64,000 bases of DNA. It comes from Domibacillus indicus (GTDB lineage: Bacteria; Bacillota; Bacilli; Bacillales; Domibacillaceae). The DNA lies in the NCBI RefSeq assembly GCF_023715895.1, contig NZ_JAMBOO010000002.1, forward strand, positions 124,001-188,000, given 5' to 3'. Below the pieces are notes generated by a model. The model was not told the DNA's origin and did no database searches. It was given only the letters and a program-made list of their open reading frames with translations. Below, piece by piece: positions 1 to 64,000 of this stretch. Within the stretch, counting starts at the first letter, position 1. Each line of letters opens with the position of its first letter. Position numbers and translations under genes: made by a program.

Positions 1-471
1 CCGAATATGCAAAAGAAACGTCATTGGATCGAATTCAATCGTTCTGCCGCTGCTGCCGCCGGTATCTTCTGAAAGAATAGGAATATGGGCTTTTTGCAGC
101 TGTTCTTTTACAGCAGCTACATTCCGGGGGCCGATTTTCATTAAATCAGAACCTGATTTAAATTGAAACATCTGGGCGCCTCCCGCTATTTTCGCCTTCA
201 GGCGACCTGGACGGACCCCCTGTTTTGCAAGCTCCGCAATTAGCGCTTGAATACCCGTATCGGCAAATTTGGCTTTATTTTTAATATCAGCTTTTGCAAG
301 ATTGGAATCCGGAAGCATCACATGGACCATTCCCGCTATGTGTGACACTTCATCGTAAAGAACAACCCCGACACAGGAGCCGAGCCCGGAAGTTCGAATC
401 ATATTCGGCGGCTTGACGATATTCATGTCTGCGATACCGACTTTGATGATTTCACCTATTTTATTTATCAT
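1..471 (-). CDS. cheD: CheD, chemoreceptor glutamine deamidase (3' end cut by window)
   Basis: Deamidates glutamines in methyl-accepting chemoreceptors and binds CheC, stimulating its CheY-P phosphatase activity. I translated 157 codons from the ATG at 469-471 to the window edge; B. subtilis CheD has about 166 residues, so only a few C-terminal residues are missing. The family's catalytic set is present: Thr27, Cys33 in the SGLGSC motif and His50 in MVHVML, followed by a KAKIAGGAQMF block and the SGRTIEF end motif. It overlaps the end of cheC by 11 bp, consistent with coupled translation and with the known CheC-CheD partnership. It is the last gene of the operon visible here; sigD is expected beyond the edge. 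Confidence 0.95.
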   Translation of the reverse strand, partial: MINKIGEIIKVGIADMNIVKPPNMIRTSGLGSCVGVVLYDEVSHIAGMVHVMLPDSNLAKADIKNKAKFADTGIQALIAELAKQGVRPGRLKAKIAGGAQMFQFKSGSDLMKIGPRNVAAVKEQLQKAHIPILSEDTGGSSGRTIEFDPMTFLLHIR

Positions 472-1102
472 AGCCTGCACCAAGCGCTTTAAACAAAATA
501 GGAAAAGAATCCGGTGACAGAAAAAGAAAGAAATGGCCTTTGACCGTTTCAACGTCTCCTTCATCCGTTTCAGTTAAAATCGTATCAATGACGATGGTAT
601 AATCGCTGTATTGAGAGATCTCAAGCAGCCCATAGCTAATGATTGCGCCAAACATATCCACCGCCAGTTCTGGTACGGAAGGCTGCAGCTTGAGCTGTGT
701 AAAATCTCCCAAAGCAGACAAGTATGAACCAGATAAAATATTGCCCATTTCCTGCATGGCAGAAAAGCCGATCGTATGCGTATCATGTTCGCGGAATGTA
801 AAGGATTCGTCACCCATTAATTTTTGAATAAAACGATCGGCTTCTTCAACAGCCAGCATAAAAAACATATTGCCGCCTGCTTCCCCTTCAATTCGCAAGC
901 TCACACTGACTACTTCTTTTTCAGAGCCGCCGGTTAGCTCCATCATCTCTGCAAAAGGAACAATCCGGACGTTCGGGACCTTCATATCAATTTTCCGGTT
1001 TAATAAAGTGGAAAGGGACGTCGCCGCATGACCTGCTCCTATATTGCCTACTTCTTTTAAAATATCAAGGTGAATGGGTTGAATTCTATCAATATAATTC
1101 AT
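461..1102 (-). CDS. cheC: CheC, CheY-P phosphatase
   Basis: Removes phosphate from CheY-P and is part of the CheC/CheD/CheV adaptation network of Bacillus chemotaxis. The 213-residue protein has the two family active-site helices, EVGNIGAGHAATSL near residues 17-30 and QEMGNILSGSYLSAL near 115-130, each with the Glu-Asn pair used for catalysis. B. subtilis CheC is 209 residues. FliY, encoded in the same operon, is a related phosphatase, but CheC lacks FliY's C-terminal switch domain. It lies 10 bp after cheW and overlaps cheD by 11 bp. Confidence 0.97.
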   Translation of the reverse strand: MNYIDRIQPIHLDILKEVGNIGAGHAATSLSTLLNRKIDMKVPNVRIVPFAEMMELTGGSEKEVVSVSLRIEGEAGGNMFFMLAVEEADRFIQKLMGDESFTFREHDTHTIGFSAMQEMGNILSGSYLSALGDFTQLKLQPSVPELAVDMFGAIISYGLLEISQYSDYTIVIDTILTETDEGDVETVKGHFFLFLSPDSFPILFKALGAGYDK

Positions 1103-1112
1103 AGCAGCAGCC

Positions 1113-1550
1113 TTAGTTGAAAATCTTCTGCAGGCTCAGCATAATAAGCAGCCTTTTTTCAAGTTTTGCTACACCTGTTATATACTCATCTCCAAGTGAG
1201 CCTACCACTTCGGGCTGAGGCTCAATGGCATCTACCGGAATATCAAGTACGTCGTTGGCACCGTCTACAACCAGTCCCACCTCAATATCATCAAAAGAAG
1301 CAATAATAATACGGGTTGATTCATCATATTGTTTATCCGACAAACCGAAACGGCTGCGAAGGTCAATAATCGGCGTTACAACCCCTCTTAAATTAATAAC
1401 CCCTTTCACAAAAGGAACTGTTCCCGGGACACGTGTAATATGCATTAACTTCTCAATAGAGTAAACCTGGTGAACGGGAAGTGCATATTCTTTATCTACC
1501 AGCTGAAAAGCTATCACTTTTACTGTTTCAGATGCAAGGGTTTCACTCAT
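1113..1550 (-). CDS. cheW: CheW, chemotaxis coupling protein
   Basis: Scaffold that links chemoreceptors to the CheA kinase. The protein is one CheW-like beta-barrel domain of 145 residues, with the typical blocks SIEKLMHITRVPG, VKGVINLRGVVTPIIDLR and the C-terminal DVLDIP region. The ATG at 1550 is preferred: AAGGAGG lies 8 nt upstream, whereas the longer in-frame GTG at 1559 overlaps that Shine-Dalgarno. The gene sits 13 bp after cheA in the fla/che operon, matching the functional coupling of the two proteins. Confidence 0.96.
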   Translation of the reverse strand: MSETLASETVKVIAFQLVDKEYALPVHQVYSIEKLMHITRVPGTVPFVKGVINLRGVVTPIIDLRSRFGLSDKQYDESTRIIIASFDDIEVGLVVDGANDVLDIPVDAIEPQPEVVGSLGDEYITGVAKLEKRLLIMLSLQKIFN

Positions 1551-1563
1551 TTGATGCACCTCC

Positions 1564-3603
1564 TTATTTAATCAGCGCATTGCAATCTACAATCAGCGCT
1601 ACTTGTCCGTCTCCGAGTATAGTCGCGCCGGAGATCGCAAAAACATTTGATAAGTAGTTTCCGAGTGATTTAAGCACTACTTCCTGCTGTCCGATAAATG
1701 AATCTACCACTAATCCAGCCATCTTTTCCCCTTTGCGGACGAGGACAACAGAGTAAAAACGGTCGTCATCTTCTTCATGCGGCACAGAGAAAATATCCTC
1801 TAAAAACAAAAGAGGTACTACCTTTCCACGGAAATCAATGACCTGCTGGTTATGCGCATGCATAATATCTTCTTTTTTGACAATCGCCGTTTCGATAATA
1901 GAAGACAAAGGAATGGCATATTTTTCTTTTTCCACTTCGACGAGCATAACAGAAATAATCGATAGTGTCAGCGGCAGCTGAATGGAGAAGATGGAGCCTG
2001 CTCCTTCTTGAGAATCGATCGTAATGGAGCCGCCCAGCGATTCAATGGTCGTTTTCACAACATCCAACCCTACGCCGCGTCCTGATAAATCAGAAATCAC
2101 TTCAGCTGTTGAGAAACCAGATGCCATAATGAGCTCAAAAATCTGGCGGTCTGTCATTCCTAGTGCCTGCTCTTCTGTTACGATTCCTTTATCAAGCGCT
2201 TTTTGAAGAACGCGGTCTTTATTGATCCCGGCCCCGTCATCTTCAATTTCAATAAATACATGGTTGCCGCTATGGTACGCTTTCAGCTTAATCGTTCCTT
2301 CAGCCGGTTTGCCTTTTGAAAGACGGACTTCCGGCATCTCGATTCCGTGATCTCCCGCATTCCGAATTAAATGAACGAGTGGATCGCCAATTTCATCGAT
2401 CACCGTACGGTCAAGTTCTGTTTCCGCACCGACAATTTCCAAGTTGATTTGCTTTCCTAAATCCCGTGATAATTGACGGACCAGCTTTGGAAAACGGTTG
2501 AACACTGTTTCTACCGGAACCATGCGCATGTTTAAGATAATATTTTGCAAGTCGCCTGAAATACGTGACATGCGTTCTACAGTTTCATTCAGCTCGGTAT
2601 GGTTTAACTCTGCTGAAATAGATTCAAGCCGTCCCCGGTCAATCACAAGCTCTTCAAATAAGTTCATTAAAATATCAAGACGCTCAATGTTTACCCGAAT
2701 GGTTTTATTAGAGGCAGCCTGCTTCGGCGATTTGGCTTCGCTCTTTTCTGCCTCTGCCGGCTGTTTCTTAGCTGTTTCCTGTGCAGCACTGTCAAGTTTT
2801 GGCTGAGGCGCTGCAGGCGGGGAGGAAGCGGGCTTCATTTCCGGCTCGGTTACAGAAGTAATTTCTGTTACCTGCACTTGCTCTACTTCAGACACTTTCT
2901 TTATTTTTTCTCCAATATCGCCTGCCGGTTCTTTTGTAATAAGCGTGACCGTAAAGGTTTCATCAAATTTTTCTTCTTCCAGCTGCTCAGAGGAAGGAGA
3001 GCTTTTGATGACTTCTCCGGATTTCTCAAGCACCTCAAACACCATAAATACACGTGCGGCTTTTAATACACAATCCGGTCGAAGTGAAACGGCGATCTCC
3101 AAACAAGTGAATCCCTGCTCTTTTGATTGATTAATCACTGTCCATTCAAACTCGTCATATGAAAGGGCGGCTGCGGGCTGGGAAGCCGTGGGAGCCTCGG
3201 GAGCTTCAACGGCTGCTGCCGCTTCTCCCTGTTCAATAATCAGAAGTTTTTCTACAATAGTGGAAACGTCCCTTTTGCCATCTCCTCCTGCCGCAATATC
3301 TTCTACCATTGCTTCAAGGTCATCTACAGAAGAAAAAACCGTATCCATTATTTCCAAGGACACAGATAGTTGATGGTTACGAATCGCGTCAAGGACGTTC
3401 TCCAATTTGTGGGTTAAATTGGCCAAATCTTCATATCCCATCGTTGCAGACATCCCTTTTAACGTATGGGCGGAGCGGAAAATTTCATTCACAATCGTGA
3501 TATTGTCCGGATCCTTCTCTAATTCAAGCAAATGCTCACTCATCGCTTGAAGGTGTTCTTTGCTTTCATCAATAAAAATTTCTAAATACTGATTTGTATC
3601 CAT
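1564..3603 (-). CDS. cheA: CheA, chemotaxis histidine kinase
   Basis: Receptor-coupled histidine kinase that phosphorylates CheY and CheB. Domains in order: HPt domain at residues 1-105 with phospho-accepting His46 in SAHTLKG; a CheY-binding P2 region about 150-250; an Ala/Pro/Lys-rich linker about 255-300; the dimerisation helices starting at NKTIRVNIERLD; the ATPase domain with the N box LIRNAGDHGIE, G1 box DDGAGI and G2 box GRGVGLDVV; and a C-terminal CheW-like domain from about residue 545. The 679-residue length matches B. subtilis CheA (672). It lies 6 bp after cheB. Confidence 0.98.
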   Translation of the reverse strand: MDTNQYLEIFIDESKEHLQAMSEHLLELEKDPDNITIVNEIFRSAHTLKGMSATMGYEDLANLTHKLENVLDAIRNHQLSVSLEIMDTVFSSVDDLEAMVEDIAAGGDGKRDVSTIVEKLLIIEQGEAAAAVEAPEAPTASQPAAALSYDEFEWTVINQSKEQGFTCLEIAVSLRPDCVLKAARVFMVFEVLEKSGEVIKSSPSSEQLEEEKFDETFTVTLITKEPAGDIGEKIKKVSEVEQVQVTEITSVTEPEMKPASSPPAAPQPKLDSAAQETAKKQPAEAEKSEAKSPKQAASNKTIRVNIERLDILMNLFEELVIDRGRLESISAELNHTELNETVERMSRISGDLQNIILNMRMVPVETVFNRFPKLVRQLSRDLGKQINLEIVGAETELDRTVIDEIGDPLVHLIRNAGDHGIEMPEVRLSKGKPAEGTIKLKAYHSGNHVFIEIEDDGAGINKDRVLQKALDKGIVTEEQALGMTDRQIFELIMASGFSTAEVISDLSGRGVGLDVVKTTIESLGGSITIDSQEGAGSIFSIQLPLTLSIISVMLVEVEKEKYAIPLSSIIETAIVKKEDIMHAHNQQVIDFRGKVVPLLFLEDIFSVPHEEDDDRFYSVVLVRKGEKMAGLVVDSFIGQQEVVLKSLGNYLSNVFAISGATILGDGQVALIVDCNALIK

Positions 3604-3609
3604 ACGTGT

Positions 3610-4701
3610 TCACCTCTTATTGTATACGTACTTAACAATGGCTGAAGCAATCTCGTCAACCGGCACTACATCATCAACAAGGTGTGTGGCAATGGCCGCT
3701 TTTGGCATTCCATATACTACACATGTTTCTTTCGCTTCCGCAATGGCCTTCACAGTTCCGGTTTCTTTTAATGTAATAAGCCCTTCTGATCCATCCGACC
3801 CCATCCCAGTCATAATAACTGCTGTTTTTTCAAGGTCATGTATAGCGGCCGCAGAACGGAATGTTGCATTGGCTGCAGGACGGTGTCCGCCTTCCGGCGG
3901 CAATTCATCTAATGCAATAACGGTCGATGTCCCTGTTTTTTTCAAGCGCAGATGCTTTCCACCCGGTGCGATATACACTGTGCCATTTTGCAGAATTTCA
4001 CCATCTTCGCCTTCTTTCACTCGAATTTCGGATAGTGAATTAAGCCTGTCTGACAAAGACTTTGTAAAACCAGGCGGCATGTGCTGAACAATCACAACCG
4101 GAGCCGGAAGCGAGGCTGGAAGTTTAGTCACTACATGCTGCAAGGCGCGCGGCCCTCCAGTAGAAGTCGCAATCAAAACCAGTTTATTCATTTTTTTGCT
4201 GCGAACCTGGGGACGCACAGTGTTTGTCTCTGTATATTCGCTCTCAGCCGGAGGGGAAATAATAGCAGGTTTTTTTAATATAGCGGGCTTCATACTGATG
4301 TTTGCTTTTGATGCACCCAGTACTTTTTCAATCAGGATATCTTTAATTTTGTGAAGATCAAGCGAGATCGTTCCTGATGGTTTTGCAATAAAATCAACTG
4401 CGCCAAGCTCAATCGCTTTCAGTGTTGTTTCCGTTCCTTCTTTTGTTAGACTCGATAACATCACCACTGGACACGGCTGCTTTTCCATAATGGCTTTTAA
4501 AGCCTCCAGCCCATCCATTTCCGGCATTTCAATATCAAGAGTGATCACATCTGGTTTAAGCTCCAGTGCTTTTTTTACACCATCTCGGCCATTTCGGCCA
4601 AAAGCTATCACTTCAAGCTGAGGATGTTCAGATAAAAACTCGGAAATCAACTTTCTCATAAAAGCGGAGTCATCCACTACGAGAACTTTTTTTGCGTTCA
4701 T
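3610..4701 (-). CDS. cheB: CheB, receptor methylesterase
   Basis: Response-regulator methylesterase that removes methyl groups from chemoreceptor glutamates during adaptation. The N-terminal receiver domain carries Asp10-Asp11 and phospho-accepting Asp56 (TLDIEMPEMDG). After a linker around residues 135-170 comes the catalytic domain with the Ser of IATSTGGP, the His of VQHMPPGFT and the Asp of MTGMGSDGSEG, completing the Ser-His-Asp triad. The length is 363 residues against 357 in B. subtilis. The start has an AGGAGGG site. It is adjacent to flhG (2 bp) and cheA (6 bp). Confidence 0.98.
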   Translation of the reverse strand: MNAKKVLVVDDSAFMRKLISEFLSEHPQLEVIAFGRNGRDGVKKALELKPDVITLDIEMPEMDGLEALKAIMEKQPCPVVMLSSLTKEGTETTLKAIELGAVDFIAKPSGTISLDLHKIKDILIEKVLGASKANISMKPAILKKPAIISPPAESEYTETNTVRPQVRSKKMNKLVLIATSTGGPRALQHVVTKLPASLPAPVVIVQHMPPGFTKSLSDRLNSLSEIRVKEGEDGEILQNGTVYIAPGGKHLRLKKTGTSTVIALDELPPEGGHRPAANATFRSAAAIHDLEKTAVIMTGMGSDGSEGLITLKETGTVKAIAEAKETCVVYGMPKAAIATHLVDDVVPVDEIASAIVKYVYNKR

Positions 4702-4703
4702 TC

Positions 4704-5588
4704 TTACCCTCCTCTTTCTGTAAAGAAGCGGCGTAGCTTACTTATAAAACGGGACCCTTCCTTGAAGGTTTCCTTTGGCTCCTCTGCGTATTGATGCACA
4801 ATTTGCTCAAAAGAAAATGAGATTTTTGCTTTTGGAAAGGAGAGAAGAAATGGCTGTCCCATTTTCACTGCTTTTCTCACTGCGGAATCTTCCGGAATGG
4901 CTCCAAGAAAAACGGGCTTTACATTTAAAAACCGATGCATGGTACTGCCCAAACGCCCAGCAGTTTCCTGACCTTCTTTTCTTGATTCCACGCGGTTACA
5001 AATTAAATAAAAGATTTTTTGCGGATCGCGCATGTGAATAAATTTCATCATAGAGTACGCATCCGTCATAGCAGTTGGTTCAGGTGTCGTAACTGTCAAT
5101 ACTTCATCAACCGCTTGGAGAATATTTAAGCTTTCTTTTGTAGCTCCTGCTCCCATGTCGAAAAGGAGAAAGTCAAATTCCGCTATCAGTGACTGAAGTC
5201 CTAAAATCCATTTTTCTTGATAAGCTTCTTTCCATTCGAACAGGGACGAAAAAGCAGAACCCCCGTGAATGTAGGAAAGCCCCTCAGGTCCAGCTTGAAT
5301 AAGCTGAGCAAGCGGAAAGTCCCTTTCAAAAAAATCAACAATCGATAATGAGGGGTTGCCATTAATTAAATGATAAATATTACCCATACCAATGTCCATA
5401 TCAAATAGCAAAACTTTTTTATTTATTTTTGCAAGCCCGACCGCTAAATTAACAGAAATGTTTGTTTTTCCAACACCGCCCTTGCCGCTGACAATGGCCA
5501 GCGTTCGAGCTACTTTTTGATTATAAGGCCTTGACTGGACTGATTTTTGCATCATTTTTTGACGAAGCAGTTCCGCTTGGTCTTTCAT
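4704..5588 (-). CDS. flhG: FlhG (YlxH), MinD-type ATPase controlling flagellar pattern
   Basis: MinD/ParA-family ATPase that, with FlhF, controls the number and placement of flagella and helps assemble the C-ring. A short N-terminal Gln/Arg-rich region (about 1-25), which in FlhG activates FlhF GTPase, precedes a deviant Walker A SGKGGVGKTN around residues 34-43. The switch motifs FDMDIGMGN and LFDMGAGA follow. The 294-residue size matches B. subtilis FlhG (298). Its ATG overlaps the TGA of flhF (ATGA), showing translational coupling of the two partners. Confidence 0.96.
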   Translation of the reverse strand: MKDQAELLRQKMMQKSVQSRPYNQKVARTLAIVSGKGGVGKTNISVNLAVGLAKINKKVLLFDMDIGMGNIYHLINGNPSLSIVDFFERDFPLAQLIQAGPEGLSYIHGGSAFSSLFEWKEAYQEKWILGLQSLIAEFDFLLFDMGAGATKESLNILQAVDEVLTVTTPEPTAMTDAYSMMKFIHMRDPQKIFYLICNRVESRKEGQETAGRLGSTMHRFLNVKPVFLGAIPEDSAVRKAVKMGQPFLLSFPKAKISFSFEQIVHQYAEEPKETFKEGSRFISKLRRFFTERGG

Positions 5589-6700
5589 GCTTTCCAGTCC
5601 TCGAAAATGTAATTTACTAATTGTTCCGTCGAAAGTTCGATCAAGTCATCTGGTACATTTTGACCATTGGAAACGAAAGCAGTATGCCGGTTATACGTAT
5701 GCATTAAATTAAGGAGAGCCCCTTTTGTTTTTGTTTCATCAACCTTTGTGAAAATAAATCCATCTATTCGTAAAGATGAGAAATTTTGAATAATAGCATG
5801 TAAATCTTCTTCTTTCGCTGTTGCACTTAATACGAGGAAATAAGCAGATTCTTCGGGACGCTGCATGATCAAAGGCCGAAGATCCGCCACATACTGACCA
5901 TCAAGATAGTTGCGTCCTGCTGTATCAATAAAAACAGCGTCAGCCGAGCTCAATTCCTGCATACACTGGTTCATGTCTTCTCTTGAATAAGCTACTTTCA
6001 TTGGTGCATTTAAAAGCCCGGAATACGTTTTCAGCTGCTCGATGGCTGCAATCCGGTATGTATCTGTTGTAATAAAAGCTACTTTTCGATTGAAATCAAG
6101 CACCTGCTTTGAAGCAAGCTTTGCAATGGTTGTGGTTTTTCCCACTCCCGTCGGACCGAGTAAATAAGAAAACTTTACTCCTGCTTTGTTTGATGAGCCG
6201 GAATCCGGCAGACAGCTTTTTAAATAAAGAAGTGTCCACTCCCTTATTTGCCGGGCTGTGGCTGTTTCTTTTTCGGTATGCCATTTTTCGAATAAGTAGG
6301 AAGCCGTTTGGTCAATCCATTCTTTCGCTATTCCATGCCGCTTTAATTGATCGATAGCCGGCTGCAGCATATCCGGATACAAAGCAGAAGAAGCGGTTGA
6401 TCTTTGAAGGTCCTGAATCATTTTTTTCATATCATTCATTTCATTTTTTAACTCTTCGGAAACTATGGAAGCCGGCTTTTCCTGCAAAGCCGGCCGCTTT
6501 ACTTCCGGCTGCGCAGGAAAAGCAGCGGCCGCAGGATCAACTGCTGCCACCACCTCAATGTTTTTTTTCTTAAACAAGCCGAAAATTCCACCCGAGTAAA
6601 CCGTTCTTGACTGCAAAATAACGGCCTGGGCTCCCAATTCTGCTCTGACTTTTTTCATCACTTCCGGCATAGAAGGCGCAAGATATTTTTTTACTTTCAT
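5585..6700 (-). CDS. flhF: FlhF, SRP-type GTPase for flagellar placement
   Basis: Third member of the SRP GTPase family (with Ffh and FtsY, both encoded near 44-46 kb); it marks sites of flagellar assembly. A basic N-terminal B domain (MKVKKYLAPS) leads to the NG domain with P-loop [15 protein letters not shown] near residue 183, DTYRIAAIEQL (G2), DTAGRN (G3) and TKVDETKTKG (G4 and closing loop). Length 371 against 366 in B. subtilis. It overlaps flhA and flhG by 4 bp each. Confidence 0.97.
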   Translation of the reverse strand: MKVKKYLAPSMPEVMKKVRAELGAQAVILQSRTVYSGGIFGLFKKKNIEVVAAVDPAAAAFPAQPEVKRPALQEKPASIVSEELKNEMNDMKKMIQDLQRSTASSALYPDMLQPAIDQLKRHGIAKEWIDQTASYLFEKWHTEKETATARQIREWTLLYLKSCLPDSGSSNKAGVKFSYLLGPTGVGKTTTIAKLASKQVLDFNRKVAFITTDTYRIAAIEQLKTYSGLLNAPMKVAYSREDMNQCMQELSSADAVFIDTAGRNYLDGQYVADLRPLIMQRPEESAYFLVLSATAKEEDLHAIIQNFSSLRIDGFIFTKVDETKTKGALLNLMHTYNRHTAFVSNGQNVPDDLIELSTEQLVNYIFEDWKA

Positions 6701-8733
6701 TCGATGGTCACCACCCCTGTACTTTGCACTTCCACACTTGGTTCAAGCTCATTATAAGACAGCACCGGTATTTGTGGAAAATAACGCTCTAAAAGCTGCC
6801 GTACATACATCCGAATAGCAGGAGAACAAAGAATAACAGGCGATTGCTGCATAAAAGATGCTTGTTCAACCTGCTGAGCCGTCGCTTCTAAAATACGCTG
6901 TGAATCATTTGGATCGATAGATAAATAGTTTCCATGTTCGGTTTGCTGTACACCATCTGCAATCAGTTTTTCAATTCTTCCTGACAGCGTAATAACGTTC
7001 AATGACCCGCTCTCATCTGCAAACTGCATGGTAATTTGACGGGCAAGCGCCTGCCTTACATACTCTGTCAGCAAATCGGTGTCTGAAGTCATTTTCCCAT
7101 AATCAGCCAGGGTTTCAAATATGATCGGCAGATTACGGATAGATAAGTTTTCTTTTAACAGCTTTGACAGTACTTTTTGTACTTCTCCGACAGAAAGCGG
7201 ATTTGGCGTTACTTCATCTACTAAAATCGGATATGTTTCTTTTAAATGGTCGATTAACTGCTGGGTTTCCTGGCGCCCTAAAAGTTCGTTTGCATACTTT
7301 TTAATCGTTTCCGTTAAATGAGTGGACACAACACTTGGCGGATCAACAACGGTATAGCCGAAGATTTCTGCCTGCTCCTTTGCATCTTCCGTAATCCATT
7401 TTGCCGGAAGGCCGAATGATGGCTCGATCGTGTCAATGCCTTCTACTAAATCATCTTCTTCACCAGGGCTCATTGCCAGATAATGATCCAGCAGCAGTTC
7501 CCCGCCTGCCACTTCACTGCCCTTGATTTTCATACGGTATTCATTTGGCTGAAGCTGAATATTATCCCGGATGCGGACAACCGGAATAACCAGGCCGAGC
7601 TCAAGTGCCAGCTGGCGCCTGATCATTACGATACGATCAAGCAAATCTCCGCCTTGATTTGTATCGGCGAGCGGAATTAAGCCATACCCAAATTCAAATT
7701 CAATCGGGTCTACGGTTAAAAGGTTCACCACAGATTCTGGACTTTTTAACTCTTCCATTTCTGTTTCTTCTTCAGACGGCACCGGATCCTCCAGATCTGG
7801 TTTCGGTACCCGGTTCATCCTATAGCCGCCGTATGCAAGACCGGCTGCAATAGGAATAGTTAACAGATCTGTAATAGGCGTAGCGATGCCTAACAGAAAA
7901 ATCGTTCCTGCTGCGATATACAGCATAGAAGGATAACGTAAAAGCTGTGCGGTAATTTCTTCTCCTAAATTTCCGTTAGAAGCTGCACGAGTCACAACAA
8001 TACCCGTTGCGGTTGTAATAAGCAGTGCTGGCACTTGTGAAACGATTCCATCCCCAACCGTTAAAAGAGAATAACGGGCTGCCGATTCAGCAAAAGATAG
8101 ATCCTGCTGCATCACACCGATGACCATGCCGACAATTAAGTTAATGATAACCATAATAATACCGGCAATCGCATCTCCTTTAACAAACTTTGTTGCCCCA
8201 TCCATCGCACCGTAAAAATCGGCTTCACGGCTGACTTTTTCCCGGCGCTCACGTGCCTGGGCTTCAGAAATCATCCCAGCATTCAAATCGGCATCAATAC
8301 TCATCTGTTTTCCCGGCATGGCATCGAGTGTAAACCGGGCTGCCACTTCTGATACACGCTCGGCTCCTTTTGTAATGACAACAAACTGGATGATAACCAG
8401 AATAACGAAAATAACCATCCCTACTACAACATTACCGCCAACTACGAATGTCCCGAATGTCTCGACAACGCCCCCAGCTTCGCCGTGACTCAATATGGAA
8501 CGCGTTGTCGACACATTCAGGCCAAGCCGGAATAACGTCAACAATAAAAGGAGCGACGGAAACACAGAAAACTCCAGCGCTTCTTTCATGTTCATGGAGA
8601 TGAGCAAAACGAGAAGCGCAAGAGAGATATTCATAATGATGAGCACACTTAACAGCCATGTTGGCAATGGAACGATCAGCATGGCAACGATTAAGATCAC
8701 GCTTAGTAAAACCGAGAGGTCTCTTGCTTTCAT
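6697..8733 (-). CDS. flhA: FlhA, flagellar export gate protein
   Basis: Large integral membrane component of the flagellar type III export gate; its cytoplasmic domain docks chaperone-substrate complexes. The N-terminal half has about eight membrane segments with the conserved FHIPEP-family loop (LDAMPGKQMSIDADL, residues about 145-160). The soluble C-terminal domain spans about 330-678. I chose the ATG at 8733 (678 aa; B. subtilis 677) because GGGAGAG lies 6-7 nt upstream; the longer TTG start at 8748 overlaps that Shine-Dalgarno. It overlaps flhF by 4 bp. Confidence 0.97.
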   Translation of the reverse strand: MKARDLSVLLSVILIVAMLIVPLPTWLLSVLIIMNISLALLVLLISMNMKEALEFSVFPSLLLLLTLFRLGLNVSTTRSILSHGEAGGVVETFGTFVVGGNVVVGMVIFVILVIIQFVVITKGAERVSEVAARFTLDAMPGKQMSIDADLNAGMISEAQARERREKVSREADFYGAMDGATKFVKGDAIAGIIMVIINLIVGMVIGVMQQDLSFAESAARYSLLTVGDGIVSQVPALLITTATGIVVTRAASNGNLGEEITAQLLRYPSMLYIAAGTIFLLGIATPITDLLTIPIAAGLAYGGYRMNRVPKPDLEDPVPSEEETEMEELKSPESVVNLLTVDPIEFEFGYGLIPLADTNQGGDLLDRIVMIRRQLALELGLVIPVVRIRDNIQLQPNEYRMKIKGSEVAGGELLLDHYLAMSPGEEDDLVEGIDTIEPSFGLPAKWITEDAKEQAEIFGYTVVDPPSVVSTHLTETIKKYANELLGRQETQQLIDHLKETYPILVDEVTPNPLSVGEVQKVLSKLLKENLSIRNLPIIFETLADYGKMTSDTDLLTEYVRQALARQITMQFADESGSLNVITLSGRIEKLIADGVQQTEHGNYLSIDPNDSQRILEATAQQVEQASFMQQSPVILCSPAIRMYVRQLLERYFPQIPVLSYNELEPSVEVQSTGVVTIE

Positions 8734-8755
8734 TTTTTTCTCTCCCAACGAAAAA

Positions 8756-9832
8756 CTACAATTTATTTTTTATTCGATATACGTATGCTAGAATTTCAGC
8801 AATGGCTTTAAAGAATTCTTCCGGTACTGAATCACCTATTTCCGTTTGATCATGAAGAGCCCGTGCAAGCGGCCGGTTTTCAACCATCATGACGTCATTT
8901 TCTTTAGCCACAAATTTAATTTTTTGCGCTAGATAATCTGTGCCTTTGGCCACCACATACGGTGCATCCCTTTTGGATTCATCATACTTTAGCGCAATGG
9001 CGTAGTGAGTCGGGTTGGTGATCACGACGTCTGCATTCGGCACCTCCTGCATCATTCGGCGCATAGCCATTTCTCTTTGCGTCTGGCGGATTTTTGATTT
9101 AATGAGCGGGTCACCTTCTGAGTTTTTATGCTCATCTTTAATATCCTGCTTGGACATACGCAGGCTTTTTTCGAAATCATACTTTTGGTAAAGGTAATCC
9201 AAAACCCCTAAAACGAGTAATGCGGCGGCGGCGGCTAAACCCATTTGTACAGTAATGGAACCGACAAACGGAAGCGTATCTTGAATAGGCTTTAGGGCCA
9301 GCTTCAACACTTCATCCATATTTGACCATAAAATAACAAAAGCGGCCGTACCGACAAAACCAATTTTCAAGATTGATTTTAACAACTCTACAATCGCCCG
9401 CATCGAAAAAATCCGTTTAAATCCTTTGATCGGATCCAGCTTGTCAAGCTTTGGTTTAATAGGCTCGCCTGTAACCAGCCATCCTACCTGGGCATAATTG
9501 GCAACGACTCCCGCCGCCACTGCCGCTGCCATAAATGGACCGGCAATCATTAAACCTTGTTCCATAATTTCAAATACAATCGTTTTTAAGTTTGCTTCCG
9601 TGACTTCCATCATCATGTAAGTTTTAAGCGAATGTTCAAACATATGAAAAATGTTTCTGCCCATTGACGCAGCAAACAGCGATAAAAAACCGAACAGAAC
9701 GAGCAGGCTGACCGCTGTGTTTAAGTCCTGACTTTTTGTAACCTGGCCTTTTTTACGGGAATCCTGCTTTTTTTTCGGCGTGGCTTTTTCTGTTTTTTCA
9801 CCTGCAAAAAACTGTAAATCTAATTTAAGCAC
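8756..9832 (-). CDS. flhB: FlhB, export specificity switch protein
   Basis: Membrane protein of the flagellar export gate that switches substrate class from hook to filament after self-cleavage. It has the LDLQFFAGEKTEKATPKK N-terminus, four membrane segments, and the autocleavage motif NPTH within VVITNPTHYAIALKY near residue 264. The proposed start is the GTG at 9832 (358 aa; B. subtilis 360), with GGAGGCGG upstream formed by the end of fliR; the longer TTG at 9847 lies in that site. FliK, its partner in the switch, is encoded upstream in the same operon. Confidence 0.96.
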   Translation of the reverse strand: MLKLDLQFFAGEKTEKATPKKKQDSRKKGQVTKSQDLNTAVSLLVLFGFLSLFAASMGRNIFHMFEHSLKTYMMMEVTEANLKTIVFEIMEQGLMIAGPFMAAAVAAGVVANYAQVGWLVTGEPIKPKLDKLDPIKGFKRIFSMRAIVELLKSILKIGFVGTAAFVILWSNMDEVLKLALKPIQDTLPFVGSITVQMGLAAAAALLVLGVLDYLYQKYDFEKSLRMSKQDIKDEHKNSEGDPLIKSKIRQTQREMAMRRMMQEVPNADVVITNPTHYAIALKYDESKRDAPYVVAKGTDYLAQKIKFVAKENDVMMVENRPLARALHDQTEIGDSVPEEFFKAIAEILAYVYRIKNKL

Positions 9833-9833
9833 G

Positions 9834-10610
9834 TTATCCGCCTCCAAAAATCGTCATTAAATCCCGCATAGTGAGAAGCATCATTTGAAACAACTGACGA
9901 ACAAGCGTGAAAATCACACCCATTACAATAAACATAACCGCAAAGGCCACCCCAATTTTCAATGGAAAGCCCACTGCGAAGATGTTTAGCTGCGGCACGG
10001 TTCGTGCTACCACACCAAGCATCACATCCGTTAAAAATAAAACGGCCACTACAGGCATTGACATTTGAAAAGCGATCACAAATACACTGCTGAACGTTCT
10101 CGCCATATAATGAGCCGTTTCCTGACTGCCAAATGGAAAAGTGAGCTCGTTGATCGGGATGAGCTGGTAGCTGTAGAAAATGCCATCTAAAATAAGGTGA
10201 TGCCCATTTAAGGCAAGCAGCATCAATAACGAAAACATGTATAAATATTGGCCCATCAGCGGGCTTTGAACCCCTGTCTGCGGGTCAATAACATTGGCAA
10301 TCGCAAAACCCATTTGAAAATCAATAAAGCCGCCGGCAATTTGAATAGCCGATAAAACGATAAATCCGGCCATGCCAATTAAAAGACCCACCATAGCTTC
10401 TTTTAAAATAAGCAAAATATATTCCCCATTGATTTCAATGGGTGCGGCATCGATCGTGTAATACATCGTCCAGGCAAGCACTAACGAAAAAGCAGCCCGG
10501 TGCTGTGCGGGAATGGTCCGATATGAAAACAACGGCATGGTCACAAAAAAAGCCGATATACGGACAAGGACAAGCAAAAAAAGAGATGGATCTGGCATTA
10601 ATTCTGTCAT
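9834..10610 (-). CDS. fliR: FliR, flagellar export gate protein
   Basis: Integral membrane subunit of the FliPQR export core complex, which forms the helical export channel at the centre of the MS ring. The 258-residue protein (B. subtilis 259) is almost entirely hydrophobic with about six predicted membrane segments, and has the family block GFAIANVIDPQTGVQSPLMG in the middle. Its stop codon is 1 bp before the flhB start, and its final Gly codons supply the flhB Shine-Dalgarno. It lies 6 bp after fliQ. Confidence 0.96.
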   Translation of the reverse strand: MTELMPDPSLFLLVLVRISAFFVTMPLFSYRTIPAQHRAAFSLVLAWTMYYTIDAAPIEINGEYILLILKEAMVGLLIGMAGFIVLSAIQIAGGFIDFQMGFAIANVIDPQTGVQSPLMGQYLYMFSLLMLLALNGHHLILDGIFYSYQLIPINELTFPFGSQETAHYMARTFSSVFVIAFQMSMPVVAVLFLTDVMLGVVARTVPQLNIFAVGFPLKIGVAFAVMFIVMGVIFTLVRQLFQMMLLTMRDLMTIFGGG

Positions 10611-10616
10611 ACTTGT

Positions 10617-10886
10617 TTAACCAACAAATCTCGTTAAATTAGTAAAAATATCCGATGTATAGGTGATCATTCGCTCCAGCATCCATGGGCCAAAAAAAAT
10701 CAGGCCGATTAAAACACCCGCAATTTTTGGCACGAACGCAAGCGTCTGCTCCTGAATTTGCGTTGTTGCCTGAAAAATACTCACAATCAAACCGATCCCA
10801 AGTGCCAGAAGCAAAAGCGGCGCGCATACAATTAAAGTTGTATATACCCCTTTTTCAGCCAGGGAAAGAACCATTTCTGTATTCAT
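10617..10886 (-). CDS. fliQ: FliQ, flagellar export gate protein
   Basis: Small export-gate subunit of 89 residues, the same length as in B. subtilis, made of two hydrophobic helical hairpin segments (about 15-40 and 50-75). The conserved block FQATTQIQEQTLAFVPK sits between them. Several FliQ copies pack around FliP and FliR in the export channel. It sits between fliP and fliR in the standard order, with 12 bp and 6 bp gaps. Confidence 0.97.
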   Translation of the reverse strand: MNTEMVLSLAEKGVYTTLIVCAPLLLLALGIGLIVSIFQATTQIQEQTLAFVPKIAGVLIGLIFFGPWMLERMITYTSDIFTNLTRFVG

Positions 10887-10898
10887 GTTGTCACCTTC

Positions 10899-11564
10899 CT
10901 AAAAGCTTTGAAGCAAGGATTCTATTACGAGATACCACCCATCAATTAAAACAAACAGCAGGATTTTAAAAGGAAGGGAAATCATAACGGGCGGCAGCAT
11001 CATCATTCCCATAGACATAAGGACACTTGCCACAATCATGTCGATTACAAGAAACGGAATAAAAATCATAAAACCAATTTGAAAAGCCGTTTTGATTTCG
11101 CTTAGTGCAAAAGCCGGCACAAGCGTTGTCAGTGGAATGTCGTCAATCGATTTCGGCTGCTCTGCCTGAGTGTAATCCAAAAACAACTGTAAATCTTTTT
11201 GGCGGGTCTGCTCGCTCATAAATTCTTTAAATGGGCCGCTCGCCAGCGAGTATGCTTCTTCAAGATTGATTTCTTCATTAAAAAGCGGTGTTAATGCTTC
11301 TTCATTCACTTCCTGTAAAACCGGAGACATAATAAAAAAGGTTAAAAAAAGGGAAAGTCCGAGTAAAACCTGTGTTGGCGGCATTTGCTGCGTGCCCAGA
11401 GCTGTCCGGACAAACGATAACACAATGACAATTCGTGTAAAACAAGTCATGAGAATTAAGATACTCGGCGCCAGGGATAAAACGGTTAACATTAGCAGCA
11501 ATTTAACAGATGTTGATACATTTTCCGGGTCGCTTGAATTAAATATTTCCATAAATTCATTCAT
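10899..11564 (-). CDS. fliP: FliP, flagellar export gate protein
   Basis: Core pentameric channel protein of the flagellar export gate. The reading continues upstream, but the ATG at 11564 is the best start: it gives 221 residues, the B. subtilis length, beginning MNEFMEIFNSSDPENV, and has a GGGAG site. Conserved blocks are LMTCFTRIVIVLSFVRTALG, LTFFIMSP and the C-terminal SVLMSMGMMMLPPVMISLP followed by FKILLFVLIDGW. It overlaps the end of fliO by 8 bp. Confidence 0.97.
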   Translation of the reverse strand: MNEFMEIFNSSDPENVSTSVKLLLMLTVLSLAPSILILMTCFTRIVIVLSFVRTALGTQQMPPTQVLLGLSLFLTFFIMSPVLQEVNEEALTPLFNEEINLEEAYSLASGPFKEFMSEQTRQKDLQLFLDYTQAEQPKSIDDIPLTTLVPAFALSEIKTAFQIGFMIFIPFLVIDMIVASVLMSMGMMMLPPVMISLPFKILLFVLIDGWYLVIESLLQSF

Positions 11565-12228
11565 CTTGTTTCCGCTCCCTGTCTGCCAATTCCCGCATAG
11601 CCTGCTCCCGTTTTTTTCTGAGCTCATGCATTTTTTGCTCAAATTCCTGCTTGAATGAAGCAGGTTCTTTTTCTTCGCTCTGTCTGCCCAGCCGTTCTTT
11701 CAGCTTGCTCACAAATTCAGCAGGCTGAATCATTTTCTCTGATTGTTCTTCATAGCGGCTGATTAAGTCCCCTCGCTCAGCCGGATCGTCAATTTCTTTT
11801 AAAAGGGATACATCGTCTCCTACTCCTAAAACCAGGACGCGATCTCCTACTTTTACAACTTGAATGGACCGGCTGCCTCCAAGCGGCGTACCGCCTAAAT
11901 GCCGGACAATATGCGTTTCCTGGTAAGAACGGCTTTTTTTATTCACAAACCGAAGCAGAAAATAAAGAAGCGCCACTACAAAAGCAAGTGCCGCAATCAC
12001 CCGAATAATTTCCCAAAAACTGACCCCGACTGAAGCGGTGGCATTTTCATCGGCATTATCCTGGCTGTTGTTCGCGGCCGGCTGTTCCTGCTGGCACGAA
12101 TCTGGATTGTTTATGCAATCTTGTACACTACTTTTATCGGAAAGCGCTGCTCCGGCAACGATCTCATTGCCGGAAAACAACACAAACGCTAATAAAAGCG
12201 CAAAAGCCACTTTTATAAATAAGTTCAT
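11557..12228 (-). CDS. fliO: FliO (FliZ), flagellar export assembly factor
   Basis: Bitopic membrane protein that supports assembly of the FliP ring. The 223-residue protein has a probable N-terminal signal sequence (about residues 1-28), an extracellular segment with two Cys residues near 38 and 44, and a single membrane helix about 72-93. The cytoplasmic domain (VGDRVLVLGVGDDVSLLKEI) is followed by a highly charged C-terminal tail. B. subtilis FliO, long called FliZ, is 219 residues with the same layout. The position between cheY and fliP agrees. Confidence 0.92.
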   Translation of the reverse strand: MNLFIKVAFALLLAFVLFSGNEIVAGAALSDKSSVQDCINNPDSCQQEQPAANNSQDNADENATASVGVSFWEIIRVIAALAFVVALLYFLLRFVNKKSRSYQETHIVRHLGGTPLGGSRSIQVVKVGDRVLVLGVGDDVSLLKEIDDPAERGDLISRYEEQSEKMIQPAEFVSKLKERLGRQSEEKEPASFKQEFEQKMHELRKKREQAMRELADRERKQDE

Positions 12229-12241
12229 GAACCATCACACC

Positions 12242-12607
12242 TTAAGAAGAAAGCACTTTAGAAATAGCTTCGATCACTCGATCAGCCTGAAACGGTTTGA
12301 CAATAAAATCCTTGGCTCCTGCTTGAATCGCATCAATAACCATTGCCTGCTGCCCCATAGCTGAGCACATGATAATCTTCGCGCTGGCATCTGCTGCTTT
12401 AATTTCTTTCAAGGCAGCAATCCCGTCTTTTTCCGGCATTGTGATATCCATTGTTACAAGATCCGGTTTCAATTCAGCATATTTTTCAACAGCCTGCGCA
12501 CCATTTTCAGCTTCGCCTACTACCTCATATCCATTCTTCGATAAAATGTCCTTGATCATCATGCGCATAAATGCGGCGTCATCCACCACTAAAATTCGAT
12601 TACTCAT
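12242..12607 (-). CDS. cheY: CheY, chemotaxis response regulator
   Basis: Single-domain response regulator; CheY-P binds the FliM/FliY switch and in Bacillus promotes counter-clockwise rotation (smooth swimming). The 121 residues comprise a receiver domain only: acidic pair Asp9-Asp10, phospho-accepting Asp54 in TMDITMPEKDG, the Ser of MCSAMG and Lys of FIVKPFQ. It is phosphorylated by CheA and dephosphorylated by FliY and CheC from the same operon. Confidence 0.98.
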   Translation of the reverse strand: MSNRILVVDDAAFMRMMIKDILSKNGYEVVGEAENGAQAVEKYAELKPDLVTMDITMPEKDGIAALKEIKAADASAKIIMCSAMGQQAMVIDAIQAGAKDFIVKPFQADRVIEAISKVLSS

Positions 12608-12630
12608 CAGAAAAACCCCCTGTATTCAAT

Positions 12631-13809
12631 TTAATTTAAATTTTTTAATCGATCAGCCGGACTTGCAATATTTGTAATCCGGACGCCGAAGTTTTCTTCT
12701 ATTACAACCACTTCGCCTCTGGCGATTAAACGGTTGTTAACGAGTACATCAACTGGCTCTCCAGCCAATTTATCCAGTTCAATAATAGAGCCGGATGTTA
12801 ATTCTAAAATATCTTTCACGTTTCGGTTTGTACGGCCAAGCTCGACCGTTACCTGAAGCGGGATATCAAACAGCATATTTAAGTTGCGCGCTTCCTGATC
12901 TCCAAGCTGAGGTGACTGAAACGAAGAAAAAACGGCCGTTTCAACTTTTGCCTCAGAAGCTTGTCTGCCTGCATTCTGGCCCATATAAACCGGTTCCTGA
13001 GATGGTCTCGCCGGCATAGACGGAGGCTCCGCAGGCGGCGGTGGCGCCTGGGCAGCAGCCGGTTTCGTTACCGGAGCCTGCTGAATCGGCGGCGGTGCCG
13101 CTTCCTGCGGCGCTGGATTCATCAGCTCTGTGACAAGCTGCTTCCCGAACTGAAGCGGGATCAGCTGCATAATATTTGAATCAATCAGGTCCCCCACTGT
13201 TAAGCGGAACGATATTTTAACGAGCAGCTCCTGCTCTGGAATCGTCTCCTCTCCCTCTCCCTCATGTAAATTTAAAAGAGAAATCGACGGCGGGGAAATA
13301 TCCACCCTTTTATTGAAAATAGTTGACATGGAAGTAGCAGCTGAACCCATCATTTGGTTCATCGCTTCCTGCACGGCACTTAGCTGCAGCTCTCCTAAAT
13401 CAGGCGCTATGCCTACTCCGCTTCCACCAAGCATTAAATCGGCAATAATAGCCGCATCATTTTGATGAATCACAAGTAAATTTGCCCCGGCAAACCCTTC
13501 GGTGTATTGAACCTCAATCGCCGCATACGGATGTGGAAACTCATCTTTTAACCGGCTTTTTTCTACAACTGATACGGTAGGTGTTGTAATTTCCACTTTT
13601 TGGTTTAGCAGGCTTGAAAGAGCCGTTGCTGAGCTGCCGAATGAGATATTGCCGATTTCACCAAGCGTATCTTGTTCGAATGCGTCTAAATATTTTTCTA
13701 CATTTTTAGTGGCTTCAAGTGTTGCGCTTTCTTCTGTATCATCGCTGTCTCCGCCTCTTAACAATGCATCAATTTCTTCTTGTGAGAGCATATCATCACT
13801 CATCATCAT
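12631..13809 (-). CDS. fliY: FliY, switch protein and CheY-P phosphatase
   Basis: C-ring component of Gram-positive flagella that replaces FliN and also dephosphorylates CheY-P. The N-terminus carries a CheY-binding peptide like that of FliM (LSQEEIDALLRGG), then a CheC-like phosphatase domain with LGEIGNISFGSSATALS and QEAMNQMMGSAATSMS. A Pro/Ala/Gln-rich linker of roughly 60 residues (about 235-295) precedes the C-terminal FliN/SpoA domain. Length 392 against 378 in B. subtilis. It overlaps fliM by 14 bp; three in-frame ATGs at the start leave a few residues of uncertainty. Confidence 0.97.
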   Translation of the reverse strand: MMMSDDMLSQEEIDALLRGGDSDDTEESATLEATKNVEKYLDAFEQDTLGEIGNISFGSSATALSSLLNQKVEITTPTVSVVEKSRLKDEFPHPYAAIEVQYTEGFAGANLLVIHQNDAAIIADLMLGGSGVGIAPDLGELQLSAVQEAMNQMMGSAATSMSTIFNKRVDISPPSISLLNLHEGEGEETIPEQELLVKISFRLTVGDLIDSNIMQLIPLQFGKQLVTELMNPAPQEAAPPPIQQAPVTKPAAAQAPPPPAEPPSMPARPSQEPVYMGQNAGRQASEAKVETAVFSSFQSPQLGDQEARNLNMLFDIPLQVTVELGRTNRNVKDILELTSGSIIELDKLAGEPVDVLVNNRLIARGEVVVIEENFGVRITNIASPADRLKNLN

Positions 13810-14797
13810 CTTCCCCTCCTTTCACATAATCAAGCACCTGCACAGCCAGTTTGCGGTTTACACGCCCGGGCTGTGCTGAAAATTTCGGTACATTCCCTAC
13901 TTTTATCGTAAGTGCGTCGCCAACTACTGTATTTAAGCTGATCACATCTCCTTCTGTCATCGTTAAGAACTCTTCAATCGTGATAGCCGTTTGGCCAAGC
14001 TCTGCGATAACCGGCAGGGAAGCTTTTTTGATCCGGCTGTCCAAATTTTGCGCTTCCTGTGGGCTGCGTTCTTTTTTGTCAGGATTTTGCATCCAGTAGT
14101 GTACAGAAAGCTTTGGAATAATAGGTTCTAAGACAACATGCGGAATACAAATGTTGATCATGCCTGTTGTTTCCCCAATCGTTGTATTTAACGAGATCAC
14201 TACGACGGTTTCGTTTGGGGAAACCATTTGCAGAAATTGCGGATTCACTTCAAAATCAGTAGCGATTGGATCGATTTCTACAACATTAGCCCATGCTTCT
14301 CGATAATTTTCAAAAGCATGATCAAACATGTTCGACATGATCCGCGTTTCAATTTCTGTTAAATTTTCTACTTTATTGACACTTACACCCCGTCCGCCAA
14401 GAAGACGGTCCAGCATCGCATAAGCGACGTTCGGATTTACTTCCATTAGGATCCGTCCCTCAAGCGGCGGAACTTCAAATACATTTAAAATCGTCCGGTT
14501 TGGAATCGAGCTGATAAACTCTCCGTAAGGAATTTGATCAGCAGATACCACTTCAAGCTGCACGTACGTACGAAGCTGTGCCGCAAAAAATGTCGTCAAA
14601 ATCCGGGCAAAGTTATCATGCATTCTTGTTAAACTTCGAATCTGGTCTTTTGAAAACCGCAAGGCACGTTTAAAATCATATACCTTTACTTTCTTTTCTG
14701 CTTCTTCTTTCTTTAACTCATCCGCATTCATTTCCCCCGTTGACAAAGCAGACAAGAGGGCATCAATTTCATTTTGAGACAAGATTTCTCCTGACAA
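13796..14797 (-). CDS. fliM: FliM, flagellar switch protein
   Basis: C-ring switch protein that binds CheY-P. It has the N-terminal CheY-binding motif LSQNEIDALLSAL, a middle domain with KDQIRSLTRMHDNFARIL, and a C-terminal SpoA domain. I propose a TTG start at 14797, giving a 333-residue protein beginning like B. subtilis FliM (332 aa): GGAGG lies 8 nt upstream, whereas the longer GTG at 14806 overlaps the Shine-Dalgarno. Its tail overlaps fliY. Confidence 0.96.
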   Translation of the reverse strand: MSGEILSQNEIDALLSALSTGEMNADELKKEEAEKKVKVYDFKRALRFSKDQIRSLTRMHDNFARILTTFFAAQLRTYVQLEVVSADQIPYGEFISSIPNRTILNVFEVPPLEGRILMEVNPNVAYAMLDRLLGGRGVSVNKVENLTEIETRIMSNMFDHAFENYREAWANVVEIDPIATDFEVNPQFLQMVSPNETVVVISLNTTIGETTGMINICIPHVVLEPIIPKLSVHYWMQNPDKKERSPQEAQNLDSRIKKASLPVIAELGQTAITIEEFLTMTEGDVISLNTVVGDALTIKVGNVPKFSAQPGRVNRKLAVQVLDYVKGGEDDDE

Positions 14798-14828
14798 TCG
14801 TCTCACCTCCGATCAAGTGCAGGTATCG

Positions 14829-15278
14829 TTACTGAATGATATAGGAAGTAATGTATACTTTCTCTACTTTCCCTTCCTGCATAATACTATTTAAATTTGT
14901 TTTTAGCGTTTCCGTTAGTTTCTGTTTTCCAGCTTCGCCTTTTAAGTCATCTGCTGTCATTTCCGATAACTTTTGAATAATGATATCTTTCGCCTGGAAG
15001 TCCCGCTTTGTCATTTCTTCCATCGCTTCCTTGCTGTCCATTTGAATTTTAAACGAAATACGGATAAAGTCCTCCGAAGCAAGGTTTGTTGTCATTTCAG
15101 GAATATCCACAGACGATTCAAGCACTTCATCAATAGATGGCTCTTTTGGAGCTTCTTCTCCGCCTGACGCACGTAAAATAATAATTACGGCGATCGTGCC
15201 GGCCAGCAGGATAACGGCTAGCAGCACAATCATAATAGTAAGTAATTTATTTTTCGGCGCTTTTTGTTCATTCTCCAT
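14829..15278 (-). CDS. fliL: FliL, basal-body/stator-associated membrane protein
   Basis: Single-pass membrane protein associated with the basal body and stators. The 149 residues comprise a short cytoplasmic basic N-terminus, one membrane helix about residues 12-34, and an extracytoplasmic domain with the family region TTNLASEDFIRISFKIQMD and a C-terminal VEKVYITSYIIQ. B. subtilis FliL has 140 residues. Its ATG lies inside the end of swrD (11 bp overlap), suggesting coupling. Confidence 0.93.
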   Translation of the reverse strand: MENEQKAPKNKLLTIMIVLLAVILLAGTIAVIIILRASGGEEAPKEPSIDEVLESSVDIPEMTTNLASEDFIRISFKIQMDSKEAMEEMTKRDFQAKDIIIQKLSEMTADDLKGEAGKQKLTETLKTNLNSIMQEGKVEKVYITSYIIQ

Positions 15279-15489
15279 CCTGTTCCTCCTCCGCCTTTAC
15301 TTTTCCTAGAAGCGAAATGCGTGCATAAAACGATTCAACATCCGCCCTTACCTGTTCATGCGGTTCGAGAACAACATACTTTCTTCCATTGGTTAGTGTA
15401 ATTGTGGTGTCCGGAAAGCTTTCCACCGTTTCTATGTAAATAGCATTTAGCGAGAACGGCTTGCCGTTCAGTTTTGTTACAGTAATCAT
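15268..15489 (-). CDS. swrD: SwrD (FlbD/YlzI family), motor power protein
   Basis: Small FlbD-family protein of 73 residues (B. subtilis about 71), starting ITVTKLNGKPFSLNA and containing the conserved VESFPDTTITLTNGRKYVV block. In B. subtilis SwrD raises flagellar motor torque and is needed for swarming. It lies between flgE and fliL as expected. No Shine-Dalgarno sits next to the ATG; the nearest strong one, GGGAGGG, lies about 30 nt upstream behind a hairpin (separate entry). Confidence 0.9.
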   Translation of the reverse strand: MITVTKLNGKPFSLNAIYIETVESFPDTTITLTNGRKYVVLEPHEQVRADVESFYARISLLGKVKAEEEQDGE

Positions 15490-15526
15490 GTATGCCAGGG
15501 CTGAACGTGCCAGCCCTGTCCCTCCC
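15490..15526 (-). promoter_or_regulatory. Hairpin between Shine-Dalgarno and start codon of swrD
   Basis: On the transcript, GGGAGGG (15526-15520) is followed by a perfect 8-bp stem, CAGGGCTG (15518-15511) with CAGCCCTG (15503-15496), around a 7-nt loop. GCATAC and the swrD ATG follow. If the stem is folded out, GGAGG lies about 8 nt from the ATG, normal spacing; unfolded it is too far away, and no other Shine-Dalgarno is near. I infer a structure-bridged ribosome binding site. Confidence 0.6.
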
Positions 15527-15550
15527 CTGCATTTGAAAGTAAAGAAGCAA

Positions 15551-16351
15551 TTAACGCTTCATGCTCATTAATTCCTGTAAAATTTCATCTGATGTTGTAA
15601 TAATACGTGTATTTGCTTGGAAACCACGCTGTGCTACGATCATTTCTGAGAATTCTTCGGAAAGGTCTACGTTGGACATTTCTAGAGCACCAGCCACGAT
15701 CGTGCCCGTTCCATCTTCACCTGGATTGGCAACTATAATCTCTCCTGCAGCATTTGAGTTGACTGTTTCTTCATATAAATTTTCTCCTACCTTTTGAAGA
15801 CCGTCTGGATTTGCAAATTTAGCAATTTGAATTGTATCTACTTCTTGCAATTCTCCGTCCGTATCTACATAGCTTACAACTCCATTAGCATCAATGCTCA
15901 TACTCTGAGCATCAGTCGGAATTTCGATAGCTCCATTCGCACCCTGCAAGTATAATCCGTCTGAATTTACAATGTTCCCTTCTCGATCCATATAGAAATT
16001 TCCCGCTCTTGTATATAAAGTATTGGTGCCATCAGTGACTTGAAAAAATCCATCTCCTGATATAGAAAGGTCTAATGCACGGCCGGTAGTCTGCAAGGAA
16101 CCTTGAGTCTGAATTGTATCAATAGCTGCTAACTGGGCGCCTAACCCGACTTGTCTAGGGTTTGTCCCTCCTTTAGTAGCCGCAACCGGTGCACTTGCTC
16201 CTGCAATAGATTGAGAGACCATATCCTTAAAAACTGTTCTTCCTTTTTTAAATCCATGCGTATTCACATTGGAAATGTTATTCCCGATTACATCAAGCTT
16301 TGTTTGAAAGTTTTTCATTCCGCTGATTCCTGAGTACATTGAACGTAACAT
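15551..16351 (-). CDS. flgE: FlgE, flagellar hook protein
   Basis: Hook structural protein (called FlgG in older Bacillus annotation). The 266-residue protein has the N-terminal rod/hook signature SGISGMKNFQTKLDVIGNNI and NVNTHGFKK, a central domain with GDGFFQVTDG and YTRAGNFYMD, and the C-terminal coiled-coil end EMIVAQRGFQANTRIITTSD with LQELM. B. subtilis FlgE is 264 residues. A GGAG site precedes the ATG. The 76-bp gap to the preceding gene shows no clear feature. Confidence 0.95.
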   Translation of the reverse strand: MLRSMYSGISGMKNFQTKLDVIGNNISNVNTHGFKKGRTVFKDMVSQSIAGASAPVAATKGGTNPRQVGLGAQLAAIDTIQTQGSLQTTGRALDLSISGDGFFQVTDGTNTLYTRAGNFYMDREGNIVNSDGLYLQGANGAIEIPTDAQSMSIDANGVVSYVDTDGELQEVDTIQIAKFANPDGLQKVGENLYEETVNSNAAGEIIVANPGEDGTGTIVAGALEMSNVDLSEEFSEMIVAQRGFQANTRIITTSDEILQELMSMKR

Positions 16352-16427
16352 AAGTTCTTTTCTCCTTTCGAATTCGTCCGCGTCAATCGGTCAGCAGACG
16401 GTTGGCCTCCTGTTCGGTCCAGCCAGT

Positions 16428-16817
16428 TTAAAGTGTGTCCATAAGAATAGCGCCATTGATATTGGTAAAAAGATGTGCAGTTGCTTCTTCGCGGTTCATC
16501 GCCGTAATAATGGTATGGTTTTGTGCACTTGCCACAAGCGCAGCATCTTTCAGTACAACGAGTGAATCGGTTACCCCTTTTGACTTAGCTTCGGAAAGTT
16601 TCTCGCCAATCAAGTTCCATTCTTTTTCATTTAAATGAATTCCCCGCTCTGTTAACCGCTGCGCGGCATGCTTGGAAATGATCAGCTCTTTTGGTGTTGC
16701 GGTGGCCGTTTTAAAGGTTTCATTAAATGTTGAGACAGTGTTTTGTGCTGACTGCTTTTTAGCTGGCGGAATGATGGGCTGGCGTACTCCATGAATGATT
16801 GGATTGACTGCTTTCAT
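16428..16817 (-). CDS. Flagellar operon protein of the TIGR02530 type, function unknown
   Basis: A 129-residue soluble protein between flgD and flgE. It resembles the short 'flagellar operon protein' family (TIGR02530, PF12611) found at this position in many Bacillaceae but, as I recall, not in B. subtilis. Visible blocks are ISKHAAQRLTERGIHLNE, SLVVLKDAALVASAQNHTII and INGAILMDTL. There is no signal peptide or membrane segment. The ATG at 16817 is preferred over an in-frame GTG at 16826 that lies closer to the GGCGGGTGA site. Context suggests a role in hook assembly, which is inference. Confidence 0.82.
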   Translation of the reverse strand: MKAVNPIIHGVRQPIIPPAKKQSAQNTVSTFNETFKTATATPKELIISKHAAQRLTERGIHLNEKEWNLIGEKLSEAKSKGVTDSLVVLKDAALVASAQNHTIITAMNREEATAHLFTNINGAILMDTL

Positions 16818-16830
16818 TCTCGTCACCCGC

Positions 16831-17496
16831 CTACTCGATCTTTGTCAGAGTAGAAGCCGTGATTTTTTCACCATTTGCAAGCTGCAGCCAAATCTGTCCG
16901 TCCTTCATCGAAACGGATTGAACAGCCGCGCTTTGTCCATCACCTTCTGCGCCCCATGTGACAGTGCGGCCAATTAAATAGCTCGCTTCCACTAATGGAT
17001 TTGAACTGACTGCGCTGCTCGATCCTGTCGATCCTGTTGAGCTTGTCCCGCCGGTTAGTTCAGAAATATTCGCTGGTTCGAGGACCGTTCCATCTGTTAA
17101 CGTAAACTGGACGCTTTCACCAGCAAACTTGATAGAGGCGATTGTGCCATTTCCTGTTTCCACAATCGGCTGTCCATTTTCATCTGTCTGGTCCGTCAAT
17201 TTATGCCATGTTACATCTTTGCCGACAAATGACTGATAATTAATCATTTGAGAAGCGGTTTGCGATTGCACCATTTTTTCAATCATTGAGGTCATATTCA
17301 CCATTTGCTCCAATGATGTAAACTGGGCCATCTGTGCAATAAACTCTTTGTCTTCCATCGGATTAAGCGGATCCTGGTTTTGCAGCTGCGCCATTAAAAT
17401 TTTTAAAAATTCATCTTTGCCGAGCGAACTGTTGCCGGTTTGTTTCGTTTGAGCCGGGTTATTGGCCAAATAAAGCGAAGGATCAATTTTCGACAT
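16831..17496 (-). CDS. flgD: FlgD, hook cap/assembly protein
   Basis: Hook-cap scaffold required for hook polymerisation. The N-terminal domain carries the family signature GKDEFLKILMAQLQNQDPLNP then MEDKEFIAQMAQFTSLEQM (about residues 26-66). After a Gly/Ser/Thr-rich linker near 140-160 there is a C-terminal beta domain (LIGRTVTWGAEGDG to the end). At 221 residues it is considerably longer than B. subtilis FlgD (about 140). The GGAGGTG Shine-Dalgarno lies within the last codons of fliK. It is 3 bp after fliK. Confidence 0.95.
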   Translation of the reverse strand: MSKIDPSLYLANNPAQTKQTGNSSLGKDEFLKILMAQLQNQDPLNPMEDKEFIAQMAQFTSLEQMVNMTSMIEKMVQSQTASQMINYQSFVGKDVTWHKLTDQTDENGQPIVETGNGTIASIKFAGESVQFTLTDGTVLEPANISELTGGTSSTGSTGSSSAVSSNPLVEASYLIGRTVTWGAEGDGQSAAVQSVSMKDGQIWLQLANGEKITASTLTKIE

Positions 17497-17499
17497 CTA

Positions 17500-18852
17500 T
17501 TACACCTCCAATGTAACGTTTTGCAATGCTTCCTCAAAGGCAGAGAGCATTTCAGTCTCGTTCTGCTCTGCCGATTCCTGTTCCGGCTGTTTTTGTTCCT
17601 GCTGGCGCTGCTGCTGGGCACCTCGGTCAAACAGCTGCTGTTTCGTTTCCGGACTTATGATGTCCAATTTATCGATTGTCACGTTTTGCTGGCTGAATGC
17701 ATGCTTTAACTGGTGGGCATTTTGTTCAAGCAGTTCTTTCACTGTTTGAGTCGATGATAAAATTTTAGCTGTCATTACCCCGTTTTGCTGAAGCAGTTCA
17801 ATACGGAGAGAACCAAGCTGCTCCGGATAAAGCTTAATCAGCATTTTTGTTCCATTTGGCATTTTCAGCATGTTAGAGCTGCCCAAAATTTGTTCAAACT
17901 TTTGAATAAACTGCTCCATATTCATTGGCCGCGGCGTTGTTTTCACACTCATCACAAACTGTTCTGTTTTAGAGAGCGGATGCAACAACGGGTTCACAAC
18001 TTCTGCAGCCTGTGCAGCCGGCTTTACAGCAGCGGCTTTGCTTTCAGTCGATTCTCCTGGCCCGTGAATTTTTTTATAATTTGTAAATGCTGCCTGCAAA
18101 CTCGCTTGATTTACAGGAGTGGTGTTGGCTTGAAGACCATCAGCACTCTGCAGTCCCGTTTGTTTTGTTTGTGGCAGGACGTTATTAAGCTGCTGTTTTA
18201 CCAGCGCTTCTGTATTTTCCAATGCGGTTTGCAATGCTTGAAAACGAGGCTCCGGCTTTTGTATATGCTGGGCAAAATAGTTTATGAGCTGTGCTGCCCT
18301 TATGGCTGTTACGACGAATGGCTTATCGGCTTCTTTTAATAAAAGCGGCACCTGTTCACTAAGCTGATTTATTAAAGCTGTTAACTGTTCAATCAACAGC
18401 GTTTCATCTGTTTCCGGTTTGCCGGTATCCTCTAATGGGTTCTCTAAACCCGCTTCTTCTGCACTTCCACTTACTGCGTGAATCAGCTTTTGGAGGGAAT
18501 GCTTCAATGTTTCCATATCCGTTTGCAGTAGAACCGCCAGTTCTTGAAGCGTGGGCATTTCTCCTTTTTCAACAAGCTCTTCGGCTAGTGTTAAGAGCTC
18601 CGCTTTTTTTCCAACTAGTTCTTCTGCCGGCTCAGAGCCATTGGCACTATTGAACAAAGAAGCCAACAAAGCAGACAAGTCGTTGGAAGCAGTGCTTGTG
18701 GATGGACCCAAAACAGCCGGGTTTTGAACAGCTTGTTGAATAGAGCCAAGCAGCAGGCTGCCAAATCCTCCTGCGCCGCCTGCTCCGGCTGGATTTAACA
18801 GAGGTCCATTAGATAGTGATAAAGAACTAGTACCTAAAGTAATCCGCATCAT
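17500..18852 (-). CDS. fliK: FliK, hook-length control protein
   Basis: Secreted molecular ruler that measures hook length and triggers the FlhB switch. The 450-residue protein has a long low-complexity Ala/Gln/Leu/Glu-rich ruler region and a C-terminal Flg_hook domain about residues 325-410 with KMPNGTKMLIKLYPEQLGSLR and the following VMTAKI block. A Gln/Glu-rich tail follows. B. subtilis FliK has 487 residues; family sequences diverge strongly outside the C-terminal domain. It sits between ylxF and flgD as expected. Confidence 0.92.
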   Translation of the reverse strand: MMRITLGTSSLSLSNGPLLNPAGAGGAGGFGSLLLGSIQQAVQNPAVLGPSTSTASNDLSALLASLFNSANGSEPAEELVGKKAELLTLAEELVEKGEMPTLQELAVLLQTDMETLKHSLQKLIHAVSGSAEEAGLENPLEDTGKPETDETLLIEQLTALINQLSEQVPLLLKEADKPFVVTAIRAAQLINYFAQHIQKPEPRFQALQTALENTEALVKQQLNNVLPQTKQTGLQSADGLQANTTPVNQASLQAAFTNYKKIHGPGESTESKAAAVKPAAQAAEVVNPLLHPLSKTEQFVMSVKTTPRPMNMEQFIQKFEQILGSSNMLKMPNGTKMLIKLYPEQLGSLRIELLQQNGVMTAKILSSTQTVKELLEQNAHQLKHAFSQQNVTIDKLDIISPETKQQLFDRGAQQQRQQEQKQPEQESAEQNETEMLSAFEEALQNVTLEV

Positions 18853-18905
18853 TTGTCACCCCCCTTTTTTCCTCCCGCATTATCTCACATTTTACTTCAT
18901 ATTCC

Positions 18906-19523
18906 TTATTCGTTCGATAATATTTTTGTATATTCAGCGGCTTTTTTCGCGTCTAGGTTTTCAAATATAGCTGCTTGTTTTTCAACACTTAATTCCTGCA
19001 AAATCGCGACTGCTTCATTGTTTGTTAAGTTCGTAATAATTCCGGCAATGCTTTCTTCATCCATTGATTCATATGTTTTGGCAACATTGTTCGCCGCACT
19101 TTTTTCTTCCGTTTCGGCTGTTTCTGTTTGCTGGTTCTGAAGCTGCTTAAGCTGGGCATTCAGCCGGTCCTGCTCTGTTAACAATTCCTCGATTTCCGCT
19201 TTGGAGCTTTCAAGATCATCCGACAGCTGATCAATTTTTGCTTGTTTGTTTTTGATTTCCGCTTGCAGCTCTACTACTTTTTCGCTGTCTGTTTTACCGT
19301 CTTGTTCGGTTGCTCCAGTCCATTCTGATACATAAGGAATATTCGCTGCTACTTCCTTTGTTTTTTCAAATACGTTCACGCCGGCAATCGTCATGACAAC
19401 CAAACCAACAGTCAGCGCAAACAACAAGGGAATAACAACGATAAACAGCAGCCATTGAAAAGGGTTGTAACTGTTTTTTTCCTCCATATCAGCCGGAACT
19501 TTTTTTCTCTTTTTTCCTGCCAT
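18906..19523 (-). CDS. ylxF: YlxF, MotE-like membrane protein of the fla/che operon
   Basis: A 205-residue protein with a Lys-rich cytoplasmic N-terminus, one membrane helix about residues 24-47, a strongly predicted coiled coil about 85-140 (repeating Leu/Glu/Lys/Gln), and a C-terminal helical region. That region (NVAKTYESMDEESIAGIITNL, AVAILQELSVEKQAAIFENL) resembles the MgtE N-terminal/FliG-like fold. It corresponds to YlxF of B. subtilis, between fliJ and fliK; related MotE proteins act as chaperones for MotC. The precise function here is unknown. Confidence 0.88.
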   Translation of the reverse strand: MAGKKRKKVPADMEEKNSYNPFQWLLFIVVIPLLFALTVGLVVMTIAGVNVFEKTKEVAANIPYVSEWTGATEQDGKTDSEKVVELQAEIKNKQAKIDQLSDDLESSKAEIEELLTEQDRLNAQLKQLQNQQTETAETEEKSAANNVAKTYESMDEESIAGIITNLTNNEAVAILQELSVEKQAAIFENLDAKKAAEYTKILSNE

Positions 19524-19530
19524 GTGTTCA

Positions 19531-19977
19531 TCACCTGATCTTTCGGTTCATAAACTGAATGGATGAAAGCTCGTCCATTTGCTTTGCTTCTTCTGAAGCT
19601 GCCCATTTGCGATAATGCGTTAATTCATTCGCTCGGATTTTGCTGTATTTTTTTACTTCTATATTTTTTTCCTTTAGCTGCTGTTCACACCACTGCATCC
19701 GGCCGCGTGCTGTTACAACCACTCGTTGCTGCTGATCAATTAATTTTTCCAAATTCGAGATAAATTGCTGATAGTGCTGAATATCGAGTACAGAAAAACC
19801 GGATTTCATTTTTTGTTCCTGCACGGCGATTAAATCTTCTTTTCTCTTCAACAGCCCATACAGTTTGTTTGCTTCCGTTTCAAATTGGCTCTGTGCTTCT
19901 CTAAATACGTTCTCAGCCTCCTCTTTTTCACGTTCACGAAGCTGCATAACTTTCTCGAATTTATAATTAAATGACAT
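19531..19977 (-). CDS. fliJ: FliJ, export apparatus coiled-coil stalk
   Basis: Central stalk of the FliI ATPase ring, linking it to FlhA. The 148-residue protein (B. subtilis 147) is nearly all charged helix: MSFNYKFEKVMQLREREKEEAEN at the start and long heptad-like segments throughout, with no membrane segment. It lies 3 bp after fliI and 7 bp before ylxF, the standard arrangement. Sequence identity in this family is low, so the call rests mainly on length, coiled-coil character and position. Confidence 0.92.
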   Translation of the reverse strand: MSFNYKFEKVMQLREREKEEAENVFREAQSQFETEANKLYGLLKRKEDLIAVQEQKMKSGFSVLDIQHYQQFISNLEKLIDQQQRVVVTARGRMQWCEQQLKEKNIEVKKYSKIRANELTHYRKWAASEEAKQMDELSSIQFMNRKIR

Positions 19978-19980
19978 GCA

Positions 19981-21297
19981 TTAACTGTCCCTTCCTTGGA
20001 CTAGATGAACTAAACCGGCTTCTGTTTCGTCCAGTCCGGCCTGCTCATCCGTCCGCTGTTTTAAAAACGAGAGAATCGGCAGATAGTTTTGAATGGCTCT
20101 ATCAATCTCAGCGGATGACCCTCTTTTATATGCACCGATGTTAATCAAATCTTCAGAGTTTAAATACGTATTTAACGAATCCCTTACTGCTACTGCCGCA
20201 TCATAATGGCTTCGGCTGACAATATGGGGCATAAGACGGCTGACACTTTTTAATACGTTTATAGCTGGGTACTGCCCCTTGTTCGCAAGCTCACGGTCTA
20301 ACACAATGTGTCCATCTAATATTCCCCGCACGGCATCTGCAATCGGTTCATTCATGTCATCACCATCTACGAGCACTGTATAAAAAGCAGTAATCGTTCC
20401 ATGTTCGTTTGTTCCTGTGCGTTCCAACAACTTTGGCATAATTGCAAAAACCGATGGCGTGTATCCTTTGGTGGCAGGAGGCTCTCCAACGGCCAGCCCG
20501 ATTTCACGCTGTGCCATAGCAACCCGCGTGACTGAATCCATCATAAGCATGACATTCAACCCTTTATCCCGAAAGTACTCAGCAATGGCTGTAGCGGTAA
20601 ATGCTCCTTTAATACGCATCAATGCCGGCTGGTCTGAAGTGGCGGCGACTACAATCGACTTTTTCATTCCTTCGGGGCCAAGATCCCGTTCAATAAATTC
20701 ACGCACTTCACGACCGCGCTCTCCAATCAAAGCAATGACGTTTAAATCTGCTTTTGTATTGCGGGCAATCATGCCAAGCAGTGTGCTTTTCCCAACACCG
20801 CTTCCTGCAAAAATACCGACCCGCTGACCTTTCCCGACTGTCAGCATCCCATCAATAGCCCGTACACCAACTTCAAGCTTTTCCCGTATTGGCGGTCTTG
20901 TCATCGGATTTGGCGGATCTGCTTCTGTTTCAATCGGCGTCAACGTCCGTGGCAGTACAGAATCGTCAAAGGGTTCTCCAAGCGGATCAATAATTTTGCC
21001 GATCAAAGCCGGTCCTGATTTTACTTGAAGAGGGTGACCGAGTGATTCTACAAGGCTGCCCGGTGAAATTTCGTTTATATTCCGGTATGGCATTAAGATC
21101 ATCATTTCATCCCGAAACCCGGTTACCTCGGCCATAATGGTTCGTTTATTGTCTTTCGAATGGATCAAACAAATATCACCAATAGAGCTTTCTGGACCCT
21201 GTGATTCAATCATTAAGCCGACAACCCTTTTTACCCGTCCATATCTTTTAAACGAATCAAGAGTTGGGATCACATACTTTAAGTCCTGTGCTTTCAT
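19981..21297 (-). CDS. fliI: FliI, flagellar export ATPase
   Basis: F1-beta-like ATPase that energises the early steps of flagellar protein export. The 438 residues equal the B. subtilis length. Motifs visible are Walker A GIFAGSGVGKSTLLGMI near residues 162-178, IGERGREVREFIE, Walker B LNVMLMMDSVTRVAMAQREI, and the PGSL/DPLGEPFDD N-terminal blocks. It is encoded between fliH (its negative regulator) and fliJ (its stalk), 3 bp from each. Confidence 0.98.
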   Translation of the reverse strand: MKAQDLKYVIPTLDSFKRYGRVKRVVGLMIESQGPESSIGDICLIHSKDNKRTIMAEVTGFRDEMMILMPYRNINEISPGSLVESLGHPLQVKSGPALIGKIIDPLGEPFDDSVLPRTLTPIETEADPPNPMTRPPIREKLEVGVRAIDGMLTVGKGQRVGIFAGSGVGKSTLLGMIARNTKADLNVIALIGERGREVREFIERDLGPEGMKKSIVVAATSDQPALMRIKGAFTATAIAEYFRDKGLNVMLMMDSVTRVAMAQREIGLAVGEPPATKGYTPSVFAIMPKLLERTGTNEHGTITAFYTVLVDGDDMNEPIADAVRGILDGHIVLDRELANKGQYPAINVLKSVSRLMPHIVSRSHYDAAVAVRDSLNTYLNSEDLINIGAYKRGSSAEIDRAIQNYLPILSFLKQRTDEQAGLDETEAGLVHLVQGRDS

Positions 21298-21300
21298 CTC

Positions 21301-22059
21301 TTATTCACTCTCCAGCAATTGAAGCAGCGTTTTACGCAGCTGGTGCAGCTGTGTATCAACACCGGCATCAATTCGGCCATTGGATGTTTCAATAAAGCAG
21401 GCGTTTTCCCCCGCTTCTTCATTCGGAAAAATATAGCAGTTGATTTCATTTGGGAATAGAGCTTCTATTTCATCTTTTTGTGAAATGACCAATTCATATT
21501 TTCCTGGATGAACATGAATTTGAATTTCTTTTTGGTTTTTTGTTTCTTTTAATGCTGAACGAATGATACTCATAAAAGCATCTTCGTTTTGGTCAAGCTC
21601 TGTACGCAGAATTTTTTCTGCGCAGATAACAGCAAGCTCTATGATGGTCCGTTCTGACCGCTCAACATTTTTTTCGTATTCAATTTTCGAAGATGCCACG
21701 ATAGAATGCGCTTCTTCAATCAGCTCTTTCATCTCATTGTATCCGGCTGCTCTTCCTTGTTCTGCTCCCTGCTGAAACGCCTGGTCATAGGCTTCTTTTT
21801 GCAGTCGTTCTTTTTCCTGCACCCAGTTTTGCTGCCAGGCGGCAGATTCTTGTTCGATCCGCTGCCGCTTCGTTTCAGCCTCTTCTAAGATTTTTTGTGC
21901 CTGGCGGTTTGCTTCTTCTAACACTTGTGATCGTTCATGAGAAAAATCCGGTGCAACTGTTTCTTTTTGTTCATTGCGTGTGTAAATAGGCTTTATGCCA
22001 ATGATTCGTGTACCCGCTTCTTGTTCTATCGGCCACTCATACCGTTCAAAATTAGACAA
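21301..22059 (-). CDS. fliH: FliH, export ATPase regulator
   Basis: Peripheral protein that binds FliI and tethers it to the C-ring. The protein has a Gln/Glu-rich coiled-coil half (about residues 40-115, including QAFQQGAEQGRAAGYNEMKEL with a GxxxG-like repeat) and the C-terminal V-type ATPase E-subunit-like domain (ELAVICAEKILRTELDQNED). I propose a TTG start at 22059 (252 aa), because the GGAGGAG at the end of fliG lies 9 nt upstream; ATG at 22068 would be only 2 nt from it. It overlaps fliG by 8 bp. Confidence 0.88.
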   Translation of the reverse strand: MSNFERYEWPIEQEAGTRIIGIKPIYTRNEQKETVAPDFSHERSQVLEEANRQAQKILEEAETKRQRIEQESAAWQQNWVQEKERLQKEAYDQAFQQGAEQGRAAGYNEMKELIEEAHSIVASSKIEYEKNVERSERTIIELAVICAEKILRTELDQNEDAFMSIIRSALKETKNQKEIQIHVHPGKYELVISQKDEIEALFPNEINCYIFPNEEAGENACFIETSNGRIDAGVDTQLHQLRKTLLQLLESE

Positions 22060-23065
22060 TAATATCATCTCCTCCGCCACGAGCAATGATAATTTCTCCC
22101 GTTTCCTCTAGACGGCGAATCGTCGCAACAATTCGTGACTGCGCTTCTTCCACATCACGAAGCCGGACAGGACCCATATATTCCATTTCTTCTTTGAACG
22201 TCTCCACCATTCGCTGAGACATATTGCGGAAAACCACTTCACGCACTTCCTCGCTTGAAACTTTAAGAGAAAGCAGCAAGTCTTCATTTTCACAGTCGCG
22301 AATAACACGCTGAATAGAGCGGTTATCCAGTGTAACAATATCTTCAAACACAAACATGCGCTTTTTAATTTCTTCTGCCAATTCAGGATCTTGTATTTCA
22401 AGTGCATCCAAAATTGTTTTTTCCGTTGAGCGGTCTACACCATTCAACACTTCAACGACCGCTTCTACTCCGCCTGTCTGTGTATAATCCTGGGTTACCG
22501 TTGAGCTCAATTTCCGTTCTAAAATCGCTTCAACTTCATTGATAATTTCTGGAGACGTGCTGTCCATAATGGCAATTCTTTTTGCGATATCCGCTTGAAC
22601 TTCCTGCGGCAGCTCCGATAAAATTTGCCCTGCCTGCTGCGGATCCAAATAAGAAAGAATCAAAGCAATCGTCTGCGGGTGTTCATTTTGAATAAAGTTT
22701 AATATTTGTCCCGGATCTGCCCGGCGAGCAAAATCAAACGGCCGAACCTGCAGGGACGATGTTAAACGGTTAATGATATTTTGCGCCTGATCTGTTCCGA
22801 GCGCTTTTTCAAGAACAGTTTTGGCATAACCGATCCCACCCTGGGAAATATAATCCTGTGCCAATGCAATATTATGAAATTCTTCGAACACTTCTTCTTT
22901 AATCTCGGTATCTACTTTTTTCACACCCGAAATTTCCAGTGTCAGCCGTTCAATTTCTTCTTCTGATAAATGTTTGTAAACAGAAGCCGAGTAATCCGGC
23001 CCAAGAGAAATAAGCAGGATTGCGGCTTTTTGTTTTCCAGTCAGTTTCTTCTCACGTATCGCCAT
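22052..23065 (-). CDS. fliG: FliG, motor switch protein
   Basis: C-ring protein that contacts the stator and generates torque. The 337 residues (B. subtilis 338) contain the N-terminal FliF-binding domain (TGKQKAAILLISLGPDYSA), the middle domain with the EHPQTIALILSYL motif that binds FliM, and the C-terminal torque domain with the charged helix DNRSIQRVIRDCENEDLLLSL, including the Arg/Asp pairs known to face MotA. Its Gly/Asp-rich end encodes the Shine-Dalgarno of fliH. Confidence 0.98.
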   Translation of the reverse strand: MAIREKKLTGKQKAAILLISLGPDYSASVYKHLSEEEIERLTLEISGVKKVDTEIKEEVFEEFHNIALAQDYISQGGIGYAKTVLEKALGTDQAQNIINRLTSSLQVRPFDFARRADPGQILNFIQNEHPQTIALILSYLDPQQAGQILSELPQEVQADIAKRIAIMDSTSPEIINEVEAILERKLSSTVTQDYTQTGGVEAVVEVLNGVDRSTEKTILDALEIQDPELAEEIKKRMFVFEDIVTLDNRSIQRVIRDCENEDLLLSLKVSSEEVREVVFRNMSQRMVETFKEEMEYMGPVRLRDVEEAQSRIVATIRRLEETGEIIIARGGGDDIIV

Positions 23066-23074
23066 ATTGCCCTC

Positions 23075-24643
23075 CTATTCCTCAGACAGCCAAGTACGAA
23101 GCAGTTTTGCAAACTCTTCTGGTTTTTCTTTCGCCATTTTTTCTAACTGTTTCCGTCTTGTGCTGCTCTCTGTTTCAGTCAACAGTTCTTCAATCTCTTC
23201 TTCTAATTCTTCCTCGAACTCTTCTTCTTCCTCACGGCGTCTTCTTACCATCATAAAGATGAGCACACCAATAATGACAAGAAGAATAGCCCCAATGAGA
23301 TATACCCACCATGGAATAGAGGATGTTTCTTCTTCCTCAAATGCAAATTTCCCATTTAATTCCTGAACTGAAACCGTAATTTTATCTTCAAGTACCTGGT
23401 CTGTTAAGTCAGTATTGTAGCTTTCATCAATAGACGTTCTGACAATGTTGCCGAGCAGCTGCTGGATTTCTTCCACGCTTTGATCAGGCATGGAGTTTGG
23501 ATCATCCGGCGTTGGCGGCTCCACCATAACCTGGATACCTAAGTCGCGGATCTTATAAGGACTTTCTTTGATTTCCCGGCGAATCCGGTTTACTTCGTTA
23601 TTGACCGTTTCCTCTGTCCGCTCGTAATCACCTGTACCTGTTGCTCCTTCAAGGTAAGAAGTGGCTGTGTCCCCTTCTTCTTCTGCCTGCGGAACGCCTC
23701 CTGCGCCTGCTGCATCTCCTGAATAGGTTTCGGTGATTCTTTGAGCACTGATTTGGATACCTTCCATGTTTTCTTCGTCAACCGGCTCTACCAGGTTTTC
23801 TTCTCGATTCTCCTGGGTAAAGTCAATATCGGCTGTAACCGTTGCAACCACTTTGTCCGCGCCCATCAGTGTACCAAGCATACTTTGTACCTGCCGCTGC
23901 ACGTCGCGTTCCACTTGTTTTTTCACAGCCAGCTGCTGTTCGAATGAATCGCCCGAACTGCTTCCTGCACTCGCAAGGTCGTAGTATTCAAAATTTTGAT
24001 TCATAATGGCAATATTTTCGACAGGAAGGTTCGGGACACTTTTGGATACTAAGTGATAAAGGGACTTAATTTGTTTTTCATCAAATTGATAGCCTGGTTC
24101 TGTATTCAGCACAACCGAAGCAGATGCTTTTTCTGCTTCATCGGTAACGAAAATTTGCTGCTGCGGCAGGTTAATCATTACCTTCGCATCTTTTACTCCA
24201 TCAATCTCAGAAATAAGATTGCTAAGCTCGGTCTGCATCGCATCAAGCTTAAGAACATTAAATTCATTGTCCGTCATTCCGAACCCGGCATTTTCGCTGA
24301 AAAAGCTGTAATCGATCGTACCGGACTGCGGAAGGCCTTCAGCGGCTAGATCCACTTTGAGCGTATCGACGGATTCTTCCGGCACAAGGATACCTGTTCC
24401 TCCTTCAGTCACTTCGTACGGAATACCCCGCCCATCCAGATTTTCTTTCACAGCACCGATCTCTGAAGGAGCAAGCTCGCTGTAAAGAGGAACCATTGTC
24501 GTTCTGTTAGTCAAAAAAACGATTAGTGACAACGCAATAACAAAAAGAGTAAAGGATGATATTCCAATCACTTTTTGTTTTTTTGACCGGCTGTTCCAAT
24601 ATTCTTTTATTCTTGCAAGCTGTTGTTTTATATTTTCGTTCAT
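23075..24643 (-). CDS. fliF: FliF, MS-ring protein
   Basis: Forms the membrane MS ring on which the rotor and export gate assemble. The 522-residue protein has a cytoplasmic N-terminus, a membrane helix about residues 25-47, a large extracytoplasmic region with ring-building motifs (VPLYSELAPSEIGAVKENLD and VMINLPQQQIFV), a second membrane helix about 440-463, and an acidic C-terminal tail (EEEEEFEEELEEEIEELL) ending in the FliG-binding segment EFAKLLRTWLSEE. B. subtilis FliF has 536 residues. Confidence 0.97.
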   Translation of the reverse strand: MNENIKQQLARIKEYWNSRSKKQKVIGISSFTLFVIALSLIVFLTNRTTMVPLYSELAPSEIGAVKENLDGRGIPYEVTEGGTGILVPEESVDTLKVDLAAEGLPQSGTIDYSFFSENAGFGMTDNEFNVLKLDAMQTELSNLISEIDGVKDAKVMINLPQQQIFVTDEAEKASASVVLNTEPGYQFDEKQIKSLYHLVSKSVPNLPVENIAIMNQNFEYYDLASAGSSSGDSFEQQLAVKKQVERDVQRQVQSMLGTLMGADKVVATVTADIDFTQENREENLVEPVDEENMEGIQISAQRITETYSGDAAGAGGVPQAEEEGDTATSYLEGATGTGDYERTEETVNNEVNRIRREIKESPYKIRDLGIQVMVEPPTPDDPNSMPDQSVEEIQQLLGNIVRTSIDESYNTDLTDQVLEDKITVSVQELNGKFAFEEEETSSIPWWVYLIGAILLVIIGVLIFMMVRRRREEEEEFEEELEEEIEELLTETESSTRRKQLEKMAKEKPEEFAKLLRTWLSEE

Positions 24644-24679
24644 TACAATCCCCCGGTCACTTCATTCGGTCATGATCTA

Positions 24680-24985
24680 TTACATCTGCATCCGCATCAT
24701 TTCCTGATAAGCTTCTACAGCTTTATTACGGACTTCCAATGTTAACTGCATGGTGATGCCTGATTTTTGAGCGGCTGACATCACTTGATGGATATCGACA
24801 TTTTCACCATTGATCATTTTTGCCGTCAGCGAGTTTGACTCCGCTTCTGTTTTCATCACAGTATTCAATGAATCTTTTAAAAAATCCGCGAATTTTTGCT
24901 GAGATTCATAGGGTGTAGCTGCTTTTTTTAAAGCAGCTGTTTCGATCGCAGGTGTAGAAACCGCATTTAATGCTTCAATCGCCAT
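24680..24985 (-). CDS. fliE: FliE, MS-ring/rod junction protein
   Basis: Small basal-body protein that joins the MS ring to the proximal rod. The 101-residue protein (B. subtilis 106) ends with the conserved block NGENVDIHQVMSAAQKSGI followed by TMQLTLEVRNKAVEAYQEMM and RMQM. It lies between flgC and fliF, with a 36-bp gap before fliF in which I see nothing but the Shine-Dalgarno region. Confidence 0.96.
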   Translation of the reverse strand: MAIEALNAVSTPAIETAALKKAATPYESQQKFADFLKDSLNTVMKTEAESNSLTAKMINGENVDIHQVMSAAQKSGITMQLTLEVRNKAVEAYQEMMRMQM

Positions 24986-25006
24986 TTAAATCATCTCCTT
25001 ATTTCC

Positions 25007-25453
25007 TTATTTCCCAATTTCAAGCGCTTTAGTCATCATAGCCTTCGAAGCATTGAAAACTGTAACATTCGCCTCATAGGAGCGGGTTGTACTCATTAAA
25101 TCAACCATTTCCCGTAAAGGGTCTACATTTGGCATACTTACATAGCCCTCTTCATTCGCATCAGGATGTTCTGGGTCATAAACCATTTTATTAGGTGTTT
25201 CTGTATCTTCAATGATTTTAGTCACTTTTACACCGTTTTCTGCTTCCTGGCGATTTGACGCCATCTGCAAAAAGCTTGAAAACGAACTTCCTTTTGGCTG
25301 CAGCACAACGGATTTACGCTGATAAGGCTGCCATTCCCCCTCCACGAGCTTTGCCCGGGTAGATTCAGCATTTGCCATATTAGAAGAAATAACATCCATA
25401 CGCAGACGCTGTGCAGTCAGGGCAGATGCCGTAATGTTCATTCCGTTAAACAT
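25007..25453 (-). CDS. flgC: FlgC, proximal rod protein
   Basis: Rod component of the flagellar basal body. The 148-residue protein (B. subtilis 150) has the N-terminal rod signature ITASALTAQRLRMDVISSNMA with NAEST, the middle block MVYDPEHPDANEEGYVSMPN, and the C-terminal coiled coil EMVDLMSTTRSYEANVTVF. It lies 2 bp after flgB, so the two rod genes are translated from adjoining sites. Confidence 0.97.
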   Translation of the reverse strand: MFNGMNITASALTAQRLRMDVISSNMANAESTRAKLVEGEWQPYQRKSVVLQPKGSSFSSFLQMASNRQEAENGVKVTKIIEDTETPNKMVYDPEHPDANEEGYVSMPNVDPLREMVDLMSTTRSYEANVTVFNASKAMMTKALEIGK

Positions 25454-25455
25454 AT

Positions 25456-25845
25456 TTATCTGCCTCCTTTTATGATATTTGTCAGAGAAGCATACTTTGA
25501 ACTAAGCCGGTCTGTCAGTGCATTATAATAAATTTGATTTCCTGCCATTTTGGACATTTCGGCATCTAAATCTACACTATTTCCATTTTCGTTGTAGGAC
25601 ATATTTCGTGCAGTCATAATGACATGGTTTGGTGATTGAGCGGAAAAAACAAAATGACGCTGATCTGTTCGGTTATTTTTAAAATCATTTTGATTATTTT
25701 CCAATATTTTCTTGAAGTTTACCTCTTTAGCCTTATAGTTTGGTGTATCAACATTGGCAATATTATCAGCAATCGTTCTTTGCTTTAAAGCCGCGTAATC
25801 CAAACCTCGTTCTAAAGAAGTGATTGAATTTGAAAACAGGTTCAA
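25456..25845 (-). CDS. flgB: FlgB, proximal rod protein
   Basis: First gene of the fla/che operon; a rod component. The protein has the rod signature LKQRTIADNIANVDTPNYKAK and a C-terminal helix ending LTDRLSSKYASLTNIIK. I choose the TTG start at 25845, which gives 129 residues (same as B. subtilis) beginning MNLFSNSI, with GGAG 8 nt upstream; the longer GTG frame start at 25854 overlaps that site. Confidence 0.95.
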   Translation of the reverse strand: MNLFSNSITSLERGLDYAALKQRTIADNIANVDTPNYKAKEVNFKKILENNQNDFKNNRTDQRHFVFSAQSPNHVIMTARNMSYNENGNSVDLDAEMSKMAGNQIYYNALTDRLSSKYASLTNIIKGGR

Positions 25846-25867
25846 TTTAACCACTCCAGTACCTTGA

Positions 25868-25987
25868 ATTCTTTAGTTAATTTGTTAATAAATTATACAC
25901 TTAAAGAAATATAACATAAAAGACATTTTTCGACACCTACTTAACAAAAATAACAAAAAAATTTCATATTTCCTATAACTAAAGAAT
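25868..25987. repeat. Perfect 12-bp inverted repeat flanking the fla/che promoter
   Basis: ATTCTTTAGTTA at 25868-25879 is repeated as its exact reverse complement TAACTAAAGAAT at 25976-25987, 96 bp apart. The arms flank the candidate -10/-35 elements of the operon. No transcription factor consensus I know matches the arm well. Confidence 0.7.
25892..25920 (-). promoter_or_regulatory. Candidate sigma-A promoter of the fla/che operon
   Basis: On the minus strand a perfect -10 TATAAT (25897-25892) lies 17 bp from TTTATG (25920-25915), a weak -35. This is about 47 bp upstream of the flgB start, where the sigma-A fla/che promoter lies in B. subtilis. I found no convincing sigma-D promoter nearby. 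Several AT-rich 15-mers match the CodY consensus at only 10 of 15 positions, so CodY control (known in B. subtilis) is possible but not shown by the sequence. Confidence 0.5.
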
Positions 25988-26049
25988 AAATTGACATAAT
26001 ACTCTCATTCTTAAACAATTTTGGGATTATTATCATAAAAAATTGATAA

Positions 26050-26084
26050 AAAAAAACACCTGCAGTATTTGTAACTGCAGGTGT
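26050..26084 (-). terminator. codY terminator
   Basis: Perfect 11-bp stem ACACCTGCAGT/ACTGCAGGTGT with a 7-nt loop, directly after the codY stop codon, followed on the transcript by a run of eight or nine U. It separates codY from the fla/che promoter region. Confidence 0.93.
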
Positions 26085-26090
26085 TTTTTG

Positions 26091-26870
26091 TTAATTTGAT
26101 TTCAGTTTTTCCAATTCCATCAAGAATTTATTGTTTAGGACTTTGATATATGTGCCTTTCATACCAAGCGAACGTGATTCGATCACCCCGGCACTTTCAA
26201 GCTTACGAAGCGCGTTTACAATAACAGAGCGGGTAATGCCCACACGGTCTGCAATTTTAGACGCAACCAGCAGTCCTTCTTTCCCATCTAATTCTTCGAA
26301 AATGTGCTCGATTGCCTCCAGCTCGCTGTAGGAAAGAGAGCTGATGGCCATTTGCACTACCGCTTTACTGCGGGCTTCTTCCTGCATTTCTTCCGCTTTT
26401 TCACGAAGAATTTCCATTCCAACGACTGTTGCTCCGTATTCCGCTAAAATCAAATCATCATCATGGAATTGTTCTTCTAACCGAGCCAGTACAAGTGTAC
26501 CAAGACGCTCACCAGCACCTACGATCGGCACAATCGTTGTTAAGCCGTTTTGAAACAGCTCTTTGTTTTCCACTGGAAAAGCGGTGTATTCACTGTTTAC
26601 ATCTAAGTTGGATGATGTTTCAGTTAAATTAAACAGGCTTTTTGTGTATTGCTCTGGAAATTGGCGTTCAACGAGCATTTGTTTCATTCGCTCGTTTTCA
26701 ATTTGCTGGTTTACGCCAAAGCCAAGCAGTTTTCCACGGCGGCTCACGACAAAAATATTCGCTTCAATTACTTCAGAAAGGGATTCAGCCATTTCTTTAA
26801 AGTTCACCGTTTTGCCTGCCGCGTTTTGCAGCATTTGATTAATTTTTCTTGTTTTCTCTAAAAGATTCAT
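26091..26870 (-). CDS. codY: CodY, global GTP/branched-chain amino acid-responsive regulator
   Basis: Pleiotropic repressor that senses isoleucine/leucine/valine and GTP and controls amino acid supply, competence and motility genes. The 259 residues equal the B. subtilis length. The N-terminal GAF domain retains the amino acid-binding residues Arg61, Met65 and Phe71 ([17 protein letters not shown]) and the [14 protein letters not shown] block. The C-terminal winged helix-turn-helix ([20 protein letters not shown] with [12 protein letters not shown]) is nearly identical to B. subtilis. It is the last gene of the xerC-hslV-hslU-codY operon, 20 bp after hslU. Confidence 0.99.
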
Positions 26871-26890
26871 GATGCAGTTCCTCCGATTGA

Positions 26891-28300
26891 TTATAAAATA
26901 AATTCGCTTAAATCTTTGTTCTGTGAAATAGCAGATAATTTCTCATCTACGTATTGGGGTGTGATTGTGATTTTTTCCATCGTAATATCTGGTGCTTCAA
27001 AAGATAAATCTTCAAGCAGCTTTTCCATGATTGTATGCAGACGGCGGGCACCGATATTGTCTGTTTCACTGTTCACATGAAAAGCAATTTCGGCCAGGCG
27101 CTGAACAGCTTCATCTGTAAATTCAACATGGATGCCTTCTGTTTCAAGCAATGCTTTATACTGCTTAAGAAGCGCATTATCCGGCTCTACTAAAATTCGA
27201 ACAAACTCGTCTGTTGACAGCTTCTCTAATTCAACCCGGATCGGGAAGCGCCCTTGCAGCTCTGGGATTAAATCAGACGGCTTAGACATGTGAAAGGCGC
27301 CTGCTGCGATAAATAGAATATAGTCTGTTTTAACCGTCCCGTATTTCGTCACAATGGTTGACCCTTCTACAATTGGCAGAATGTCGCGCTGAACCCCTTC
27401 GCGCGAAACATTGGCTCCTGAAGATGCACCGCCTTTTACCGCTATTTTATCCACTTCATCAATGAATATAATCCCGGTTTGTTCGGCACGTCTAACTGCT
27501 TCCTGTGTAACCTCATCCATATCAATCAGCTTTTGGGCTTCTTCCTGCTCCAGCACAGAGCGGGCGTCTTTCACAGCAAGCTTTTTCTTTTTCTTTTTTT
27601 TCGGCATCAGGCCGCCAAGAGCATCCTGCATATTCATTCCCATTTGCTCCATTCCGGAGCCTTGAAACAAATCAAACATAGAAGGCGGCTGCTCTTCCAC
27701 TTCCACCGTAATGGTTTCATTTTCAAGTTCTCCGGCTGCAAGCTTTTGCTCAACTGCACGGCGTTTTTCAAAAATAGACATATCTTCAGTTGCATCATCT
27801 GATTCTTCCTGCTGGCTGTTCTGTCCTCCAAACAGCATTTCAAACGGATTTTTAACCGATGTGCTTTTTTTGCGTGATGGAACAAGCAGCTCGACAAGAC
27901 GGCGGTTGGCCGCTTCTTTGGCCGGTTCCTTTACTTCGTTCATCTTTTCTTCTTTGACGAGCCGGACGGCCGTTTCAGCCAAATCCCGCACCATTGATTC
28001 AACATCCCTGCCGACGTAGCCCACTTCGGTAAACTTTGTGGCTTCCACTTTAATAAATGGCGCACCTGCAAGCTTGGCCATACGGCGGGCAATTTCTGTT
28101 TTCCCTACCCCAGTCGGCCCAATCATGAGTATATTTTTCGGAACGACTTCATCACGAATCGCTTCATCAAGCAAACTTCTGCGGTACCGGTTACGAAGCG
28201 CAACAGCGACAGACTTTTTCGCTTCTTTTTGTCCTACAATATATTGATCAAGACGCTCGACAATTTGGCGCGGTGTCATATTCATCGTATTTGGCTTCAT
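26891..28300 (-). CDS. hslU: HslU (ClpY), ATPase subunit of the HslUV protease
   Basis: AAA+ unfoldase that feeds substrates to HslV. Motifs: [20 protein letters not shown] at the start, Walker [15 protein letters not shown], the pore loop region [14 protein letters not shown], an inserted I domain about residues 140-270 with a Lys run (MPKKKKKKK), Walker [13 protein letters not shown], and the [12 protein letters not shown] sensor region. The ATG at 28300 (469 aa; B. subtilis 467) is chosen because GGAG lies 7 nt upstream; the longer GTG at 28315 lies in the Shine-Dalgarno and overlaps the hslV stop. Confidence 0.98.
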
Positions 28301-28314
28301 TTTTTCACTCCTCA

Positions 28315-28854
28315 CTACAGTTCTTCCACAATAATATTATGGTTCGTGTATACACATATATCTGCTGCCGTTTTCAAGGCGGCTTCTGCAATTTCCGCCG
28401 CAGTTAGCTGTACAGCATATTGCTTGAGTGCCCGTCCTGCTGACAAAGCATAATTCCCGCCCGATCCAATCGCTAAAATGCCGTCATCCGGTTCAATGAC
28501 TTCGCCTGTACCCGATACAAGCAGTAAATTGTCTTTGTCCATCACGATGAGCATGGCTTCCAGGCGGCGAAGCATTTTATCAGTACGCCACTCCTTGGCA
28601 AGCTCGACAGCTGCCCGCTGCAGGTTGCCGCTGTATTCATTCAGTTTTTTTTCAAAAAGCTCAAATAACGTAAACGCATCCGCAACTGATCCGGCAAAGC
28701 CAGCGACGACTTTTCCATTAAAAAGACGACGTACTTTTTTAGCCGTGTGCTTCATTACAACCGCGTTGCCAAACGTTACTTGTCCATCTCCAGCCATCGC
28801 TGAAGATCCATTGTGCTTAACAGCAAATATCGTTGTTGCATGAAATTCTCCCAC
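28315..28854 (-). CDS. hslV: HslV (ClpQ), protease subunit of HslUV
   Basis: Threonine/serine-type peptidase forming the core of HslUV. The 179-residue protein has the family blocks [58 protein letters not shown] and [18 protein letters not shown]. The start is GTG at 28854 with GGAGA 7 nt upstream, so the chain begins Met-Gly-Glu-Phe-His-Ala-Thr-Thr. B. subtilis ClpQ begins Met-Ser-Ser and uses N-terminal Ser2; here residue 2 is Gly, so the nucleophile would have to be Thr7 or Thr8 after trimming. Confidence 0.97.
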
Positions 28855-28868
28855 TTCTTCTCTCTCCT

Positions 28869-29768
28869 TTATGCACGTGGATGATGATTGCGGTATGTAT
28901 GCTGCAGGTGTTCTTTCGTAATATGTGTGTACATTTGGGTAGACGAAAGGCTGGCATGCCCAAGCAGCTCCTGTACCGTTCTCATATCCGCGCCGTTATT
29001 TAACATATGCGTTGCGAACGTATGCCTTAGCATATGCGGATGAATTTTCCCTGATAACGAAGCTTTTTGAATTAAATCATTTAAAATATGGCGGATTCCG
29101 CCAGTCGTGATTGGTGCACCCCTGAAATTCACAAACAATTTACTATGTTCATTTTTCTTCATTAAAAGGGGCCGGCTGTTTTGATTGTAATGTTCCACAG
29201 CCTCTGCTGCAAAACTGCCGTATGGCACGTACCTTTCTTTCCCGCCTTTTCCATGGACAAGAAGAACACCGAGGCGCGCATCCAAATCGGGCAGCTCAAT
29301 CGCCGCACACTCACTGACACGAATACCCGTCCCGTACAAGATTTCAAGCAGCGCCCGATTTCGGATAGACAGGGGATCTGCCCCTTCTGCCGCTTCAAAT
29401 AGCTCCTTCATTTCCTCTTCATAAAAAAAAGACGGGAGCTTCTTTGTTCCTTTCGGCCGATGCACAAGCAAAAACGGATTTTCCGTTACGACATTTTCCC
29501 TCATTAAAAAACGATAAAACCCGCGAAGGGCCGATATTTTTCGTGAAACAGACGCCCGCGCCATTTTTTTCTCATGAAGCAAGGTTAAATATAAGCGCGC
29601 TGTTTGATGCGTTACATCTGTTAATTCTGTAATAAGCTGTTCATTCATGAACATAAAAAAGTGCTCCAGATCATCACGATAATTCTTTACCGTATGAACA
29701 GAGCTGTTTTTTTCAATTTGCAGGTAAGCAAAATAAGAGTTTGTATAATTTTTGAAAAGTTTAGACAT
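28869..29768 (-). CDS. xerC: XerC (CodV), tyrosine recombinase for chromosome dimer resolution
   Basis: Site-specific recombinase acting with XerD at dif to resolve chromosome dimers. The 299-residue protein has the N-terminal SAM-like core-binding domain (about 1-90; [17 protein letters not shown]) and the catalytic domain with Arg in GTGIRVSE, Lys in [11 protein letters not shown], His-x-x-Arg in [12 protein letters not shown], His in [11 protein letters not shown] and Tyr in QMYTHI. B. subtilis CodV has 304 residues and heads the same operon with clpQ, clpY and codY. Confidence 0.96.
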
Positions 29769-29777
29769 TTTCCCACC

Positions 29778-29823
29778 TCACAAAAGGGCTACTACATAAT
29801 AGCATATGTCAGCAGCCCTTCGC
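29778..29823 (-). terminator. Hairpin between trmFO and xerC, probable trmFO terminator
   Basis: The transcript can fold AAGGGCUGCUGACAUA with UAUGUAGUAGCCCUU (one bulged G and one G-U pair), followed by a short UUUUG. A candidate promoter for the xerC-codY operon (TTGCGA, 18 bp, TATTAT on the minus strand) overlaps the same stretch. Both readings are tentative; the U-tract is weak. Confidence 0.45.
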
Positions 29824-29830
29824 AAGAAAT

Positions 29831-31135
29831 TTACAAACTTTTCGAAAAAGTTTGAATTGTTTCTAAAGCCCGCCCAGCGAGCGCTTCGTACCGTTCTTTT
29901 TTGCCTTTAATTTTCTCTGGCAACGCCGGGAACAACCCAAAGTTGGCATTCATCGGCTGAAAATTATCCGGGGATGTATGCGTAATATAGTGTGCCATGC
30001 CGCCAATAGCTGTTTCCTGCGGTGCGGTTACCGGATCCTGTCCAAGTGCCAGCCTTGCAGCATTAATTCCTGCCATTAAGCCGCTTGCCGCTGACTCTAC
30101 ATATCCTTCCACGCCAGTCATTTGTCCGGCAAAGAAAAGTGTTGGACGGCTTTTTAGCTGATAAGTTGGCAGCAGCGCTTTTGGTGAATTAATAAACGTA
30201 TTGCGGTGCATTACTCCGTAACGAACAATTTCTACATTTTGAAGTCCCGGAATAAGCTGAAGCACTTCTTTTTGCGGCCCCCATTTCAAGTGGGTTTGAA
30301 AACCAACAATATTGTAAAGTGTTCCGGCCGCGTTATCCTGGCGAAGCTGTACTACTGCGTATGGACGCTTTCCTGTACGTGGATCTTCCAGTCCGACCGG
30401 CTTCATCGGGCCAAACAGCATGGTTTTCTTGCCCCGGCTGGCCATAACTTCAATCGGCATACAGCCTTCGAAGAAAATTTCTTTTTCAAATTCTTTTAAC
30501 GGCACCGTTTCTGCCGCGATCAATGCTTCGTAAAAACGGTCAAACTCTTCTTCATTCATCGGGCAGTTTAAATAAGCCGCTTCCCCTTTGTCATAGCGGG
30601 ATTTTAAATACGCAATATTCATATCAATACTGTCTTTTTCGACAATCGGTGCTGCCGCGTCATAAAAGTATAAATATTCTTCCCCTGTAAGCTCTTTTAT
30701 TTTTTCAGCTAATCCGCTCGTTGTCAGAGGACCTGTTGCAATAACGGTAATCCCTTCTGGAATTTCCGTTACTTCTTCATTAATCACGGTTACATTCGGA
30801 TGATTTTTCACCCGCTCTGTTACGTGTCCCGCAAATTCATGCCGGTCTACAGCCAGTGCACCGCCCGCCGGAACCGCACATGCATCCGCTGAACTGATAA
30901 TCACTGAATTTAAACGGCGCATTTCTTCTTTTAACACGCCAACCGCATTCGTCAGCCCGTTTGCCCGCAATGAATTGCTGCACACAAGCTCGGCAAATTT
31001 ATCTGTATGATGCGCTGGTGTTTGTTTAACCGGGCGCATTTCGTATAAGCGGACCTGCAAGCCCCGTTCTGCTATTTGAAAAGCGGCTTCGCTGCCCGCA
31101 AGTCCCGCTCCGATTACGTTAATTGGTTGATTCAT
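29831..31135 (-). CDS. trmFO: TrmFO (Gid), folate-dependent tRNA m5U54 methyltransferase
   Basis: FAD- and methylene-tetrahydrofolate-dependent enzyme that makes 5-methyluridine at position 54 of tRNA. The 434-residue protein (B. subtilis 435) starts with the FAD-binding fingerprint [16 protein letters not shown], has Cys52 in [13 protein letters not shown] and [13 protein letters not shown], the block [21 protein letters not shown] and the C-terminal [20 protein letters not shown]. It is downstream of topA, from which it is separated by a terminator. Confidence 0.98.
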
Positions 31136-31183
31136 CGTTGTTTCCCCCTGCTTTAAAGGTACGTACCCGTATGTCCATTAAGC

Positions 31184-31189
31184 ATTGTA
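31184..31189 (-). promoter_or_regulatory. Candidate -10 element for trmFO
   Basis: TACAAT on the minus strand, 49-54 bp upstream of the trmFO start and downstream of the topA terminator. No good -35 is found at 16-18 bp, so this is a weak call. Confidence 0.3.
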
Positions 31190-31235
31190 CACTACCTGCT
31201 TGTAGAAAAAAAGCAAAATGTTGTCGTCCATGCAA

Positions 31236-31271
31236 AAAGCCGCCTTGTTTTGCTCCAAACAAGGCGGCTTT
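31236..31271 (-). terminator. topA terminator
   Basis: Perfect 15-bp stem AAAGCCGCCTTGTTT/AAACAAGGCGGCTTT with a 6-nt loop, 7 bp after the topA stop codon. The arm ends in UUU and the transcript continues UUGC, so the U-tract is moderate. Confidence 0.88.
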
Positions 31272-31278
31272 CACCGTT

Positions 31279-33357
31279 TTAAGACTGCGGCTGTTCCTTA
31301 TAATCACATTCCGTGCATTGAATCTGCACGCCTTTTTTCAGCTTTTTCTCAACGAGTAGTTTACCGCATTTCGGACATGGGCGCTCAATTGGCTTATCCC
31401 ACGATAGAAAATCGCATCCTGGGAATTGGTCACAGCCATAAAAAATACGCCGTTTTTTACTTTTTCTTTCTATTATATTACCTTCTGCACACTTCGGGCA
31501 TTTTACGCCGATTTCTTTGACAATGGCTTTTGTATTTCGGCAGTCGGGGAAGTTACTGCATGCCATAAACTTCCCAAAGCGGCCCATTTTAAAGACCATT
31601 TCATGGCCGCATTTTTCACAATCCTCACCAGCAGGCTCATCCTTGATTTCAACCTGCTCCATTTCTTTTTCTGCTTTTTCCAAATGGCCTTCAAAGCCCT
31701 TGTAGAACTCATCAATAACGGCTGCCCATTCTTTAATGCCTTCTTCTACATTATCAAGGTCACGTTCCATTTTCACCGTAAATTCTACATCGATAATATC
31801 CGCAAAAAACTCGGCCATCAATTCGTGGACGATCGTTCCCAGTTCTGTCGGAACAAAACGCTTATTATCCAGTGCCACGTATCCGCGTTTTTGAATTGTG
31901 TCAAGAGTAGGTGCATACGTGGACGGGCGCCCAATGCCGAGCTCTTCCAGCGTTTTAACAAGACGGGCTTCTGTATAACGGGGCGGCGGCTGAGTAAAGT
32001 GCTGCTTTGGATCAATTTCCTTTGATTGCACCGTATCCCCTTTTTCGAGATTTGGCAGAAAGTTTTCTTTTTCTTCTTTTGTGTCATCCGTACCTTCTAC
32101 ATATACTTTCATAAAGCCAGGAAACTTTACTTTTGACCCCGTTGCCCGGAACATCACATCACCGTTTACAATATCTGTGCTGACGGTATCCATTACAGCC
32201 GCGGCCATTTGACTCGCGATAAATCTCTCCCATATAAGCTTATAAAGGCGATGCTGATCCCGCGAAAGAAAATCTTTCAGTGCGGACGGCTCACGCATCG
32301 TGCTGGTCGGACGAATCGCTTCATGGGCATCCTGGGCACCTTTTTTCTTTGATTCGCTTTTTTGCCCCTGCTCTTTCACATATTCTTTTCCATAATGAGC
32401 AGTGATGTACTCCAGGCTTTCCGACTGCGCTACTTCCGAGACGCGTGTTGAATCCGTTCTCATATACGTGATCAAACCAACCGTGCCTTCCTTGCCAAGG
32501 TCGATTCCTTCATACAGTTGCTGGGCGAGCATCATTGTTTTTTTCGCTCGGAAATTTAATTTGCGTGCCGCTTCCTGCTGCAGCGAAGAAGTGGTAAACG
32601 CAGCAGCTGGATTACGCCGGCGTTCTTTTTTTGTAACGGTTTGAATAGAAAACTGATTCCCTTCAATCGCAGCCAGCACTTTTTTTACATCGGCTTCTGA
32701 TGAAAGCTTTTCTTTTTTGCCATTTAACCCGTAAAAAGAAGCACTGAATGTATCCGTTCCTTTTGTAAATTCTGCTTCAATGGTCCAATATTCTTCTGGT
32801 ATAAATACTTTAATTTCATTTTCACGATCAATCACAAGGCGAAGAGCCACTGATTGAACACGTCCGGCACTCAGGCCCTTCTTTACTTTTTTCCATAATA
32901 ACGGACTAATATTATAGCCGACAAGCCGGTCGAGAATCCGCCGTGCCTGCTGGGCATCCACCAAATCCATATTAATTGGCCGCGGGTGCTTAAAAGATTC
33001 CTTGATCGCGTCTTTGGTAATCTCGTTAAACACGACCCGGCAGTCAGAGGCCGTATCAATGTTTAGTGAATGCGCCAAATGCCAGGCAATCGCTTCTCCT
33101 TCGCGATCCGGGTCAGCCGCGAGGTAGATTTTTTTCGCTCTTTTGGCAGCTGTTTTTAGTTCTTTTAAAACCGGGCCTTTGCCGCGGATCGTAATGTATT
33201 TTGGATCATAATTATGTTCTATGTCTACGCCCATTTGGCTTTTCGGCAAATCCCGAACATGCCCCATGGATGCGCGCACCTTGTATTTTTTCCCGAGATA
33301 GCGTTCAATTGTCTTCGCTTTCGCCGGGGACTCTACTATTACTAAATAATCTGACAT
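31279..33357 (-). CDS. topA: TopA, DNA topoisomerase I
   Basis: Type IA topoisomerase that relaxes negative supercoils. The Toprim domain opens the protein ([38 protein letters not shown]), and the active-site Tyr lies in [15 protein letters not shown]. Three C-terminal four-Cys zinc fingers follow ([21 protein letters not shown]). The ATG at 33357 gives 692 residues (B. subtilis 691) and has GGGGAGG 9 nt upstream; an in-frame start 42 bp upstream is not supported by homology. A 42-bp leader with a consensus promoter precedes it. Confidence 0.98.
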
Positions 33358-33399
33358 AAGATAAAGCCTCCCCGAGAGGTAAAATGAATAATTAGACAT

Positions 33400-33429
33400 A
33401 TTATTATGCGGTTATGGTTTGTTTGTCAA
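33400..33429 (-). promoter_or_regulatory. topA: Sigma-A promoter of topA
   Basis: Minus-strand TTGACA (33429-33424), 18 bp, AATAAT (33405-33400), about 43 bp upstream of the topA ATG. The -35 is consensus. The rest of the 205-bp gap between topA and dprA is AT-rich without another clear element apart from a palindrome TTTTCGCGAAAA near the end of dprA. Confidence 0.65.
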
Positions 33430-33562
33430 ACGTTTCTTTATTTATGCTATTCATTTTCGTTCTCTATTTATTACAAAACAGGACATGTTTTGCAAAAATC
33501 ATTCTGTTGCAAAATTTATATGATATAAACCTGAATTGCAACTGTTTTCGCGAAAAGTTTTT

Positions 33563-34441
33563 TTATTCCTGCCTCCATTCCGATAAAATATCGTCAGCAC
33601 TATGAACAATTTTGGCTCCATCCGCAATGAGAGCATGCACACCTTCTGAAAGTGGATGGGTAATTAGTCCTGGTACTGCAAATACATCAATGCCTTGTTC
33701 AAGTGCAAAAGAAGCAGTGATAAGTGAACCGCTTTTTTTAGCCGCCTGTACGACTAGCACACCCTTTGACAATCCGCTGATGATCCGATTTCGTGCTGGA
33801 AATTGCCATTTCTCCGGCTTTCGGTTCGGTGCGTATTCGGATAAAATAAGACCTTGCCTGGAAATATAATGTGCTAATAGTTTGTTTTCTTTTGGGTAGA
33901 AGTGACTAAATCCGCCTGCAATAACCGCAATCGTTTTGCCGCCTGCCTGAAGGGCAGCTTCATGTGAAAAAGCGTCGATTCCTTTAGCAAGCCCGCTGAC
34001 GATTGTAATATTTCTTTTGACTAAAGCAGGGACTAGCATTTGCAGTACTTGTTTTCCGTATTCATTTCCATCGCGGGCTCCCACAACAGCAAGCATATTC
34101 CGGCTGCTCATAAGCGCCGTTTCTCCCATAGCAAATAAGCCCCACGGAGGCTGCGGGAGCATTTTTAAAGGTTCAGGATATTGCGGGTCATAAATGGGAA
34201 TAAAGGTTGTAGAGGACTCCAATAAAGAAGAATAAAGATGATGATAGGAAAGAGAATGAAACCCGCTTAAAATGGTTTCTGCTTGTCCAATGGAACGGTT
34301 TGTGGCTGCAGCAAATTCTGCGGCTGTCATGCGGGGAAGATGGCTTAAATGAGGATCATTTTTTAATAATACATATTGGTCTTTCCAGCTGATACCCGGG
34401 CAGTACTGCAGTTTTAAAAGCTGCTTAGTTGTATGGTGCAA
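33563..34441 (-). CDS. dprA: DprA (Smf), DNA processing protein for transformation
   Basis: Binds incoming single-stranded DNA during natural transformation and loads RecA. The Rossmann-like domain is clear: VVGARDGNEYGKQVL, IVSGLAKGIDAFSHEAAL, TIAVIAGGFSHFYPKEN, FPARNRIISGLSKGVLVVQA and SGSLITASFALEQGIDVFAVPG. A short N-terminal helical domain precedes it. I propose a TTG start at 34441 (292 aa; B. subtilis 297) because AAAGGAGGG lies 8 nt upstream. It follows sucD with a terminator between. Confidence 0.96.
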   Translation of the reverse strand: MHHTTKQLLKLQYCPGISWKDQYVLLKNDPHLSHLPRMTAAEFAAATNRSIGQAETILSGFHSLSYHHLYSSLLESSTTFIPIYDPQYPEPLKMLPQPPWGLFAMGETALMSSRNMLAVVGARDGNEYGKQVLQMLVPALVKRNITIVSGLAKGIDAFSHEAALQAGGKTIAVIAGGFSHFYPKENKLLAHYISRQGLILSEYAPNRKPEKWQFPARNRIISGLSKGVLVVQAAKKSGSLITASFALEQGIDVFAVPGLITHPLSEGVHALIADGAKIVHSADDILSEWRQE

Positions 34442-34473
34442 CGCATTTCCCTCCTTTAATACATGCAAAGAGA

Positions 34474-34496
34474 GACGCCTGAATCATTCAGGCGTC
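34474..34496 (-). terminator. sucCD terminator
   Basis: Perfect 10-bp stem GACGCCTGAA/TTCAGGCGTC with a 3-nt loop, 11 bp after the sucD stop. The transcript then runs UCUCUUUG, so the U-tract is modest; some read-through into dprA is possible. Confidence 0.75.
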
Positions 34497-34507
34497 TTCG
34501 TTTTCGA

Positions 34508-35410
34508 TTAATGTGTTTTGCATTCTTCTAAAAGTCCTTGCTGCTCAAGAACTTTAATTAATGTTTCACCCATAACAGACGGAGTTTCCGCTACTTGAAT
34601 GCCGCATTCATTCATAACACGGATTTTTTCATCAGCTGTTCCTTTGCCGCCTGAAATAATCGCACCAGCATGGCCCATACGCTTTCCTGGAGGCGCTGTA
34701 CGTCCGCCGATAAAGCCGACAACTGGTTTTGTCATGTTTGCTTTTACCCACTCGGCTGCTTCTTCCTCTGCTGTACCGCCGATTTCACCAATCATGATGA
34801 CTGCTTTTGTTTCCGGATCTTCATTGAATGCTTTTAAAACATCAATAAAGTCTGTTCCGTTCACCGGGTCACCACCGATACCAACAGCTGTAGACTGGCC
34901 GATTCCTGCTTGTGTTAACTGGTGTACAGCTTCGTACGTAAGTGTGCCGGAGCGTGATACAACACCAACATGGCCTTTTGTATGGATATACCCTGGCATG
35001 ATACCGATTTTGCACTCATCCGGTGTAATAACACCTGGGCAGTTTGGCCCAACAAGGCGTGTTTTCTTGCCTTGCATATAACGTTTTACTTTTACCATGT
35101 CGAGTACTGGAATATGTTCTGTAATACAAATTGCAAGGTCAAGATTTGCGTCAACCGCTTCCAAAATGGCATCTGCTGCGAATGGAGCCGGTACGTAAAT
35201 AACAGACGCGTTGGCACCTGTTGCCTGCACAGCTTCTTGAAGCGTATTAAATACCGGTACGCCTTCTACTTCAGTGCCGCCCTTACCAGGAGTAACACCG
35301 CCAACAATTTTCGTTCCATATTCAAGCATTTGTTTTGTATGGAAAAGGGCAGTAGAGCCCGTGATGCCCTGAACAATTACCTTTGTATCTTTATTAATGA
35401 ATACACTCAT
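34508..35410 (-). CDS. sucD: SucD, succinyl-CoA synthetase alpha subunit
   Basis: TCA cycle enzyme subunit converting succinyl-CoA to succinate with nucleotide phosphorylation. The 300 residues match B. subtilis. CoA-binding Rossmann domain at the N-terminus ([19 protein letters not shown]), [23 protein letters not shown], and the phospho-His loop [18 protein letters not shown] with His near residue 247. It lies 34 bp after sucC in a two-gene operon. Confidence 0.99.
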
Positions 35411-35444
35411 GCCTATACCTGCCTTTCTATTGTCAACATCCTGA

Positions 35445-36605
35445 TTATTTTACGAGACTAACGATCTTTTGCGCGCCATCTGCCATAGAATCTGCTGAAA
35501 CGATGTCAAGACCTGACTCGTTCAAGATTGCTTTACCGGCATCTACATTCGTACCTTCTAAACGTACAACAAGTGGTACGGACAGACTTACCTGCTTCGC
35601 AGCTTCTACCACACCTGTTGCAATAACGTCACATTTCATAATGCCGCCGAAAATGTTAACGAAAATACCCTTTACATTTTCATCAGACAAAATAATTTTA
35701 AATGCTTCTGTTACTTTTTCAGCTGTTGCGCCGCCCCCAACATCAAGGAAGTTAGCCGGATCGCCGCCATAATGCTTGATAATATCCATCGTTGCCATGG
35801 CAAGACCTGCACCGTTTACCATGCAGCCGATATTTCCATCAAGGGCAATGTAGCTGAGGTCATATTTTGATGCTTCGATTTCTTTTGCATCTTCTTCTTC
35901 AAGATCACGATATTCTAAAATGTCTTTATGACGGTATAGAGCATTTGAATCAAAATTCAATTTTGCATCCAGCGCCATTACTTTTCCATCACCTGTTACA
36001 ACAAGCGGATTAATTTCAGCAATAGAGCAGTCTTTTTCTACAAATGCAGTGTAAAGGCTCATCATAAATTTAACAGCTTGTCCAACAAGTTCTTTCGGAA
36101 TATTGATATTGAACGCAATACGGCGGGCCTGGTATGCGCTAAGGCCAGTTACTGGGTCAATATACTCTTTAAAGATTTTTTCTGGTGTTGCTTCGGCTAC
36201 TTCTTCAATCTCTGTTCCGCCTTCTTCAGATGCCATTAAAACAACTTGAGACGTTGCGCGGTCCAGCACTAAGCCGATATAGTATTCTTTTTTAATGTCG
36301 CATCCTTCTTCAATAAGAAGGCGCTTTACTTCTTTGCCTTCAGGACCTGTCTGGTGTGTGACTAACACTTTACCGAGGATTTCTTGTGCATATGTACGTA
36401 CTTCGTCGAGATTCTTTGCGACTTTAACGCCGCCCGCTTTTCCGCGGCCGCCCGCATGAATCTGTGCTTTGACAACGTTTACTGCTGTGCCAAGTTCTTT
36501 TGCTGCTTCAACCGCTTCTTCAACGGAAAACGCAACTTTCCCATTCGGCACGGCAACGCCGTAGCTTCTGAGAACTTCTTTCCCTTGATACTCATGAATA
36601 TTCAT
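35445..36605 (-). CDS. sucC: SucC, succinyl-CoA synthetase beta subunit
   Basis: ATP-grasp beta subunit of succinyl-CoA synthetase. The start [16 protein letters not shown] at 36605 is preceded by GGAGG at 7 nt and gives 386 residues, close to the B. subtilis length; a longer in-frame start at 36665 lies in the promoter. Motifs include [43 protein letters not shown] and the C-terminal [14 protein letters not shown]. The promoter at 36664-36692 serves both subunits, and a catabolite-type site lies further upstream. Confidence 0.99.
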
Positions 36606-36663
36606 CTTCCAGCCTCCTATCGGTCTCAAAACATAGTCTTTTTGCAAATCAGACTGCGACTTC

Positions 36664-36692
36664 ATTGTAGAGAAAAATCAAAATTATGTCCA
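36664..36692 (-). promoter_or_regulatory. sucC: Sigma-A promoter of sucCD
   Basis: Minus-strand TGGACA (36692-36687), exactly 17 bp, TACAAT (36669-36664); each hexamer matches consensus at five of six bases. It lies about 60 bp upstream of the sucC ATG and just after the ylqH terminator. Confidence 0.8.
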
Positions 36693-36702
36693 GCTTTTGA
36701 AC

Positions 36703-36734
36703 ATAAAAAATCCGCTCTTTTTTCAAGAACAGAC
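36703..36734 (-). terminator. ylqGH terminator
   Basis: On the transcript GUCUGUUCUU pairs fully (three G-U pairs) with AAGAGCGGAU around the loop GAAAA, followed by UUUUUUA. It lies 26 bp after the ylqH stop and isolates the sucCD promoter from upstream transcription. Confidence 0.78.
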
Positions 36735-36741
36735 ATTTTTC

Positions 36742-36755
36742 GCAAAACGCTTACA
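36742..36755. promoter_or_regulatory. Candidate cre (CcpA) site upstream of sucC
   Basis: TGTAAGCGTTTTGC on the minus strand matches the Bacillus cre pattern TGWAARCGYTWNCW at 12 of 14 positions. TCA cycle genes are commonly under catabolite control. It is centred about 90 bp upstream of the expected sucC transcription start, between the ylqH stop and terminator, an unusual place for simple repression. Confidence 0.45.
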
Positions 36756-36759
36756 ATGT

Positions 36760-37032
36760 TTATTTATCAAGGGACTGATCAAGACGGTATATAAAAGCGA
36801 ACACTTCGGCTACCGCTTGATATAAATCTTCTGGAATCGCTTCATTTATTTCAAGCTGTCCAAGCAGCTCAACAAGCCCTGGATCTTCTTGTATCGGAAT
36901 ATTATTTTCTTTTGCAGAGGCAATAATTTGATCAGCGATGAGTCCTTTCCCTTTTGCTTTTACAACCGGTGCTCCCACTGAGTCTGGATTATAAGAAAGA
37001 GCGGCGGCCTGCCTCCGGTTTGGCTGGTTCAT
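36760..37032 (-). CDS. ylqH: YlqH, FlhB C-terminus-like protein
   Basis: A 90-residue soluble protein resembling the cytoplasmic C-terminal domain of FlhB (EFFKAIAEILAYVYRI in FlhB here; DLYQAVAEVFAFIYRL in YlqH). It has NPDSVGAPVVKAKGKGLIADQI where FlhB has the NPTH autocleavage site, so the cleavage motif is not conserved. There is no membrane part. It overlaps ylqG by 4 bp. Function unknown; a role related to type III export specificity is inference. Confidence 0.88.
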   Translation of the reverse strand: MNQPNRRQAAALSYNPDSVGAPVVKAKGKGLIADQIIASAKENNIPIQEDPGLVELLGQLEINEAIPEDLYQAVAEVFAFIYRLDQSLDK

Positions 37033-38786
37033 ATGCGTATATCCACCCCCATATAACGATCATCATCCATAATGCGGGCAAGCGGCGGCTTTTCCTTTTC
37101 CAGCGCCGCTGGTTCCTTGAACGAAACGCCAGACAAGCGGTATCCGCCTGCTTCAAGGGCCTCCTTCAACGAATCAACAGCCGGGCTGCTTATTTTTTTC
37201 AGCAGTGGGCCCGGAATTTCCGCGGCAATGTGCAAATGCACAATCCGGTTTTGCACCTGCATGTCAATGACCGTTTGTTTTAAACGCGGCATTTCCACAT
37301 AAAACAATACACGGCAAAAATCAGCGTCAATTTTTCCGTCTGCTTTTTTCTTTCCTTCCCACTTGATCGTCACATCGCCTCTAAATTCACCAAATTGTAA
37401 AGGAGACTGCAGCACCAGCTGCTGAACAGGGCCGGATTCGGCAGACAAAATATGCTGTGCATTAAGACGGCCAACCATCTGCTCAGCAGCTTCTTTAATA
37501 GGTGCCGGCATTGTATCTGACATGAGCTTGATCAGCTCCTGCTTAACAGTCTGCGGAGCGTTTTGGACATTTTCTTTCGAGGCAAGAACGGCTTCGTGGT
37601 CCACTCCAAGAAAACGGAAGGCATCACGTAGAACCGAACTTGCCGGCGGTTCCTCAAAAGAAAGCGCATCGGCACCGATCAATACAGCCATTCTTGACGC
37701 GGCCTGGCCAGGAAGGGATACAGCGGCAGAAGAAGCCAGCTGAAGCAAGGAGGCAGCCATTTTTTGAGAAAGGGCCTGTCCTATTTCAAACCCGTCTGCG
37801 AGCTGTGCCAGCTGCTGCATCAAAGCCGGTCGTTCAGGATGCCCAAGAGGGAGGGATAAAGAAAGAGCCTGCTTAAAAGCGGTAACTGCTTTTTCAGACA
37901 CAGGACTTCCAGCCAGCTGGGACAGTGCTTGTTTAAGCAGCTGGACAGGGCGAAGTTCCGCATTCTGGTTCAAAGATGGCTCAGAGCTTCTGGCAATCCC
38001 GGCAAGCAGTGCCTCTCCATGCTGGGCTGCTAAAGAAGGATTTGCAGCCATTGATTGGCCGAGCACCCGGATGGCTGCCGCTTTTTCGGGTGTGTCGGTA
38101 CCTTGCAGCGCTGAAACCAGCTGAACCGCTTTTTCATTGGCTGTGCCTTTAAAAGCAAATGTCTCTGCTGTTTCACCAAGCAGGCGGCCGATTGCTTTGG
38201 CTGCCTCTGATTGTTTAAAGTCATTTTGTACGAGTAATTGCTGTAAAGAACCCATTTTTCCGGTCATTGAACCCGTTGAACGGGCAGCCAGCAGGGACTG
38301 GAAAACATTTTCTGTTATCGGCAAATGACGGCTCAGCATAAACCGGACCACTTCTACCCCTTCTGCTCCAGACTTCCCAAGCCATCCCGAAGCGGTTTGG
38401 ATCAGAGATTTTGAAAGAGCTGTTCCATTTTGGAGAGCCGCTGCTGTAAAAGCCATATTTTCTTTCGTTGGCTGCAGTCCCATTTTTTCAAGCAGGACAG
38501 ACACTTGATCGGCTGGAAGCTTTGCTGCCGGGTTTTCTGCCAGTACACGGAGTGAAACACCCCGATCCAAAGAAACCACTTGAAACGTATAGCGCTCTCC
38601 TGCTTGCAGCGGTGTTTCAAGCTGTGCTGTCAGCTTTTGGCCAAGCGCTGCGATTTCGGCCATTTGTCCGGGTAAAAGCTTGATGGTTTTACCAGAAAAA
38701 ATATGCCCTTCTTTCAATATGTCAATCGGGCTGCGCGCCTCCTGCAGCCGCACGCCTCTTTGAAGGGCCTGCTGCCCAATTTCCAT
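37029..38786 (-). CDS. ylqG: YlqG, FliK-like protein of unknown function
   Basis: A 585-residue protein rich in Ala, Gln, Leu and Ser, mostly helical low-complexity sequence, with a C-terminal domain about residues 455-560 resembling the Flg_hook domain of FliK (LQSPLQFGEFRGDVTIKWEG, VLFYVEMPRLKQTVIDMQVQ, IVHLHIAAE). The N-terminal segment (IKLLPGQMAEIAALGQKLTA) may bind a partner. It occupies the position of B. subtilis ylqG (about 481 aa) and overlaps ylqH. No signal peptide is seen. Function is not established. Confidence 0.85.
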   Translation of the reverse strand: MEIGQQALQRGVRLQEARSPIDILKEGHIFSGKTIKLLPGQMAEIAALGQKLTAQLETPLQAGERYTFQVVSLDRGVSLRVLAENPAAKLPADQVSVLLEKMGLQPTKENMAFTAAALQNGTALSKSLIQTASGWLGKSGAEGVEVVRFMLSRHLPITENVFQSLLAARSTGSMTGKMGSLQQLLVQNDFKQSEAAKAIGRLLGETAETFAFKGTANEKAVQLVSALQGTDTPEKAAAIRVLGQSMAANPSLAAQHGEALLAGIARSSEPSLNQNAELRPVQLLKQALSQLAGSPVSEKAVTAFKQALSLSLPLGHPERPALMQQLAQLADGFEIGQALSQKMAASLLQLASSAAVSLPGQAASRMAVLIGADALSFEEPPASSVLRDAFRFLGVDHEAVLASKENVQNAPQTVKQELIKLMSDTMPAPIKEAAEQMVGRLNAQHILSAESGPVQQLVLQSPLQFGEFRGDVTIKWEGKKKADGKIDADFCRVLFYVEMPRLKQTVIDMQVQNRIVHLHIAAEIPGPLLKKISSPAVDSLKEALEAGGYRLSGVSFKEPAALEKEKPPLARIMDDDRYMGVDIRI

Positions 38787-38805
38787 AGAATGCCCCTCCT
38801 GCTTT

Positions 38806-39576
38806 TTATAGTGTGTGCATATCTTTTACAGGCGCAAATGTTTTGCGGTGCTGCGGCGTTACGCCAAATTGCTTTAATCCTTCAATATGCTCTTTCGTGC
38901 CATATCCCATATTCTTTTCAAATCCATAGCCGGGAAATTGAGCTGCATATTCTTTCATGAGCCGGTCACGAGTTACCTTGGCAATAATAGACGCTGCGGC
39001 AATAGACGCACTTTTAGCGTCCCCTTTTATAATAGCCTCCTGGCTGATGGCAGCCGGCAGCGTCATCGCATCGACAAGCAGGTGATCCGGCTGCTTTGGA
39101 AGTGATTCTACTGCAAGCATCATTGCTTTTTTAGCAGCTTCGTAAATATTGATTCGGTCAATTTCTTCTGCGCTGACAATACCGACGCCGACTGCCGCTT
39201 TTTCTATTATCAGCGCATATAGTTCATCACGGATGGATTCTTTTATTTTTTTAGAGTCATTTAACCCTTCTGGCAAAAAACCATCCGGCAGAATACATGC
39301 AGCAGCTACTACAGGGCCTGCAAGGGGCCCTCTGCCCGCTTCATCAATGCCGGCAATGCTTTGCATCCCCCGCTTCATTGCTGCCCGCTCATACGCCATC
39401 ATTTGCTCCAGGCGCTCCTGTTCATCCTTTTTCTTTTGAAGACGGCGCCTGCACGCTTTCACAGCTGCCTGTACGCCCCTTCTTTCATCTTTCTCCCACT
39501 GGGCCAGCTGGTTGTCTTCTAAGCTGCTGACAGCTGCGAGCTGCTGTTTAATTTGGGTAATCGTTTCCTTGCACAT
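38806..39576 (-). CDS. rnhB: RnhB, ribonuclease HII
   Basis: Removes ribonucleotides from DNA and RNA primers. The start MCKETITQIK at 39576 gives 256 residues (B. subtilis 255); the open frame continues upstream through the rbgA terminator and is not coding there. The N-terminal extension helix (about 1-70) precedes the catalytic domain with the Asp-Glu pair in IAGIDEAGRGPLAGPVVAAA, Asp in LLVDAMTLP, and GDAKSASIAAASIIAKVTRD and GYGTKEH. It lies after a terminator, 19 bp before ylqG is reached in the reverse order. Confidence 0.97.
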   Translation of the reverse strand: MCKETITQIKQQLAAVSSLEDNQLAQWEKDERRGVQAAVKACRRRLQKKKDEQERLEQMMAYERAAMKRGMQSIAGIDEAGRGPLAGPVVAAACILPDGFLPEGLNDSKKIKESIRDELYALIIEKAAVGVGIVSAEEIDRINIYEAAKKAMMLAVESLPKQPDHLLVDAMTLPAAISQEAIIKGDAKSASIAAASIIAKVTRDRLMKEYAAQFPGYGFEKNMGYGTKEHIEGLKQFGVTPQHRKTFAPVKDMHTL

Positions 39577-39627
39577 GTTTTCTTGGCTCCTTATCTGTAT
39601 TATCGGCTTTTTTTCTTTTTTTTCCAC

Positions 39628-39660
39628 AAAAAAACGCGAAGGAAGTCCTTCACGCTTTTT
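39628..39660 (-). terminator. rbgA terminator overlapping its stop codon
   Basis: The transcript folds AAAAAGCGUGAAGG with CCUUCGCGUUUUU (one G-U and one U-G pair) around ACUU, followed by more U. The rbgA stop codon UGA at 39652-39650 lies inside the stem, so a terminating ribosome could affect folding. Confidence 0.8.
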
Positions 39661-40504
39661 GTGGCGGAATATCAAACGTAAGGCGGCCAAACTGCGTTGT
39701 ACGCACATCACGAATAATGACATCCGTTACCTTGTCGTAATCAATGCCGCCTCCTGTAGATAGGCAGCCGCGCCGTTCACCAACTTGTTCAAAAACAACC
39801 GCCATGTCTTCCGGAAGCTCTCTGTAGCCATAGCGCTCTTGAAGCCGCGACGGATACTCGCTCTCTAAAAAACGAAGCCCCCAGATCGCCACATCCTGCA
39901 AATTCAAGATCGCGTCTTTTATGGCACCCGTCAAGGCTAATTTGTAGCCGATTTCTGGGTCTTCGAACTTTGGCCATAAAATACCCGGCGTATCCAAAAG
40001 CTCCAGGTTTTTAGCGGTTTTAATCCACTGCTGTGCTTTTGTTACGCCTGGCATATTACCGGTTTTGGCAATGTTTTTTTTCGCAATCCGGTTAATGAGT
40101 GTTGACTTGCCGACATTTGGAATACCAACAATCATCGCTCTTATTGCCCGCGGCTTCATTCCCCGTGCGCGCATTCGATCCCATTTTTCTTTTAAAATGC
40201 TCTCAGCTGCTTTTACAATTTTGTCGAGTCCGCTGCCCGCCTGGGAATTCACCGAAACGGCTTCAATGCCTTTTTCTTTGAAGTAAGCAATCCACTCTTT
40301 TGTCATAATCGGATCTGCCATATCCTCTTTGTTTAGAATGACAAGCCGCGGCTTCTGGTTTAAAATCTCATCGATCATCGGATTGCGCGAAGACAAGGGC
40401 AGGCGTGCATCCACCAATTCAAAAATGATATCAACGAGTTTTAATTTCTCTGTTACCTGCCGTCTTGCTTTGGCCATATGGCCTGGAAACCACTGTATTG
40501 TCAA
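39650..40504 (-). CDS. rbgA: RbgA (YlqF), ribosome biogenesis GTPase
   Basis: Essential GTPase for a late step of 50S subunit assembly. It is circularly permuted as the family requires: G4 motif LNKEDMAD near residue 60 comes before G1 [17 protein letters not shown] near 122-138, then the G2 Thr in [10 protein letters not shown] and G3 [10 protein letters not shown]. The first residues [16 protein letters not shown] are the family N-terminus with the catalytic His9. Length 284 (B. subtilis 282). It lies between lepB and rnhB, downstream of other ribosome genes. Confidence 0.98.
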
Positions 40505-40529
40505 GCGTACACATTCCTTTCGAGTCCGT

Positions 40530-41069
40530 TTATTCTACAAGATGAATTTGATCAAACGGCCAGTAAACAAGTCTGGTTTCACCGACAATCTCATCAATTT
40601 TAACAGTGCCAATATGACGGCTGTCTTTACTGAAACGGCGATTGTCGCCCATTACAAAAATCTCGCCTTCCGGTACAGTTTCCTGGCCAGTAATTTCAGC
40701 TAACGTAAAGTCGGGAGTTAATGGACCATCGGTTACTTCCCTCTTATATTCATCCAAATACGGTTCTTCTATAGCTTTCCCATTCACGTATAAAATGTCA
40801 TTTTTATACTCAATGGTGTCTCCTGGAAGACCAATAACTCGTTTTATGTAATCTTTCTGTTCGGGCGCATGAAATACGACAATATCGAAACGGTCCGGAT
40901 CACCAAGTTTATTCACAATCATCCGATCCCCGCTTTCAAGTGTCGGCATCATCGAAAGACCGTCAACCACAATCGGCGCAAATATAAAATACCGGATCAG
41001 GGCAGCAAGCCCGACCGCGATCAGCAGCGCTTTCGTCCATTCCCAAAATTCATTTTTTCCTTTAGCCAT
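40530..41069 (-). CDS. lepB: Type I signal peptidase (SipS/SipT type)
   Basis: Membrane serine protease that removes signal peptides from exported proteins. The 179 residues comprise a short cytoplasmic N-terminus, one membrane helix about 12-31, and an extracytoplasmic catalytic domain with nucleophile Ser39 in DGLSMMPTL and general base Lys76 in [12 protein letters not shown], plus [10 protein letters not shown] and [10 protein letters not shown]. Size fits the small Gram-positive enzymes (about 184). In B. subtilis this locus does not always carry sip; assignment to S or T subtype is not possible. Confidence 0.96.
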
Positions 41070-41099
41070 GCTGGCACCACCTTCAATTCAAGTACACTT

Positions 41100-41108
41100 A
41101 TCATATCA
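41100..41108 (-). promoter_or_regulatory. Candidate extended -10 promoter of lepB
   Basis: Minus-strand TGATATGAT (41108-41100), an extended -10 (TGn plus TATGAT), about 31 bp upstream of the lepB ATG and after the rplS terminator. The -35 region is not obvious. Confidence 0.4.
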
Positions 41109-41132
41109 TGATGGTCGTAAAACCTGAAAGAA

Positions 41133-41158
41133 AAAGGAGTCTGCAGGCAGACTCCTTT
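41133..41158 (-). terminator. rplS terminator
   Basis: Perfect 11-bp stem AAAGGAGTCTG/CAGACTCCTTT with a 4-nt loop, 9 bp after the rplS stop, followed by UUCUUU on the transcript. Confidence 0.88.
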
Positions 41159-41167
41159 GCTCTCTTA

Positions 41168-41512
41168 TTATCGAATTTCTTTAATACGCGCTGCTTTACC
41201 GCGTAGGTTACGCAAGTAGTACAATTTCGCACGACGAACTTTACCACGACGCATAACTTCGATTTTCGCGATTTTTGGTGTGTGAAGCGGGAATGCACGC
41301 TCAACGCCCACGCCGTAAGAAATCTTGCGGACTGTGAATGTTTCGCTTACGCCGCCGCCGCGACGCTTGATTACAACGCCTTCAAATACCTGAATACGCT
41401 CACGTGTACCCTCGATAACTTTAACGTGTACACGAACTGTATCTCCCGGACGGAAAGCTGGAAGATCAGTACGAAGCTGCTCTTGTGTCAATTCTTGAAT
41501 CAATTGGTTCAT
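41168..41512 (-). CDS. rplS: Ribosomal protein bL19
   Basis: Large-subunit protein at the 30S-50S interface. The start at 41512 ([18 protein letters not shown]) gives 114 residues (B. subtilis 115) and follows GGAGAGG; a longer frame start at 41554 lies in the leader. The blocks [37 protein letters not shown] and [20 protein letters not shown] are typical. It has its own promoter, a structured leader and a terminator, so it is probably expressed independently of trmD. Confidence 0.99.
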
Positions 41513-41605
41513 TGTGTTTTCCTCTCCTTCTAACAAATGTTCATACCCGCGCAATCACGACAGCGGAACACCGTTTTAATGTAGCGTGTTATTTTACACA
41601 CTGAC
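41513..41605 (-). ncRNA. Probable L19 (rplS) leader, ribosomal protein autoregulation element
   Basis: The gap between the rplS promoter and the rplS start is long for a plain leader and contains pairing segments: CGGTGTTCCGCTG, TGATTGCGCGGGTATGAACA and the Shine-Dalgarno region. Firmicutes rplS mRNAs are known to carry an L19 leader at this position. I recognise position and general features only; the covariance model was not run. Confidence 0.55.
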
Positions 41606-41611
41606 TACGAA

Positions 41612-41640
41612 ATTTTATCATAGATTTCCCACTAAATCAA
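41612..41640 (-). promoter_or_regulatory. rplS: Sigma-A promoter of rplS
   Basis: Minus-strand TTGATT (41640-41635), 17 bp, TAAAAT (41617-41612), just after the trmD stop codon. Start of transcription would be about 90 nt upstream of the rplS ATG. Confidence 0.65.
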
Positions 41641-41642
41641 CG

Positions 41643-42377
41643 TTATTTTTCGGATTCCCATCGCTTAATTTTTTCTTTTTCCTGATCCGTTAAATTCATT
41701 AAATCCAGCAAATCAGGCCGCCGTTCCCACGTACGCTTAAGCGACTGCTCTGCACGCCACTCTTCAATATGCTTATGATTACCCGATAGAAGGACATCCG
41801 GCACCTTCATGCCTCTAAAGTCGGCTGGACGTGTGTAATGGGGGTGCTCAAGCATACCGGACGAAAATGAATCCAGTACGGCAGACTGTTCATTTCCAAG
41901 CACGCCCGGCAAAAGACGGACCACGCTGTCCGCTATGACCATTGCCCCCAGTTCACCGCCGGTCAGCACATAATCACCGATCGAAATTTCGTCGGTTACG
42001 AGGTGATTGCGGACCCGTTCATCATAGCCTTCATAATGACCGCATAAAAAAATCAAATGCTGTTCTTTTGAAAGCTCTTCTGCTTTTTTTTGCGTATACC
42101 GCTCTCCCTGCGGGCACATTAAAATAATGCGCGGAGCTGCCTCCGCTTCCCCCTTTAACGCTTCTACCGCATCAAAAAGAGGCTGTGGCTTAAGCACCAT
42201 TCCCGCACCGCCGCCGTACGGATAATCATCGACCACTTTATGCTTTCCTTCCGCAAAATCCCGAAAGTTAACCGCCCGAAAGGACGCTTTATTTTTTTCG
42301 GCTGCTTTTTTCATAATGGATGAAGAAAAAACGCCCTCAAACATTTCCGGAAATAGTGTCAGCACATCGATCTTCAT
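41643..42377 (-). CDS. trmD: TrmD, tRNA (guanine-37-N1) methyltransferase
   Basis: SAM-dependent SPOUT-class methyltransferase making m1G37, which prevents frameshifting. The 244 residues (B. subtilis 243) include [55 protein letters not shown] and the knot motif [20 protein letters not shown], with [19 protein letters not shown] later. It overlaps rimM by 4 bp. Confidence 0.99.
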
Positions 42378-42889
42378 TCAAGCAGTCCTTCCATCGGATC
42401 GATTAAGATCAGCTTTTTCTCTTTGTCGATCGATTTCACTACATCATCAATGTAAGGGATATAAAATGTCTTGTCCTCGCCTTTTACGACCCACACATCG
42501 TTTGCACCCGGTGTCAGCACTTCAGTTACTTTGCCAACTGTATCGCCTGACATCGTTTCCACCTGGCAGCCGACGATTTCATGAAGATAAAATTCTCCTT
42601 CATCCAGCTCGCCAAGGTGGGTTTCATGTACTTTTAATATCGTTCCCTTGAAGGCCTCTACATCCTCAATGGAGGGACGCCCTTCGAACGTCAGCAAATC
42701 AAAATTTTTATGGGTACGATGTGCAGCGACTGTAACCGGGATACCTTCTTTATCACCTTTTTTAAAAACCGCGAGCTCACTGCCTTTTTTAAATCGCTTC
42801 TCTGGAAAATCCGTTTGTGACATGACACGGACTTCTCCCCGCAAACCATGTGTATTGACGATTTTCCCCACATTAAACCACTTGCTCAT
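42374..42889 (-). CDS. rimM: RimM, 16S rRNA processing/30S maturation factor
   Basis: Binds ribosomal protein S19 and assists maturation of the 30S head. The N-terminal RimM domain starts [20 protein letters not shown]; the C-terminal PRC-barrel carries [19 protein letters not shown] and [12 protein letters not shown] with [11 protein letters not shown]. Length 171 (B. subtilis 174). Overlap with trmD by 4 bp indicates coupled translation. Confidence 0.98.
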
Positions 42890-42893
42890 TTTT

Positions 42894-43283
42894 TCACTCC
42901 TCGGTGCGAATTTCTACAATGACGCCATCTTTTACAACAATCGTGCCGCCGGTTTTTCCATAGAAGCGGTCTCCGGGCTTAACCTCCACAATGGATTGGA
43001 TATCCCGTTCTTTTAATTCTGTCCCAAGAGGCAGCCCTTTTAACTGGCTGATTTGAAATTCAACCATTTCCAGCTTTTCATGACGCTGGTCAATTTCCAT
43101 TTGATAACGGGCCGCCGCTTCCGCCCGCTTGGAGCCGCCGCGCTCCGCTTTTTTCTTTTCAAAAAGCAACTGGGCTGTTTCCCGCTCTAACCGGCGTTTT
43201 TGCTGCTCGTATGCATTCATACGGCTTTGTTTTAGTGACTCTGTCACCACTTGAACGACTGATACGGTTTGTAAAATATGCAT
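42894..43283 (-). CDS. ylqD: YlqD family protein, function unknown
   Basis: A 129-residue protein (B. subtilis YlqD 128) with a long charged helix about residues 25-75 ([20 protein letters not shown]) followed by a small beta domain ([33 protein letters not shown]). The ATG at 43283 ([13 protein letters not shown]) follows GGAG at 7 nt; the frame continues upstream through the rpsP terminator without support. It lies 4 bp before rimM. Conserved in Bacillaceae but without known function. Confidence 0.9.
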
Positions 43284-43314
43284 CCCACCGCTCCTTTTTA
43301 TGGAACAAAAATGG

Positions 43315-43349
43315 CAATTCCCCAAAAGAAAGATTCTTTTGGGGAATTG
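43315..43349 (-). terminator. rpsP terminator
   Basis: Perfect 15-bp stem CAATTCCCCAAAAGA/TCTTTTGGGGAATTG with a 5-nt loop, 15 bp after the rpsP stop; the transcript continues CCAUUUUUG. This is one of the strongest hairpins in the window and occupies the place where ylqC (khpA) stands in B. subtilis. Confidence 0.85.
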
Positions 43350-43364
43350 ATGTTTCGCAATAAC

Positions 43365-43637
43365 TTACTTGCTGTATTTAGCATTGTGGAATTTTTCCAA
43401 AATGCCTTCTTTTGAGAAAAGATTGCGAACAGTATCAGATGGTTTTGCACCATCTTGAAGCCATTTAAGCGCAAGCTCTTCATTGATTTTTACTTCTGCT
43501 GGCTGAGCAACCGGATTGTATGTTCCGATTGTTTCGATTGAACGGCCATCACGCGGCGCGCGGGCGTCAGCTACTACGATACGATAGAATGGGGATTTTT
43601 TTGCACCCATACGTTTTAAACGAATTTTTACTGCCAT
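43365..43637 (-). CDS. rpsP: Ribosomal protein bS16
   Basis: Small-subunit protein needed for 30S assembly. The start [20 protein letters not shown] at 43637 gives 90 residues, the B. subtilis length, with GGAGG upstream; an in-frame start 33 bp earlier lies in the leader. Blocks include [23 protein letters not shown] and [20 protein letters not shown]. It has its own promoter and terminator and so may be a single-gene transcription unit. Confidence 0.99.
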
Positions 43638-43676
43638 GCTAATAAGCACCTCCGAAATAGTTTCACACAAGATAGA

Positions 43677-43705
43677 ATCATATCAAATACTTTAAGTGTT
43701 GTAAA
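43677..43705 (-). promoter_or_regulatory. rpsP: Strong sigma-A promoter of rpsP
   Basis: Minus-strand TTTACA (43705-43700), exactly 17 bp, TATGAT (43682-43677), with an extended TGA immediately before the -10. It is about 40 bp upstream of the rpsP ATG. The -35 lies in one arm of a small hairpin (TGTAAAG/CTTTACA). Confidence 0.8.
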
Positions 43706-43739
43706 GTGTTTTTTCTTTACAGTTTGCATCCCACTGTTC

Positions 43740-45089
43740 TTACATAAAAGGAAGCTTTGGCAGACCGCCTTTTTTCTTTCCTTTTTGCTGCATAGAAGAC
43801 ATTTGTTTCATCATTTTCTTCATGTCTTCAAACTGTTTTAACAGGCGGTTTACTTCCTGGATCGTTGTGCCTGATCCGCGGGCGATACGCTTGCGGCGGC
43901 CGGAATTAATGATTTCTGGCTGCTGTTTTTCAGCTGCAGTCATCGAACGGATAATGGCTTCCACACGGCCGATTTGTTTTTCATCCACCTGTATGTTGTT
44001 TAAGCCTTTCATTTTGTTCGCGCCTGGCAGCATTTTTAAAATTTCGTCAAGCGGTCCCATTGAACGCACTTGTCCAAGCTGATCTAAAAAGTCATCGAAA
44101 GTAAACGACATGGTCCGCATTTTTTGCTCAAGCTCTTTTGCTTTTGCTTCATCCACGTTCGTTTGAGCTTTCTCGATAAGAGACAGCACATCACCCATGC
44201 CAAGAATACGGGATGCCATGCGTTCCGGATGAAACTGCTCAAGTGCATCAAGCTTTTCACCCATCCCGACAAACTTAATCGGTTTGCCGGTAACAGAACG
44301 GATAGACAGTGCCGCCCCGCCTCGTGTATCGCCATCAAGCTTGGTAAGGACAACACCTGTAATGCCGAGCTGCTCATCAAAGCTTTCAGCGACATTCACA
44401 GCATCCTGTCCGGTCATAGAGTCGACCACTAGAAAAATTTCTTCCGGAGAAGACAGCTCTTTGATTTGTTTCAGCTCGTCCATTAATTCTTCGTCAATGT
44501 GAAGGCGGCCAGCTGTATCAATGAGTACATAATCCAAATGGTCGTCTTTCGCTTTTTGAATGGCCTGTCTGGCGATTTCAACCGGACTTTCCTGGTCACC
44601 GAGCGAGAAAACCGGCATACTAAGCTGTTTGCCGAGCGTTTCAAGCTGTTTAATAGCCGCCGGTCGGTATACATCGGCTGCCACAAGAAGCGGCTTGCGG
44701 TTGTATTTTTTGCGAAGCAGGTTGGCAAGCTTACCGGTTGTCGTTGTTTTCCCGGCACCCTGCAGCCCTACCATCATTATCACGGTCGGCGGGCGCTTTG
44801 CTGTGCCAATACGGCTTTCTTCCCCGCCCATTAACGTGGTTAATTCTTCTTTTACCACCTTAATAACCTGCTGTCCCGGCGTTAAGCTTTTCATCACTTC
44901 CTGGCCGACGGAACGCTCACTGACTTTTTTCACGAATTCTTTGACGACTTTAAAGTTAACATCCGCTTCTAAAAGAGCCAGTCGAACTTCTCGCATCATT
45001 TCTTTTACATCGGATTCGGATACTTTTCCTTTGCCGCGGATTTTCTGCATTGTTCCTTGCAGCCGTTCGGCCAATCCTTCAAATGCCAT
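43740..45089 (-). CDS. ffh: Ffh, signal recognition particle GTPase
   Basis: SRP54 homologue that delivers ribosome-nascent chain complexes to FtsY. N domain at the start (AFEGLAERLQGTMQKIRGKG); G domain with P-loop GLQGAGKTTTTGKLA, DVYRPAAI, DTAGRLHIDEELM and TKLDGDTRGGAAL; M domain about 300-449 with MRTMSFTFDDFLDQLGQVR, SGRRKRIARGSG (RNA binding) and a Met-rich end. The second of two tandem ATGs (45089) fits the B. subtilis start. The frame is 449 residues (B. subtilis 446). Confidence 0.98.
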   Translation of the reverse strand: MAFEGLAERLQGTMQKIRGKGKVSESDVKEMMREVRLALLEADVNFKVVKEFVKKVSERSVGQEVMKSLTPGQQVIKVVKEELTTLMGGEESRIGTAKRPPTVIMMVGLQGAGKTTTTGKLANLLRKKYNRKPLLVAADVYRPAAIKQLETLGKQLSMPVFSLGDQESPVEIARQAIQKAKDDHLDYVLIDTAGRLHIDEELMDELKQIKELSSPEEIFLVVDSMTGQDAVNVAESFDEQLGITGVVLTKLDGDTRGGAALSIRSVTGKPIKFVGMGEKLDALEQFHPERMASRILGMGDVLSLIEKAQTNVDEAKAKELEQKMRTMSFTFDDFLDQLGQVRSMGPLDEILKMLPGANKMKGLNNIQVDEKQIGRVEAIIRSMTAAEKQQPEIINSGRRKRIARGSGTTIQEVNRLLKQFEDMKKMMKQMSSMQQKGKKKGGLPKLPFM

Positions 45090-45101
45090 CATGCAGTCCC
45101 C

Positions 45102-45416
45102 CTATTCAAGTTCCTCAATTGCCTTGATAATCTTCAGCATTTCTTCATCCGCTCTTTCTTTGAGCTGATTCATAAATGCCTGGCGCTTTTGGAATTTCTT
45201 CAGCAGCCCGAGCTTTACTTCGTATTCTTCAAGCATCGCTTCTGTGCGTTTTATATTATCATAGACCGCCTGGCGGCTCACCTCATATTCTTCGGCGATT
45301 TCACCGAGCGAATAATCGTCCAAGTAGTATAGGGACATGTAGCTGCGCTGTTTGTCGGTCAGAAGCATCTGATAAAAGTCATACAGATAATTCATCCGCA
45401 TTGTTTTCTCAAGCAC
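45102..45416 (-). CDS. ylxM: YlxM, SRP-associated helix-turn-helix protein
   Basis: Small DNA-binding-like protein (sigma-70 region 4-like [23 protein letters not shown] near residues 37-56) encoded with ffh in many Firmicutes; it modulates SRP GTPase activity in streptococci. The 104-residue form starts at the GTG at 45416, with GGAGG 7 nt upstream, and begins [15 protein letters not shown] as in B. subtilis (about 110 aa). The frame runs further upstream across a promoter and is not coding there. It is 12 bp before ffh. Confidence 0.92.
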
Positions 45417-45459
45417 GGCCGCCCCTCCTTTGTTAAGTGAAAAACCTTTACACTGAATT

Positions 45460-45488
45460 AGTGTACCTGCTTCGGCTGCGTCTGTCAA
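45460..45488 (-). promoter_or_regulatory. Sigma-A promoter of ylxM-ffh
   Basis: Minus-strand TTGACA (45488-45483), exactly 17 bp, TACACT (45465-45460), 44 bp upstream of the ylxM GTG. The consensus -35 follows the ftsY terminator directly, so ylxM-ffh is probably a separate unit from smc-ftsY. Confidence 0.8.
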
Positions 45489-45495
45489 GAACGGG

Positions 45496-45520
45496 AAAAA
45501 ACAGCCGGTTATTCGGCTGT
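45496..45520 (-). terminator. ftsY terminator
   Basis: 7-bp stem ACAGCCG/CGGCTGT with a 6-nt loop, then UUUUU. The stem includes the ftsY stop codon region, as with rbgA and recG. Confidence 0.75.
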
Positions 45521-46531
45521 TTCATCTTCCTCTGTATCTGATTTTCTTTCTTCAAAAGCCTCGGTAAACAGCCCATACGCATATTTTTCAGCATCAAACG
45601 GCTGCAGATCATCCATTTTTTCACCAAGACCTACAAATTTAACCGGAACTCCCAGTTCTTTACGAATCGCCAGTACAATACCGCCTTTTGCGGTTCCATC
45701 CAGCTTTGTAAGCACGATGCCGGATACATCTGTCGCCTCTTTAAATGTTTTCGCTTGAATCAATGCATTTTGACCGGTTGTCGCATCGACAACGAGCAGA
45801 ACTTCATGCGGAGCGCCAGGAATTTCACGTTCAATGACACGCTTTACTTTTTGTAGCTCATTCATTAAGTTTACTTTGTTTTGAAGACGGCCGGCTGTGT
45901 CACACAGTAAAACATCGGCTTGTCGTGATTTTGCAGCACGTACGGCATCGTACATAACTGCAGCTGGATCAGACCCCTCTGCTTGTTTGATCACATCAAC
46001 ACCTGTGCGCTCTCCCCATACTTCAAGCTGTTCAATCGCTCCAGCCCGGAACGTATCACCAGCTGCGAGCATCACTTTCTTGCCCTCTTCCTTAAACTGG
46101 TGGGCAAGCTTGCCGATCGTTGTCGTTTTGCCGACCCCGTTGACACCAACAAATAAAATGACCGTCAAGCCCTCGTCCTGCATATTCAGATCTGAAGACA
46201 TTTCATGGTCACCCGCATAAATATCAACAAACTTCTCGGTAATAATTTCGCGGATCGCTTCTGGTTCATTTTTGTTTTGGCGTTTTACTTCCGTTTTTAA
46301 TTCATCAATCAATTCCATCACTGTATCGAAACCCACATCTGCCCCGATCAGAATTTCTTCGAGTTCTTCAAAAAAATCTTCATCAATTTTACGGTAGCGG
46401 GCAAATAAATTGTTCATTTTTTCGGAAAAGCCAGAGCGGGATTTTTTCAGCCCTTCTGTATACTTTTCCGTTGTTTGCTCCTGCTCCTGAGAGCCGGAAA
46501 ACTTTTCTTTTAATTTTTTAAAAAAGCTCAT
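45509..46531 (-). CDS. ftsY: FtsY, signal recognition particle receptor
   Basis: SRP receptor GTPase at the membrane. The N-terminal basic segment [12 protein letters not shown] and short acidic stretch (the Gram-positive form lacks the long A domain) lead to the NG domain with P-loop [39 protein letters not shown] and [11 protein letters not shown]. The ATG at 46531 (340 aa) is preferred over one 9 bp upstream, which overlaps the AAAGGA site. It lies 17 bp after smc. Confidence 0.98.
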
Positions 46532-46548
46532 TTGTTTCATCCTTTCTT

Positions 46549-49500
46549 TTACTGCGTTACAGCGGCTTCTTCGAGTCTTACTGAGACAAGGCTCGTTACG
46601 CCGGATTCCTGCATGGCCACGCCATAGAGCGCATCGGCTTCTTCCATCGTTTGTTTGCGGTGTGTAATGACGATAAACTGTGTGTCCGCACTGAATTCTT
46701 TTAAGTACCGGCTGAACCTGTGCACGTTCGCTTCGTCAAGTGCTGCTTCTACTTCATCTAGTATACAAAACGGAACCGGGCGTACACGTAAAATAGCAAA
46801 TAAAAGAGCAATAGCCGTAAGAGCACGTTCTCCGCCGGATAAAAGACTTAAATGCTGCAGTTTTTTCCCTGGCGGCATCGCTGAAATATCCACACCGGCA
46901 TTTAAAATATCTTTCGGGTCGGTCAATTTCAATTCGGCCCGTCCTCCGCCAAACAGCTGGACAAAAGCCGGCTGAAATTCCGCTTTAATCGCTTCAAACG
47001 TTTCTGAGAAGCGGCGGGTCATTTCAACATCCATTTCATTCATTACATCACGAAGTGTTGACTTTGCTTCTTCAAGATCTTCTTTTTGGCCCCGCAGAAA
47101 CGTCACTCGTTCAAACGTGATCTCATATTCTTCGATCGCCCCGAGATTCACATCTCCCAGCTCCTCAATCGCCCTTTTAATGAGCCGGACCTGCCGTCTC
47201 GATTCTTCAATCGGCAAAGTAAGCGGGTAGAGCCGCTGTGCTTCCTCGAAGGTTAAGCTGTATTGCTCATTCAGCTTTTGCAGCCATGTATCGATTTCAA
47301 CTTCTAAGCGGGCAATGGCTACATCATGCCCGCGTACCGATTCTGTTAACCCTTTTAATAAACGGCGGGACTCCTGAAGGGCGGCTGTTTGTTCTTCAAG
47401 CCTCTGTGTTTTGCTGCTTCGTTCCTTTTTCAGCAATTCAAGCCCTTTGATCAGCCGCTCTTTTTCAGCAGCCTGCTCTTCCGCCTCCTGGGCAAGCGTC
47501 AGGCCGGTTGAACCGCTGTTTGACCGCTCCGCTTTCATAAATGCCTGCTCTTCTTCGAGCTGCTTCACTTGTTTTTGAATCTCTTTCCACTCTGCCCCGA
47601 TCCGCTGTTCCTGCTGTCTGCTGAACGCAAGCTGCTCTTCAAGCACGGCGATCTGCGGACGCAGCGTGTAAAGTTCTTCTGTAAGCTCATCCCGCTTTGA
47701 TGTAACGTCCTTTTGCTCTCTTTCAATAAAAGCAATTTGATCATCCAATTGTTTAATCGCCTGCTGTTTTTTGGCTAAAGAGCGGGAAGCTTCCTTTTCA
47801 CGCTTCTGAAGCCGCTCTTTTTCTTCTTGAAATTCTCTTTTTTCCGCATCGTAAACGGCAAGCCGGTCATTGATGGACTGTTCATTAAAAGACCATTCAA
47901 GCTGCTGGTTTTTCGCTTCCTGAAGTCCCTGGCGGTACAGCTCACCCGTTTCTTCAAGGCGGCTGACTAACCGATCACACTCAGCCGCACGGTCCTGCAG
48001 CGCTTTTACTTCCCTTTCAGCCTGCGCTGTTTTCTGCTCCATCTGTACGATTTGGGAACTTAACGTGTCCAGTTCATTTTTGCGCCCGAGCAGGGATGCA
48101 CCTGTTTTTTTCACAGATCCGCCTGTCATCGAGCCGCCCGCATTAACTACATCACCTTCAATCGTGACAACGCGGTAACGGTGGTTGATTTTACGTGCAA
48201 TGTGATTGGCTTTTTCAAGAGAATCCGCTACAAGCACATTGCCAAGCAGGTGACGCGCTGCCTGGGCGTACCGTTCTTCATAATCGGTCAGCTCTGCTGC
48301 GGTTCCGAGAAAGCCGTTTTCATGACGGACAAGGGCTAATGTATGATCAGGGATCACTTTTTCTTTTACCGTCGACAGGGGTAAAAAAGTCGCCCGGCCA
48401 AATTTGTGCTGCTTTAAAAAAGCAATCGCTTTGCGGGCAGCCGCTTCATCTTCTACGATAATATGCTGGAGAGCTCCGCCAAGAGCTGTTTCAATGGCGA
48501 GCTCATACTGCTTAGGTACCCGGATCAATTGTGCAGCAGCGCCAATCACGCCGGGAAGACGCCCGTCTTTTTCTTTCAGTACTTCTTTAACGCCGGAGAA
48601 AAAGCCTGAATAATCTTCTTCCATTGAGGTTAAAAGGTCGCGCCGGGAAGACGCCTCCTGCAAAATCTGGTAGGCTTTGTACAGGGCATTTCGCTTTTTT
48701 TCAAGCTTTTCCTTTACACTGTCACGCTCCCGTTTTGCTTCGCGGTACGCTGTTGTATGCTCATTGAGCTTTTCCTCTGCCTCAAGACGAGCCTGCTCGA
48801 TCTGTTCCTGCTCCCTTTGCAGGGCAGCCCGTTCAGAAAGATATTGGTCATTGTGTCCGCCGAGCCGTTCAAATCGAGCTGTTAATCGTTCGAGCTGACG
48901 GCCAATTTCAGCCAACTCATTTTTCGCCGCTGCTTCTTTGCTTAAATGATCAATATAATCAGCTTTAAGAGATTCCAGCGTTTCACTGCTGTTTTGCGAG
49001 ACTGCGCGAAGCAATGCTTCTTTTTCCGCTGCTTGTTTTGTTAACACATCAAGCGCTTGTTTTTTCTCCTCAGACTGCTTTTTCGCTTCTGCCAGCGCTT
49101 GTTTTAATACCGCTTCTTTTTCTTTGGCTTCGTTTATCGATTTCACAAGCTTTTCTTCATTATAAGAAGCATTTTTTTGACGCTCGTCCATCAAGCGCCG
49201 TGTTCCTTCAATTTTCTCAAGTGATTCCACGACAGTCATAAGTTTTTCCTGTATCAATTCTTCCTCAACAGCCAGCTTTTTTAATTCCTGCTCGACTGCC
49301 CGGATATGAGATTCTGCGCTTTCTGCTTCCCTGCTGAAATAAGCGATCTGTTTCTCCTGGTGCTCCCGGTCTTTTTTTCTCTCTTCCCATTCAGCGTGGG
49401 ACTCACCAAGATCATACGCCCAGACAGAGGCTTCTACTTCCTTTAATTCTTCCTTTTTCTCAAGATAATCTTTTGCTGCGGCGGCTTGAATTTCGAGCGG

Positions 49501-50109
49501 TTCTACCCGCTGCTCTAATTCGTATAAAATATCCTGCACACGGCTTAGATTCTCTTCTGTTTCAGCAAGCTTTACTTCTGCCTGCTTTTTACGGGTTTTG
49601 TATTTTAACACGCCGGCTGCTTCTTCAAATATAGACCGGCGCTCTTCAGGACGGCTGTTTAATATTTCATCAACCCGCCCCTGGCCAATAATTGAAAATG
49701 CACCGCGCCCGAGTCCTGAGTCCATAAACAGTTCAATAATGTCTTTTAAGCGGCAGCTTTGCTTGTTGATAAAAAAACCACTGTCGCCATTTCGGTTTAC
49801 GCGGCGCGTGATGCTTACTTCACTGTAATCAAGCGGAAGCGCCCCGTCCCGATTATCGAGCGTGATGGTCACGTCCGCTTCATTCAGCCGCCTTCTTGAA
49901 TCACTTCCCGAAAAGATGACATCTTCCATTTTTCCGCCACGCAAGTTTTTAGCTGACTGTTCACCAAGTACCCAGCGAATCGCTTCAGTAATATTGCTTT
50001 TGCCCGAACCATTCGGTCCCACTACTGCTGTTACACCAGGCATAAAGTCAATGCTAACTTTTCCTGCAAATGATTTAAATCCCGCTATATCAAGCTTTTT
50101 CAGGATCAT
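46549..50109 (-). CDS. smc: SMC, chromosome condensation/segregation ATPase
   Basis: Forms the condensin complex with ScpA and ScpB. The 1186 residues equal B. subtilis SMC. N-terminal Walker [21 protein letters not shown] near residues 32-51, first coiled coil about 170-500, hinge about 515-650 ([34 protein letters not shown]), second coiled coil about 670-1010, and the C-terminal signature [20 protein letters not shown] and Walker [18 protein letters not shown]. It follows rnc by 17 bp. Confidence 0.99.
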
Positions 50110-50126
50110 ACTTCTCCACCTGTCTC

Positions 50127-50861
50127 CTACTTCGATTGTTTTACCTGTTCAAGCGCCATACGCGCTGCAAATTGCTCTGCTTCTTTTTTAGAGCGTCCGC
50201 TGCCTGTGCCGAGTACAGTACCGTTTAAGGATACTTCCGTAATAAACTCTTTGTTATGAGCCGGGCCTTTTTCTTCTAATATCCGGTAAGACGGGGAGCC
50301 TTTTAATTCACGCTGTACAAATTCCTGCAGCTGGCTTTTAAAATCCATTACATGTGAAAACGCTCCTGCACTGATTTTCGGGAAAACGATTTTTTCCAAA
50401 AACGGAATGACGGCATCCATCCCCTGATCAAGATAAAGGGCGCCAATGTAAGCTTCAAACACGTCAGCAAGCAAAGCCGGACGCATTCTTCCGCCTGTCA
50501 TTTCTTCACCTTTTCCGAGTAAAATAAGCCGGCCAAACTCAAGCTCGTTCGCAAATGTAACAAGTGAAGGCTCGCATACAACAGCGGCGCGAAGCTTTGT
50601 TAACTCTCCTTCTGACATAACGGGATACGTTTTATATAAAAACTGCGAAACTGTCAACTCTAATACGGCATCGCCTAAAAACTCCAGGCGCTCGTTGTCT
50701 TCATATGGTTTTCTTCTGTGCTCGTTCACATAAGAAGAGTGGGTAAAAGCCTGTTTTAGGAGCGATTCATTTTGAAAATGGATGCCCATTTTTTCCTGGA
50801 ATTCTTTAAATTCTTTATTTTTCCGTTCTGAATATCGCTGCTCCTGATTTGTTTTCTTCAT
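50127..50861 (-). CDS. rnc: Rnc, ribonuclease III
   Basis: Double-strand RNA endonuclease processing rRNA and other transcripts. Endonuclease domain about residues 25-155 with [20 protein letters not shown] and the metal-binding Glu/Asp of [20 protein letters not shown]-terminal double-strand RNA-binding domain about 170-244 ([31 protein letters not shown]). Length 244 (B. subtilis 249). GGAGGAACC precedes the ATG. It heads the rnc-smc-ftsY unit. Confidence 0.98.
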
Positions 50862-50898
50862 TCTGGTTCCTCCGCAATGTTAAAGTGCACACAAAATT

Positions 50899-50927
50899 AG
50901 TTTAGCCGAAAAAAATGCATAGCGCAA
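50899..50927 (-). promoter_or_regulatory. Candidate promoter of rnc-smc-ftsY
   Basis: Minus-strand TTGCGC (50927-50922), 17 bp, TAAACT (50904-50899), 38 bp upstream of the rnc ATG. A second TTGCGC lies 23 bp upstream of the first. The match is moderate. The remaining 140 bp of the gap up to the acpP terminator shows nothing else I can name. Confidence 0.35.
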
Positions 50928-51070
50928 AAAGAATTAAAGCGCAAGACACTGTTTATGAATCGCGCTCGTTTAACAATCCTGCATTTCACTTTCGGGAAAG
51001 CTTGGACTGGAATGCTTAATGCCTTAGGGTCCTGTGTGCGGTTCCTGGGCTTCCATTCAATAAAAGCATG

Positions 51071-51100
51071 AAAAAAGCAGACCCGCATTACCGGGCCTGC
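51071..51100 (-). terminator. acpP terminator
   Basis: 9-bp stem GCAGGCCCG/CGGGTCTGC (one G-U pair) with a 6-nt loop, 12 bp after the acpP stop, followed by UUUUUUC. Confidence 0.88.
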
Positions 51101-51112
51101 CATTAAGGACGA

Positions 51113-51346
51113 TTAGTTTTTGCTGTTTATGTACGATACAGCGTCGCCTACCGTCGTAATATTTTCCGCGTCATCATCGGAAATTTCCATATCGAATTCA
51201 TCTTCAAGCTCCATTACAAGCTCAACTACGTCTAGAGAATCCGCACCTAGATCTTCCTTGAATTTCGCATCAAGGTTGATTTGTGATTCTTCTACACCTA
51301 GACGATCAACGATGATTTTCGTTACACGTTCTAATACATCTGCCAC
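51113..51346 (-). CDS. acpP: AcpP, acyl carrier protein
   Basis: Carries acyl chains in fatty acid synthesis on a phosphopantetheine arm attached to the Ser of [18 protein letters not shown]. The GTG start at 51346 gives 77 residues as in B. subtilis, beginning [21 protein letters not shown] is upstream, and the longer GTG at 51355 overlaps it. It is the last gene of the FapR-controlled lipid cluster, 58 bp after fabG, with its own -10 in that gap. Confidence 0.99.
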
Positions 51347-51367
51347 AATATTCACCTCCCCTCAAGT

Positions 51368-51373
51368 ATTATA
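51368..51373 (-). promoter_or_regulatory. Candidate -10 element of acpP
   Basis: Perfect TATAAT on the minus strand, 22 bp upstream of the acpP GTG, in the short gap after fabG. No good -35 at 17 bp. It may give extra acpP transcription beyond that from the fapR promoter. Confidence 0.4.
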
Positions 51374-51404
51374 GACGATTCATCCTGCCAAAACACGCTT
51401 TTTC

Positions 51405-52148
51405 TTACATTGCCATGCCGCCGTCTACACCAAGCACCTGGCCAGTAATGTATTTCGCACCATCACCGGCTAAAAATGCGGCTGCAGCAGCAATATCGGC
51501 TGTATCGCCAAGCGTGCCAAGCGGAATTTGGCTGATCAGCTGCTCTTTTGCTTCTGCCGGCAGTTCATCCGTCATGTCAGTCGTAATAAATCCTGGCGCA
51601 ATGGCATTCACTGTAATACCTCGTGGTGCAAGCTCACGGGCCGATGCTTTCGTTAACCCAATAACCCCTGCTTTTGCTGCTGTATAATTTGCCTGTCCAG
51701 CATTGCCGATTCGGCCAACAACCGAAGAAATGTTAATAATACGGCCGCTTTTTTGCTTCATCATTTGGCGGGTAACTGCTTTTGTGCAAAGGAATACACC
51801 TTTTAAATTGGTGTTAATAACCTCGTCCCACTCTTGCTCTTTCATGCGCATCATCAAGTTATCGCGTGTGATTCCCGCGTTGTTTACTAAAATATCAAGA
51901 CGGCCGAATTGGTCAATCGTTTCTTTCACCATCGCCCCTACTGCTTCACTATCAGAAATATCACACTGTACGATAAAAGAACGGCGGCCCATCGCTGTAA
52001 TTTCATCGGCTGTTTCTTTTGCTTTTTGCTCGCTTCCTGCATAGTTGACGACCACGTCTGCGCCTAAACGGGCAAGTTCAAGTGCGATCGCTTTGCCAAT
52101 CCCACGGGAAGCTCCTGTGACAAGAGCTATTTTTCCTTCCAGGTTCAT
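51405..52148 (-). CDS. fabG: FabG, 3-oxoacyl-ACP reductase
   Basis: NADPH-dependent first reduction of the fatty acid elongation cycle. A 247-residue short-chain dehydrogenase (B. subtilis 246): Rossmann [34 protein letters not shown], catalytic Ser in [15 protein letters not shown] and Tyr-x-x-x-Lys in YTAAKAG, with [13 protein letters not shown] and a C-terminal [10 protein letters not shown]. Its ATG overlaps the fabD stop (ATGA). Confidence 0.99.
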
Positions 52149-53104
52149 TGTGTTTCCTCCTTTAGAGCTGCCGCTGCTTTTACAATGGATTCTTCATCGC
52201 TCACTGCAATGGTGCGGACACGGCGGTTTACTTTTTTAATTAAGCCGGATAAAACAGTACCTGAACCAATTTCAACAAACGTATCGACCCCTGCATCAAG
52301 CAGCGCCTGCACGCTGTCTTCCCATAAAACAGGTGAGTACAGTTGTTTCACAAGATTTTCTTTAATCGCCTCTGCCTCTGTTACTGGCTGTGCATCAACG
52401 TTGGCAATAACCGGTACGCGGCTTGACTGAATATTGGCTTTTTCGAGCACAGTGCGCAGCTTTTCAGCAGCCGGCTCCATAAGCGGCGAATGGAATGGGC
52501 CGCTCACATTCAGCGGAATCACTCTTTTTGCGCCTTTTTCTTTTAAAAGAGCAGATGCCTGCTCTACACCTTCTTTTGCCCCTGAGATCACAATTTGACC
52601 AGGGCAGTTGAAGTTAGCAGCAGCAACGACGTGGCCGTTTGCCGCAACTTCTGCAACGGCTGCTTCCAGCTCCGCGCGGTCCATGCCAAGCACAGCCGCC
52701 ATCGCGCCTTCTCCAGCCGGTACAGCCGCTTCCATTAAATTGCCGCGCTCATGTACAGCCCAGACTGCGTCTTCGTATGTAATAGCCCCTGCAGCCGCCA
52801 AGGCAGAATATTCACCAAGGCTGTGCCCAGCGGTAAAGTCCGGCACAATGCCTTCTTCTTCGAATCGTTTTAAAACAGCCATACTGTGCGCTAAAAGAGC
52901 AGGCTGCGCGTTTGATGTAAGTGTCAGCTTTTCTTCTGGGCCATTAAACATAATGTCCGTTAACGAGTAGCCGAGGCGCTCGTCTGCTTGTTGAAGCATT
53001 TCCTTGATGGAAGCATGCTCCTCAGCAAGTGATTTTCCCATTCCAACGGCTTGAGAGCCTTGTCCCGGAAATACAAATGCGATTTTTCCCATTGATGATG
53101 TCAT
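52145..53104 (-). CDS. fabD: FabD, malonyl-CoA:ACP transacylase
   Basis: Transfers malonyl from CoA to ACP, providing the extender for fatty acid synthesis. [11 protein letters not shown] near the start, nucleophile Ser in [15 protein letters not shown] near residue 94, and His in [15 protein letters not shown]. Length 319 (B. subtilis 317). The first ATG overlaps the plsX stop by 4 bp; a second ATG at 53092 aligns with the B. subtilis start, so the first four residues are uncertain. Confidence 0.98.
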
Positions 53105-54093
53105 TCCTTCCCAGTGGCAATTTGTGATTCAATAATAGCCGGCACATTCGCCTGTGCCATTTTGTAGGCTTGTTCGATCGCGTGATAAAAGGCGTTGGCG
53201 TCCGATGAACCATGTGCTTTGATGACCGGCGCTTTCAAGCCGAACAAACCGGCGCCGCCGTACTCTGTGTAATCCATTTTTGATTTTAACCCGCGCAGCT
53301 CATCTTTAAGCAGCAGTGCGCCGATTTTTGATTTAGCGGACGCAGTCAAAGCGGTTTTTAACATAGAAAAAACAGACAACGCGCTGCCTTCAATGGTTTT
53401 TAAAACCATATTGCCGGTAAAGCCGTCTGTGACAACAACATCCGCTGCCCCATTTAACAGTTCACGGGATTCAATATTGCCAATAAAGTTTAAATCAGCC
53501 GCTTCGCTTAATAGTTTGTATGCGGCTTTTGTTAAATCATTCCCTTTTTTTTCTTCCGTTCCAATATTTAAAAGACCTACACGAGGTTTAGGGATCCCTC
53601 GCACTTTTTCTGCATAAACCGAACCCATGATCGCATACTGCAGCAGATGCTCAGGCTTCGCATCCGAATTAGCACCGGCATCAAGCATGACAAATCCTTT
53701 GCCGTCAATTGTCGGAAGCGTTGGGGCCAGTGCCGGACGTTCTACTCCGTCAATACGGCCGACTACAAACAATCCTGCAGCCATAAGCGCACCTGTGTTG
53801 CCTGCTGATACACATGCTGCCGCTTCGTTAGCTGCAACGGCCTCTGCCATTAACACGAGTGAGGACTGTTTTTTCCGCCGCACAGCCCGGACCGGCTCGT
53901 CTGTGCCGAGAATCACATCGGGAGCATGAACGACCTGCGCCCGGCTGCTCTCCTCTAAATACGGCCGGATTTTTTCTTCATCTCCATAAAGCATTACTTC
54001 GAGCTGCGGCATTTCCTTTAATGCCCGATTCACACCTAAAATGATTTGCTCCGGTGCGTGGTCACCGCCCATTGCGTCAATTGCGAGTTTCAT
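53101..54093 (-). CDS. plsX: PlsX, phosphate acyltransferase
   Basis: Makes acyl-phosphate from acyl-ACP for phosphatidic acid synthesis (PlsX/PlsY pathway). The 330-residue protein begins [17 protein letters not shown] and contains [48 protein letters not shown] and [17 protein letters not shown]. It overlaps fapR by 17 bp and fabD by 4 bp, consistent with one operon under FapR control. Confidence 0.98.
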
Positions 54094-54667
54094 CTATTTC
54101 CTCCTTTTCTGCAGATGGTGCACGAAACATAGAGAACTCTCCGCGAAACACGAGGTCACTGCCGACGAAACTGGATACCTCTACAATGGTTCGTCCCTTT
54201 TGGGATCGAATCACCTTCGCTTTGGCGATTACCCGGCTGTTTTCTTTCACCGGCTGTGTAAAACGAATATCCGCTTTGCCTGTGAGAGCCATTTCATCAT
54301 TTATTACGGCAACGGCCAGCGAATTCGCCTGGGCAAACAGATGATGCCCCCGTGCAATGCCGTTCCGTTTAAAGACATGCTCTTTTTTTACATCAAAAAT
54401 AGAAATAGCGCTTTTGTCTAATTCAATATCAATAATATCGCCGATAACTTCTTCGATCGGCAATGAACGCACTTCATCCTGCATATTTTTTTCCGCTACA
54501 TATTTAATGCGTTCCCTCAGTTCCGGAATGGATAACTCCATCCGATCAAGCCGAATCGTTTGGACGCTTACGCCAAACTCCTGCGCCAGTTCTTCGTCGG
54601 TGACAAACGGATTTTCTCCGATTGTTTGCTTTAGACGCTCCTGACGCTCTTTTTTTGATCGTCTCAT
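54077..54667 (-). CDS. fapR: FapR, malonyl-CoA-responsive repressor of lipid genes
   Basis: Represses fatty acid and phospholipid genes until malonyl-CoA binds. The N-terminal helix-turn-helix ([20 protein letters not shown], residues about 23-42) is followed by a linker helix and a hot-dog effector domain ([42 protein letters not shown]). Length 196 (B. subtilis 188). It heads the fapR-plsX-fabD-fabG operon and its own operator is visible upstream. Confidence 0.98.
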
Positions 54668-54687
54668 ATTTATCCCACCATCCGATA

Positions 54688-54704
54688 TTAGGACTAGGTA
54701 CTAA
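54688..54704. promoter_or_regulatory. FapR operator
   Basis: Minus-strand TTAGTACCTAGTCCTAA, an imperfect 17-bp palindrome matching the known FapR box style (TTAGTAC with its mirror). It lies immediately downstream of the fapR -10, over the expected transcription start, the usual place for repression by FapR. Confidence 0.88.
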
Positions 54705-54709
54705 AAAAC

Positions 54710-54738
54710 AGTATAAAGATAACAAAAAAAGAATGCAA
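54710..54738 (-). promoter_or_regulatory. fapR: Sigma-A promoter of fapR-plsX-fabD-fabG
   Basis: Minus-strand TTGCAT (54738-54733), 17 bp, TATACT (54715-54710). The -35 lies inside the arm of the recG terminator, and the FapR operator begins 5 bp after the -10. Confidence 0.7.
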
Positions 54739-54756
54739 GAGGCAACTTGCATTCTT
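54723..54756 (-). terminator. recG terminator
   Basis: Perfect 11-bp stem AAGAATGCAAG/CTTGCATTCTT with a 6-nt loop, beginning at the recG stop codon, followed by UUUUUUG. Its downstream arm carries the -35 of the fapR promoter. Confidence 0.88.
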
Positions 54757-56812
54757 AATCAAGCTTTTCACCATCAAACACACCCGAATCATTTAAAACC
54801 TTCCGCAAATGTCGATATTCATGGCTGGTCCAAAAATCGGGCGCATTAATTAATTCTTTGGCATCTTCGCGCGCCGTTTCAAGCGCCCGGTAATCATGCA
54901 CCATGTCCGCCATTTTAAATTCAGGCAGCCCGCTTTGTTTGCGGCCAAAGAAATCTCCTGGCCCGCGCAGCTCCAGGTCTTTTTCACTGAGCACAAACCC
55001 ATCGTTCGTTTCTGTCATAGCGGTCATCCGCTCTTTACCGGTTTCAGACTTTGGATCAGCAATCAGCATGCAGTACGACTGCTCTGATCCCCGTCCTACC
55101 CGTCCACGCAGCTGGTGTAACTGTGACAAGCCGAATCGCTCTGCATCATAAATAATCATTACCGTTGCATTCGGCACGTTCACCCCGACTTCTACCACTG
55201 TTGTGGAGACTAACACGTTCCATTCATTCGCGCCGAATGCCTTCATTACGGCTTCTTTTTCTTCTCCGCTCAGACGCCCATGCATTAAGCCGACTGTAAA
55301 TCTTCCTCCAAAATACTGGGTCAGCTGTGAATGAACATCAAGCGCGTTTTGAAAATCAAGCTTTTCCGATTCTTCAATCAGCGGGCAGATCACATAAGCC
55401 TGCCGCCCTTTTCGCAGCTCTTTTTCCGTAAATTCAAGCACACGGCCAAGCATTTCTTCTTTTGCCCAATAGGTTTCGATTGCTTTGCGGCCGGCCGGCA
55501 TTTCATTAATGATCGAGACGTCCATTTCACCAAAAACGGTAATGGCAAGTGTTCTGGGAATTGGCGTTGCGGTCATAAACAGGACATCAGGATTTTCACC
55601 CTTGGACCGAAGCACGCGGCGCTGATTCACCCCGAACCGGTGCTGCTCATCCGTAATGACAAGTCCAAGCTTATGAAAGACAACATCATCTTGAATAAGG
55701 GCATGCGTCCCGATTAAAATATCAATTTCGCCCGCTTCAAGTGCTGCAAGCAGTGCTTTGCGGCGCTTTCCTTTTACAGTTCCGGTCAATAGAGCTGTTG
55801 TGACGCCAAACGGCTCAAGCATCTCATGCAGCGATTTTGCATGCTGCTCTGCTAAAATTTCGGTCGGCACCATTAAGGCCCCTTGAAATCCTGCTGTTAC
55901 GGAAGCATACAGTGCCAATGTCGCAACAGCGGTTTTTCCGCTTCCCACATCCCCCTGCAGCAGCCGGTTCATTCGGTACGGCGATTTCATATCGGCACAT
56001 ATCTCATTTACAGCTTTTTTCTGCGCATTTGTTAATTCAAAGGGCAATGAGTCAATCAGTTCTTTTAGCTTAGCGAGATCATACTTTTGAACAATCCCCC
56101 CGGACTGTTCCCGAATCGTTTTTCGGAGCGCCTGCATTTTAAGCTGAAAATAGAAAAATTCTTCGTATACAAATCGCCGCCGCGCCTGTTTCATCTCTTT
56201 ATGTGAAATCGGAAAGTGAAGGGCACGAATCGCCTCTTTTCTTTCCATTAAGCGGTATTGTTGAATCAAATGAACCGGCAGCGTTTCTTCTATATACTCA
56301 CCAAAGGAGTCGATTGCCTGTTTTACAAGCTTCCGAAACTGCTTGAGAGGAATGGCATTGCGCAGTAAATAGACCGCTTCGAAATCCGTACCGCGTGCAT
56401 AGGCCCCTTTCTCCATTGTCTGGCCAGAAATAGCCAGACGGTGGCGGTCCCACTTTCCGGTCACGGTAACCGTGTCGCCGACGGACGCTTTTTTCTTTAA
56501 GTAGGGCTGATTAAAAAAAGTGACGTTAATCAAATGAGGACCTGACAAAAATTTAAATGTCAGCCTCGACTTTTTCTTTCCGTAATACATGACGGAAGGC
56601 TCGGTTTGAATCACACCTTCGATCGTGACTTTTTCATCGTGTTCTGCTTCTTCAGGGCTTTTTAGTCTCATATCTTCATAGCGTGCCGGCACAAATTCCA
56701 TTAAATCCCCTACCGTAAGCACACCAATAGAAGCCAGAGATGCTTCCGCTTCTTTGCCTGCGCCTTTTAACACACTGACAGGCTGGTTCAGCGGATGGCT
56801 TGTTTCAAGCAT
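54755..56812 (-). CDS. recG: RecG, ATP-dependent branched-DNA helicase
   Basis: Superfamily 2 helicase that remodels stalled forks and branched DNA. The N-terminal wedge/OB domain spans about residues 1-230; the helicase core has Walker A LLQGDVGSGKTAVATLALYA, VPTEILAEQHA, DEQHRFGVNQRR, MTATPIPRTLAITVFGEMD, STTVVEVGVNVPNATVM and HQLRGRVGRG, ending with the RecG-type GPGDFFGRKQSGLPEFK. The ATG at 56812 (685 aa; B. subtilis 682) follows GGGAGG; the longer TTG at 56836 lies in the leader. Confidence 0.98.
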   Translation of the reverse strand: MLETSHPLNQPVSVLKGAGKEAEASLASIGVLTVGDLMEFVPARYEDMRLKSPEEAEHDEKVTIEGVIQTEPSVMYYGKKKSRLTFKFLSGPHLINVTFFNQPYLKKKASVGDTVTVTGKWDRHRLAISGQTMEKGAYARGTDFEAVYLLRNAIPLKQFRKLVKQAIDSFGEYIEETLPVHLIQQYRLMERKEAIRALHFPISHKEMKQARRRFVYEEFFYFQLKMQALRKTIREQSGGIVQKYDLAKLKELIDSLPFELTNAQKKAVNEICADMKSPYRMNRLLQGDVGSGKTAVATLALYASVTAGFQGALMVPTEILAEQHAKSLHEMLEPFGVTTALLTGTVKGKRRKALLAALEAGEIDILIGTHALIQDDVVFHKLGLVITDEQHRFGVNQRRVLRSKGENPDVLFMTATPIPRTLAITVFGEMDVSIINEMPAGRKAIETYWAKEEMLGRVLEFTEKELRKGRQAYVICPLIEESEKLDFQNALDVHSQLTQYFGGRFTVGLMHGRLSGEEKEAVMKAFGANEWNVLVSTTVVEVGVNVPNATVMIIYDAERFGLSQLHQLRGRVGRGSEQSYCMLIADPKSETGKERMTAMTETNDGFVLSEKDLELRGPGDFFGRKQSGLPEFKMADMVHDYRALETAREDAKELINAPDFWTSHEYRHLRKVLNDSGVFDGEKLD

Positions 56813-56841
56813 GTTTTTTCCTCCCTTCCTTTTCAACGTGA

Positions 56842-56869
56842 AAAAGAGAGAGAATAATCTCCCTCTTTT
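56842..56869 (-). terminator. fakA terminator
   Basis: 12-bp stem AAAAGAGGGAGA/TCTCTCTCTTTT (one G-U pair) with a 4-nt loop directly after the fakA stop; U-run follows. It isolates recG from fakA. Confidence 0.75.
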
Positions 56870-56871
56870 GT

Positions 56872-58539
56872 TTATTCAACCGAAAAAATAAACGGATACA
56901 GCGGCTGTCTGCCGTTATGCACTTCCACTTCGATATCCGGGTACGTTTCTTCAATAAAACTTGTTACTTGTTCAACCGTTTCTTCTGACGCTTCTTCCCC
57001 ATGAATAACCGTTACGATTTCTGACTCGTCATCGATCAGCGACTGCAGCAGCTCTTTCGCCGCTGATGCCGATTCTGTATGCGTGACCACAATTTTCCCT
57101 TCGGCCAGTCCCATAAAGTCATTTTTCTTAATATCGATGCCATCAATGGTCGTATCACGAACAGCGTATGTGATTTGTCCGGTTTTTACCTGCGTGGATG
57201 CTGCGGTCATGGCGTCCTTATTCCATGCTGCATCACTTTCTGGATTAAACGCAATGAGGGCTGCCAGACCTTGCGGAACGGTCTTGGTTGGGATAACAGA
57301 CACAGTCGTTTCCATGATGTCTGCTGCCTGCTCGGCCGCCATAATAATATTTTTGTTATTTGGCAGAACAAACACGTGCTCAGCATGGCACTCCTGGATT
57401 GCTTTAACAATATCTTCTGTGGACGGATTCATCGTTTGACCGCCTTCAATAACAGCGGCTGCTCCGATACTCGTAAATAACTCAGCAATACCGGCTCCCA
57501 TCGCAACCGCTACAACACCATATTTAGCCTGCTGCACCGGCTGGGCTGACGCCCGGGATGTGCTTCCAGTAATCGCACTGTGCTGTTCACGCATATTTTC
57601 AATCTTCATATTGATTAAGCTTCCGTATTGCTGCCCAACGGTCAGTACTTCTCCCGGATGTTCCGCATGAATATGCACTTTGGCAATTTCATCATCAGCA
57701 ACCACAAGCAATGAATCACCAAACCGGCTTAATTCATCGCGGAAGCGCTCTTCAGAAAAAGGATGTTTAACGAGCTTTTCTTTTTCAAATTTGACCATAA
57801 ATTCCGTACAATAACCAAATTCAATATCTTCTGTGTTCATAAAGCTCTGCACACTTTTACGGTGCTCCGCACTGACAAGCTCCTTTATGTCCTGGCGGTC
57901 CGAAAGCGCTGCCGGAAGTGCTTCTCCCTTCAGCTCAGCCAAAAAGCCTTCATATACAAGTAAAAGACCCTGCCCGCCGCTGTCGACTACGCCGACTTCT
58001 TTTAACACAGGCAAAAGCTCCGGTGTCCGGTTTAAGGAAGCCTGTCCTTCTTTCACAAGCGCTTCTACTACCGCGACAATATCAGATTCTTTTTGAGAAA
58101 CGGCTACCGCTTTTTTAGCGGCGTCTTTTGCCACCGTTAAAATCGTTCCTTCCACTGGCTTCATCACCGCTTTGTATGCCGTTTGAACGCCTGCTTCAAA
58201 TGCAGCAGCAAGTTCAAACGCGGATACTTCCTGCTTGCCGGCCACTGCTTTTGAAAACCCCCGAAAAAGCTGGGATAAAATAACGCCTGAGTTTCCGCGC
58301 GCGCCCATTAACAGCCCTTTCGAGAGCGCTTCGGCTGTTTTTCCGAAATGGCGCTGCGTGCCCGCTTCTGTTTCCTTTGCTCCTGATGTCATTGATAAAT
58401 TCATATTCGTGCCGGTGTCGCCATCCGGCACGGGAAATACATTCAGCGCGTCAACCATTTGTGCATTTGCTGATAAATGCTGTGCGCCTGCTTGCACCAT
58501 CCTGGCAAAGCGCAATCCGTCCAATGAAGTTATAGCCAC
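56872..58539 (-). CDS. fakA: FakA (YloV), fatty acid kinase catalytic subunit
   Basis: With a FakB lipid-binding partner, phosphorylates exogenous fatty acids for phospholipid synthesis. The N-terminal DhaL-type nucleotide-binding domain carries NVFPVPDGDTGTNMNLSM and GARGNSGVILSQLFRG near residues 30-90; a middle domain follows with DSGGQGLLLVYEGF and the C-terminal domain with VFVLPNNKNIIMAAEQAA. Length 555 (B. subtilis YloV 553). It lies 18 bp after asp23, its usual partner. Confidence 0.96.
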   Translation of the reverse strand: MAITSLDGLRFARMVQAGAQHLSANAQMVDALNVFPVPDGDTGTNMNLSMTSGAKETEAGTQRHFGKTAEALSKGLLMGARGNSGVILSQLFRGFSKAVAGKQEVSAFELAAAFEAGVQTAYKAVMKPVEGTILTVAKDAAKKAVAVSQKESDIVAVVEALVKEGQASLNRTPELLPVLKEVGVVDSGGQGLLLVYEGFLAELKGEALPAALSDRQDIKELVSAEHRKSVQSFMNTEDIEFGYCTEFMVKFEKEKLVKHPFSEERFRDELSRFGDSLLVVADDEIAKVHIHAEHPGEVLTVGQQYGSLINMKIENMREQHSAITGSTSRASAQPVQQAKYGVVAVAMGAGIAELFTSIGAAAVIEGGQTMNPSTEDIVKAIQECHAEHVFVLPNNKNIIMAAEQAADIMETTVSVIPTKTVPQGLAALIAFNPESDAAWNKDAMTAASTQVKTGQITYAVRDTTIDGIDIKKNDFMGLAEGKIVVTHTESASAAKELLQSLIDDESEIVTVIHGEEASEETVEQVTSFIEETYPDIEVEVHNGRQPLYPFIFSVE

Positions 58540-58557
58540 AAAAATTTCCTCCTCACA

Positions 58558-58920
58558 CTACGGGTTCGTTACCCGCACACCCTGTACAAAAATATTAACA
58601 GAATCAACTGATAATCCGACGGTTTGATTAAGTATATATTTTACTTTTGACTGCACATTGCTTGCCACTTCAGAGATTTTCGTTCCGTAGCTCACGATAA
58701 TATACATATCAATAAAAATACGGTCTTCTTCCTGGCGTACGACAACGCCGCGTGTAAAATTTTCACGACGCAGCATTTCAGCAAGGCCATCTTTTAATTG
58801 ATTTTTTGATGCCATACCGACAATACCGTAGCAATCTACCGCCGCACCGCCTGCGATCATCGCGATGACTTCATTTGAAATGTCAATTTGACCAAGTTCA
58901 GTCGTTAATTCAATCGTCAC
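58558..58920 (-). CDS. yloU: Asp23/YloU family envelope stress-related protein
   Basis: A 120-residue Asp23/Gls24-family protein, same length as B. subtilis YloU: NEVIAMIAGGAAVDCYGIVG, ENFTRGVVVRQEEDRIFIDM, YIIVSYGTKISEVASNVQSK and VDSVNIFVQGVRVTNP. The GTG start has GGAGG 7 nt upstream. Family members associate with the membrane and cell-wall stress; the exact role of this one is not known. It is transcribed divergently from rpmB and together with fakA. Confidence 0.95.
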   Translation of the reverse strand: MTIELTTELGQIDISNEVIAMIAGGAAVDCYGIVGMASKNQLKDGLAEMLRRENFTRGVVVRQEEDRIFIDMYIIVSYGTKISEVASNVQSKVKYILNQTVGLSVDSVNIFVQGVRVTNP

Positions 58921-58952
58921 AAAACATCCTCCTCGCGAATCAAACTATTCTC

Positions 58953-58982
58953 ATTTTACTATATTTATCTGCCACTTCACAA
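58953..58982 (-). promoter_or_regulatory. Candidate promoter of yloU-fakA
   Basis: Minus-strand TTGTGA (58982-58977), 18 bp, TAAAAT (58958-58953), 33 bp upstream of the yloU GTG. A perfect TTGACA lies further upstream (minus strand, near 59014-59019) but has no -10 at proper spacing. Confidence 0.45.
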
Positions 58983-59049
58983 CTTACGGGCCGGATCTGC
59001 CGCTTATTCACTGTCAAGTGATTTTTCTTGAAAGACTTCTTCAAAGCTG

Positions 59050-59078
59050 TTGCATTCATTCATTGATTGTGATAAATT
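59050..59078 (+). promoter_or_regulatory. rpmB: Candidate promoter of rpmB
   Basis: Plus-strand TTGCAT (59050-59055), 17 bp, TAAATT (59073-59078) preceded by TGA, an extended -10. It lies 66 bp upstream of the rpmB ATG and diverges from the yloU promoter. Confidence 0.55.
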
Positions 59079-59143
59079 ATTTAAGTGTCTTGCACATAAA
59101 AACGTAGACAATTAACGATCCTGAATAGTAAGGAGTGAATACA

Positions 59144-59332
59144 ATGCCAAAAAAATGTGTTATTTCCGGCCGCAAAGCACGTACTGGAAACAACCGCTCA
59201 CACGCGATGAATTCAAGCAAACGTACGTGGGGCGCTAACCTTCAAAAAGTTCGTATCCTTGTTGACGGTAAACCAAAACGTGTTTGGGTATCTGCCCGCG
59301 CACTTAAATCTGGAAAAGTTGAGCGCGTTTAA
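59144..59332 (+). CDS. rpmB: Ribosomal protein bL28
   Basis: Large-subunit ribosomal protein; the only plus-strand gene in the window. The ATG at 59144 gives 62 residues, as in B. subtilis, and follows AAGGAGTG at 7 nt; an in-frame ATG-like start 9 bp earlier lies in the Shine-Dalgarno. It begins [20 protein letters not shown] (a CxxxG without a full zinc-binding set) and ends [12 protein letters not shown]. It is convergent with spoVM. Confidence 0.98.
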
Positions 59333-59345
59333 TTTTTCCTTTCAT

Positions 59346-59383
59346 AAAAAAGCACCTGCGCCAAACGGCACCGGTGCTTTTTT
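59346..59383. terminator. Bidirectional terminator between rpmB and spoVM
   Basis: AAAAAAGCACC pairs with GGTGCTTTTTT (11 bp) enclosing a small GCC/GGC inner pair. A T-run follows on both strands, so it can end rpmB on the plus strand and the prpC-to-spoVM transcript on the minus strand. The spoVM stop codon touches its edge. Confidence 0.85.
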
Positions 59384-59465
59384 ATTTTTTCTTTTTCCCT
59401 GCTGACATAAACATCCGAATCATGCCCCCGACAAACTTTGGCAGTTTCAATGTGTAAAATTTCAC
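59382..59465 (-). CDS. spoVM: SpoVM, spore coat anchoring peptide
   Basis: A 27-residue peptide, found by hand translation between thiN and rpmB, where B. subtilis carries spoVM (26 aa). It reads as an amphipathic helix beginning KFYTLKLPKFVGG and ending in a Lys run; it keeps Pro9, which in B. subtilis SpoVM is needed for recognising convex forespore membrane and anchoring SpoIVA. The start is GTG at 59465, sharing one base with the thiN stop (TAGTG), with GGGAGG 8 nt upstream. Its presence is direct evidence that the organism makes endospores. Confidence 0.93.
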   Translation of the reverse strand: MKFYTLKLPKFVGGMIRMFMSAGKKKK

Positions 59466-60115
59466 TAGCTTCTCCTCCCGTCACGGCTTCTAATAACCAT
59501 TAATATGCCTGAACGGAACGAAAAGACCCCCTTTTTTTCAAGGATTTCATTACTTACACATCTTGAGGAACCCGGCTGAACCGTGTCATTGTCCAATGGA
59601 TATTTAAAGCCGGACAGCGTCAGCCCTTTCACGCTTTCATTCAGCGCAAAAAAAGAAACGTACGGCCATCCTTCCCTTTGAGGAATAACTCCTTCTCCGG
59701 GTGAATAAACAGCCAGTTCATTTTGACAGTCTACGATCATAACCGGGCAGGGAAGCTCCCTTTTTAAGAGCAGCGTAACCGCCCCGAAAAAGTGATCAAG
59801 ACGGCCGCCTGTCACGCCATATAAAAAAATCATCTCCGGGTTTTGCTTTGCTGCGTCATTGAGGGCAATTTCAAGGTCAGTTTCATTTTTTTCCGCTGGA
59901 AACTGCACATGATCCGGGACTTCTGCCGCCACACGGCGCCATTCTTCTTCCGTTATGGAATCAAAGTCGCCAAAGGCCTTGTCCGGCGTGATCCCACGGT
60001 CAAGCAAATAAAGAGCGCCACGATCTACACCAACCCATTGCTCCCTCAAGGCGGGATCCCTTTTTAACACAGGCAGTTCCGTATCCGGACCGCCGGCAAC
60101 GATCCGGATAATCAC
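59465..60115 (-). CDS. thiN: ThiN, thiamine pyrophosphokinase
   Basis: Converts thiamine to thiamine diphosphate with ATP. The 216-residue protein (B. subtilis YloS 214) has [44 protein letters not shown] and [19 protein letters not shown] in the catalytic domain, and a C-terminal substrate-binding beta domain with [15 protein letters not shown] and SNEI. It starts at a GTG overlapping the rpe stop (GTGA). Confidence 0.96.
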
Positions 60116-60771
60116 GCTTTTTCCGCGGCAGCCCGGATCGCCCGGATGGCCGCACTCCGGTCCTTTTCATTATAGATCGCTGAACCGGCAACAAGCACAT
60201 TTGCTCCGGCCTCTGTACAAATCCGGGCCGTTTCCGTATTGACACCGCCGTCTATTTCAATATCCACCGACACACCCGCTTTTGTGATCATGTCGCGAAC
60301 ACGGCGGATTTTCGGTACAACGGCCTCAATGAAAGACTGCCCTCCGAACCCAGGGTTTACAGTCATAAGTAAAACCATATCAATATCACCGATCACATAC
60401 TCGAGTACATCGACCGGTGTAGAAGGGTTTAACACTACTCCCGCTTTAATGCCAAAGGAGCGGATAAGCTGAATGGTCCGATGCAGATGCGGACATGCTT
60501 CAGCATGAACCGTAATAATATCAGCCCCGGCTTTTGCAAACGTCTCAATGTACTGATCAGGGTTGCTGATCATCAAATGAACATCAAGAGGTAATGCTGT
60601 TACCGGCCGGATCGCTTCTACAATCAGCGGGCCAATCGTAATATTCGGCACGAAATGTCCATCCATCACATCTACGTGAATATAGTCAGCTCCACCCGCT
60701 TCTACGTCTTTTATTTCTTCACCAAGCCGCGCAAAGTCAGCGGATAAAATAGATGGGGCAATCTTAATCAT
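60112..60771 (-). CDS. rpe: Rpe, ribulose-phosphate 3-epimerase
   Basis: Pentose phosphate pathway TIM-barrel enzyme interconverting ribulose-5-phosphate and xylulose-5-phosphate. [17 protein letters not shown] at the start, metal-binding [40 protein letters not shown] and [10 protein letters not shown] with the catalytic Asp residues. Length 219 (B. subtilis 217). It is 4 bp after rsgA. Confidence 0.98.
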
Positions 60772-60775
60772 AACG

Positions 60776-61651
60776 TCAGTACCTCGGCTTTCTCTCTTTA
60801 ATTTCCTCTATAAATTGCAAATAATGCTCATAGCGATAATTCGGGATTTCTCCTTCTGCTACTGCTTCTTTTACCGCGCATTTTGGCTCATTTAAATGCA
60901 GGCAGCCTCTAAATTTACAATCGGAGCTCCGGTCTGCCATTTCTGGAAAACACGCGGATAATTCATCCAGCTCTATTCCTTCAAAATCTAACGAACTAAA
61001 ACCCGGCGTATCGGCGACTAGTCCGCCTGCCGCTGGAATGAGCTCTACGTGCCGTGTTGTATGCTTGCCCCGTCCTAGTGAACTGGAGATCTCATCTGTT
61101 TTCAAGGCAAGATCGGGCCGGATCGCATTTAGCAGGGAAGACTTTCCGACGCCTGACTGTCCGGCGAATACCGATGTTTTTTCTGTTAAGTGGCCTTCCA
61201 GCAAGTGAAGGCCGTCCATTGTTTCTGATGAAGTTTCCACAACGGTGTAGCCAATCCTGCGGTAATCGGCCACGTATTGATCGAGCGTTTTTCTGTCTTC
61301 AGCTAAATCCATTTTGGTCAGGCAGATAACCGGTTCAATATTCTTTGATTCAATTAAAACTAAAAAACGGTCTAGAAGCACTGTGCTGAAAGCAGGTTCC
61401 ATCACTGAAAAAACAAGGACCGCCTGGTCAATGTTCGCAACAGGCGGACGAACCAAATCATTTTTTCGCTCTTTAACGGTTAGAACGTAGCCTTCTTTTT
61501 CATTTTCTGCTTCGTATTCGACATAGTCGCCGACAAGCGGTGTAATATTTCTCTTCCGGAATACCCCCCGGCCCCGGCACTGAATAATACTTTCTCCATC
61601 GAGCACATAGTAAAAACCGCTTAACGCTTTAATAATTTTGCCTTCTGGCAT
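60776..61651 (-). CDS. rsgA: RsgA (CpgA/YloQ), ribosome small-subunit GTPase
   Basis: Circularly permuted GTPase in late 30S assembly; in B. subtilis also linked to cell wall and phosphorylated by PrkC. N-terminal OB fold (about 1-65), then G4 [11 protein letters not shown]1 [15 protein letters not shown]2 region [14 protein letters not shown]3 [10 protein letters not shown], and a C-terminal zinc motif with Cys, Cys, His and Cys in [19 protein letters not shown]. Length 291 (B. subtilis 298). Confidence 0.98.
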
Positions 61652-61662
61652 GTAGCACCACC

Positions 61663-63621
61663 TTATTCAGATTGTGTTTTTTCCGGGTAAGGAATCGTTT
61701 GATCCATAATGACGACCTGATCCCGCACCACTTTATATCCTGCTTTTTGGCCTTTCTCAATCACAAACTGCAGTGTTCGCTTCGTTTCTTCTGTAATTAA
61801 AAACTTTTCATAGGGTTCTGTCATACTGTGTGTGGCATCTTCTACGTAAATCTGGACCTCTTGAGGTTCTCCTTCAACCTCAGGCTCGTATGGAATCACC
61901 ACTTCTGTTGAGACTTCTGCCGGCGGAATTTCCTCTGGTCCTTTTGAAAGAGTGACTTTAACCGTACTGCCCGGCTCCACTTCACTTCCGGCCTCAGGCG
62001 ACTGCCTGATCACCTGGCCGGCCGCAACGGAATCCGAATATTCTTCTTCGGAAAAATCAATGATAATGCCATTTGCATCCTCATAGTCTTCCAGGCTTTT
62101 TTCCGTATAGCCTGAAAGATCTTTCAGCTCGACATCGGCAAGGCCTATGCTCACCGTTAATTCAACGTCTGTTTCTTCCGGAATGACGTCTTCATCCGCA
62201 TCTGGTCTTTGCTCCAGCACCGTCCCTGGTTCACTGTCGTCATATTTCGACTCGACGACTTCAACATTACGAAAGCCGGCTTCCTCCAGCAATTCCCGTG
62301 TTTCTTCGAGTGTTTTCCCGGTGTAATCTTCCATTGCTTTTTGTTCTTTGCCAGCCGAGACAAACAAGTCAATCTCACTGCCTTCTTCTACCGTTGTTCC
62401 CGCTTTTGGCACCGTTCGAATCACTTTTCCTTCTTCAATATCTGCACTGAATTCCTCATCGGAGTCACCCACAACAAAACCGGCATTTATTAAAGTGGCG
62501 GCAGCTGCTTCCGGACTGCTTCCGTTTGTATCCGGCACTGCTATCTGCTTCGGCACCATCAGCATAAACCAGGCTGCAGCGCTGAGGGCACCCAGAATAA
62601 GGAGCACGAGCAGAAACCATGGCCACTTTCTTTTCTTTTTCTGCGGCTTAGTATTTATATCACTATCTGTTTTCTGCTTGATTTCTACAGGCGGTACAGA
62701 CGGCTGGATTCGCTCCGGCGGCTTCGATGAAATAATCGGAATCGCTTTTGTCACTTCATCGTCATCATCCGGAATTTTAAATTTTTCCTCCTGCATGCGG
62801 TAAGGCTCTAAGGCAGTAGACAAATCGTGTTCCATTTCTTCTGCGCTCACATAGCGGTGAAAAGGATCTTTTGCCGTTGCATGAAGGACGATATTTTCAA
62901 TGCTTTGCGGAACTCCCGGGTAAAGTTGTTTAATAGATGGAGTCTCTGCCTGCAGATGCTTTAAAGCAATGGAGACAGCCGATTCACCCGAAAACGGAAG
63001 CTTTCCCGTTAACAGCTCGTACATAACAATCCCAAGTGCATAAATATCAGACTTTTTTGTCGCCATTCCCCCTCTTGCTTGCTCGGGAGAAATATAATGA
63101 ACAGAGCCAAGAACCGCATTTGTCTGCGTAATAGAAGTTGCACTCATGGCCATTGCAATCCCAAAGTCGGTCATTTTTACAATTCCATCCCGATCAATAA
63201 GCATGTTGTGTGGTTTTACATCACGGTGAATAATGGAATGCTGATGGGCAAATGCAACGGCCGCAGTCATTTGCCTCATAATATCAATAACGGTTTCGTA
63301 CGGAACGGGAGAAAATTGCTGAATGTATTCTTTCAGCGTCATTCCGTCCACATATTCCATTACAATAAAGTGAATATTGTCTTCTTCCCCAACATCGTAA
63401 ATATTGACTATATTCGGATGGGCCAGGCTTGACGCTGCCTGGGCCTCACGCTGAAATCGACGCAAAAATTCATCTTCTCCGGCAAAATCAAACCGCAGGA
63501 CTTTAATAGCCACATCTCGGTCTAAAATCATATCGCGGGCCAGGTATACATGCGCCATTCCGCCGCCGCCAATCGCCCGGACGATTTTATAGCGCCCGCT
63601 TAAGCTTCTGCCAATTAACAT
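61663..63621 (-). CDS. prkC: PrkC, PASTA-domain Ser/Thr protein kinase
   Basis: Membrane kinase that senses peptidoglycan fragments and controls spore germination and envelope functions. Kinase domain about residues 10-270: glycine loop IGGGGMAHVYLA, Lys in DVAIKVLRF, catalytic HRDVKPHNMLI, DFG in MTDFGIAMA and an SVHYISPEQARGG activation segment. One membrane helix about 335-358 precedes three PASTA repeats (about 360-430, 430-495, 495-565) and a C-terminal beta domain. The ATG at 63621 gives 652 residues (B. subtilis 648); the longer frame start lies inside prpC. Confidence 0.98.
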   Translation of the reverse strand: MLIGRSLSGRYKIVRAIGGGGMAHVYLARDMILDRDVAIKVLRFDFAGEDEFLRRFQREAQAASSLAHPNIVNIYDVGEEDNIHFIVMEYVDGMTLKEYIQQFSPVPYETVIDIMRQMTAAVAFAHQHSIIHRDVKPHNMLIDRDGIVKMTDFGIAMAMSATSITQTNAVLGSVHYISPEQARGGMATKKSDIYALGIVMYELLTGKLPFSGESAVSIALKHLQAETPSIKQLYPGVPQSIENIVLHATAKDPFHRYVSAEEMEHDLSTALEPYRMQEEKFKIPDDDDEVTKAIPIISSKPPERIQPSVPPVEIKQKTDSDINTKPQKKKRKWPWFLLVLLILGALSAAAWFMLMVPKQIAVPDTNGSSPEAAAATLINAGFVVGDSDEEFSADIEEGKVIRTVPKAGTTVEEGSEIDLFVSAGKEQKAMEDYTGKTLEETRELLEEAGFRNVEVVESKYDDSEPGTVLEQRPDADEDVIPEETDVELTVSIGLADVELKDLSGYTEKSLEDYEDANGIIIDFSEEEYSDSVAAGQVIRQSPEAGSEVEPGSTVKVTLSKGPEEIPPAEVSTEVVIPYEPEVEGEPQEVQIYVEDATHSMTEPYEKFLITEETKRTLQFVIEKGQKAGYKVVRDQVVIMDQTIPYPEKTQSE

Positions 63622-63626
63622 CACCG

Positions 63627-64000
63627 TCACCCGCTTTCGCGTTCGGCACAATGCTCGAGAATTGCGACTGTAATATTGTCTTCTCCGCCGTTTTCATTGG
63701 CCAGACGAATCAGAGTATTTGCTTTTTCATGCAGCGGATCTGATGATTGCAGAATATGGCTCATTTCGGGAGCTGACACTTTGTTTGATAAACCATCGGA
63801 GCAAAGAAGGAGCAAATCTCCTTCTTCAAACATGATCGTTCTGTAATCAACAGACAGCTTTTCGTCTGTTCCAAGAGCTCGTGTTAGTACATTTTTTTTC
63901 GGATGGCTCTCTGCTGCTTCCTTGGTAATTTCACCTGATTTAACGAGTTCGTTCACAAGTGAATGATCTTCCGTGACTTGTGAAAAGCCGTCCTCACTCT
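63627..64000 (-). CDS. prpC: PrpC, PP2C-type protein phosphatase (5' end cut by window)
   Basis: Removes phosphate from PrkC and its substrates. Only the C-terminal 123 residues are in the window; the family length is about 254. The reading continues to the window edge without a stop (QVTEDHSLVNELV just inside). PP2C motifs visible are RALGTDEKLSVDY, LLLCSDGLSNKV and the final metal-binding NGGEDNITVAILE. The stop TGA at 63627-63629 is 5 bp before the prkC ATG. Confidence 0.96.
   Translation of the reverse strand, partial: SEDGFSQVTEDHSLVNELVKSGEITKEAAESHPKKNVLTRALGTDEKLSVDYRTIMFEEGDLLLLCSDGLSNKVSAPEMSHILQSSDPLHEKANTLIRLANENGGEDNITVAILEHCAERESG

Follow-up and report, generated by a model that had tools for sequence, protein, structure and literature searches.

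YlqG and YlqH, a FliK-type protein and a free-standing FlhB tail encoded by overlapping genes, as a probable partner module of the flagellar export switch

We propose that the adjacent genes ylqG and ylqH of Domibacillus indicus encode a partner module that acts on the FliK-FlhB switch of flagellar export, a reading to which sequence comparison and predicted folds together lend a probability of roughly 0.6. This switch is best known from Salmonella. In many flagellated Bacillota, two of its parts seem to have been excised and retained as a pair of genes that overlap. Profile and locus comparisons establish the homology of YlqH to the C-terminal domain of FlhB and the pairing of the two genes, and surveys of genomes show that the pair is tied to flagella.

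The ylqG-ylqH locus and its products

The open reading frames (ORFs) of ylqG and ylqH lie on the minus strand of the window (the whole 64-kb stretch of DNA analysed here, positions 124001-188000 of contig G000:C104), with the coordinates that an earlier, sequence-only reading had given them (Table 1). The gene order on that strand is rnhB, ylqG, ylqH, sucC. The sequence-only reading had described a 4-bp overlap of ylqG and ylqH beside rnhB and sucC, and this was borne out: the ORF coordinates place an ATGA at the junction, and both neighbours are named by Pfam. It had also placed the pair outside the flagellar operon, which is right, though codY and the fla/che operon are close, at about 1 to 27 kb of the same window. 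In that run, Pfam names codY, a flgB-type gene, fliF, fliG, fliI, a flgE-type gene, fliM and cheA, and the fliK place of the operon is filled by a canonical fliK, which is present besides YlqG. A promoter-like site 5' of sucC comes from a consensus scan only. Rfam, used at gathering thresholds, gave no match within the 64-kb window. The size of YlqG had been considered notable, as it exceeds that of the Bacillus subtilis protein, which we take to be 481 residues long; 585 residues proved ordinary, the proteins at 78 loci ranging from 395 to 710 residues with a median of 618.

Table 1. Features of the ylqG-ylqH locus and the canonical flagellar genes used for comparison (positions in the window)
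Feature	Position	Strand	Description	Basis
ylqG	37029..38786	-	585 aa; OB-like N-terminus, helical middle, FliK-type switch (T3S4) domain, end GVDIRI	ORF, model, fold matches, Flg_hook in relatives
Five-stranded OB-like barrel, YlqG residues 18-89	38520..38735	-	predicted	AF2 model
T3S4 / FliK-C fold, YlqG residues 467-559	37110..37388	-	predicted	model fold matches
VDIRI, last five YlqG residues	37032..37046	-	FliK-type end	conserved motif
ATGA overlap	37029..37032	-	ylqG stop / ylqH start	ORFs; conserved
ylqH	36760..37032	-	90 aa; free-standing FlhB cleaved C-terminal domain (FlhX type), without NPTH and without membrane part	
Terminator-like hairpin	36710..36734	-	3' of ylqH	consensus scan only
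rnhB	38806..39723	-	ends 19 nt before ylqG; conserved neighbour	ORF coordinates; Pfam
sucC	35445..36665 (longest ORF; likely start 36605)	-	conserved downstream neighbour	Pfam
Canonical fliK of fla/che operon	17500..18852	-	ends VTLEV, not Phi-D-x-x-Phi	PF02120, 57.9 bits
Canonical flhB	8756..9847	-	363 aa; NPTH at residue 278	
flhA	6697..8748	-		profile match at contig positions 130733-132691

Among close relatives the pair is conserved. YlqG was found in all 24 genomes of a family sample, each time with an adjacent YlqH; the spacing is -4 nt in 23 of them, L019 being the exception, with an out-of-frame ATG at the overlap. We also read the best 80 of 498 loci found, referred to below as the named loci, a set that is biased toward close relatives. 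Among these best 80, the YlqG ORF ends in ATGA at 79, rnhB is present at 78 and sucC at 79, and the overlap ATG is also in frame with YlqH at 67 or 76 of the 80, depending on whether a narrow or a wider YlqH pattern is applied. The four misses of the wider pattern comprise one caused by the position filter (L134), two with the ATG out of frame (L148 and L168) and one without a YlqG ORF (L191). In L148 and L168, a length change in an A run near positions 3978-3990 puts the overlap ATG out of the ylqH frame, which may reflect a sequencing error or slippage. The middle region of YlqG is variable, YlqH is strongly conserved, and the overlap is conserved across many genera. The earlier reading of the two proteins as a conserved pair, related to FliK and to the tail of FlhB but standing alone, is supported and strengthened by the present analysis.

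YlqH matches PF01312 (Bac_export_2) only at model positions 262-335, the last 74 positions of the model (E = 4.5e-19), and the N-terminal membrane domain is absent from this 90-residue ORF, which matches the tail of the model alone. Its matches in the PDB are solved FlhB C-terminal domains, with a best E value of 1.6e-12. The NPTH autocleavage motif was found in none of the 46 stand-alone tails examined, YlqH included, and the FlhB of the window has one. YlqH aligns with the piece of this FlhB that follows the NPTH site (85 residues). Because the alignment lies past NPTH, and because the tails do not carry the motif, YlqH corresponds to the cleaved domain of FlhB, produced as a protein of its own. 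That YlqH has neither NPTH nor a membrane part had been noticed in the window before, and the 46 tails and the Pfam match now confirm it. Against TIGR00789 (flhB_rel), YlqH aligns over positions 2-83 of 84 with a score of 98.5 bits, below the cut-off of 117.35; judged by these scores, it is an FlhX-type protein that falls outside the TIGR00789 equivalog. For this group the cut-off seems a strict one: only 1 of the 249 genomes of a phylum sample has a match above it, and many stand-alone tails are among the matches listed. Since so few genomes pass it, annotation by TIGR00789 will miss most stand-alone tails.

YlqG is less easily placed. The protein of the window has no meaningful match in Pfam or NCBIfam and reaches no family threshold; its earlier description as FliK-like, which is not visible in this protein by either collection, is upheld by its relatives and by its predicted fold. 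Flg_hook (PF02120) was detected weakly in 12 of 18 YlqG relatives (E up to 0.1, best 2.8e-5) and fell on the YlqG locus in 4 of the 24 family genomes (G008, G005, G010 and G014), always below the cut-off. Of the 24 FliK proteins of the family, 12 were compared with a profile of the YlqG C-terminal part, and 11 of these matched at E <= 0.001 (E values scaled to 1000 sequences). Whole-length comparison by hhalign gave nothing for YlqG against the FliK of its own family, and nothing for FliK against FliK2, the product of a second pair described below. YlqG and FliK2 were aligned by hhalign with 97.7% probability (E = 1.9e-12) over 157 columns of the C-terminal part. A weak match to DUF6240 (PF19753) was observed in 5 of 18 YlqG proteins (best 0.0013), and this family is a possible further relative.

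The AF2 model of full-length YlqG has an overall pLDDT of 67.5. Its predicted N-terminal barrel best matches the RPA trimer core (Z up to 8.0, rmsd 2.4, 69 aligned); because many unrelated OB folds tie, we claim only an OB fold for this part. An OB profile matched only 3 of 22 phylum tail partners at E up to 0.1, and although several of the partners look alike by eye, we do not extend the OB assignment to all of them. The C-terminal part of the full model matched PscP (5cuk) with Z 7.1 and rmsd 3.3 over 82 aligned residues. Since OB folds filled the fold search with the full model, the C-terminal domain was modelled alone, from 63 sequences and with a pLDDT of 80. When 998 of Foldseek's first 1000 PDB chains were ranked by VIA-align Z, the PscP switch domain (5cuk) came first (Z 6.0, rmsd 3.3, 78 aligned) and FliK-C (2rrl) second (Z 5.6, rmsd 4.1, 80 aligned), tied at 5.6 with an unrelated chain in third place. 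Foldseek itself put 5cuk at rank 1 (E = 0.012) and 2rrl at rank 9 (E = 0.13), and a profile of the C-terminal domain found, among PDB sequences, only FliK-C (2rrl; E = 0.34). The fold scores are moderate overall (Z 5.6-7.1, Foldseek E 0.012-0.16). From the Flg_hook matches of the relatives, the predicted fold, the profile matches to FliK and the C-terminal end considered next, the assignment of YlqG as a FliK-type T3S4 protein with an OB-like N-terminus is well supported, by several results of moderate strength.

The YlqG of the window ends in GVDIRI, and E. coli FliK ends in GVDIFA. An end of the form Phi-D-x-x-Phi is present in all 79 YlqG proteins of the named loci, VDIRI being the commonest (29 of 79), and in all 24 of the family sample. 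Among 404 other ORFs, taken as mechanical frames of at least 200 codons, a single one has such an end, and that one is FliK2. Across the phylum, 19 of 22 tail partners end in Phi-D-x-x-[VIL], and all 22 match a pattern that also admits N and a terminal A; of the phylum FliK proteins, 18 of 30 match the D form when A is admitted as the last residue. None of the 24 canonical FliK proteins of the family ends in Phi-D-x-x-Phi, although a less strict, N-type end such as LNMEV occurs in 7 of them.

The idea that FliK loses this tail where YlqG has it was considered and rejected. Among Bacilli, FliK ends in Phi-D-x-x-[VILA] in 6 of 16 cases without the pair versus 1 of 10 with it (Fisher p = 0.19), and the single with-pair match, LIDEEV, looks accidental. 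If N is allowed for D, the Bacilli are levelled as well (6/16 without versus 5/10 with the pair), and in the phylum the contrast is absent (10/17 without versus 8/13 with, p = 1.0). One row of this comparison (G527) gave a 13-residue end and was scored as a miss.

Association of the pair with flagellar genes

The pair follows the flagellar export genes across the genomes sampled. In a class sample of 299 genomes, 213 were scored FlhB+, i.e., with a Bac_export_2 match over the cut-off, and 86 FlhB-. A profile search detected YlqG in 155 of the 213 FlhB+ genomes versus 0 of the 86 FlhB- genomes (Fisher p = 2e-36, kinship ignored). The sequence-only reading had held that presence of the pair in species without flagellar export genes would argue against a flagellar role; such cases were looked for, and none was found among the FlhB- genomes, an outcome in favour of that role. 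Three of these with weak PF01312 matches (G056, G188 and G212) were set aside, the matches covering model positions 16-216, not the tail.

All 155 genomes with YlqG have at least two Bac_export_2 matches. Twenty FlhB+ genomes have a single match, and YlqG is absent from all of them; a further 38 FlhB+ genomes have at least two matches and no YlqG match. These are counts of matches, and the second match may not be a stand-alone tail in every genome. The pair is dispensable for having flagella, as 20 of the 213 FlhB+ genomes have one Bac_export_2 match and 58 of the 213 are without detectable YlqG. In the phylum sample of 249 genomes, FlhA is found in 209 and TIGR00789 in 209; the two sets, compared by eye, differ by one genome each way (G342 and G551). 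With a tail match and no FlhA, G342 was a candidate for a pair without flagella and was dropped on account of its six Flg_bb_rod matches. With these matches it is a flagellate, its lack of FlhA probably reflecting an assembly gap.

A second pair lies in the same Domibacillus genome, outside the window (L063:9459-13244, contig G000:C116), between flgM and flgK and hence inside the late flagellar operon. FliK2 is 735 residues long, matches Flg_hook with 19.5 bits (below the cut-off) and ends in GFDLTI; FlhX2 is a 94-residue FlhB tail, and its gene overlaps the FliK2 gene by ATGA. The order past flgM is FliK2, FlhX2, a FliS-family gene, flagellin, a DUF327 gene, a putative flgN and flgK. The FliK2-FlhX2 overlap was the same in all six loci read in the genus, and 12 of 13 Domibacillus genomes had Flg_hook matches in FliK2-sized frames. 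Because this duplicate sits among flagellar genes, it independently supports a flagellar role of the pair.

The pairing also extends beyond the family. Thirty phylum loci were read, of which 22 gave a tail with an upstream ORF and 8 had tails that missed the search pattern; three of the 22 loci analysed are from Bacilli, one of them being YlqG of the Domibacillus family itself. Among 13 chosen genomes with a stand-alone tail, 12 carry two Flg_hook proteins (G354 has one only). The second protein is encoded no more than a few hundred bases away from the tail in all 12 and scores over the Pfam cut-off in 7 of the 12. Genomes with a single TIGR00789 match, here taken as FlhB, have exactly one Flg_hook protein in 17 of 17 cases, and all 17 have FlhA. 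Both sets were chosen by hand, the 17 from about 56 single-match genomes and the 13 from genomes with a tail among the matches listed, as was a further set of 29. In the 30 chosen genomes, the tail and a second T3S4 protein go hand in hand.

A proposed role and its alternatives

Work on Salmonella FliK is reported to show that the fold spanning residues 301-350 and the last five residues matter for switching (PMC10965912), and FliK-C is reported to bind FlhB-C (PMC6972891). According to a 2026 paper, it is the FliK-dependent removal of the cleaved FlhB domain that flips the switch, and AlphaFold modelling in the same paper led to the proposal that the terminal residues of FliK make the contact and eject this domain (PMC13344023).

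We suggest that YlqG and YlqH form a module, probably cytosolic, whose two pieces correspond to the parts that touch each other in the switch of flagellar export specificity. Since the pair consists of just these two parts, with no evident ruler and no membrane anchor, a soluble YlqG-YlqH complex acting on the switch would be expected. The overlap suggests that the two genes are co-translated, and YlqG would bind YlqH as FliK-C binds FlhB-C. At the gate, YlqH might then take the place of the FlhB domain in soluble form, with YlqG holding, loading or removing it, which is the weakest step of the scheme; rather than measure the hook, the pair would tune or reset the switch from early to late export. 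We put this more specific scheme, of a stand-in and a reset, forward tentatively, the odds running somewhat against it. YlqH may replace the FlhB domain, be ejected in its place or serve as a decoy. Replacement is favoured because HP1575 of Helicobacter, a homologue of the FlhB C-terminus, has reportedly been described as a "spare part."

A broader version, which we regard as speculative and rather doubtful, is that many Bacillota have a second, soluble and reusable switch, in which a YlqG-type protein ejects or reloads the FlhB domain or YlqH and so allows export specificity to be reset or made filament specific. The Domibacillus duplicate, with its own FliS-family chaperone and flagellin, would in that case serve a second flagellin.

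The substitution P457Q in ylqG has been recorded in four evolved B. subtilis clones, from populations D and F, all marked as swarming and always carrying other mutations as well (PMC11523185). The swarming of these clones counts against the proposed role of the pair.

YlqH has the size and the fold family of the cleaved FlhB domain, the proposed contact of FliK (PMC13344023), and these properties would also suit a decoy: YlqH could be a soluble bait that occupies the switch domain or the terminus of canonical FliK (or YlqG) and keeps FlhB from switching before hook completion, a job that Fluke does in Salmonella by another route. We consider this unlikely. It has been argued that Gram-positives do not need a Fluke homologue (PMC13344023); the FliK proteins of the family, which are without the Phi-D-x-x-Phi end (0/24, with 7/24 of the N type), may be a poor target; and a bait leaves unexplained why YlqG is encoded together with YlqH.

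It is less probable still that YlqH only backs up the cleaved domain of FlhB, with YlqG as its chaperone or as an unrelated rider. HP1575 is a protein of the same kind, a stand-alone FlhB tail, but a simple back-up needs no particular neighbour, and the neighbour of the tail is a Flg_hook protein in 12 of the 13 chosen genomes. The view that the two genes are functionless leftovers of an ancestral FliK/FlhB duplication could draw on the variable middle of YlqG, on the flagellates from which the pair is missing and on the YlqH start that is out of frame in 2 of 80 loci; intact reading frames, a strongly conserved YlqH and an overlap kept across many genera make it very improbable. Least credible is a role in nucleic-acid transactions or ribosome assembly, which the predicted OB-like fold and the ylqF-rnhB neighbourhood might suggest (rnhB, a gene independent of flagella, adjoins in 78 of the 80 named loci), given that YlqG occurs in 0 of 86 FlhB- genomes and that FliK2-FlhX2 sits among flagellar genes.

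We therefore prefer the reading that YlqG-YlqH acts on the FliK-FlhB switch. The pair offers a small soluble system in which the proposed FliK-FlhB contact could be tested, and a pathway is suggested for ylqG and ylqH of B. subtilis.

Relation to earlier reports and known systems

FlhX is already in print (PMC10746217, PMC9321776), as is one flhX-fliK pair, that of Nitratiruptor (PMC9321776). In a paper on an Aliarcobacter genome, "ylqH" is named as one of the genes for type III secretion, apparently without a functional test (PMC9235176). Our search found no tested function of ylqG or ylqH in the open-access literature, subscription papers being mostly outside its scope, and this agrees with the earlier remark that the role of the pair is not established. 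As far as the literature searched extends, the T3S4 assignment and the C-terminal end of YlqG are new, as are the association of the pair with flagella and with a second Flg_hook protein, as measured here, and the FliK2-FlhX2 pair of Domibacillus.

Like FlhX, or TIGR00789 flhB_rel (H. pylori HP1575, "flhB2"), YlqH is a stand-alone FlhB C-terminal domain without a membrane part; it differs in its score, 98.5 bits against a cut-off of 117.35, and HP1575 is likened to it by description, not by sequence. With FlhB itself, YlqH shares the C-terminal domain, whereas the membrane part and NPTH are found in FlhB only. YlqG shares with the hook-length protein FliK the T3S4 fold, as predicted, and the extreme C-terminus, but it has a predicted OB-like N-terminus in place of the ruler and is encoded outside the fla operon. 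A folded N-terminus, as predicted, speaks against the unfolded and exported ruler region that a hook ruler has there. The switch-domain fold is also shared with the needle-length proteins PscP and YscP (SctP), and 5cuk is the best C-terminal PDB match of YlqG; these are, however, injectisome proteins, with 11-12% identity to YlqG in the aligned part. The Nitratiruptor flhX-fliK pair, although it belongs to another phylum and its FliK may be either a ruler or of the YlqG type, resembles ylqH-ylqG in that a tail and a fliK are named together outside the main flagellar cluster (PMC9321776).
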